Shown here in pieces: positions 1 through 32,920 of a stretch of 32,920 nucleotides of DNA. The DNA lies in assembly GCA_016869175.1 (NCBI GenBank), contig VGEV01000026.1, positions 1 to 32,920 of the forward strand, written 5' to 3'. Every line of letters begins with the position of its first letter. Positions within the stretch are counted from its first letter, which is position 1. A model generated the notes under the pieces. That model was not told the DNA's origin. It searched no databases and worked only from the letters and a program-made list of their open reading frames with translations. The stretch comes from Alphaproteobacteria bacterium. Its GTDB lineage: Bacteria; Pseudomonadota; Alphaproteobacteria; GCA-2731375. Position numbers and translations under genes: made by a program.

Positions 1-200
1 TGCCGCCTTATTTGCCGGACTTCAATCCGATCGAGCAGGCCTTCGCCAAGCTCAAAGCACATCTGCGAAAGGCTGCCGAACGATCCATCCCGGAGCTCTG
101 GGACAGAATCGGCGCCATCCTCGACACCTTCTCAGCGGCCGAATGCCAGAACTTCTTCAGTCATGCCGGTTATGCGTAATCTCAAACCAAAATGGCTCTA
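1..200 (+). mobile_element. Right end of an IS630-family insertion sequence (partial)
   Basis: The window opens inside an IS630-type transposase gene that stops at 179. The next 21 bases run to a TA at 199-200, and read from the other strand the end begins TAGAGCC. IS630 elements duplicate a TA target, so the element boundary is placed at 198-200. The left end lies outside the window, so the terminal inverted repeat cannot be confirmed. Directly outside the boundary starts a palindromic repeat (198-250) that has a relative at 2983-3039. Confidence 0.6.
3..179 (+). CDS. IS630-family transposase, C-terminal fragment
   Basis: The last 58 codons of a DDE transposase of the IS630/Tc1-mariner group are present, entering from beyond the left edge. 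The motif PPYLPDFNPIE at the start is the characteristic last block of this family, and its Glu is the third acidic residue of the DDE catalytic triad. The remainder (AFAKLKAHLRKAAERS..., ending FFSHAGYA) matches the usual tail of these enzymes. The first two catalytic Asp residues lie upstream and are not visible, so whether the element is active cannot be judged. The enzyme cuts and pastes its own element into TA dinucleotides. Confidence 0.85.
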   Translation, partial: PPYLPDFNPIEQAFAKLKAHLRKAAERSIPELWDRIGAILDTFSAAECQNFFSHAGYA

Positions 201-250
201 GGGCGAATTCCGTTCCAACCGGACATGCCGGTTCGATTTGAGCGGAAGGC
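198..250. repeat. Degenerate palindromic repeat next to the IS630 end
   Basis: The segment starts CTAGGGCGAATTCCGTTCCAA and is closely related to the start of the palindrome at 2980-3000 (CTAGGGCAATTTCCGTTCCAA). It contains a 6-bp stem AACCGG/CCGGTT around a 5-base loop, and its outer arms still match partly. It looks like a decayed copy of the same intergenic palindrome family. It lies between the IS630 boundary and the 3' end of the M23 peptidase gene. Confidence 0.5.
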
Positions 251-301
251 GCCATGGCGGATCGACCTGGGCGGGTGGCGTCGGCATCGCACGTCCAGAC
301 G

Positions 302-1108
302 CTACTGGCCGCGCGGCAGCAGCAATTGCGGGTCGAGGCGCTCCTCGAACCAGTTGACCCGCCAGTCAAGATGCGGGCCGGTGGCCCGGCCGGTCCGCCC
401 GACCGCCCCCACGACCTCGCCCTGGCGCACCACCTGGCCGGCGACCACCGACAGCCGCGACAGGTGCGAATAGGTGCTGCTGACGCCGTGTCCGTGGTCC
501 AGCAGCAAGGTGCCGCCGGTGAAATAGAGATCCGCTTCGGCCAGCAGCACGATGCCATCGGCCGCCGCCAGCGTTGGCGTGCCTTCGGGCGCCGCAATGT
601 CGATACCAAAATGCGGTTGCCGCGGCTCGCCATTCAGGATGCGTTGGCTGCCATAGACCCCGGTCACCACGCCTTGCACAGGCCAGATGAAGGGCTGGCG
701 GAAATGCGGCAGCGGGCTGTTGGTCAGCCGGGCCGCGAGGACCAACTGGCGTTCGTGCGCGATGCGCCGCAGGTCGGCCTCGCTCGGTCGCACCATGCGT
801 TCCGGCAGCCCGTCGATGCGCTGCGTCGGATACTGGCGCTGCGCCACGGCGAGTTCATGACGCTCGACCCGACTATCGGGATGCTGGATTTCCAGCACGG
901 TGCGCGGCGGATGGTCGCGACCGAAGCCAAAGACGAAGCCGCCGTCGGGCGCCACGCGCAGGGGCCGCCCGTCCAGCCTGGTGGCTGCCCCTGGCACTGT
1001 CTCGCCGCGCATCAGCGCGCCCTGCTGGGGGCTGCCCTCCAAACGCAAGGCGGCCGCAGGCAGGCCGCTGGCAACGACCAGGGCCAGTGCCAGCAAGCGG
1101 CCGATCAT
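302..1108 (-). CDS. M23 (LytM-type) family metallopeptidase, exported
   Basis: The product is a 268-residue protein with an N-terminal signal peptide (MIGRLLALALVVASG, cleavage probably near residue 20) and a C-terminal LytM/peptidase M23 domain at about residues 140-260. M23 enzymes cut peptide cross-links in peptidoglycan, or act as activators of amidases when degenerate. H166 and D170 (HFGID) and H215 (YSHL) are in place. The last motif reads H-L-D (H246, D248) instead of the usual H-x-H, so one zinc-site His is Asp. The start was chosen because a GGGAGG ribosome-binding site sits right before it and it gives a proper signal peptide; in-frame extension upstream would run through the DUF2093 gene. 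It is last in the xseA - DUF2093 operon, 13 bp after its neighbour. Confidence 0.85.
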   Translation of the reverse strand: MIGRLLALALVVASGLPAAALRLEGSPQQGALMRGETVPGAATRLDGRPLRVAPDGGFVFGFGRDHPPRTVLEIQHPDSRVERHELAVAQRQYPTQRIDGLPERMVRPSEADLRRIAHERQLVLAARLTNSPLPHFRQPFIWPVQGVVTGVYGSQRILNGEPRQPHFGIDIAAPEGTPTLAAADGIVLLAEADLYFTGGTLLLDHGHGVSSTYSHLSRLSVVAGQVVRQGEVVGAVGRTGRATGPHLDWRVNWFEERLDPQLLLPRGQ

Positions 1109-1121
1109 CCCTCCCACGCCG

Positions 1122-1325
1122 TCATCCTCGCGCCCGCCGCTCCGCCTCCAGGCTGGCTTCCGGGCTGGCATAGGCCTCTTGCCGCGTGACGCTCCAGTAG
1201 CGCAGTTCGCCAAGCGGGATGCGTTCCCCGGTGACGGCACAGGGCACATAGGCGCCGGCGCGCAGCACCTTGAACTGCGCCGACCCAAACATCAGCTCGG
1301 CCGGCGGATCGCTCAACGTCTTCAC
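1122..1325 (-). CDS. DUF2093 domain-containing protein
   Basis: The product is a 67-residue protein of the DUF2093 family, recognised by the block FKVLRAGAYVPCAVTG followed by IPLGELRYWSV and RQEAYASPEA. The family is small, soluble and typical of Alphaproteobacteria; its function is unknown. It starts with GTG, with GGGAG a few bases before, and overlaps the xseA stop codon by 4 bases (GTGA), which indicates translational coupling. The single Cys in the conserved block could hint at metal or redox chemistry, but nothing here proves it. Confidence 0.85.
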   Translation of the reverse strand: MKTLSDPPAELMFGSAQFKVLRAGAYVPCAVTGERIPLGELRYWSVTRQEAYASPEASLEAERRARG

Positions 1326-2824
1326 AGCAAACTCCCTTGCGACGACGGGGCTGGGCGGCGCGGGCGCGGCCGGGGCACGACCGTCCCTCCGTCGGCCGTG
1401 GCGGTGACGGTACCATCGTGGAACTGCACGGCCAGTTGCTCGCCGGGATTGATTGCGCTGGCGCGCTCGACAATGGTGCCGCCGGCCTTGCGTACCACCG
1501 CGAAACCACGCTCCAGCACGCCCTCGTAAGACAGGCTTTGCAGCAACTTGCCAAGTCCGGTCAAGCGCGTTGCGGCCTCCGCCACCTGCCGGCGCGCGCT
1601 CGCGCCCAGCCGGTCGCCAAGCCGGGCGAGGGCGCTCATTTCCCGTGTGACCTCACGCAGGGCGAGGCGCGGGTTGAGGCGCCCGGCCAGGCCGGCCAGC
1701 GCCAACCGGCGTCGTTCCAGTTCGGCCGCCAACAGGCGCGGGCTGAGCCGCGAGGCGAGGACCGACAGCCGGTCGGCGCGTGCCCGCAACGCAGCGGCCA
1801 GCGCACGGCCGGCCCGTTCACCCACGTCATCCAGCCGTTGTTGCGCGAAGTCCAGTCGGTCGCGCGGCCGGCCGAGCCCGCGTGCGAGCCCCGCCAGGCG
1901 TTGCCGCCGTTCGCCGAGGAGGCGAGCCAGCGCGCCTTCGAGCCTCAGGCCGCGCTGGCCCAGATCCTGCAGCAGTTCCGCGCGCACCGGCACGGCTCGT
2001 TCGGCCGCCGCCGTTGGCGTCGGCGCACACCAGTCGGCCACGAAGTCGATCAGCGTGGTGTCCGTTTCGTGTCCGACCGCCGCGATCAGCGGAATGGCGC
2101 TGGCGGCCGCCGCGCGCACCACGATCTCCTCGTTGAACGCCCATAGATCCTCGATCGAGCCGCCGCCGCGCGCAACGATGATCAGATCGGGCCTTGGCAG
2201 CGATGCCGCCGGCAGCCGGTTGAGGCCGGCGATCGCGGCGGCGATCTGCTCCGGCGCGCCTTCGCCCTGTACCAGCACCGGCCAGACCAGCACGCGGCGC
2301 GGCAAGCGGTCGGCCAAGCGGTGCAGGATATCGCGAATGACCGCGCCGGTCGGCGAGGTGACGACGGCGATGACCTCCGGCAGGTAGGGCAGCGGGCGCT
2401 TGCGTGCCGCCTCGAACAGGCCTTCCGCCGCCAGCTTGCGCCGCCGCTCGTCCAGCAGCGCCATCAGCGCGCCGATGCCGGCCGGTTCCAGCCGCTCGAC
2501 CACCAACTGGTACTGCGAGCGGCCGGGATAGATGGTGAGCCGCCCGGTGGCGATCACCTCCAGGCCGTCCTGCGGCTGGAAGCGCAGCTTCGCCGCGAGC
2601 TGCCGGAAGCACACCGCCTCCAGCTTCGCCTCGGCATCCTTCAGCGCGAAATAGACGTGGCCGGAGCCGGGCCGCTTCAAGCCCGAGACCTCGCCGCGCA
2701 CCCGCACCAGGCCGAAACGATCCTCAACCGTACGCTTCAGCGCGGCCGACAGTTCGGCCACGGTCTGCACCGGCAGGTTGGGGCCATCCGACCGGCCGGC
2801 CGGTTCAGCGGCGTGCGAAACCAT
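1322..2824 (-). CDS. xseA: Exodeoxyribonuclease VII large subunit
   Basis: XseA forms exonuclease VII with the small subunit XseB and degrades single-stranded DNA from both ends in the cytoplasm. From the chosen start the protein has 500 residues, close to the usual length. An N-terminal OB-fold carries RVRGEVSG, GHVYFALKD and TGRLTIYPGRSQYQL. The catalytic domain carries VVTSPTGAVIRDI, ARGGGSIEDLWAFNEE and VGHETDTTLIDF. A long Arg- and Leu-rich coiled-coil segment follows, and the tail has SYEGVLERGFAVV. The start is uncertain: ATG codons at 2824, 2827, 2857 and 2860 are in frame and none has a clear Shine-Dalgarno sequence. Starts further upstream would run through hairpins and into purD and are unlikely. 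xseB is not in the window. First gene of the operon with DUF2093 and M23 genes. Confidence 0.93.
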   Translation of the reverse strand: MVSHAAEPAGRSDGPNLPVQTVAELSAALKRTVEDRFGLVRVRGEVSGLKRPGSGHVYFALKDAEAKLEAVCFRQLAAKLRFQPQDGLEVIATGRLTIYPGRSQYQLVVERLEPAGIGALMALLDERRRKLAAEGLFEAARKRPLPYLPEVIAVVTSPTGAVIRDILHRLADRLPRRVLVWPVLVQGEGAPEQIAAAIAGLNRLPAASLPRPDLIIVARGGGSIEDLWAFNEEIVVRAAAASAIPLIAAVGHETDTTLIDFVADWCAPTPTAAAERAVPVRAELLQDLGQRGLRLEGALARLLGERRQRLAGLARGLGRPRDRLDFAQQRLDDVGERAGRALAAALRARADRLSVLASRLSPRLLAAELERRRLALAGLAGRLNPRLALREVTREMSALARLGDRLGASARRQVAEAATRLTGLGKLLQSLSYEGVLERGFAVVRKAGGTIVERASAINPGEQLAVQFHDGTVTATADGGTVVPRPRPRRPAPSSQGSLL

Positions 2825-2866
2825 CATCCGGCGCGAGGTTTGCGAGCATGGCGCCATCATACTAGT

Positions 2867-2912
2867 GGATCGGCCCAAACGGATGGTACCCATCCGTTTG
2901 GCCGGGCGATCC
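2867..2912. repeat. Strong hairpin upstream of xseA
   Basis: A perfect 12-bp stem, CCAAACGGATGG (2875-2886) and CCATCCGTTTGG (2890-2901), encloses a 3-base loop TAC. An outer 6-bp stem, GGATCG (2867-2872) and CGATCC (2907-2912), extends it across an internal loop. It sits in the spacer between the divergent xseA and purD genes, immediately upstream of the possible xseA starts. No T-run follows it, so an intrinsic terminator is unlikely. It may be an operator, a translation-affecting leader structure or a mobile palindrome. Confidence 0.6.
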
Positions 2913-2942
2913 GCTTCGGCTAATAGGGTGGTGGTTCGACTG

Positions 2943-2971
2943 CGCCGACGCCTGGGTTCCAAGCGTCGGCG
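2943..2971. repeat. Hairpin in the xseA-purD spacer
   Basis: A 9-bp perfect stem, CGCCGACGC (2943-2951) and GCGTCGGCG (2963-2971), has an 11-base loop in which TGG and CCA can pair further. It is the middle one of three hairpins in this divergent spacer. Its role is unknown. Confidence 0.5.
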
Positions 2972-2982
2972 GCGAACGACTA

Positions 2983-3039
2983 GGGCAATTTCCGTTCCAA
3001 TCGAACCGGAGGGTTCGGTTGGAACCGAAGCCATTGCCC
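2983..3039. repeat. 57-bp imperfect palindrome (repeat family copy)
   Basis: Outer arms GGGCAAT (2983-2989) and ATTGCCC (3033-3039) pair perfectly, followed by TTC with GAA. Then comes a 14-bp inner stem (2994-3007 with 3012-3025), with one G-T wobble, around the tetraloop GGAG. Its first 20 bases match the degenerate copy at 198-250, so this is a repeated intergenic palindrome and not a unique operator. It ends 42 bp before the purD start codon and could fold in the purD leader RNA. Confidence 0.65.
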
Positions 3040-3081
3040 GGCGAGCACGAGTGCGGCGCGGGCGGCAGGCGCGAGGGAGCG

Positions 3082-4347
3082 ATGCGGATTTTGGTGTTGG
3101 GCGCGGGCGGGCGGGAGCATGCGCTGTGCTGGACCATCGGCGCCTCGCCGCTGTGCGACAAGCTGTTCTGCGCACCCGGCAACGGCGGCATTGCCGAGGA
3201 AGCCGAATGCGTCAAGCTCGAGGTCGCGGATACCGCCGGAATCCTTGCCTTCTGCGCCGAGCAGGCCATCGACTTCGTGGTGGTGGGACCGGAAGCGCCG
3301 CTGGTCGGCGGCCTAGTCGATCGCCTGGCGGCCGCGGGCGTCAAGGCCTTCGGACCGAGCCAGAAGGCCGCCGAACTGGAGGGCTCGAAGGCTTTCACCA
3401 AGCGGTTTTGCAATCGCTTCGCCATCCCGACCGCGCGCTACGCGGAATTCAGCGATGACGCCGCCGCCGAGCGCCATATCCGGGCGGTGGGCGCGCCCAT
3501 CGTGGTCAAGGCGGACGGCCTGGCCGCCGGCAAGGCCGTGGTGGTGGCGGCTTCGGTCGACGACGCGGTGGCCGCCGCGCGGGCCATGCTGGGCGGGCGG
3601 TTCGGCGCCGCCGGCCGGCGCATCGTGGTGGAGGAATGCCTGGCCGGCGAGGAGCTCAGCTTCTTCGCGCTTTGCGATGGTCGAAACGCGCTGGCCATGG
3701 CCGGTGCGCAAGATCACAAGCGCGTTGGCGAGGGCGATACCGGGCCCAATACCGGCGGCATGGGCGCCTATTCGCCGCCGCCGATGCTGGACGAGGCGCT
3801 GAGCGAAACCATCATGGCCCGCATCGTGCGGCCGACCGTGGCCGGCATGGCGGAGCTGGGCCGGCCGTACCGGGGCGTGCTGTTCGCCGGCCTCATGCTG
3901 ACCGCCGAGGGTCCGAAACTGCTGGAATACAACGTGCGCTTCGGCGATCCCGAAACCCAGGTGCTGCTGCCCCGTCTGATGTCGGACCTGGTGCCGGCCC
4001 TGGTTGCCGCGGCGGATGGCGTGCTCGACAAGTTTGCCTTGCGCTGGCGGCCCGAGGCGGCGCTGACCGTGGTGCTGGCCGCCAGGGGCTATCCCGGCCC
4101 GGTCACGCACGGCAGCGCGATCGCCGGCCTGGCGGACGCGGCGCGCCTGCCGGGCGTGATGCTGTTCCACGCCGGCACGTTGCGCGAGGGCGGCCGGCTG
4201 CGGGCCAATGGCGGACGGGTGCTCAACGTCACCGCGGTTGGCAGGGACCTGGCGGAAGCGCGGACGCGGGCCTATGCGGCGATCGCCCGGATCGACTGGC
4301 CGGACGGCTTTTGCCGGCGCGATATCGGCGCCCGGACACCGCGTTAG
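3082..4347 (+). CDS. purD: Phosphoribosylamine--glycine ligase (GAR synthetase)
   Basis: PurD joins 5-phosphoribosylamine and glycine using ATP, the second step of de novo purine synthesis, in the cytoplasm. The 421-residue protein has the normal bacterial length. The N-terminal domain begins MRILVLGAGGREHAL. GPEAPLVGGL and the substrate-binding stretch around KAFGPSQKAAELEGSK follow. The ATP-grasp core has VVKADGLAAGKAVVVA, VEECLAGEELSF and GPNTGGMGAYSPPP, and the metal-binding block is EYNVRFGDPETQ. The start was chosen for a GAGGGA site 4 bp upstream and for agreement with the family N-terminus. It is transcribed away from xseA and appears to be a single gene, with repeats on both sides. 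Confidence 0.97.
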   Translation: MRILVLGAGGREHALCWTIGASPLCDKLFCAPGNGGIAEEAECVKLEVADTAGILAFCAEQAIDFVVVGPEAPLVGGLVDRLAAAGVKAFGPSQKAAELEGSKAFTKRFCNRFAIPTARYAEFSDDAAAERHIRAVGAPIVVKADGLAAGKAVVVAASVDDAVAAARAMLGGRFGAAGRRIVVEECLAGEELSFFALCDGRNALAMAGAQDHKRVGEGDTGPNTGGMGAYSPPPMLDEALSETIMARIVRPTVAGMAELGRPYRGVLFAGLMLTAEGPKLLEYNVRFGDPETQVLLPRLMSDLVPALVAAADGVLDKFALRWRPEAALTVVLAARGYPGPVTHGSAIAGLADAARLPGVMLFHAGTLREGGRLRANGGRVLNVTAVGRDLAEARTRAYAAIARIDWPDGFCRRDIGARTPR

Positions 4348-4696
4348 CCTGGCGGATCGACGCGCCCCGCCGGCCTCGCGCGGCCCGCGCCGGGACTGGC
4401 TGCCGCGCCGTCTCGTGACGCCGGGAAAAAGGAAAGCTGTCACCGGTCATGCTCGTCTCGCGACGCCGGGGAAAAAGTAAGCTGTCACCGGTCAAGCTGT
4501 CACCGGTCAAGCTGTCGCCGGTCAAGCTGTCGCCGGTCAAGCTGCCGTGTTGGAAGCCAAGGCGCTCGCCGTGGCGCGGCGGCAATCGGCGAAATCGTTC
4601 GAACGCCGCGCCGGCGCGCGAGCCTTGTATTTTGCCCGACAACAGGCCCAATCTGCGCGGCACAAAGCAGCTTCATCGCAGCCGGAGGGAAGCGTC
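4348..4696. other. Gene-free spacer between purD and the SnoaL-like gene
   Basis: These 349 bases hold no convincing gene. The only marked structure is the tandem repeat at 4410-4538. Open frames crossing it on both strands have monotonous repeat translations (LSPVK on plus, LTGDS on minus) and no family resemblance. The last bases contain the ribosome-binding site GGAGGGA for the following gene. I see no clear purD terminator or promoter. Confidence 0.6.
4410..4538. repeat. 15-bp tandem repeat array with a 45-bp duplication
   Basis: Four head-to-tail copies of AAGCTGTCRCCGGTC lie at 4479-4493, 4494-4508, 4509-4523 and 4524-4538 (R is A in the first two and G in the last two). A further copy lies at 4434-4448. 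The segment 4410-4449 is repeated at 4455-4494 with few differences, an offset of 45 bp or three units. The core CTGTCACCGG also occurs in the inverted repeat at 12433-12478. There are no unique spacers, so it is not a CRISPR. It is probably a variable-number tandem repeat seeded by an intergenic palindromic element. Confidence 0.8.
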
Positions 4697-5113
4697 ATGG
4701 CATCGATCACCGACACCGCAAGAGCCTTCTTCGAGGCGTGCGAGACCGGCAAGGGTTGGGACGGTTGCAAGGCCTACTGCCTGCCGGACGCCACCTTTTG
4801 CGCCCAGAGCGAGCCGCTGGCCGAGCTGCGCACGCTGCAGCAGTATACCGAGTGGATGAAGGCCATCCTCAAGGTGCTGCCCGACGGGCACTATACGCTG
4901 AAGTCCTTCGCCACCGACGCCGAGCGCAACAACGTGACCGCCTACGCGGTGTTCTCCGGCACGCATACCGGCCCCGGCGGTCCGGTGCCGCCGACCGGCA
5001 AGCGCATCGACAGCGATTATGTCTACACGATGGAATTCGACGGCGGCAAACTCCGTCACATGACCAAGATCTGGCATTCGGGCTGGGCGGTGAAGGCGTT
5101 GGGCTGGGCCTGA
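4697..5113 (+). CDS. SnoaL/NTF2-like domain protein
   Basis: The 138-residue protein looks like a single-domain SnoaL-like (NTF2 fold) polyketide-cyclase/ester-cyclase family member. It starts with an ITDTARAFFEACETGKGWDG helix typical of the fold and continues with LRTLQQYTEWMKAIL and VLPDGHYTLKSFATD. It ends in beta strands carrying YVYTMEFDGGKLRHMTKIWH. The family builds small cone-shaped pockets and includes cyclases, isomerases and many proteins of unknown activity; no substrate can be assigned. GGAGGGA stands 6 bp before the ATG; an in-frame ATG 150 bp upstream is rejected because the extra segment is repeat-derived. It is a lone plus-strand gene, convergent with tctA, whose 3' end is 27 bp away. 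Confidence 0.75.
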   Translation: MASITDTARAFFEACETGKGWDGCKAYCLPDATFCAQSEPLAELRTLQQYTEWMKAILKVLPDGHYTLKSFATDAERNNVTAYAVFSGTHTGPGGPVPPTGKRIDSDYVYTMEFDGGKLRHMTKIWHSGWAVKALGWA

Positions 5114-5140
5114 GCGCCCGACCTGCCGGCGGCAGACGGT

Positions 5141-6634
5141 TCAGGCCCGCACGGATACCCGGCCGCGATAAAGCCGGTAGGCGAGCCAGGCCACGGTCGC
5201 CAGCAGAATGCCGACGGCGATCGGCCGTTCGGCGAAAATGGCGAGCGAGCCGCCGGAGATCAGCAGCGCCTGCCTCAGGCTGTGCTCCAATTGCGGCACC
5301 AACAGGAAGGCGATCAAGAGCGGCGCCGTCGGCACGTCCATGCGGCGCATGACATAGCCGATCAGGCCGAAGATCAGCATCACCCAGACGTCCGTCAGGC
5401 TGGCCTCGATCGCGTAGGTGCCGACGACGGAGAGCACGAAGACCGCGGCCAACAGGATGTCGCGCGGCACCTTGACGATGTAATGGAACAGCCCCATGCA
5501 GCCGAGCCCGAAGGCCAGCATGACAAAGTTGACGGCGTAGAGGCCGAAATAGACCGCGTACATCTTGTCGCCGTGCGCCTGGAACAGCAGCGGCCCCGGC
5601 TCCATGCCATGCACCAGGAAGGCGCCGCCCAGCATGGCGACGAGCGAACTGCCGGGAATGCCCAGCACGATGAAGGGCAGCAGCGCGCCCGAGGTTTCGG
5701 CATTGTTCGCCGCCTCCGGCGCGGCGACGCCTTCGAGCGAGCCCTGGCCGAAGGCCTCGGGCGTCCGCGAATAGCGTCGCGCCAAGCCATAGCCCAGCAT
5801 GGCCGCGACCGAGGCGCCGAGTCCGGGAATGATGCCGATGACGACGCCAACGGCCGAGCCGCGCGCCAAGGCACCCCGGGTCCGCCAAAGCTCGCCGAGG
5901 CTGAGCCGCCGGTTCTCGGCCGACTCGCGCCTGAGGTCGAGCGCCGCTCCCATCCGCGTCAACGGCCGGTCTTCCGCCAGCAGCAGGATCTCGCTGACCG
6001 CGAACAGGCCCATGATCATCGGCACGAGGCCGATGCCGGACAGCAGCGGCATGACGCCGAAGATCAGCCGCGGCGTGCCGGTGATGCTGTCGGTGCCGAT
6101 CACCGCCAGCAGCGCGCCGAAGGTGGCCGCCATGAGGCCTTTGGCGAGCGAGCGGCCGGCGACGGCGACGACGAGCGTGAGCGAGAGCACGATGACGGCG
6201 GTCAGTTCCGCCGGGCCGAATTCCAGCGACAGCCGCGCCAGGCGTTCCGCCAGAAGGATCAGCACGGTGGTCGCGACCAGGTCGCCAACGACCGAACCGA
6301 AGAGCGCCATCTTCAGCGCCTTGCCCGCCTTGCCCTGCCGGGCCAGCGGATAGCCGTCGAAGGTGGTCGCCACCGAGGCCGGCGTGCCCGGCGTGTTCAC
6401 CAGGATCGCGGTGATCGAGCCGCCATAGATGCCGCCGACGAACTCGCCCAAGAGGAACAGCAGCGCCGGCACCGGCTGCATGGCGAAGGTGAGCGGCAGC
6501 GAGATCGGTATGAGCTGCGCCGGGCCGATGCCGGGAATGGCGCCGACGACGATGCCCAGGATGGTGCCGACGACCATCGCCAGAAGGGCATGCCAATCGG
6601 CGAACAGCGCCAGCCCGGCGAAAACCTGATCCAT
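5141..6634 (-). CDS. tctA: Tripartite tricarboxylate transporter permease, large subunit (TctA family)
   Basis: This is the 12-helix-type large membrane subunit of a TTT transporter, which takes up carboxylates together with H+ or Na+ using a periplasmic binding protein. The 497-residue length is typical. Family motifs are visible: the N-terminal GTILGIVVGAIPGIGP loop, then FVGGIYGGSITAILVNTPGTPAS, and the second inverted copy VIGIIPGLGASVAAMLGYG with ANNAETSGALLPFIVLGIPGSS. Nearly the whole protein is hydrophobic apart from the cytoplasmic linker near residues 220-250. It is the last gene of the order tctC - tctB - tctA on the minus strand, following tctB after 18 bp. The substrate is unknown; it need not be citrate. 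Confidence 0.95.
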   Translation of the reverse strand: MDQVFAGLALFADWHALLAMVVGTILGIVVGAIPGIGPAQLIPISLPLTFAMQPVPALLFLLGEFVGGIYGGSITAILVNTPGTPASVATTFDGYPLARQGKAGKALKMALFGSVVGDLVATTVLILLAERLARLSLEFGPAELTAVIVLSLTLVVAVAGRSLAKGLMAATFGALLAVIGTDSITGTPRLIFGVMPLLSGIGLVPMIMGLFAVSEILLLAEDRPLTRMGAALDLRRESAENRRLSLGELWRTRGALARGSAVGVVIGIIPGLGASVAAMLGYGLARRYSRTPEAFGQGSLEGVAAPEAANNAETSGALLPFIVLGIPGSSLVAMLGGAFLVHGMEPGPLLFQAHGDKMYAVYFGLYAVNFVMLAFGLGCMGLFHYIVKVPRDILLAAVFVLSVVGTYAIEASLTDVWVMLIFGLIGYVMRRMDVPTAPLLIAFLLVPQLEHSLRQALLISGGSLAIFAERPIAVGILLATVAWLAYRLYRGRVSVRA

Positions 6635-6652
6635 GGCGCGCCCCCGTCCGCC

Positions 6653-7129
6653 TCAGCCCCACCAGCCGGCGCGCGGCAACGGCGTGCCGAGCAGGCGGGC
6701 AAACAGCTCCTGCAGCAGGACGGCGAAGGGAATGGCGAACAGCACGGCGCGCCAGATCGAACCGCCCCCGAGATAGAACGTCAGGGCCGCCAGCCCCAGC
6801 ACCGTGGCAGGAAGGAAACCGAGCCGTGGCAGCAGCGTGGCGTAGGCCGCACCAATCGCCAGCGCCGCCAAGGCATGCAGGCCGCCCGGCAACCGCTTCT
6901 TCGGTTCCGCGCCGGCCGCCGCCGAGGGGCGTTGCAGAACGTGAAAGATCGCGTGCCCGCCACCAATCAGCACGAACAGCCAAGCGACGATGCGCGGAAA
7001 AAACGCCGGCGAGATTTCGTTGGTCTGCGAGGCGGCCACGCGGATTTCCTGCGGAATGGCAAGGAAGGCGAGCCATAAACCGGCCAGCAGCACGACCAGC
7101 CCGAGCAGCGCCTCGCCCCGCCAGGTCAT
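6653..7129 (-). CDS. tctB: Tripartite tricarboxylate transporter small subunit (TctB family)
   Basis: The 158-residue membrane protein has four predicted helices, the usual layout of TctB. Helix 1 is near residues 7-26 (LLGLVVLLAGLWLAF), helix 2 near 48-65 (IVAWLFVLIGGGHAIF), and two more run from about 85 to 150. Between helices 1 and 2 lies the family signature around ISPAFFPRIVAW. TctB is required with TctA for transport, though its exact role is poorly defined. It lies between tctC (19 bp away) and tctA (18 bp away) in one operon. Confidence 0.9.
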   Translation of the reverse strand: MTWRGEALLGLVVLLAGLWLAFLAIPQEIRVAASQTNEISPAFFPRIVAWLFVLIGGGHAIFHVLQRPSAAAGAEPKKRLPGGLHALAALAIGAAYATLLPRLGFLPATVLGLAALTFYLGGGSIWRAVLFAIPFAVLLQELFARLLGTPLPRAGWWG

Positions 7130-7148
7130 GGCCGGCGACCTGCCCGCA

Positions 7149-8123
7149 TCATTCCTTGTAGAGGTTAAGCCTCTTCAACAACGGGGCGACCACCTTCTCC
7201 TCGGCCTGCAGTTCCTTGCGCACGGTCGTCAGATCGGCGGATTCCACTTCGACCCCCGCCTTTTGCGCCAACTCGATATAGCGCGGGTCATCGAGTGTCT
7301 CTTGCACCGCGACGCGCAGCTTCTCGACGATGGCGGCCGGCGTGCCGGTCCTGACGAACATCGTGAGGTAGAGCGGCGGCAGGCCGAAATCGTAGCCCTG
7401 CTCCTTGAAAGTGGGGGCGTCCGGCAGGAACGACACCCGCTTGTCCCCGGAGACCCCGAGCACGCGAATTTCCCCGGCATCGACATACTTCTTGGCCGAG
7501 GTGGTCGAGCCGAAGCCGGCGTCGACGTGCTTGCCGAGCAGGAACTGCAGCACTTCGGCGGCCCCCTTGGTCGGAACTTCCCGAATGTTCAAGCGCTCGG
7601 CGTCGATCAGTGCCGCGCCCGTCAGGTGCATTTGCACGCCCCGGCCGGTATGCGCGTAAGCGAACTTGCCGGGACTGCCCTTGGCGTCCTTCACGAACTC
7701 GGCCAGCGTCTTCCACGACGCCGAGGCATTCACGTAGAGGCCAAAGGGAAAAACGGTGATCCGGCTGACCGGCTCCAGGTCCTTGCTGGTATAGGGCACT
7801 TCCTGGAAGTAACGATAGACCTCCGGCACCGCGCCCGCCGAGACCAGGCTTGCCACCGTGTATCCGTCGGCCGGCTTCGACAGCAATTCCAGACCCGCCG
7901 CGCTCGACCCGCCGCCTGGCTTGTTGACGGTCAGGAACGGCTGACCCAGATAGTCCTTGATGTAGTTGGCAAGCGCGCGCAGCGCGATATCGGCGCCACC
8001 CCCGGCGGCAAAGGAGACGATCGAGGTAACTGGCCGCTCCGGCCATTCGGCGGCGGCGTGGTCCGCTTGCGTCAGACAAAGGCCACCAAGGCACAAGGCC
8101 AGAATCCGGCCTCGCATCGTCAT
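7149..8123 (-). CDS. tctC: Tripartite tricarboxylate transporter substrate-binding protein (Bug/TctC family)
   Basis: This is a periplasmic binding protein of the Bug (TctC) family, 324 residues including a signal peptide (RILALCLGGLCLTQADHAAA). Family hallmarks are WPERPVTSIVSFAAGGGADI, with its first ligand-binding loop, then GQPFLTVNKPGGGSSAAG and DGYTVASL. The C-terminal lobe contains GVSGDKRVSFLPDAPTFKEQGYDF. These proteins bind organic acids, amides or related small molecules and deliver them to TctA/TctB. A purine-rich GGGGGAG stands about 8 bp before the ATG. It opens the transporter genes, 154 bp downstream of the NHL-propeller gene in the same direction, so that protein may belong to the same unit. 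Confidence 0.95.
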   Translation of the reverse strand: MTMRGRILALCLGGLCLTQADHAAAEWPERPVTSIVSFAAGGGADIALRALANYIKDYLGQPFLTVNKPGGGSSAAGLELLSKPADGYTVASLVSAGAVPEVYRYFQEVPYTSKDLEPVSRITVFPFGLYVNASASWKTLAEFVKDAKGSPGKFAYAHTGRGVQMHLTGAALIDAERLNIREVPTKGAAEVLQFLLGKHVDAGFGSTTSAKKYVDAGEIRVLGVSGDKRVSFLPDAPTFKEQGYDFGLPPLYLTMFVRTGTPAAIVEKLRVAVQETLDDPRYIELAQKAGVEVESADLTTVRKELQAEEKVVAPLLKRLNLYKE

Positions 8124-8254
8124 GCTGTCGTCTCCCCCGCGTAGGCCGTCTCGGCCGCTTCGTAACCAGGCGCCGCCCGCCCCAGGCGGTTCGATCGCGT
8201 CTACCGCTCTTGCTGGCGATCCTAACGGTTTGCGGCGAACATGTCAGCATCCTT

Positions 8255-8289
8255 CGCGCGCGGCTGAATCTCCCTGCTCAGCGCGCGCG
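8255..8289 (-). terminator. GC-rich hairpin at the end of the NHL-propeller gene
   Basis: Arms 8255-8267 and 8278-8289 pair over 12 bp with one bulged G, and the loop is 10 bases. The NHL gene stop codon lies in the arm. No T-run follows in the direction of transcription, so rho-independent termination is doubtful. The two arms also contain an 18-bp imperfect direct repeat (GARATTCAKCCGCGCGCG pattern). Alternatively it is a structured spacer that tunes expression of tctC downstream. Confidence 0.3.
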
Positions 8290-9276
8290 GATGAATTTCT
8301 GGAATGAATGCGCGGTGAAGGGCGCGAAATGCTCGATGGCGCCGGCCGTCTTCACCACCTCGCCGACATAGAGGTCGCCGCGGCTGTCGGCCCAGATGCC
8401 GTGCGGCACGATGAAGTTGCCGGGCAGCACGGGATTGGGGCCGCCGATGCGGGCCTGTACATGGCCGTCGAGATCGCACACGGTGACCCGCGCGATCGGG
8501 TCGTGGCCGACCGGCGGCATTCGCATCATCTTGTAGTGCGGCGTGTTCGGCACCGGCATCGACCAGCCGAGTTCGGCGATGTACAGGTTCTCCTGCTCGT
8601 CGATGAACAGGTCGTCCGGCCGGTTGACCCAGGTCCAGATGTCGAGCACGTCTCCGGCGCTGGAAAAAATCTGAATGCGCGAGTTCTCGCGGTCGGCGAC
8701 GAACACGCGGCCCCGGCGGTCGACCGCGATGGCGTGCGGCAGGTTGAATTGGCCGGGCTGGCGGCCCGGTTCGCCCCAGGAAGCCTTCAGCTTGCCGTCG
8801 GCGGAGAAGCGGTGCACCCGGGCATTGCCATAGCCGTCCGCGACGAACAGGTCGCCATCGGGGCCGACGGCCGCGTTGGTCACCATGTTGAACGGTCCGG
8901 CCGAACAGCAGACCGGGCTGTGGCCGAGCTTGAAGCCGGTCTGCGAGGGATGTTCGGTGTCACCCAGCGTCATCAACAGCTTGCCGTCGGCGGTGAACTT
9001 GCGCACCGTGTGGTCGAAATTGTCGGCGCAATAGAGATGGTCGTTGCGGTCGATGTAGAGACCGTGGGCGTTGGTGAACACGCCCTCGCCCCAGGCGTTC
9101 AGGAACTTGCCTTCCTTGTCGAAGACGATCATCGGATGCGCGCCCCGATTGAACACATAGACGCGGTCTTGCGAATCGACGGCGACGCCCGCCACCTCGA
9201 CGAACGACCAGCCCTCCGGCAGTTTCTCCCAGCCCTCCAGCACCTCGTATTCGATCTTGTGCGGCCCCTTGCTCAT
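8278..9276 (-). CDS. NHL-repeat beta-propeller protein, peptidylglycine alpha-amidating lyase (PAL)-like
   Basis: The 332-residue protein is built of NHL repeats forming a six-bladed beta-propeller. Blades are marked by VAVDSQDRVYVFNR, LYIDRNDHLYCAD, AAVGPDGDLFVADGYGNARV, IAVDRRGRVFVADRENSRIQ and LFIDEQENLYIAE. His residues H71 (AHGLYID), H181 (PHAIAVD) and H292 (PHGIWAD) recur at equivalent blade positions. In eukaryotic PAL, three such His bind zinc and the enzyme cleaves peptidyl-hydroxyglycine to an amide and glyoxylate. Bacterial members have largely unknown substrates. No signal peptide is seen. The ATG with AGGGAGG upstream was chosen over longer starts that overlap the divergent gene at 9398. 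Co-orientation with tctCBA suggests a link to the imported compound. Confidence 0.8.
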   Translation of the reverse strand: MSKGPHKIEYEVLEGWEKLPEGWSFVEVAGVAVDSQDRVYVFNRGAHPMIVFDKEGKFLNAWGEGVFTNAHGLYIDRNDHLYCADNFDHTVRKFTADGKLLMTLGDTEHPSQTGFKLGHSPVCCSAGPFNMVTNAAVGPDGDLFVADGYGNARVHRFSADGKLKASWGEPGRQPGQFNLPHAIAVDRRGRVFVADRENSRIQIFSSAGDVLDIWTWVNRPDDLFIDEQENLYIAELGWSMPVPNTPHYKMMRMPPVGHDPIARVTVCDLDGHVQARIGGPNPVLPGNFIVPHGIWADSRGDLYVGEVVKTAGAIEHFAPFTAHSFQKFIRAR

Positions 9277-9397
9277 GGCTGCCTCCCTGGTCCCGTGCCG
9301 GCTATCTTGCTCGTTGACCGGCGCCGCTTGCCAGCGAAAATGAGCCGGGTCCGCCCAGCCCTGGCAAGCAGGCTGGCGGCGACAGGGGGAGGAGCGC

Positions 9398-9745
9398 ATG
9401 GCTGGCAAGGCGAAGTATGTGTTTGTCGCCTCGATGGACGTGGAACCCGCCAAGGAGGCGCTGTTCAACGAGGTCTACAAGGAGCATATCGATTACGTGC
9501 TGAAGGTGCCTGGCGTGATCGGCGCCACCCGCGCCAAGACCGAGCCGGCGGCGGTGATGATCGGCGGACAGAAGAAACCGCTGACGGGCGACGGCGAGCC
9601 CGCCTACTCCGCCTTCTACGAGCTGGAAAGCCCGGACGTGCTGCTGAGCAAAGCCTGGCAGGACGCCGTTGAGGCCGGCCGCTGGGCCGCCGAGGTCAGG
9701 CCTTACACCAAGAACCGCCGGCACGTGCTGCGCCGCATCGTCTAG
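9398..9745 (+). CDS. Small ferredoxin-like (dimeric alpha-beta barrel type) protein
   Basis: The 115-residue soluble protein has the pattern YVFVASMDVEPAKEALFNEVYKEHIDYVLKVPGVIGATR. This is an initial strand, a helix with an N/Y-x-E-H-I core and a short loop, as in EthD-like, DUF4286-like and other dimeric alpha-beta barrel proteins. The second half (YSAFYELESPDVLLSKAWQDAVEAGRW) supplies the matching strand and helix. Such proteins bind small hydrophobic ligands or act as cyclases, monooxygenases or dehalogenases, so no reaction can be named. A GGGGAGGAG site is just before the ATG. The M20 peptidase gene follows 15 bp later. The gene is divergent from the NHL-propeller gene, with 121 bp between the starts. 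Confidence 0.7.
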   Translation: MAGKAKYVFVASMDVEPAKEALFNEVYKEHIDYVLKVPGVIGATRAKTEPAAVMIGGQKKPLTGDGEPAYSAFYELESPDVLLSKAWQDAVEAGRWAAEVRPYTKNRRHVLRRIV

Positions 9746-9760
9746 CAAGGGTTGTCGGCA

Positions 9761-10924
9761 ATGGCCGAACCGGGCGATGCCATCGCCGCTACGCTCGGCG
9801 ATCTCGTCGCCTTGCCTTCGGCCTATCCGCCGGGCGATACCACCGCGATCTCGGACTATGCCGCCAGGCGGCTGCGCGCGGCCGGCTATCGCGTCGAACT
9901 GCCCTGCAAGATGCCCGGTATCGTCAACGTGGTGGCGCGCGCGGGGCGCGGCCGGCCGCTGCTGGCCTTCAACGCCCATTCCGACACCGTCGGCGTCGGC
10001 GATGTCTCGCTCTGGCGGAGCGATCCGTTCCGCGCGGTGCTGGCCGATGGCCGGCTGACCGGGCTCGGCGCCGCCAATTGCAAGGGCGCCATGGCGGCGC
10101 AATTGCACCTGGCGGAGAGCGTCGCGGCGCTGGGCGGGCCGCGGCGCGGCGAGATCGCCTTCACCTTCACCGGCGATGAAGAGCGGCTGGGACCGGATGG
10201 CATGCAGCATCTGCGCGACGCCGGCCTGCGGCCGGACATGCTGGTGCTGGGCGGACCCACCGCGCTCGACCTGATCGTCGAGGAACGCGGCGTGCTCTGG
10301 GCCCGACTGACCGCCACCGGCCGCGCCGCGCATGCCGGCGAGCCGATCGCCGGCGACAACGCCATCGACCGTCTCTTGCGCCTGATCCGGGCGATCGATA
10401 GCGGCCTGCAAGTCCGGCTACCGGCGCGCGCCAAAGGCAGGCTGCGCTCGACGGTCAGTCTCGGCCGCATCGCCGGCGGCGCCAACACCAACGTGGTGCC
10501 GGACCAGGCCTGGGCGGAATTCGACCGACGGCTGCTGCCAAGCGAGCGGGTGGCGGAGGCCTTCGCGGAACTGGGCGAACTCGCGGCCATGGCGAACGAG
10601 CCGACCGCAAGCTGGCGGCTGGAACTGCTGACCGGCTCCAACGGCTTTGCCGCTCCGCGCAACGGTCCTTGCGTCAGCGCCTTCCGCCAGGCGATCGAAC
10701 AGGCGCTCGGCCGGCCGGCGCGCTTCCTCGATGCGGTCGGCGTCAGCGACGGGCGCTGGTTTGCCGAGGACGGCATCGAGATCCTGAGCTTCGGCCCCGG
10801 CGAGGGGGCGCAAGGCCATGCCGCCAACGAGAGCGTCGCCATCCCGCAACTGGCCGAGGCCCATGCCATCCAGCTTGCCGTGGTCGAACGACTGCTCGGC
10901 CTGGGCGCTGGTGTGGCGACCTGA
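9761..10924 (+). CDS. M20 family metallopeptidase (ArgE/DapE/CPG2-like amidohydrolase)
   Basis: The 387-residue protein belongs to the M20 deacylase group, which removes acyl groups from amino acids or cleaves dipeptides with two zinc ions. Visible are H73 and D75 (FNAHSDT), the acidic pair E140-E141 in TGDEERLG, H191 in the lid domain (AAHAGEP) and the final metal His in GHAANESV. The bridging-metal position, normally Asp in a D-x-K-G motif, reads N-C-K-G (N106, C107), so one metal ligand differs. The ATG at 9761 has AAGGG about 9 bp upstream; a TTG at 9752 is a possible alternative. Substrate unknown. It follows the small protein at 9398 and converges on the carbamoylase-type hydrolase gene. 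Confidence 0.88.
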   Translation: MAEPGDAIAATLGDLVALPSAYPPGDTTAISDYAARRLRAAGYRVELPCKMPGIVNVVARAGRGRPLLAFNAHSDTVGVGDVSLWRSDPFRAVLADGRLTGLGAANCKGAMAAQLHLAESVAALGGPRRGEIAFTFTGDEERLGPDGMQHLRDAGLRPDMLVLGGPTALDLIVEERGVLWARLTATGRAAHAGEPIAGDNAIDRLLRLIRAIDSGLQVRLPARAKGRLRSTVSLGRIAGGANTNVVPDQAWAEFDRRLLPSERVAEAFAELGELAAMANEPTASWRLELLTGSNGFAAPRNGPCVSAFRQAIEQALGRPARFLDAVGVSDGRWFAEDGIEILSFGPGEGAQGHAANESVAIPQLAEAHAIQLAVVERLLGLGAGVAT

Positions 10925-11001
10925 AGTTCCACTGATCGTGGCGGCTTCCTCGGCGAGGAACTTCAAATCCAAAACCACGCGAGAATCATGGGCTTGCCGG
11001 T

Positions 11002-11066
11002 GTCCCGTCGATTGCGAAGTTCGCATGAGGGCAGCCGCATGGAGTTGCGAACTTCGCGATCGGGAC
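11002..11066. terminator. Long hairpin between convergent hydrolase genes
   Basis: A 16-bp stem (11010-11025 with 11046-11061, one wobble) is extended by GTCCC (11002-11006) pairing with GGGAC (11062-11066). The loop is 20 bases. It starts 77 bp after the M20 gene stop and ends just before the stop codon of the minus-strand hydrolase, so it could terminate both transcripts. No U-tract is obvious on either strand. A second weaker hairpin with arms GAAGTTCC and GGAACTTC overlaps the M20 stop codon. Confidence 0.45.
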
Positions 11067-11067
11067 G

Positions 11068-12291
11068 CTAGGCCTTGAGGAACCGAAAGGCGGCGTCGCA
11101 GAACACTTGGCAGCCCAGCACCAGGTCGGCCTCGGCCGTATCCTCGCTGTAATGGTGGCTGACGCCGCCGATCGACGGCACGAACAGCATGCCGGCCGGC
11201 AACCGGCGGGCCAGGATCTGCGCATCGTGCCCGGCGCCCGAGGGCATGCGCATCCAGCCCCGTGGCGCATGCGCCTCGGCGGCGGCGGCGACGGCGTCTT
11301 GCAGGCGCGCGTCCATCGCCGTCGGCGGCGTGCGTGACAGCGTTTCCAGGCTGACGGCGCAGGGGCCCATCGCATTGGCCTCGGCGACCAGGCGGACCAG
11401 TTCCTCTTCCATGCGCTGCATCTGCGTCAGTTCGCCATCGCGGAATTGCAGCAGCACCTCCGCCTTGCCGGGAATGATCGAGGGTGCGCCCGGATGCAGC
11501 AGGATGCGGCCTGCGGTCCACACCGTGCGCGGGCCGGCGATGGCGGCGAAGCGGTCGTTGACCTGGGCAAGCAAGCGCACGAGGGCCACGCCCGAGTCCT
11601 TGCGGATCGGCATCGGCGTGGTGCCGGCGTGATTCTGCCTGCCCTCGAAGGTCATGCGGTACTGAAAGATACCGACAATGGAGGTGACCACGCCGATCCG
11701 CTTGCCGTCGGTTTCCAGGCTGCCGCCCTGTTCGATATGCGCTTCGAGGTAGCCGCGATAGCGCCCTTCCTCCAGCGTGAGACGCGGCCGGCCGGCGAAG
11801 CCCGCCTGGGCGATCGCTTGGCGCAGCGGGGTGCCGTCCTCGCGGTGCTTGGCGTTGTCGATCTCGGCCTCCGGCAGCTGGCCGACGAAGGAACGCGAGC
11901 CCAGGAAGCTGAGGTAATGGCTCTCCTCGTCGGCCCACGAGGCAACGTCGATGCTGAGGCCGGCGGCGGCCGGCTCCTCGGCGAAGGCGCGCGCCGCCTC
12001 CAGGCCGTAGATCACGCCCATCACGCCATCGAGCCAGCCGCCACGCGGCTGGGTATCGGTATGCGAACCCATCAGCAGGCAGGGACCGGCGGCCGGCGAA
12101 CGGCCCAGCACATTGCCGACGCCGTCGATGCTGGGCGCCAGGCCGGCCTCCGCCATGCGGCCTGCCAGCCACTGCCGCGCGGCGACATCCTCTGGCGAAA
12201 AGGTCGGCCGGTGCACGCCCGTCTCGAAGCGGCCGAAGCCGCGGATATGCTGCAGGTCGGCCAACAGCCGCTTGCCATCGATTCTGGGCAT
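11068..12291 (-). CDS. Zn-dependent hydrolase, M20 hydantoinase/carbamoylase family
   Basis: The 407-residue enzyme belongs to the N-carbamoyl-L-amino-acid hydrolase, ureidoglycolate and allantoate amidohydrolase branch of M20. It has the family series: H77 and D79 in GSHTDTQPRGGWLDG, D88, the acidic pair in WADEESHYL, EAHIEQGGSLE, NHAGTTPMP in the dimer domain, and GAGHDAQ near the C-terminus. The reaction is hydrolysis of an N-carbamoyl or amide group at two metal ions in the cytoplasm. Which of the branch's substrates it uses cannot be told from sequence alone. No dihydropyrimidinase or hydantoinase is seen in the window. It is a single gene; upstream lies a 140-bp spacer and then the inverted repeat at 12433. 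Confidence 0.92.
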   Translation of the reverse strand: MPRIDGKRLLADLQHIRGFGRFETGVHRPTFSPEDVAARQWLAGRMAEAGLAPSIDGVGNVLGRSPAAGPCLLMGSHTDTQPRGGWLDGVMGVIYGLEAARAFAEEPAAAGLSIDVASWADEESHYLSFLGSRSFVGQLPEAEIDNAKHREDGTPLRQAIAQAGFAGRPRLTLEEGRYRGYLEAHIEQGGSLETDGKRIGVVTSIVGIFQYRMTFEGRQNHAGTTPMPIRKDSGVALVRLLAQVNDRFAAIAGPRTVWTAGRILLHPGAPSIIPGKAEVLLQFRDGELTQMQRMEEELVRLVAEANAMGPCAVSLETLSRTPPTAMDARLQDAVAAAAEAHAPRGWMRMPSGAGHDAQILARRLPAGMLFVPSIGGVSHHYSEDTAEADLVLGCQVFCDAAFRFLKA

Positions 12292-12432
12292 GACCGCCTC
12301 CTGTCCAAGGGGGAACGCCGGCCGGGCCAGCCGGTCTGGCGGGAGCGGCCGGGCAGGGACATGAGGCCAGTTCCGGCCGCGGCTCGCAAGGCCGCATAGC
12401 CGTCCGCGGGCCGGCCGCCGGCTTGCTAAACA

Positions 12433-12478
12433 TAAACTGTCACCGGTATTACACCGGTATTAATCCGGTGACAGTTTA
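12433..12478. repeat. Perfect 14-bp inverted repeat with CTGTCACCGG core
   Basis: Arms TAAACTGTCACCGG (12433-12446) and CCGGTGACAGTTTA (12465-12478) are perfect reverse complements around an 18-base spacer. The left half also contains an 11-bp direct repeat CACCGGTATTA twice in a row. The same core, CTGTCACCGG, is the unit of the tandem array at 4434-4538. The right arm supplies the stop codon of the hemN remnant. The form resembles the dispersed palindromes linked to REP-associated (Y1) transposases; that link is inference. Confidence 0.7.
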
Positions 12479-12860
12479 AGTCTTGACGACGCCCGTCGGC
12501 GATACGGCGGCCGAGTGGCGTTGCGGCGCGCGGGCGGCATGGGCGTCGAAGGCCTGCGCTACCAGGCGACAGAAGGGCCGGCCCGCCTCCGACACCAGCA
12601 CGCGGTCGCCCGCGATGGCGACGAGACCGTCGGCCGCCAGCCGCGCCAGGGCCGCCAGTTCGCCGGCACAGGCCGCGGCCCCGCCCATGGGCGCCGGGTC
12701 GCCCGGCAAGTCGCACATGACCCGTTCGATCAGCCGCCCGCGCCGCCAACCAACGGGCATGGACATCGCGATCCACCGACCGGTCGAAATGCGGCGCGCT
12801 GGGATAGCCGGCATAGCGCGGCGCTTGCTTGAGAGCGTGCGCCAGCAATGCCGGGTCCAT
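12476..12860 (-). pseudogene. hemN: hemN remnant (coproporphyrinogen III dehydrogenase) with internal deletion and frameshift
   Basis: Read from 12860, the first about 40 codons (MDPALLAHALKQAPRYAGYPSAPHFDR, then RDVHARWLAA) match the N-terminus of oxygen-independent coproporphyrinogen III oxidase. The frame then shifts. A second frame ending at 12476 carries the HemN C-terminus: GRLIERVMCDLPGD, LARLAADGLVAIAGDRVLVSEAGR, CRLVAQAFDAHAARAPQRHSAAV. Everything between is gone, roughly 300 residues including the radical-SAM CxxxCxxC cluster site, so no activity is possible. The junction lies near 12740-12750. The stop codon falls in the inverted repeat at 12433-12478. A functional copy presumably exists elsewhere in the genome. 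Confidence 0.75.
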
Positions 12861-12912
12861 GGCGCGAACCTGCGCCGGAAGGGCAGGTTGGCCGCTGCGC
12901 CAGATCGATCCG

Positions 12913-14103
12913 CTACAGTACCGAGAGATCCGCCGGATGGCCCAGCAGGTAGGCGCCGACGGTCCGGAAATGCGAGGCCCGGCCTTGCAACTGCTGCGCC
13001 ACCGTGTGGATGTCGCGCAGGCGGCGCTCAAACGGCGCGTTGGCGAAGATGGCGCTGGCCCCGGCGGCGTCATAGGCGATGTCGGCCACCGCCTTGGCCT
13101 GCTTGATGGCATGCGTCGCCGCCAAACGGATGCGCACCCGATTGGCGATGCTGAGACCGTCGGTTGCTTGAACCTCGGCCCACACCGCGTGCGCCTCCTG
13201 CCGCAGGAAGGCTTGCGCGGCGCCAAGGCGGGCCTCGCACTCCCCCACCTCGGACTGCAACACGCCATCGTCCTTCAGCACCTGGCGGGCGAGCCGCGGG
13301 GTCTTCTCCTGCGCCAGCGTCAGCAGCGCATCGAGCATCGCCCGCGCGACGCCCAGCGCGGTGGCGGCGAAGCCCTGCGCGAACAGGCTCATCGCCGGAT
13401 AGTGATAGAGCCGCGCGGCAATCCGCCGCTCGGCCGCGGCATCGCGGTTGAGCGCGTAGGCCCGGCCGACATAGAGGTCATCGACCGCGTAGGCATCGCT
13501 GCCGGTGGCGCGCAAGCCGATCACGTCCCAGATGTCGGTCCAGCGCGCGGCGGCGGCGGGGAACAGCAGGGTGCGGACTTCCGGCTGGCCATCGGCGTGC
13601 CGGCGCGGGCGACCATCGGCATCCTCGATCACCGCGACGCCACCCAGCCAAGTGGCGTGCCGGCCGCCGCTGGCGAAGGCCCATTGGCCGCTGAGGCGAT
13701 AGCCAGCGCCACTGACAACGGCGCGCCCCTTGCCCGGTCCCCAGGCCAGCACGGCCAGGGGATCGGCACCCCAGATTTCCTCGGACACCGCCGGGTCGAG
13801 ATAGGCGGCCGACATCGCGCAGCCGCCCGCCTGGCAGAGACACCAAGCGGTGCTGGCGTCCTGTTGGGCGATATTCTCCATCGCCGTGAGGAACGCTGGC
13901 GGCGAGACCTCCAGCCCACGGTAATCGCGCGGCAGCAACAGGCGAAAGAGCCGCGCCTCGTGCAGCTCCGCCAGCAATTCCGCCGGCAGGCGGCGCTGTT
14001 GCTCGCCGGCTTCGGCATGGCGCAGGATGGTGTGCTTCAGCGCCGCGACCCTGGCCAACGCGGACGCGTCGGCATCGTTGGCGGCGGCAGGCGCGCGGGT
14101 CAT
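12913..14103 (-). CDS. Acyl-CoA dehydrogenase-fold flavoprotein, probably a group D flavin monooxygenase
   Basis: The 396-residue protein has the acyl-CoA dehydrogenase fold: an N-terminal helical domain (LPAELLAELHEARLFRLLLP), a central beta domain and a C-terminal helical domain. The stretch SGQWAFASGGRHATWLGG, and the tail RRLRDIHTVAQQLQGR with GAYLLGHPAD, fit the HpaB/HsaA/DszC-like branch (Acyl-CoA_dh_2 domain) better than true acyl-CoA dehydrogenases. Members of that branch use reduced flavin from a separate reductase to oxygenate a substrate. The only flavin reductase in the window is at 31022-31525. The start overlaps the stop of the CoA-transferase gene by 4 bp, so the two are translationally coupled. 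A dehydrogenase role is the alternative. Confidence 0.82.
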   Translation of the reverse strand: MTRAPAAANDADASALARVAALKHTILRHAEAGEQQRRLPAELLAELHEARLFRLLLPRDYRGLEVSPPAFLTAMENIAQQDASTAWCLCQAGGCAMSAAYLDPAVSEEIWGADPLAVLAWGPGKGRAVVSGAGYRLSGQWAFASGGRHATWLGGVAVIEDADGRPRRHADGQPEVRTLLFPAAAARWTDIWDVIGLRATGSDAYAVDDLYVGRAYALNRDAAAERRIAARLYHYPAMSLFAQGFAATALGVARAMLDALLTLAQEKTPRLARQVLKDDGVLQSEVGECEARLGAAQAFLRQEAHAVWAEVQATDGLSIANRVRIRLAATHAIKQAKAVADIAYDAAGASAIFANAPFERRLRDIHTVAQQLQGRASHFRTVGAYLLGHPADLSVL

Positions 14104-15320
14104 CTTCCGCTACGCTTCGCCACCAGCACGCCTTGTTTCTGCAGGCGCCGCAGTTCCACCGCCGACCGGCCCAGCAGGCCGGTGACGATCTCGTCGTTGT
14201 GCTGTCCGAGATCGGCCGCCATCAGGCCGTTGTCCGCCGGGAAGCCGGAAAAGCGCAGCGGGTTGCCCGGAACCTGAAGCCGGCCCAGCACGGGATCGTC
14301 AAGCGTGCGCACCGTGCCGCGCGCGACCAGGTGCGGTTCCCGCATGGCGTCGGCGACGCTCAGCACCGGTGCGTAGGGGACGCGCGCCTCTCGCAATTGC
14401 GCCATGGCCTCGGCATCGCTCGCCTGCGCGGCAAGCCAGCCCTCGACGACCGCCGTCAGCGTGTCGCGGTGTTCCAGGCGCGTCGCATTGCTGGCATAGC
14501 GCGGATCGGCGAGCAGGTCTTCGCGCCCCATCGCCCGGGCCAGCCGCTGCCACATGTCGTCACCGACCGGAACGATGATGATGAAGCCTTGCTTCGATGC
14601 GAAGACGCCGGCCGGTGCGACCTGCGTGTGGTAGCGCCCGGTGCGGGTCAGCGAGATCTTGCCGCCGCTGGCGCTGTGCATCTGCACGGCGAGACCGTGG
14701 GTGTAGAAGTAGAAGTCGATCAGCGCGATGTCGAGATACTGGCCGCCGCCGCCGGGACCGCGTCGCCAATAGAGCGCCGCGTTGATGGCGGCCAGTGCGC
14801 TCATGCCGCCGCCCACGTCGCCGACCGCGGCGCCGGTCAGTGGCGGCGAGGCATCCGGCTCGCCGATCATCGAGGTGACGCCGGTATAGGCTTGCGCCAC
14901 GAAATCGAAGCCCGGCTGGTTGGCGAGCGGCCCGGTCTGCCCGAATGCCGACACCGAACACATGATGAGCTGGGGATTGATGGCGTGCACCACTTCCCAG
15001 CCCAGCCCGATGCGGCCGATCACGCCTGGGGAATAGTTCTCGACCAGGACGTCGACCTTGGCCACCAGTTCCTTCAGCAGCGCAACGGCCTCGGGCTTGC
15101 GGATGTCGACGCACAGACTCTTCTTGCCGAGATTCTGCTGCACGAAGTAGGCGCTGCGCCCGTCGCGGATGAGCGGCAGGGCGCGGGCCAGGTCGCCGGC
15201 CGGCGCCAGCTCGACCTTGATGACTTCCGCGCCCATCTCCGCCATCTGCCGGGTTGCCGCGGGACCGGCGATGTATTGCGTGAAATCGAGCACGCGCACG
15301 CCTTCGAGCGGTCCGCGCAT
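14100..15320 (-). CDS. Class III CoA-transferase (CaiB/BaiF family)
   Basis: The 406-residue protein has the family's start, GVRVLDFTQYIAGPAATRQMAEMGAEVIKVE, then VENYSPGVIGRIGLGWE and SAFGQTGPLANQPGFDFVAQAYTG. The catalytic Asp, which forms the mixed anhydride with the acyl group, corresponds to D168 in TGAAVGDVGGGMSA. These enzymes move CoA between carboxylic acids in the cytoplasm. The donor and acceptor are unknown. The gene follows the D-aminoacylase-type gene after 16 bp and overlaps the acyl-CoA-dehydrogenase-fold gene, which places a CoA-thioester next to that oxidising enzyme. Confidence 0.95.
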   Translation of the reverse strand: MRGPLEGVRVLDFTQYIAGPAATRQMAEMGAEVIKVELAPAGDLARALPLIRDGRSAYFVQQNLGKKSLCVDIRKPEAVALLKELVAKVDVLVENYSPGVIGRIGLGWEVVHAINPQLIMCSVSAFGQTGPLANQPGFDFVAQAYTGVTSMIGEPDASPPLTGAAVGDVGGGMSALAAINAALYWRRGPGGGGQYLDIALIDFYFYTHGLAVQMHSASGGKISLTRTGRYHTQVAPAGVFASKQGFIIIVPVGDDMWQRLARAMGREDLLADPRYASNATRLEHRDTLTAVVEGWLAAQASDAEAMAQLREARVPYAPVLSVADAMREPHLVARGTVRTLDDPVLGRLQVPGNPLRFSGFPADNGLMAADLGQHNDEIVTGLLGRSAVELRRLQKQGVLVAKRSGR

Positions 15321-15336
15321 GGTCTGCCCCTCTGCG

Positions 15337-17046
15337 CTAGGCCGAGCGGGCGCCGCGCACCAGCCGGCCCGGCAAGGCCCCGGTCGCTTGGCCGTTCTCG
15401 AACGTCACCTCGCCCGCCACAACCGTGGCGGCATACCCTTCGGCCCGCTGCACCAGCCGTCGGCCGCCGGCCGGCAGGTCGCGCACCATTTCCGGCGCGC
15501 GCAGGATCAGCCCCGCCAGGTCGATGAGGTTGAGGTCGGCCTTCTTGCCCGGCGCCAGCACGCCGCGGTCGCCCAGGCCGTAGAGCGCGGCGGTGCCGCT
15601 GGTCTGCTGTCGCACCGCCTCCTCCAGCGCCAGCTTCGGCCCGCGCCGGCGGTCGCGCGCCCAATGCGTCAGCATGAAGGTCGGCGTCGAGGCATCGCAG
15701 ATAAGGCCGCAATGCGCGCCGCCGTCCGACAGGCCGAGTAGCGTATTGGGATGCGCCATCATCTCGGCAATCACCGCGTGATCGCCGCCGGCGTAGTTGA
15801 AGGCCGGCATGAACAGCAGTTCGCGCCCCTCGCGCTCGAGCAGCATGTCGTAGGCGATCTCCGCCGGCGCTCGGCCTTCGCGCTCCGCAATGGCCGCCAC
15901 GCTGGCTTCCGGCGGCGGCTCGTAGTCCGGCGGATCGCCCAGCCGGAACATGCGGTCGAAGCGCTCGGTCACCGTGCGCATGACATCGCTCTTGTGGCTG
16001 ACCCGCTCGGCCAAGATGGCCTGACGCATGGCCGGTTCGCGCAGCCGGGCCACGCGTTCGGGCAGCGGCAGCCGGGCGATCGCCTTGTAGGAGGGACGCG
16101 ACATGAAGGGATGCAGCGAGCTTTCGAGCCCCAGCAGGAAGCCGATCGGCCGCCCCGCCACTTGCGCCAGCAGCGGCTCCCCGGCCGCGCTGGCGGCCTC
16201 GCAGCCCGCCAAGATGCGGCGCCATTTCTGCGGATCATCGTTGAACTGCACCAGCAGGAACCAGACCGGCCGGCCGGTCGCGCGTTGCAGGCGGCGCATC
16301 CAGGCCAGCTCGCCCGCCACGTCGACGAAGTCGGAATTGATGCCGATGGCGCCCTTGTCCAGCCGCTTCATCGGCTCCACGATGCGCCTGAGCTCATCGA
16401 CCGCCACCTGATACCCCGGCACATGCGCGCCGTCCTTGGTGCGGTGAAGCACCGTGCGCGTGCTGGTAAAGCCGAGCGCCCCGGCCAACAACGCCTCTTC
16501 CAGCAGCGCCGACATGCGGGCGATGTCCGCCTCGCTCGCCGGTTCGTTTGCGGCGCCGCGCTCGCCCATGACATAGGCTCTGAGCGCGCCATGCGGCAGC
16601 TGCGCGCCGATGTCGATGGCATGCGGCGCGCGGTCGAGCGCGTCCAGATATTGCGGGAAGCCTTCCCAGCCCCAGGGAATGCCCTCCGACAGCGCGGTGC
16701 CGGGAATATCCTCCACGCCCTCCATGACGTTGATCAGCCATTCGTGCTTGTCCGGCCTGACCGGAGCGAAGCCGACGCCGCAATTGCCCATCACGATCGT
16801 GGTGACGCCATGCCAGGAGGAGGGCGCCAGCATCGGATCCCAGGTGGCCTGGCCGTCGTAATGGGTGTGCACGTCGATGAAGCCGGGCGTGATCAGCCGC
16901 CCGCCGGCCGCGAGTTCGCGACGGCCGGGGCCCGCCTTGCCGCCGACCTGCGCCAATCTGCCGCCATCGACCGCCACGTCGCCCGACCGGGCCGGCGCGC
17001 CGGTGCCATCGACGATGAGGCCGTCCCGGATCACCAGGTCGTGCAT
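15337..17046 (-). CDS. Amidohydrolase family protein, N-acyl-D-amino-acid deacylase type
   Basis: The 569-residue member of the amidohydrolase superfamily resembles D-aminoacylases, which remove the acyl group from N-acyl-D-amino acids. The start [18 protein letters not shown] is typical. Metal ligands are H60 and H62 in [13 protein letters not shown], with Cys in the [10 protein letters not shown] loop. The late Asp lies in [10 protein letters not shown] at about residue 435. The C-terminal small domain includes [21 protein letters not shown] is 6 bp upstream of the ATG. Many proteins with this annotation act on other amides or cyclic imides, so the exact substrate is open. It begins a three-gene minus-strand group with the CoA-transferase and the acyl-CoA-dehydrogenase-fold genes. 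Confidence 0.9.
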
Positions 17047-17148
17047 GGTTAACTCCCGACATCAGTTCAGCAGCCGGCGGATGCTAGCACCGGTCGACCG
17101 AGCCGCAAGGGCGGCCGACCGCAACCCTGGCCGGCGGTCAATACGCCG

Positions 17149-17976
17149 TCAATCGCCGCCAAGCGTAACCGGCTTCGCCTCTCGGCCGAAGAGCTGCTTG
17201 TGCATGGCCCCGCCCTGCTGGCGGAACCAGTCGGACAGGATGCGCACATCCCAGCCGATGCAGAAATGCCGGACGCCCAGGTCGAGATAGGCGCGCGCCT
17301 GTTCCGGCTGGGCGATCTCGGCCCGCGGCTGTATTCCCTTGCGCAAGGCGGTCTCAATGACGAAACGCTCCGCCTCCTTGACCTTGGGGTGCGACCATTG
17401 GCCGGCCAGGCCGATGCTCATGGAATAGTCGGCCGGGCCGAACTGCACCATGTCGATGCCGGGCACCGAAAGGATGGCGTCCAGGTCTTCCACCGCCTGC
17501 TTCTTTTCGATCATCAGCATGACGACGGCATCGTCGAGCGCCTGCACGAAGGCCGGCGTGCCGACCTCCTGGACATAGCCGACGTCGCGGCGCATGCCGA
17601 CGCCGTGCAGGCCGCCGGCATGCGGCGCCTCGGCCCGCGTCGCGCGCACCGCGGCGCGCGCGTCCTCGACGGTGCGGATGTCCGCGAACAGCAGGTTCTG
17701 CAGGCCCGAGCCGATCGCGCGGATCGCCCAATAGGTGCGCGGCTCCTGCTCGATCTTCACCATTCCGCCGAGCTGGTAGAGGTCGAGCGCGCGGCTCAGA
17801 TTCTCCAGGGCGTAGAGATCGTAGGGCGCGTATTCGGCGACGAACTCCACATAGTCGAAGGCGCCGGCCTGGCCCGCTAGTTCGGCGACCGCGGGCCAGG
17901 TGATGAAGAGATGCGTGCCGAGCGAGGGCTCGCCCGCCCGCAGGCGTTCGCGCAAGCGATTGTGCCGCATGGTCAT
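17149..17976 (-). CDS. HpcH/HpaI family aldolase/citrate lyase
   Basis: The 275-residue protein is of the class II, metal-dependent aldolase family that splits 2-keto-4-hydroxy acids into pyruvate and an aldehyde. Recognisable are LRAGEPSLGTHLFITWPAVAEL at the N-terminus, the metal-binding Glu in MLMIEKKQAVEDLD, the Asp in DMVQFGPADYSMSIGLAG, and the ending RHFCIGWDVRIL. It lacks the usual active-site Arg-His layout at recognisable positions, so assignment to a precise reaction is not possible. The ATG at 17976 with GGGAA upstream is preferred; a GTG at 17991 abuts the stop of the preceding gene. It lies directly after the ketopantoate-reductase-like gene (16 bp). Confidence 0.88.
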   Translation of the reverse strand: MTMRHNRLRERLRAGEPSLGTHLFITWPAVAELAGQAGAFDYVEFVAEYAPYDLYALENLSRALDLYQLGGMVKIEQEPRTYWAIRAIGSGLQNLLFADIRTVEDARAAVRATRAEAPHAGGLHGVGMRRDVGYVQEVGTPAFVQALDDAVVMLMIEKKQAVEDLDAILSVPGIDMVQFGPADYSMSIGLAGQWSHPKVKEAERFVIETALRKGIQPRAEIAQPEQARAYLDLGVRHFCIGWDVRILSDWFRQQGGAMHKQLFGREAKPVTLGGD

Positions 17977-17992
17977 GGCGTTTCCCGTCACC

Positions 17993-19051
17993 TCAGAGCG
18001 CGGTCAGATTCTCCGGGCGGGCCGGCAGTTCACCGCGCTCCACCCGCTTGACGATCTCGGTCAGCCGGGCGTTGGTCGGCGCCGGCCGGCCCACTTCCTT
18101 GCCCTTCTCGACAATGAAGCCGTTGATGTAGTCGATCTCGGTGCGCCGCCCCTTCAGCATGTCCTGGCCCATGGACGGGCGCTGCGCATCGCTGCGCACG
18201 TTGGAATGAACACCGGCCAGCAGGATCGCCTCGACCTCCTCCAGCGCCTTCGCATCGCCTTCCGAGGCGGACGCCAGCTTGTGCGGCGGCAGCTTGCCGA
18301 TATTCTCCAGCTCGTAGCCCAGCGCCTGGCCCACCCGGACCGCTTCGCCGCCCAGCCGTATGGCGAACCGGCGGATCGGCTCGATCCGGTCGCCGTCGTT
18401 GCCGCCGAGGCCGGTGGCCGCCGACACGCCGTTGCGCATGCCATTGACGCAGAGTTTCGACCAGCGTTCGCCCCACAGGTTGGCGGTTGCCTTGCTGCTG
18501 TCGATGGTGGCGAACATGGCGGCCAATTCCTGCGCCCGCTGGCTGATACGGCCATGCACCTCGCCTACCCTGAACACCGTGTAGTTGGCTCCCCCCTTGG
18601 CCACCGTGCGGCGGATGTGGCCTGCCTCGTAGAGATCGACCGAAATCATCGAGGCGATGCAGCCCACCGTCTTGCCCCAGCCGACAATGCCGGCGATGCG
18701 TTCCTCGTTGATGCAGTTCTGCAGCGACACGACATAGCCGTCCGGCGTCAGATGGGGCCGGATCAGCATGGTCGCCCATTCGGTGTCGTAGGCCTTGACC
18801 GAGACGATGGCGATGTCGATGCGCGGCTGCTTCGACAGGCCCTGCACCTCGGTCAAGTGCATGGTCTTGGGACGGGCGATGACGCATTCCTCGGCGGTCT
18901 GACCATAGAGTGCCAGGCCGTTGGCGCGGATCGCCTCGATATGTTCGGGCCAGGGATCGATCAGCGTGACATCGAAGCCGGCCCGCGACAGATGCCCGCC
19001 GACATAGCCGCCGACGGCGCCCGCCCCCACCACCGCGATCCGTTTGCCCAT
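17993..19051 (-). CDS. Ketopantoate reductase family protein (ApbA/PanE-like)
   Basis: The 352-residue protein begins KRIAVVGAGAVGGYVGGHLSRAGFDVTLID, a Rossmann dinucleotide-binding motif with the GxGxxG spacing of PanE. The substrate Lys region SVKAYDTEWA and the C-terminal domain with KLCVNGMRNGVSAATG and a SMGQDMLKGRRTEIDYINGF block match the family. That last block, followed by a basic pair, is the hallmark of ApbA/PanE C-terminal domains. Members reduce 2-keto acids with NADPH. In this catabolic setting the substrate is more likely a keto acid of the pathway than ketopantoate. The ATG at 19051 has AAAGGGGGCAGG upstream; an ATG 30 bp earlier is less well placed. It is divergent from the TauD-type gene, with 74 bp between starts. 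Confidence 0.9.
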   Translation of the reverse strand: MGKRIAVVGAGAVGGYVGGHLSRAGFDVTLIDPWPEHIEAIRANGLALYGQTAEECVIARPKTMHLTEVQGLSKQPRIDIAIVSVKAYDTEWATMLIRPHLTPDGYVVSLQNCINEERIAGIVGWGKTVGCIASMISVDLYEAGHIRRTVAKGGANYTVFRVGEVHGRISQRAQELAAMFATIDSSKATANLWGERWSKLCVNGMRNGVSAATGLGGNDGDRIEPIRRFAIRLGGEAVRVGQALGYELENIGKLPPHKLASASEGDAKALEEVEAILLAGVHSNVRSDAQRPSMGQDMLKGRRTEIDYINGFIVEKGKEVGRPAPTNARLTEIVKRVERGELPARPENLTAL

Positions 19052-19125
19052 GCCTGCCCCCTTTGCCCCGTTGCCTGACATGATAGGCTGAGCCGGCGGA
19101 GCACGAAAATCCGGAGGCAGGTCGG

Positions 19126-19980
19126 ATGGCTTATGAGTGCATCACGGTTCGGCCACTGGCCGGCGCGCTGGGCGCCGAGGTGGGAGGTGTGGCACTGGCC
19201 CGGGCGCATCAGGACAACCGGGTGTGGGGCGAGATCCACCAGGCCTTCCTGGCCCACCAGGTAATCGTGTTTCGCGAGCAGGAGCTGTCGCTGGACGACT
19301 TGCTGGCGGTTGGCCGGCGCTTTGGCGAGCCGACCGACTATCCCTTCGTCAAGGGCATCGAGGGCTATCCGCAGATCTTTGAAATCCTGAAGGAGCCGGA
19401 GGAGCGGCAGAATTTCGGCGGCAACTGGCATTCCGACACGACCTACCTGCCCAAGCCGCCCTTGGCCACCTTGCTCCATGCGCTGGAGACGCCCAGCGCC
19501 GGCGGCGATACGCTGTTCGCCAACCAGTATCTCGCTTACGAGAGTTTGTCGGCCGGCATGCGCCGGCTGCTGGATGGCCTGACCGGCATCTATAGCGGCA
19601 GCCTCAAGCGGTATGGCGGCCGGGCGCGCATGCACGGGAACAGCGACACCATGGCGCACCAGAACCTGACCGGCGCCGATGGCTACGAGGCGGCGCACCC
19701 CGCCGTGCGCACCCACCCCGAGACCGACCGCAAGGCGCTCTATGTCAGCCGCACGCATACCCTGCGGTTTCAGGACATGAGCGAGGCCGAGAGCCAGCCG
19801 CTGATCGAATTCCTGCAGCGCCACGCCACGCGGCCCGAATTCACCTGCCGGGTCGGCTGGCGGCCGGGCACGCTGACGGTATGGGACAATCGCTGCGTGC
19901 AGCATTTCGCCATCAACGACTATCATGGCCAGCGTCGCCGCATGCGTCGGCTGACCGTCGGGCCGCAAGTTCCGGCATGA
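19126..19980 (+). CDS. TauD/TfdA family Fe(II)/2-oxoglutarate dioxygenase
   Basis: The 284-residue enzyme couples oxidation of 2-oxoglutarate to hydroxylation of a substrate at an Fe(II) centre. The facial triad is H102 and D104 (NWHSDTTYL) and H260 (CVQHFAINDY). The Arg cluster after it (GQRRRMRR) supplies the 2-oxoglutarate carboxylate ligand. The N-terminus (TVRPLAGALGAEVGGVAL) and VIVFREQELS are typical of the family, whose members attack taurine, phenoxyacetates and other acids or sulfonates. Substrate not predictable. GGAGGCAGGTCGG stands before the ATG. The LLM oxidoreductase gene follows 16 bp later and is probably co-transcribed. Confidence 0.93.
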   Translation: MAYECITVRPLAGALGAEVGGVALARAHQDNRVWGEIHQAFLAHQVIVFREQELSLDDLLAVGRRFGEPTDYPFVKGIEGYPQIFEILKEPEERQNFGGNWHSDTTYLPKPPLATLLHALETPSAGGDTLFANQYLAYESLSAGMRRLLDGLTGIYSGSLKRYGGRARMHGNSDTMAHQNLTGADGYEAAHPAVRTHPETDRKALYVSRTHTLRFQDMSEAESQPLIEFLQRHATRPEFTCRVGWRPGTLTVWDNRCVQHFAINDYHGQRRRMRRLTVGPQVPA

Positions 19981-19996
19981 GCACGAGGAGGTGCGG

Positions 19997-20866
19997 GTGA
20001 AATTCGGTCTGCGCTACTGCAATACCGGCCGTTATGTCGATCCGGCGGAAGCCGTGGCGCTGGCCCAGGCGGGCGAAGCGGCGGGGTTCGATTCCCTGTG
20101 GACGGTCGAGCACACCGTGGTGCCCGCCGGCTACAAATCGGCCTATCCCTATTCCCAGGACGGCCGCATGGCAGGCGGCGTCGAGGACTTGCCGCTGCCC
20201 GATCCGCTGATCTGGATGGCCTATGTGGCCGCCGCGACCAAGCGGATCAAGCTGGCCACCGGTATCCTGATCCTGCCGCAGCACAATCCGGTCATCGTCG
20301 CCAAGCAGGTGGCGACGCTCGACCACCTGTCCGGCGGGCGGGTGTTGCTGGGTATCGGCGTCGGCTGGCTGAAGGAGGAGTTCGACATCCTGGGCGCTTC
20401 CTTTCCCGATCGCGGGTCGCGCACCGACGAGTATGTCGCGGCGATGCGCGAGTTGTGGGCGGCCGAGCGGCCGAGCTTCAAGGGCAGATACGTCAACTTC
20501 GCGGGGGCCTATTGCCGCCCGCAGCCGGTCAACAAGGCCGTGCCGATCATCGTCGGCGGCCATAGCAAGGCGGCGGCGGAACGCGCCGGACGGCTGGGCG
20601 ACGGCTTCTTCCCGGCGCGCGGCGCGCCGGCCGACTTGATCGCCATCGTGCGCGAGGCCGCGCGCAAGGCGGGCCGCGATCCCTCCGCGGTGGCAATCAC
20701 CGTCAGCATGCCGGACGATGCGGCCGAACTCGAACGCCTGTCCAATCTGGGCGTCGACCGCGTGCTGGTGCCGGTGACCGGCATGGGCGGCTTGAAGACC
20801 GCGCTGGCCGGGCCGCAGGATGCGCCGCGCTGGCGCGACACGATCCAGCGCTACGCCAAGGCCTAA
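19997..20866 (+). CDS. LLM class F420-dependent oxidoreductase-type flavoprotein
   Basis: The 289-residue TIM-barrel protein is of the luciferase-like superfamily, closest in pattern to the F420-dependent group (VKFGLRYCNTGRYVDP, GFDSLWTVEHTVVP, KLATGILILPQHNPVIVAKQVATLDHLSGGRVLLGIGVGWLKEEF). The C-terminal part reads VPIIVGGHSKAAAERAGRLGDGFFP. No F420 biosynthesis genes are in the window, and FMN could serve instead. A GTG at 19997 follows GAGGAGG at proper spacing; a GTG at 19991 is too close to it. Its stop overlaps that of the convergent acyl-CoA ligase gene by 4 bp. It probably works with the preceding dioxygenase. Confidence 0.9.
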   Translation: MKFGLRYCNTGRYVDPAEAVALAQAGEAAGFDSLWTVEHTVVPAGYKSAYPYSQDGRMAGGVEDLPLPDPLIWMAYVAAATKRIKLATGILILPQHNPVIVAKQVATLDHLSGGRVLLGIGVGWLKEEFDILGASFPDRGSRTDEYVAAMRELWAAERPSFKGRYVNFAGAYCRPQPVNKAVPIIVGGHSKAAAERAGRLGDGFFPARGAPADLIAIVREAARKAGRDPSAVAITVSMPDDAAELERLSNLGVDRVLVPVTGMGGLKTALAGPQDAPRWRDTIQRYAKA

Positions 20867-22476
20867 TGTCGTTTCTGCACCAGCTTGGTCAGTTCGTGGC
20901 GCTGTAGCTTGCCGGTTGGCGTGAACGGGAACTCGGCGAAGATTTCCAGCGCTTCCGGCAGCTTGTAGGTGGCGACCTCGCCTTGCAGCATGCCCAGCAT
21001 CTCGTCCAGCGTCACCGTCTGGCCCGCCTTGGGAATGACACAGAGCGTGTTGCGCTCGCCCAGCCGGGCATCGGCCACGCCGACGATGGCGACATGCAGC
21101 ACCTTGGGGTGGGTGTAGAGTATCTCCTCCACCTCCCGGGGATGGAACTTCTTGCCGCCGCGGTTGATGATCTCCTTGCGCCGGCCGACGATGCGGAGAT
21201 AGCCACGCTCGTCCAGCACGCCCATGTCGCCCGAACGGAACCAGCCGTCGGCGGTGAACAGCTCGTCGTTCGCTTGCGGGTTGTTGTAGTAGCCAAGGTG
21301 AACCGAGGGACCCTTGGCGACGATCTCGCCCTCGGCTCCCAGCGGCACCTCGTTGCCCGCTTCGTCGATCAGACGCAATTGCATGCCGCTGGTCACCGGC
21401 CCGACCGTGCCGGAAACCCCGATGGGATCGTCGCTCAACCGGGTATAGGTGTGAAAGCCCGTCTCCAGCATGCCATAGAGCTCGATGAACTTGCCCTTCA
21501 GCTTGACTTGATATTCGCGGATGGTCTCCACCGGACAGGAGGCGCCGCCGCTTACGACCAGACGCAACGATGACAGGTCGTAGCGCGCCAGGGCGGGCTC
21601 GTTCAGCATGGCGATGATCGAGGCCGGCGCCGTCGGGATATAGCTCACGCGCTCCTGCTGGATGAGTTCCAGCGCGTCCTTGGCGACGAAGCGGTCGAGC
21701 AGCACGGCCCTGGCGCCCGACAGGAACGTCTGCAACAGCGCCAGGTAGCCCCAGTTCAAGCCCAGCGGCAGGTAGAGCAGGAATACTTCGCGCTCGGTAA
21801 TGCCCAGGTCGTGCTGCTGGATGCGGCAGGCCGAAAGGGTGGTGTTGTGCGAATGGATCACCGCCTTGGGGTTGCCGGTGGTGCCGGAGGTGAAGGCCAT
21901 GCGGTAGACGTCGTCGCCGTGCATGGCAACGGGCACCAGGGGCGGCAGGTTCTCGCTGCCGTCGATGGCTCCGTTCAGGCCGACCACGTCCCCGGCCGCG
22001 CTATCGACCGCGAACACCCGGACCAGTTGCGGCAACCCCGGTCGGATCTGGCGGATCATCGGCAGGTAGTCGAAGTTGCGGAACCGCTCGGCGCAGATAA
22101 AGGCGCGGGCATCGGAGAAGCGCAGGATGAATTCGACCTCGCGCGCGCGGAAGTCGGTGGAGATCTGGATGGCGATGCCGCCGATCCGCTCCACAGCGAA
22201 GAAACAGGCGGCGAACTCCACCCAGTTCGGCAACTGGATGGTGACAACGTCGCCTTGGCCCAGGCCCTCGGCCTGCAGCTTCGCGGCGATGCGATCGACC
22301 ATCGCGTCCAATTGGCCATAGGTCACGCGGCGGCGGCGATCGTAAAGCGCCTGCCGGTCGGGATGCTTCGCCGCCTGGCGCCGCAGGATGGCGCCGAAAG
22401 CGTCGTCGCTCCACCAGGGCGAGTTCGCACTGCTGGCGATCTGTGCCGCCGTCACCCGAGTCTCGAATCGCGCCAT
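20863..22476 (-). CDS. AMP-dependent acyl-CoA synthetase/ligase
   Basis: The 537-residue ANL-superfamily enzyme activates a carboxylic acid with ATP to an acyl-adenylate and then to the CoA thioester. Motifs in order: the P-loop-like AFTSGTTGNPKAVIHSH, ELYGMLETGFHTY, GEIVAKGPSVHLGYYNN, WFRSGDMGVLDERGYLRIVGRRKEIINRGG, and the C-terminal catalytic Lys in TPTGKLQRHEL. There is no signal peptide, so it acts in the cytoplasm. The pattern fits medium- or aromatic-acid ligases; the acid is unknown. GGAGGG is 5 bp before the ATG. It is the last gene of the long minus-strand operon, 9 bp after livF, which suggests that it activates what the transporter imports. Confidence 0.95.
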   Translation of the reverse strand: MARFETRVTAAQIASSANSPWWSDDAFGAILRRQAAKHPDRQALYDRRRRVTYGQLDAMVDRIAAKLQAEGLGQGDVVTIQLPNWVEFAACFFAVERIGGIAIQISTDFRAREVEFILRFSDARAFICAERFRNFDYLPMIRQIRPGLPQLVRVFAVDSAAGDVVGLNGAIDGSENLPPLVPVAMHGDDVYRMAFTSGTTGNPKAVIHSHNTTLSACRIQQHDLGITEREVFLLYLPLGLNWGYLALLQTFLSGARAVLLDRFVAKDALELIQQERVSYIPTAPASIIAMLNEPALARYDLSSLRLVVSGGASCPVETIREYQVKLKGKFIELYGMLETGFHTYTRLSDDPIGVSGTVGPVTSGMQLRLIDEAGNEVPLGAEGEIVAKGPSVHLGYYNNPQANDELFTADGWFRSGDMGVLDERGYLRIVGRRKEIINRGGKKFHPREVEEILYTHPKVLHVAIVGVADARLGERNTLCVIPKAGQTVTLDEMLGMLQGEVATYKLPEALEIFAEFPFTPTGKLQRHELTKLVQKRH

Positions 22477-22485
22477 GGCGCCCTC

Positions 22486-23180
<695 letters not shown>

Positions 23181-23181
<1 letters not shown>

Positions 23182-23930
23182 TATTCGAACCCGCCAAGAT
23201 AGGCCGATTGCACATTGGCATCGGCCTTGACTTCGTCCGGCGTGCCATCCGCGATCACGGCGCCCCGGTGCAGCACCGTGATGCGCTGCGCCAGCCGGAA
23301 CACCACTTCCATGTCGTGCTCGACCAGCAGCACTGTCAGCTTGCCGTCGGACAGCAGTTCCGTCAGCGTCTCCACCGCCTTGCCGGTTTCCTCCACCGAC
23401 AGGCCCTGGGTCGGCTCGTCGAGCAGCATCAGGCGCGGGCGTTGCGCCAGCGCCATCGCCACTTCCAGCAACCGCTGGTCGCCATGCGACAGATAACCGG
23501 CAACCTCGCCCGCGACATGCCCCAGACCCAGGCGTTCCAGCGCCGCGTCGGCCCGCCGTTCCGCTTCGGCGAACACCGCGCCGCCGCCGAACGGCCGCCA
23601 GCGCCCGCCAAGCCGCGCCTGCGCCGCGAGGCGGGCATTGTCGCGCGCGGTCATCTCCGGGAAGAGCGCCGTGATCTGAAAGGTCCGCGACATGCCGAGC
23701 TGGCAGATCTCGAAGGCGCTGAGGCCGTTCAGGCGCCGGCCGTCGAACCGCACCTCGCCCTCGCTAGCCGGCAGCACGCCGTTGATCAGGTTGAACAAGG
23801 TCGACTTGCCGGCGCCGTTCGGTCCGATCACCGCGCGGACCTCGCCCTGTTCGACCCGCATGCTGACCTGATCGACCGCCACCAGGGCGCCGAACCGGCG
23901 GGTCAGGCCGTCGAGTTCCAGGAACGCCAT
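23181..23930 (-). CDS. livG: Branched-chain amino acid-type ABC transporter ATP-binding protein (LivG)
   Basis: The 249-residue ATPase is of the LivG type: Walker [17 protein letters not shown], then [15 protein letters not shown], and Walker [16 protein letters not shown] with the switch His in [11 protein letters not shown]. The signature motif reads LSHGDQR instead of the common LSYGEQR, a conservative variant seen in this family. It partners LivF at the cytoplasmic face of LivH/LivM. It begins 4 bp after the livM stop codon. Confidence 0.96.
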
Positions 23931-23934
23931 CGCG

Positions 23935-24876
23935 CTAGACCCTTTGCGTCTTGCGGCCGAGGCGTTGCATCAGCGTGCCCCAGATGCCTTCCGGCAGGAA
24001 CAGCACCACGGCGATGAACATCAGGCCGAAATAGATCGCCCAAGTCTCGGTGACGCTGCTCAACTGATGCTGCGCCAGCAGGAAGAGCGCGGCCCCTAGG
24101 ATCGGCCCGATCAAGGTGCCGGCGCCGCCGACGATGACCATGATCAGCGCTTGACCCGAGAACAGCCAAAACAGCAGCTCGGTGTTGGTGAAGCCGGCGA
24201 AGGGCGCGTAGAGCGCGCCGGCGAGCCCGCCCAGCGCATAGGCGATCGCCACCACGCCGATCTTGTAGGCCCGCGTGTTGTAGCCGAGCGCGCGGGTCTT
24301 GTTCTCGTTCTCGCGGATGCCTCGCAGCACCGCGCCGAACGGCGAGTTCACCAGTGTGCGGCAGAACAGATAGGCGCCGAACAAGCATAGAAGGACGAGA
24401 TAGTAGTAGCCGATCTTGCTGGTCAGCAGGTCAAAGCCGAACGGTCCGCCGCGCCGCGGGATGCCGGCCAGTCCGTCGGAACCGCCCGTCACCTGCTGCC
24501 ACTGGAAGGCGATCGCATACAACAATTGCGCGAAGGCGAGCGTCAGCATGGCGAAGGACACGCCCGTCGCCAGCGTGAACACCCAGGCGGCCGCGATGGC
24601 GACAATGCCGGTCATGGCTGCGGCGATGAACACCGCGAACAGCACCGGTGTGTCGCTGTGCAGCAGGATGTAGCCTGCGCTGTAGGCGCCCAGGCCATAG
24701 GCGGCGGCATGGCCGAACGAGACCAGACGGGTGTAGCCCACCATCAAGTCCAGGCTCATCGCCATGAGCCCCAGGATGAGCGCCTCGGTCAGCAGCGTCA
24801 TCATGAACAACGGCAGGCCAAGCGGCGCCGCCGCCAGCACGACGACGACCGCCAGCAGAATGATCCACCCCCGCAT
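23935..24876 (-). CDS. livM: Branched-chain amino acid-type ABC transporter permease (LivM)
   Basis: The 313-residue inner-membrane permease has eight or more hydrophobic segments. The family landmarks are LMAMSLDLMVGYTRLVSFGHAAAYGLGAYSAG early on, AFAQLLYAIAFQWQQVTGGSDGLAGIP in the middle, and the ATPase-contact loop RGIRENENKTRALGYN. The later GGAGTLIGPILGA is also typical. The ATG at 24876 follows GGAAGAG and is one base after the livH stop; an in-frame ATG further upstream lies within livH and is rejected. Confidence 0.95.
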   Translation of the reverse strand: MRGWIILLAVVVVLAAAPLGLPLFMMTLLTEALILGLMAMSLDLMVGYTRLVSFGHAAAYGLGAYSAGYILLHSDTPVLFAVFIAAAMTGIVAIAAAWVFTLATGVSFAMLTLAFAQLLYAIAFQWQQVTGGSDGLAGIPRRGGPFGFDLLTSKIGYYYLVLLCLFGAYLFCRTLVNSPFGAVLRGIRENENKTRALGYNTRAYKIGVVAIAYALGGLAGALYAPFAGFTNTELLFWLFSGQALIMVIVGGAGTLIGPILGAALFLLAQHQLSSVTETWAIYFGLMFIAVVLFLPEGIWGTLMQRLGRKTQRV

Positions 24877-24877
24877 C

Positions 24878-25747
24878 TTACTCTTCCTTGCCCAGCAGGC
24901 CGCCCGGCCGCACCACAAGGACGGTCAGCATGACCAGATACATGAAGGCCAGCGCCGCTTCCGGCAGGTAGTAGTTCCCGAACACCTGCACGAAGGCGAC
25001 GATCAGCGCGCCGATCAGCGAGCCGAGAAAACTGCCCATGCCGCCGATGATGACGATGACGAAGGCATCGACCACGGCGGCCAACGACATGCCCAGCGAA
25101 GCGGTGACCAATGGCGCCGCCAGCACGCCGCCCAGAGCCGCAAGCCCGCAGCCGATACCGAACACGCCCGAACGGACGACCCGCACGTCGGTGCCGAGCG
25201 CATGCACCATGTCCGGGTTCTGCGAGGTGGCCCGGATCAGCAAGCCGAGCCGCGTGCGTTCCAGGAACTGCCACATGCCGATCGCCATGACGGTGCCGAA
25301 TCCGATCAGGAACAGCCGATAGACCGGGAACGGTTCGTCCAGGAAGAAGGCGATGCCGGCCAGAGCCGCCGGCGGCGGCACCTGCAAGGGTGGCGCGCCC
25401 CACACCACCTGCACCGCATCGCCCAGCACCAAGGCCAAGCCGAAGGTGACCATCAGGAAGGCATTGCCGTCGCGCCCATAGAGCCGGCGCAGGATGAACA
25501 GCTCGAACAGCACGCCGAGGACGCCGACCACGATCGGCGCGACCATCAGCGCGGCAACGAAACCGCCCAGCCAGCGCACCGAGGTGTAGCCGAGATAGGC
25601 GCCGGCCATGTAGATGGTGCCATGCGCGAAGTTGACGATGCGCATGATGCCGAAGATCAGCGTCAGGCCGCAGCCCAGGAAGAAGAGCAGGGCCGCCTGC
25701 GAGAACGCGTTGACGCACTGCGTCAGGATGAACGCCAAGGTATCCAT
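24878..25747 (-). CDS. livH: Branched-chain amino acid-type ABC transporter permease (LivH)
   Basis: The 289-residue inner-membrane permease of the LivH type has alternating hydrophobic segments and the family stretches ALLFFLGCGLTLIFGIMRIVNFAHG, YMAGAYLGY, LLIRATSQNPDMVHALGTDV and IIGGMGSFLGSLIGA. It pairs with LivM to form the channel. The start has GGAG 5 bp upstream. It lies 60 bp after the binding-protein gene, the usual position in this transporter class. Confidence 0.95.
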   Translation of the reverse strand: MDTLAFILTQCVNAFSQAALLFFLGCGLTLIFGIMRIVNFAHGTIYMAGAYLGYTSVRWLGGFVAALMVAPIVVGVLGVLFELFILRRLYGRDGNAFLMVTFGLALVLGDAVQVVWGAPPLQVPPPAALAGIAFFLDEPFPVYRLFLIGFGTVMAIGMWQFLERTRLGLLIRATSQNPDMVHALGTDVRVVRSGVFGIGCGLAALGGVLAAPLVTASLGMSLAAVVDAFVIVIIGGMGSFLGSLIGALIVAFVQVFGNYYLPEAALAFMYLVMLTVLVVRPGGLLGKEE

Positions 25748-25807
25748 GGAGACTCCGGGCAGCGCACCGAGACGGGCGGACGGCCCGTCCCGGCGACCGG
25801 CACGACG

Positions 25808-27037
25808 CTAGTTGTCGTAGGTCATCTTGTTGCAAGGCGGCGTGATCTGGTCCGCCCCGTAGGTCTTCAGGATGTTCAGCGTCGGATGCGGGAGCTTGTC
25901 GGTCTTGGCGACCTGCACGACATAGCCGCGCTGTTCGCCCTGGTGGTCGCAGGCCCGCATCGTCACCTTGCCCTTGATGCCGTCGTGCACCATGCCTTCC
26001 ATCGCCTTGCGCAACGGCTCGGCCTCGATGCTCTTGGCCTTCTCGATGCCCTGCGCCAGCACCGCGAGCCCATGATAGGCCTCGCCGTCGAACTGGTCGG
26101 GCACCTCGCCATGTTCCTTCTGGAAGGCCGCGACGAAGGCGGCGTTGGCCGGGTTTTCAAGTGTGAAGGGATAGCGCGAGCTGGCGGTCAGGCCGATCGC
26201 CGCTTCGCCCACGGCCTTCACGCTGACGAGTTCAAGCTGCTCGGCCAGCATCGTCATCCGCTCTGCCAGGCGGTATTGGTGCGCCTGCGACAGGAAGGCG
26301 TTGTTGTCGTCGGCCGCCAGCACCAGATAGACGCCGTCGGCGCCCGATTGCCGGATCTTGGTGATGTAGGTCGAGAAATCCTTGGTGCCCGAGGGCGAGA
26401 ACACCTTGCCGATGAACTCCTTGCTGGCGTTCTTCAGCTCGGTTTCGAAGACCTGCACGCTGTTGTGGCCCCAGGCATAGTCCATGCCCAGCGCGAAGAA
26501 TTTCTGCATCTTGCTCTCGCGCAGGAAGAGCGAGATGGCGCGCGCGCCCATCGGGCCGGAGGTGTTGGCGCGGAAGAAATTGGGCACGAACGAAGCCGCT
26601 GTCAGCCGGCCGTCGCCGTTGATCGAGGACATAAAGATGGTGTTCCACTCCTCGAGCTTCGGCACCAGCGCCAACGCTTCCGACGACACGGTCACGCCGG
26701 TGATCAGCCGGCAGTTGTGCCGCTCCACCATCTCCTGCGCCTTGCGCACGCAGTTGGCGGGGTTGCCTTGCGTGTCTTCGATCAGGAGTTCGATCGGCCG
26801 GCCCAGGATGCCGCCCTTGGCGTTGCGCTCCTTGGCGAAGAACTCGGCGCCGCGCTTGGTCACCTGACCCACGGCCGCGAAAGTGCCAGTCAGCGCGCAG
26901 GGGATGCCGATCTTGATGGGGCCGGTCGCCTGCGCCATTGTCTCGCGCAAGAAAGCCGGCGCCGCCAACGTGGCAGCCGCGCCCGCGGCCGCGCCCTTCA
27001 GTACGCCGCGCCTTGTCAATCCCCTGAATCGTTTCAT
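25808..27037 (-). CDS. ABC transporter substrate-binding protein (LivK/Peripla_BP_6 type), Tat-exported
   Basis: The 409-residue periplasmic binding protein is of the Leu/Ile/Val-binding class. The N-terminus has a twin-arginine signal, TRRGVLKG (R9, R10), a hydrophobic stretch and probable cleavage near AQA (residues 35-37). The mature part begins IKIGIPCALTGTFAAVGQ and continues with GAEFFAKERNAKGGILGRPIELLIEDTQGNP and ITGVTVSSEALAL, all typical. It binds the ligand that LivHMGF imports. The Tat signal means it is probably folded before export. The ATG with GGAGGACG upstream was chosen; a longer start would bury the signal. It stands 45 bp after the SDR gene in the same operon. Confidence 0.94.
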   Translation of the reverse strand: MKRFRGLTRRGVLKGAAAGAAATLAAPAFLRETMAQATGPIKIGIPCALTGTFAAVGQVTKRGAEFFAKERNAKGGILGRPIELLIEDTQGNPANCVRKAQEMVERHNCRLITGVTVSSEALALVPKLEEWNTIFMSSINGDGRLTAASFVPNFFRANTSGPMGARAISLFLRESKMQKFFALGMDYAWGHNSVQVFETELKNASKEFIGKVFSPSGTKDFSTYITKIRQSGADGVYLVLAADDNNAFLSQAHQYRLAERMTMLAEQLELVSVKAVGEAAIGLTASSRYPFTLENPANAAFVAAFQKEHGEVPDQFDGEAYHGLAVLAQGIEKAKSIEAEPLRKAMEGMVHDGIKGKVTMRACDHQGEQRGYVVQVAKTDKLPHPTLNILKTYGADQITPPCNKMTYDN

Positions 27038-27082
27038 GACGTCCTCCACGCTCTGGTTGTGCCTTCGACCCACGCGCCCGCT

Positions 27083-27853
27083 CTAGGCCGCGATGATTTG
27101 GCCACCGTCGACCTGTATGACCTTGCCGGTAACGTAACCCCCTTCCTCGCCGGCGAGGAAGAGCACCATGCGCGCGACCTCCTCTGGCCGGGCGATGCGT
27201 TGCAGCGGAATGCCGGCGATCACCTGTTCCGTCGCCTTCGGCCCCCAGCGCTCGAACGCCAGGCGGGCCTGCTCGGTATCGGTCAGCCCGATCGACACCG
27301 CGTTGGCGCGGATGCCGTAGCGGCCCTCCTCGCGCGCGATCACCCGGATCAGCGCCTCCAGTCCGGCCTTGGACGCTGCGCCTTGCGAATTGCGCGACTG
27401 GCACATCTGTGCCGCGATCGAGGAGATCGCCACCACCGCGCCGCCGCCGGCACCGTGCATGTGCCGCACCGCCGGCTGGATGACGTTGAAGGCGCCAACC
27501 AGATCAATGGCGATGAAGTCGGCGAAACCCTGCGGCTGAATGTCGCGCACCGGGGCCCAATCGACGTCGCCGCCCGCGGCGTGCACAAGCACGTCCAGCC
27601 GGCCAAGCTCGGCGACGGTTCGGGCCACCGCCTTTTCCGTGGCGCTCGCATCCCTCAGGTCGGTCGGCAGCACCAGCGCTCGGCGGCCCGCCTGCCGCAC
27701 CGCGGCCGCCGCCTGTTCCGCCCGTTGCGGATGGCTGTGGCTGGTCAGCGCCACATCGGCCCCAGCCCGTGCCAGATCCGCCGCCACCGCGCGGCCCACG
27801 CCGCCGCTGCCGCCGCTGACCAACGCCACCCTGCCCGCGAATGTCCCTGTCAC
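27083..27853 (-). CDS. SDR family oxidoreductase lacking the catalytic Tyr
   Basis: The 256-residue Rossmann-fold protein is of the classical short-chain dehydrogenase type. Cofactor motif SGGSGGVGRAVA (residues 13-24), DLRDAS, HAAGG (replacing NNAG), ISSIAA with the catalytic Ser, and the C-terminal ARPEEVARMVLFLAGEEGGYVTGKVIQVDGG are clear. The Y-x-x-x-K motif reads G-A-A-S-K: K162 is present but residue 158 is Gly, where the proton-donating Tyr is expected. The DNA shows GGC there, so it is not a misreading of frame. GTG with AAAGGGGGACG upstream is the start. It may be a binding or noncanonical enzyme. It lies between the MDR gene and the binding-protein gene. Confidence 0.85.
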   Translation of the reverse strand: MTGTFAGRVALVSGGSGGVGRAVAADLARAGADVALTSHSHPQRAEQAAAAVRQAGRRALVLPTDLRDASATEKAVARTVAELGRLDVLVHAAGGDVDWAPVRDIQPQGFADFIAIDLVGAFNVIQPAVRHMHGAGGGAVVAISSIAAQMCQSRNSQGAASKAGLEALIRVIAREEGRYGIRANAVSIGLTDTEQARLAFERWGPKATEQVIAGIPLQRIARPEEVARMVLFLAGEEGGYVTGKVIQVDGGQIIAA

Positions 27854-27915
27854 GCGTCCCCCTTTTGCCGCCCGCGACCGTTCCCCCATCCACGGGATTG
27901 ATGGCGCGGCGCCGT

Positions 27916-28959
27916 TCAAACCTGCAGCACCATATTTCCAAAGAAATCGCGGCTCTCCAGGCGCTGGTGGGCCCGGCCGGCTTCGGTCAGCGGCATGATC
28001 TCGGCGATCACCGGGCGCAGTTTTCCCTCGCCCAGCAACCGCAGGGCGGTCTTCACCGTCTCCTTCGGTGCGAAATGCGTGCCGGTGACCCAGAGTTGCT
28101 TGCGCAGCAGGCGGTACATGTCAATTTCCACTTTGGCCCGACCCACTGTCCCGGCGGTGGCCAGCCGGGCATTATGCGCCATCGCCGCCAGGCTTTGCTG
28201 CAAGACGCGGCCGCCGACCGTCTCGATCACCACGTCGACGCCGCGCCCGTCGGTCAGCCGCAGCACTTCCTCGGCCAAGTCCTGCCGCTCGTAGTTGACC
28301 ACCGCGTCGGCGCCCAACTGCCGGGCCCGTTCCAGCTTCGCGTCGGCGCCGGCACTGGCGATCACCCGGGCGCCCGCCAGCTTGCAGATCTGCACCGCCG
28401 AACTGCCGACCGCGCCGCCGGCGGCGTTGACCAGAGCCGTCTCGCCCTGCCGCACCTTGGCGCGCGAGATCGCCAGCTCCCAAGCCGTGGCCGTGGCGAC
28501 CGTGGCGGCTGCCGCGTCGATGAATGACAGCGTGTCGGGCAGCCGCACGGCATTGAACTGCGTCACCTTCACATACTCGGCATAGGTGCCCCACAGCGTC
28601 AGGCCGAGCTTGTCGAAGTTGCGGCAGATGTTGTCGTGACCCAGCGCGCAATAGCAGATCTCGTGCCGACAGACGCCGCTGGAAATGCTGAGGATCGGCA
28701 CCACCCGGTCGCCCGCCTGGAAGGCGCTGACGCCCTCGCCGACGGCAACGACCGTGCCGCAGCCCTCGAGCCCCAGCACGTGGGGAAACGTCACCTTGGC
28801 GTAGGGGATGTCGCCGCGCCGGGCGGAGATGTCGAAGCGATTGACGCCGGCGGCGGCCACCTTGACCAGCAGTTCGCCCGGGCCCGGCCGTGGCTCGGCG
28901 ATCTCCTCGGCCCGCATCACTTCTGGACCGCCATGTTGGCGGATGACGATCGCTTTCAT
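27916..28959 (-). CDS. Zinc-containing/quinone-oxidoreductase-type MDR alcohol dehydrogenase
   Basis: The 347-residue medium-chain dehydrogenase has the N-terminal GroES-like domain (MKAIVIRQHGGPEVM, LLVKVAAAGVNRFDISARRGD, FPHVLGLEGCGTVVAVGEGV) and a Rossmann domain (ALVNAAGGAVGSSAVQICKLAGARVIA). A cysteine lobe, CRHEICYC...C at about residues 96-111, resembles the structural-zinc loop, though its spacing is not canonical. It oxidises or reduces an alcohol, aldehyde or enone with NAD(P). Only a weak purine-rich site precedes the ATG, 9 bp after the LLM monooxygenase stop, so translation may be coupled. Substrate unknown. Confidence 0.9.
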   Translation of the reverse strand: MKAIVIRQHGGPEVMRAEEIAEPRPGPGELLVKVAAAGVNRFDISARRGDIPYAKVTFPHVLGLEGCGTVVAVGEGVSAFQAGDRVVPILSISSGVCRHEICYCALGHDNICRNFDKLGLTLWGTYAEYVKVTQFNAVRLPDTLSFIDAAAATVATATAWELAISRAKVRQGETALVNAAGGAVGSSAVQICKLAGARVIASAGADAKLERARQLGADAVVNYERQDLAEEVLRLTDGRGVDVVIETVGGRVLQQSLAAMAHNARLATAGTVGRAKVEIDMYRLLRKQLWVTGTHFAPKETVKTALRLLGEGKLRPVIAEIMPLTEAGRAHQRLESRDFFGNMVLQV

Positions 28960-28968
28960 GTTGTCTCG

Positions 28969-30237
28969 CTATGCCAGGGCGGAAGGTTTCAAATCCGTTG
29001 AATAGGCAGTGCTGACCGGCGCGTTCGCCTCGAACGGGCTGCGGATGCCTTCCTTGGCGGCGAACTCGCGCAAGGCCGGCAGCACTTCGCGGCCCATCAG
29101 TTCGATGCAACGGTTGACCGGCTCGTAGGGCATCTTACCGTCGGCGCACCAGGCGCAGAAGACCCCCGGCCGCGTCACCGACAGCACCTGCTTCAGCTTG
29201 TCGATCACCTGGCTAGGCGTGCCATGAATGATCTGCAGGCCCTCGACCTGGGCGCGGAAGGCCTCGTCCGCGGTCGCCTTGCCGCGTTCCAGGCTGGTGA
29301 TGGCGCCCGGCGCGGCCACCCGGCTGTTCACCACCTCGACCACCGCCTTGCGCCGCTCAGGCGCCAGATAGCCGGACGGCTGGCTCCAGACCGGGTGCGC
29401 GAGGCCGCTGAACTCGCCCTGCATCCAGGTGAATTCGCGCGCCAGGCGCTCCGCGTCGCCGGCGCTGTCCTGCACATGCACGCGCAGCAATTGGCCGAAA
29501 TTCTCCGGCCCGGGCACATAGCCCACCCGGCGCGCGGCCTGGCCATAAATCTCGGCAATGCGCGCCTGTACCTTCGCCGTGGTCAAGAGGCCGACATAGG
29601 GATAGCGCCGCTCCGCCGCCCAAGTGATGGTCTCGTGGCTGGAGATGCCCGGCACGAAGATGCGCGGATGCGGCTTCTGCAGCGGCACAGCCCAGGGATT
29701 GACCACGCGGTAGTGAAAATGATCGCCCTCCCAGCGGAATGGCCCCGGCGTGGTCCAGGTCTTCAGGATCAGCTCGTGCGCCTCCTCCAGCCGCTCGCGG
29801 TTGTAGGCCGGGTTGGCGTTGTGCGCGAACTGCTCGGTACCGCCGCCGCGCACGATGCCAGGCACGAGCCGCCCCCTCGACAGCATGTCGATCATCGCGA
29901 ATTCCTCGGCGATGGCGAGCGGCGCGTCGTAGAGCGGCAGCGGAATGCCCAGCGTCACGATCTTGACCCGCGTCGTCGCCGCCGCCAGCGCGGCCGCCCA
30001 GACCGTGATGCGCGACTGCATGCAGAACGGTGCGTTGTGGTGCTCGTTCAGCATGATGGCATCGAAGCCGACCGCCTCGGCCAGGCGATACTGCGACAGG
30101 TATTCGTTATACAGCCGGCTGCCGGAGACCGGATCGAAATGCCGATTGGAGAAGGTCAATACCGTGTAGCGATGTTCCAGCCCCTTGTCCTCCGGGTAGG
30201 TGGACATCGGTTGTTCGGTGAAATAGGTCATCAACAT
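28969..30237 (-). CDS. LLM class flavin-dependent oxidoreductase (luciferase-like monooxygenase)
   Basis: The 422-residue luciferase-like protein has the TIM-barrel pattern: TYFTEQPMSTYPED at the start, AVGFDAIMLNEHHNAPFCMQ, TRVKIVTLGIPLPLYDAPLAIAEEFAMIDMLSRGRLVPGIVRGG, and later HGTPSQVIDKL. The N-terminal block FTEQP and a Cys-rich CAWCADG near the end mark a subfamily of FMN-dependent monooxygenases. Members use reduced FMN made by a separate reductase; one is encoded two genes upstream (31022-31525). GAGGGG is 6 bp before the start. An alpha/beta hydrolase gene precedes it by 9 bp. Confidence 0.92.
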   Translation of the reverse strand: MLMTYFTEQPMSTYPEDKGLEHRYTVLTFSNRHFDPVSGSRLYNEYLSQYRLAEAVGFDAIMLNEHHNAPFCMQSRITVWAAALAAATTRVKIVTLGIPLPLYDAPLAIAEEFAMIDMLSRGRLVPGIVRGGGTEQFAHNANPAYNRERLEEAHELILKTWTTPGPFRWEGDHFHYRVVNPWAVPLQKPHPRIFVPGISSHETITWAAERRYPYVGLLTTAKVQARIAEIYGQAARRVGYVPGPENFGQLLRVHVQDSAGDAERLAREFTWMQGEFSGLAHPVWSQPSGYLAPERRKAVVEVVNSRVAAPGAITSLERGKATADEAFRAQVEGLQIIHGTPSQVIDKLKQVLSVTRPGVFCAWCADGKMPYEPVNRCIELMGREVLPALREFAAKEGIRSPFEANAPVSTAYSTDLKPSALA

Positions 30238-30246
30238 GACGGCCCC

Positions 30247-31032
30247 TCAGGCGGCCCCGGCATGGCCGGCGACCAGTGCGGCCAGGCGGTCCGGCGCTTC
30301 CATCTCCACCCGGTGTCCGGCCGCCGCCACCACCTCCAGCCGTGCCGCCGGCAGGGCGGCGGCATAGCGTCTGGCGCAATCCGCCGGCACGATGCGATCG
30401 GCCTCGCCCCTGACCACGAGCGTCGGCGTCGGCACGCTCGCCAGCAGGGCCGGCAGCGCGCGGTTGAACATGTAAGGCTTCCAGGCGACCCGCATGGTCG
30501 CCTCGCGGTGGGTGTCCCAGCGCAGCAACTGCTCGATCGGCGCCGGATCGCCAAACACCGCCGCGTAGCGCGTCTCGTCCTGGAAGCCCAGCTTCACATA
30601 GGCCTCGTGGCTCAGCAGGAACTGGTCGGCGATCTCGCCCTGCTCGGGCTTGATCCCCATGGGACCGACGAGGGTCAGGCTGGCGAAACGGCCGGCGCCG
30701 AAGCTGGCGAGTTCGGCGGCCAGCCAGCCGCCGAAGCCAAGCCCGACCAGGCCCGGCCGCGCCAAGCCCAGGGCATCGATGGCCAGCCCGACGACGGCCG
30801 CGAGGTCGCGCACGTTGCGCGCCCAGTCGGCCCGCTGCGAGCCGCCGAAGCCCGGCAGGTCGAGCACGATGAGATCGTGCCGCCGCGCCAGCAGATCGTA
30901 GAACGGCAAGGCGTCCGGGGTGCCGATGTCGTTATGCAGCAGCACCAGCGGCGGGCCGGAGCCGCCCCGGCGGTAGGCCAGTCCGAGACCCGCGACCGGC
31001 AGCGTGCCCGACCGCACGACTTCAGCCGCCAT
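30247..31032 (-). CDS. Alpha/beta-hydrolase fold protein with Gly at the nucleophile position
   Basis: The 261-residue protein has the alpha/beta hydrolase order: the oxyanion strand GPPLVLLHNDIG, LDLPGFGGSQ, the nucleophile elbow GLVGLGFGGWLAAE, the acid D212 in VRGEADRIVP, and H240 in AAAGHRVEMEAPD. At the elbow the Ser of G-x-S-x-G is Gly99, while the Asp and His are kept. A second conserved feature of the branch is LVGPMGIKPEQGEIADQFL. The loss may be characteristic of a whole subfamily working beside LLM monooxygenases; that is inference. Its start overlaps the flavin reductase gene by 11 bp, so the two are coupled. Confidence 0.85.
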   Translation of the reverse strand: MAAEVVRSGTLPVAGLGLAYRRGGSGPPLVLLHNDIGTPDALPFYDLLARRHDLIVLDLPGFGGSQRADWARNVRDLAAVVGLAIDALGLARPGLVGLGFGGWLAAELASFGAGRFASLTLVGPMGIKPEQGEIADQFLLSHEAYVKLGFQDETRYAAVFGDPAPIEQLLRWDTHREATMRVAWKPYMFNRALPALLASVPTPTLVVRGEADRIVPADCARRYAAALPAARLEVVAAAGHRVEMEAPDRLAALVAGHAGAA

Positions 31033-31525
31033 AGAATACCTTCTCGCCCAGCTCCTTCATTTCCAGGATGGCGGCATCGGCCCGGCCGGCCGGCGGCTTC
31101 ATGACATGCGCTTCCACCACCTCCGCCAGCACCACGTGGTGGTCGCCGCGGGCAACGATCTCCGCCACCTTGCATTCGACCGCGGCGGCGGCGTTGCGCA
31201 AGACGGGCTGCCCCGTGGCGCCGGCGCGATAGGGCTCGCCCGACAACGTGCCATCCTTTTTCTCGGCCGGCTTGAAGAACGTGAAGGCCGCCCCCTGCTG
31301 ACCCTTGCCCAGCATGTTGAGAGTGAAACCGCCAGCCTTCTTCACCACCGCATAGGCGCCGGAATCGGCCTTGATGGCAACCGCCACGAGCGGCGGCGCG
31401 AACGCCGTCTGGGTCACCCAATTGACCGTAGCGGCGGCGACCGAGCCGTCGCCGGCCTCGGCGGTCAGTATATAGATACCGTAGGGGATCATGCGCAGCG
31501 CGGTCTTCTTGGCATCGGCGTCCAT
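31022..31525 (-). CDS. Flavin reductase family protein
   Basis: The 167-residue protein is of the flavin reductase-like (FMN-binding split barrel) family. The stretch MIPYGIYILTAEAGDGSVAAATVNWVTQTAFAPPLVAVAIK is the typical start of the fold, followed by FTLNMLGKGQQGAAFTFFKP and VLRNAAAAVECKV with HHVVLAEVVEA. It reduces FMN with NAD(P)H and hands it to a monooxygenase; candidates here are the LLM enzyme two genes downstream and the acyl-CoA-dehydrogenase-fold protein at 12913-14103. GGAGGAGAG precedes the ATG; longer in-frame starts overlap the divergent gene. It is the first gene of the 10.7-kb minus-strand operon. Confidence 0.92.
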   Translation of the reverse strand: MDADAKKTALRMIPYGIYILTAEAGDGSVAAATVNWVTQTAFAPPLVAVAIKADSGAYAVVKKAGGFTLNMLGKGQQGAAFTFFKPAEKKDGTLSGEPYRAGATGQPVLRNAAAAVECKVAEIVARGDHHVVLAEVVEAHVMKPPAGRADAAILEMKELGEKVFYGG

Positions 31526-31595
31526 GGCACTCTCCTCCTCGGCCGTCGGGGCCGGTAGAATTGGCGATCCGGCAAGCGGACTTTCAGGGGCAACC

Positions 31596-32273
31596 ATGCT
31601 GAAGGCAATCACCATCATCAAGCGCAAAGCTGGCATGTCGGTCGAGGCCTTCCAGCACTATTGGCGCACCACGCATGCCGAGGTGGTGAAGCCGCTGCCC
31701 GACATCCGCCGCTACGTGCAGAGCCACGCCCTGCTGGGCGGCTATCGCAAGGGCGAACTGCCGCATGACGGCATCGCGGAGATCTGGGTGGATGACATGG
31801 CGGCCCTGCGCGCCATGTCCAATTCGCCGCACTATGCCCACGTGGTGGCCGACGAAGCCAGGTTCATCGACCGCGCCAGCATGGTGCTGCTGCTGGTCGA
31901 GGATCACGTCATCAAGCACGGCGCGATCCCGGCCGACGCGGTGAAGAACATCGAGTTCGTCAGCCACCGCCCGGGCATGGCGATCGAGGACTTCCAGCGC
32001 TATTGGCGCGAGGTGCACGGGCCGCTGGCGACGCATATCACGCAGATCCGCCGCTATGTGCAAAGCCACGTGCGGCTGGGCGCCTACAAGGCCGGCAAGC
32101 CGCCGAAATACGACGGTTGCGCGCTCACCTGGTTCGAGTCGGTCGCGGCGATGCGCGACAGCGCGCGCTCGCCAGCCTATGCCCGCACCCGCGACGACGA
32201 GGCCAATTTCCTCGACACGGCCGGCGGCCACCTGCCGTTCATCATCACCCGCGAACACGTGATCGTCGCCTGA
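31596..32273 (+). CDS. EthD domain-containing protein, internally duplicated
   Basis: The 225-residue protein is made of two EthD-like (dimeric alpha-beta barrel) domains, at about residues 1-110 and 113-225. The halves repeat the same landmarks: a strand, then F-x-x-Y-W-R with His (AFQHYWRTTHAEV and DFQRYWREVHGPL), then IRRYVQSH (residues 38-44 and 152-158). EthD proteins occur with degradation monooxygenases, with roles in catalysis or in removal of toxic intermediates. A fused pair probably replaces the dimer of single-domain proteins. GGGG is a few bases upstream of the ATG. It is divergent from the flavin reductase gene with 70 bp between, so the two transcripts may share a control region. 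Confidence 0.87.
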   Translation: MLKAITIIKRKAGMSVEAFQHYWRTTHAEVVKPLPDIRRYVQSHALLGGYRKGELPHDGIAEIWVDDMAALRAMSNSPHYAHVVADEARFIDRASMVLLLVEDHVIKHGAIPADAVKNIEFVSHRPGMAIEDFQRYWREVHGPLATHITQIRRYVQSHVRLGAYKAGKPPKYDGCALTWFESVAAMRDSARSPAYARTRDDEANFLDTAGGHLPFIITREHVIVA

Positions 32274-32289
32274 ACGGGCCGACCGCCCC

Positions 32290-32670
32290 ATGCTGGCCCG
32301 CACCGACACCGAGGCGCTGTTGCGCGAGCTGCTGCCGGCGCGCGCGGACGCGATCCTGGCGCTGGCCCGTCCGGCCATCGAATTGTTGCCGACGGCGCTC
32401 ATGGCCGAGCCGGAGGCGACCGGCCTTTCCTGCTTTGGCGGCCGGCCGGACCTGCCGGAGGAGATCGACTGGCCGCTCGACGTCAGCGAGCCGCTGATCT
32501 TCCTGGCGCAGCTGAACCTCGCCGAACTCGCCCCGCACGATCGCCAGCACCGCCTGCCGCCCACGGGCATGCTCTGGTTTTTCGCCAGCTTGGACGCCTG
32601 CATGGGAGCCACCTTCGCGGCCGGCGAGGCCTGGCGCGTTTTTTTCCGGGCGAGCCCGGCCGGGCACTAG
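32290..32670 (+). pseudogene. YwqG/DUF1963 family protein truncated by an IS5 element
   Basis: The reading frame gives 126 residues and ends with a TAG that lies in the CTAG at the IS5 junction (32667-32670). The block CFGGRPDLPEEIDWPLDVSEPLIFLAQLNLAEL is the typical start of DUF1963 (YwqG-like) proteins, which are usually about 250-300 residues, so well over half is missing. The function of the family is unknown. It lies 16 bp after the EthD-domain gene. The C-terminal part may lie beyond the insertion, outside the window. Confidence 0.75.
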
Positions 32671-32920
32671 GTCACGAACTCATAAATGGGATTCCCAAAG
32701 TTGGCGAAGGGTGATTCAAGGGTCCTCGAGGAGGGTCGAGGATGCCTGCACGCCGCTACGAGATCACGGACTTCGAATGGTCGATCCTACAGTCGCTGTT
32801 GCCGAACAAGCCGCGCGGGGTTCCACGCGCCGACGACCGGCGCGTGCTCAATGGCATCTTCTGGCGGCTGAGGACGGGCTCGCCGTGGGCGGACATCCCC
32901 GAGCGCTACGGGCCGGCGAC
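32667..32920 (+). mobile_element. Left end of an IS5-family (IS427 group) insertion sequence (partial)
   Basis: The element is placed from the CTAG at 32667-32670, a YTAR-type target as used by IS5-family elements, through the window end. The next bases (GTCACGAACTCATAAATGGG) are the likely terminal inverted repeat, and the transposase gene starts 72 bp in. The other end is beyond the window, so the inverted repeat and target duplication cannot be checked here. It interrupts the DUF1963 gene. Confidence 0.6.
32742..32920 (+). CDS. IS5-family transposase, N-terminal part
   Basis: The first 59 codons of a transposase cross the right edge. The pattern MPARRYEITDFEWSILQSLLPNKPRG, then RRVLNGIFWRLRTGSPWADIPERYG, is the DUF4096-like N-terminal domain of IS427-group IS5 elements. 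GGAGGGTCGAGG is upstream of the ATG. The DDE catalytic residues lie beyond the window. In many IS427 elements the transposase is made by frameshifting between two frames; this part would be the first frame. Confidence 0.85.
   Translation, partial: MPARRYEITDFEWSILQSLLPNKPRGVPRADDRRVLNGIFWRLRTGSPWADIPERYGPA

Follow-up and report, generated by a model that had tools for sequence, protein, structure and literature searches.

The window, i.e. the whole stretch of 32,920 nucleotides analysed here, encodes a 261-amino-acid member of the alpha/beta hydrolase fold (gene 30247..31032, minus strand), in which the serine nucleophile is replaced by a glycine (Gly99); this glycine is more than the quirk of one genome, as it is fixed across a whole clade of relatives. 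As judged from sequence comparisons, this protein (hereafter the Gly protein) is a member of a distinct nucleophile-less Abhydrolase_6 clade, which is co-inherited with an LLM (luciferase-like) monooxygenase, probably of the FMN type, and the two proteins probably work as a pair on one compound. We propose, giving this reading about an even chance, that the Gly protein is an enzyme acting on the product of the LLM monooxygenase, with His240 (usually together with Asp212) operating as the acid/base.

A glycine elbow fixed in one clade

The elbow of the Gly protein (ORF 30247-31032, minus strand) is LVGLGFGGWLAAE, with the residues G97-L98-G99-F100-G101-G102-W103. The sequence, the profile alignment and the structural model all agree with the original prediction that G-L-G-F-G stands here in place of G-x-S-x-G. 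In profile searches, the protein scored 71.2 bits against Abhydrolase_6 (PF12697; cut-off 26.3) and 65.7 bits against Abhydrolase_1 (cut-off 25.8). Profile alignment with BphD places Gly99 (codon 30736..30738), Asp212 (30397..30399) and His240 (30313..30315), all on the minus strand, on the nucleophile, acid and base columns, respectively, which we take to be those of the BphD triad residues; the acid and the His of the triad were thus rightly predicted to be kept. The AlphaFold model (mean pLDDT 96.1), which matches solved hydrolases with Z scores of up to 30.2 among the matches listed, comprises a strand at 94-98 and a helix at 100-109, which puts residue 99 at the turn of the elbow, with none of its neighbours shifted into that position. 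A register shift or a misread elbow, which might have brought another nucleophile into position, is ruled out by this model and by the strict conservation of G-x-G-G-W-x-A-A-E, and a sequencing error or a lone mutation at residue 99 is ruled out by the 26 further members of the clade. The elbow bears neither the Ser, Cys or Asp expected of a serine hydrolase nucleophile nor the Asp nucleophile of epoxide hydrolases and haloalkane dehalogenases. Since residue 99 has no side chain, no acyl-enzyme or seryl-enzyme can form. The database label "alpha/beta hydrolase" implies serine chemistry, of which the Gly-clade proteins are incapable.

The contig scan for relatives provided the best 80 of 188 matches, making 81 rows with the window, in which residue 99 is Ser (57 rows), Gly (21), Gln (2) or Phe (1). 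Among these best 80 of 188, all relatives with at least about 45% identity have Gly at this position, and the next ones (44% or less) mostly have Ser. One of the seed patterns (FGGWLAAE) begins one residue past 99, and therefore biases residues 100-107, not residue 99. A first tree of 112 rows was built after leaving out L078, the frame of which is truncated, and a second distant match in L059. The second tree (102 rows) was also built without L085 and L086 (distant or on long branches) and 24 near-duplicates, with 16 new rows added, and with column 99 removed from the alignment. In this 102-protein tree, 27 Gly rows form one clade (support 99/92), nested within a 43-row clade (99/96) together with the 16 nearest rows outside it, which all have Ser. 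Four of the 27 Gly rows (L125-L128) came from whole-genome searches performed without the elbow seed. The original prediction of a noncanonical subfamily, with Gly conserved at residue 99 among homologues, holds in the window's clade (27/27); whether homologues nearly all have Ser, the case that would have spoken against it, depends on how far one looks, with 57 Ser and 21 Gly among the first 81 rows but Gly throughout that clade. The window copy is a divergent clade member, with an end branch of 0.81 and differences from the clade consensus at positions 57, 178, 208 and 257.

Outside the main clade, two further Gly rows (L079 and L139) are placed elsewhere in the 102-protein tree, and five rows have yet another elbow residue, namely Gln (2), Phe, Asp and Cys. 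The tree requires three changes for Gly and seven overall, counts that are blind to gain versus loss; the simplest reading is that Ser has been replaced several times in the course of the family's evolution. The other elbows (L029:5980-6768; L051:5980-6714; L065:5962-6762; L107; L111) belong to LLM-linked members of the same family, and carry Phe (GYFFGG; here another hydrolase-fold gene follows directly), Gln (two actinobacteria), Asp and Cys.

The partner monooxygenase and the gene neighbourhood

As predicted, the gene of the Gly protein overlaps a flavin reductase gene (31022..31525, minus strand; PF01613, 106.1 bits) by 11 nt (31022-31032), and adjoins, at a distance of 9 nt, the LLM monooxygenase gene (28969..30237, minus strand; 422 aa; PF00296, 142.6 bits). 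Nine nucleotides past the LLM gene lies a gene of the zinc-type alcohol dehydrogenase / quinone oxidoreductase family (27916..28959, minus strand), followed on the same strand by a short-chain dehydrogenase gene (27083..27919). The rest of the likely operon (20863..27073, minus strand) comprises the parts of an ABC transporter, i.e. a substrate-binding protein (25808-27073), two putative permeases read from the sequence (24878-25747 and 23935-24918) and two ATPases (23181-23930 and 22486-23181), and a CoA ligase (20863-22476). From the flavin reductase to the CoA ligase, the genes of this minus-strand run either overlap or are separated by a few tens of bases.

The LLM gene is the recurrent partner. 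In all 29 Gly rows of the tree, window included, the gene that immediately follows the Gly gene, in the same orientation, encodes an LLM, with a median gap of 25.5 nt (range -17 to 158) in the 28 rows other than the window. The link to the oxygenase stands as a genomic fact, at the level of genes, and the Gly protein may, as first suggested, also bind the oxygenase. Within the main clade, the partner LLMs share 44-61% identity with that of the window, and 25 of the 26 placeable ones form one supported clade. Among 68 Ser rows, an LLM gene lies directly downstream in 55 and on the other side in five, and none was found in eight, some of these contigs ending early; since the Ser relatives also adjoin LLM genes, the glycine is not accounted for by this linkage.

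The flavin reductase, by contrast with the LLM gene, is a neighbour specific to the window, so that of the predicted gene context only the LLM part recurs across Gly loci. A tblastn search with the window's reductase gave no match at E 1e-10 in any of 23 further Gly loci (flanks of up to about 6 kb, some much shorter), and the reductase is thus rejected as a conserved partner. At 1e-6, with flanks of the same size, the search returned only the window's own copy and one in the Gln-bearing locus L065. A wider common pathway is also rejected, as no neighbour other than the LLM gene is common to most of the 23 Gly loci; the others include SDR-like (nine loci), CoA-ligase-like (five) and hydantoinase A/B-like (two, L114 and L116) matches. 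A Pfam scan made on 87 ORFs of these neighbourhoods covers the first 25 of 69 families, and thus speaks for presences and not for absences.

The partner LLM has both the PF00296 domain and the luciferase-type fold of the LLM monooxygenases. Its E65-H66-H67 residues are unchanged in 43/43 aligned partners, and align with the EHH of luciferase alpha. Its structural model (pLDDT 88.8) best matches, among the matches listed, an Agrobacterium monooxygenase (2i7g; Z 37.4, rmsd 2.5, 336 aligned residues), followed by RslO1 (Z 36.6), luciferase alpha (Z 35.4) and the type II Baeyer-Villiger 3,6-diketocamphane monooxygenase (5aec; Z 33.1, rmsd 2.6, 324 aligned residues). The match to RutA (Z 25.4) ranks below the luciferase and type II Baeyer-Villiger monooxygenase folds. 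No NCBIfam LLM model reached its cut-off against the partner LLM, and both the adjacent reductase and the EHH residues favour FMN over F420. From the retained EHH and the luciferase-like and type II Baeyer-Villiger-like fold, we regard the partner as probably an active FMNH2-type monooxygenase.

At 19126-20866 (plus strand), the window also carries a TauD-type dioxygenase gene followed by a second LLM gene, the product of which matches the F420-type model TIGR03619 (265.6 bits, cut-off 166.9). Adjoining the flavin reductase gene, a divergent gene (31596-32273, plus strand) encodes a two-domain EthD-family protein. Elsewhere, L064 and G573:C14:31148-34112 each encode a Gly protein a few kb away from a distant member of the family; in L064 this distant member has Ser, and each of the two has its own LLM.

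Proposed function and alternatives

In the proposed pathway, the LLM monooxygenase would use reduced flavin, here probably provided by the adjacent reductase, to oxygenate its substrate, and the hydrolase-fold partner would take over the unstable product. His240, mostly paired with Asp212, would then act as a general base or acid on this compound, or on a water molecule occupying the space vacated at the elbow; candidate reactions are hydration, tautomerisation, C-C or C-N cleavage and decarboxylation. Together, the LLM and the Gly protein would perform one catabolic step, which in the window would operate beside dehydrogenases, an ABC transporter and a CoA ligase.

This proposal is supported by the following lines of evidence, in addition to Gly99 (27/27) and the LLM pairing. 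His240 is kept in all 27 rows of the Gly clade, and when all rows with Gly, Phe or Gln at position 99 are considered (n=32), His240 is found in 32/32 and Asp212 in 28/32. Within the clade, Asp212 is present in 23/27 rows and replaced by Asn in four (L004, L006, L008 and L018), so that His240 is the sole invariant member of the remaining pair, and the dyad is not strict. In L006, L008 and L018, purifying selection persists despite the Asn. Position 35 (codon 30928..30930, minus strand), the residue after H33-x34, presumably operates in the oxyanion loop. It is acidic in 26/27 Gly-clade rows (Ser in L015) and in 16/16 sister rows, which combine Glu35 with Ser99. In 59 other rows, this position mostly holds Ala, Phe, Met or Gly, and at least seven of these rows have Glu. 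Being common to the Ser sisters, the acidic loop is probably older than the loss of Ser, and, as a feature of the sequence, it argues against an ordinary ester chemistry. The cap (127-192) is the most conserved third of the protein in the Gly clade (mean entropy 1.36 bits, versus 1.49 and 1.56 elsewhere), whereas in the 59 other rows no part varies more than the cap (2.26 bits, versus 1.94 and 1.86), a pattern that would fit the retention of a single ligand by the clade. Finally, in seven close pairs within the clade, dN/dS was 0.07-0.17 for the Gly gene and 0.01-0.08 for the adjacent LLM gene, values indicating that the Gly protein is functional and under constraint, a constraint that is somewhat stronger on its LLM neighbour.

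The faster evolution of the Gly gene also suits a helper role, and the main rival, possible if somewhat unlikely, is that the Gly protein is a non-catalytic partner of the LLM, i.e. a subunit, a chaperone or a carrier of its substrate or product, which would use the old active site as a binding pocket. The strict gene pairing and co-inheritance fit this reading, as does the disappearance of Asp212 in 4/27 rows. So does the precedent of DPP10 (DPPY), a hydrolase-fold protein in exactly the same state, with a Gly elbow (GKGYGG) and the His and Asp kept, which acts through a partner; the excerpted text of PMC4350108 describes it as an inactive modulator of channels, to which the restoration of Ser gave no activity. 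Retention of the His and Asp is, accordingly, no proof of catalysis. Similarly, ABHD5 (CGI-58), which has the hydrolase fold with Asn at the nucleophile and the His and Asp kept, acts through partners, as a regulator of lipid metabolism (excerpt of PMC9694394) and a lipase cofactor (excerpt of PMC11878206). Both DPP10 and ABHD5 differ from the Gly protein in being animal proteins with other domains and partners, and no link to a flavin enzyme. Against a non-catalytic role, His240 is invariant in the 27 rows, and the pairing of the genes equally suits enzymes catalysing consecutive steps of a pathway. To our knowledge, most LLM enzymes need no hydrolase-fold subunit. A further reading, which we find quite unlikely, is that the LLM oxygenase strictly depends on the Gly protein as its second component, which would capture a peroxy, ester or hydroxy intermediate, still bound to the LLM or just released from it, and finish the reaction with His240 alone in a pocket devoid of Ser. 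The two would then make up one composite oxygenase, a two-protein type of LLM new to science, which we consider just as doubtful, and the Phe, Gln, Asp, Cys and two further Gly elbows would be variants of the same arrangement, an extension we regard as no less improbable.

The resemblance of the LLM model to type II Baeyer-Villiger monooxygenases, the products of which are esters and lactones, raises the alternative that the Gly protein is a hydrolase operating with another nucleophile (e.g. Asp35 or a cap residue), or with a His-activated water, to cleave an ester, lactone or thioester produced by the LLM. We consider this unlikely: Asp35 is almost invariant, but it is Ser in L015, and since the sister clade pairs Glu35 with Ser99 the acidic residue did not arise to replace Ser; furthermore, the LLM fold matches luciferase and RslO1 equally well or better. 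A parallel is offered by "cluster 64", a group of bacterial Abhydrolase_6 proteins with Asp in place of Ser encoded in the vicinity of genes for FMN reductase, LLM and ABC transporter proteins; as the excerpted part of PMC11878206 describes them, they differ from the Gly clade in having Asp, not Gly, and are proposed to be actinobacterial epoxide hydrolases. The Gly protein might otherwise oxygenate the LLM product itself, as a cofactor-free oxygenase resembling HOD and AqdC, with a small elbow residue favouring O2 over water. The aerobic catabolic setting is compatible with this possibility, and, in the excerpted text of PMC10548524, O2 is stabilised where the reaction takes place in the S101A mutant of HOD, and AqdC naturally has Ala. 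We nevertheless judge it very unlikely, because no family match to HOD or AqdC was obtained (the likeness is one of description), no substrate class is suggested and Gly differs from Ala. Even less credible is a decaying relic, which lost its Ser by drift and is on its way out: the long branch of the window copy and the presence of a second Gly copy in the same genome would allow it, whereas the fixation of Gly in 27 members from several phyla (by record title), the open frames and the dN/dS of 0.07-0.17 largely refute it at the level of the clade.

Returning to the acid/base enzyme acting on the LLM product, its way of working would be, by analogy, nearest to those of RutD and HOD/AqdC. The cofactor-free enzyme of the original prediction may likewise be considered, being compatible with the invariant His240 and having precedents. 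In the latter hydrolase-fold proteins the elbow Ser is dispensable (HOD) or absent (AqdC, with Ala instead of Gly), and the His-Asp pair does the work, no partner LLM being described in the excerpt of PMC10548524; Ser-free lyases relying on a D/E-H dyad also exist, according to part of PMC11878206. Like the Gly protein, RutD of E. coli has the hydrolase fold with an elbow devoid of Ser (GHALG), and its rut (pyrimidine) operon holds the LLM monooxygenase RutA and the flavin reductase RutF. This combination of a non-Ser elbow, an LLM and a flavin reductase is found in the window, and its LLM part only in the other Gly loci. As stated in the available portion of PMC8113886, RutD is dispensable and thought to speed up a reaction that also runs spontaneously. 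RutD differs from the Gly protein in having Ala at the elbow and a global identity of 19%, with a local match of just 53 residues, and the window's LLM is nearer to the luciferase and type II Baeyer-Villiger folds (best Z 37.4) than to RutA (25.4). The Gly protein is not RutD (TIGR03611, 36.8 bits; cut-off 238.5), PcaD, the 3-oxoadipate enol-lactonase (TIGR02427, 64.7 bits; cut-off 255.85), BphD (TIGR03343, 38.1 bits; cut-off 462.15) or HsaD (NF045632, 47.6 bits; cut-off 400). The closest solved folds, among the matches listed, are those of the meta-cleavage product (MCP) C-C hydrolases (BphD, HsaD and CarC), with Z 30.2, rmsd 2.3 and 244 aligned residues for CarC (1j1i) and Z 29.2 for BphD (2og1), but these enzymes carry a Ser nucleophile. 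In searches of the open-licence PMC literature, we recognised no published description of the Gly clade. A conserved nucleophile-less clade tied to an LLM offers a clean natural case of what the hydrolase fold may do without its nucleophile.

Distribution and second genomic copy

According to their record titles, the Gly-clade loci occur in Binatota/Binatia, Acetobacteraceae, Dehalococcoidia/SAR202/Chloroflexi, Pseudomonadales and Alphaproteobacteria, keeping in mind that titles of metagenome-assembled genomes can mislead, as shown by the Gly-clade locus L007, titled Klebsiella pneumoniae. The Gly protein is rare, being found in 2/398 genomes sampled from the window's phylum and in 7/385 from its class (the window's genome counted in both); residue 99 of the whole-genome matches was read where a locus was given. 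In SAR202, recalcitrant organic matter is the proposed target of the many LLM-type oxygenases, a proposal that, in the excerpted text of PMC5395668, leaves the downstream partner to spontaneous or "esterase" steps. The paired Gly gene is a candidate for that downstream step in SAR202-type LLM oxidation.

The 3.97-Mb genome of the window has a very large expansion of LLM proteins, with 50 Bac_luciferase matches above the family cut-off versus three for Flavin_Reduct, one of which adjoins the Gly protein. It encodes a second Gly copy (C53), 51% identical to that of the window, within a run of genes (L114:6596-13682) specifying, in this order, an aldo/keto reductase, the Gly protein, an LLM, hydantoinase A and hydantoinase B. 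This hydantoinase pair is nearest to the caprolactamase models, though below their cut-off (501 bits versus 1000 for caprolactamase-alpha), and L116 likewise has hydantoinase A/B-like genes nearby.
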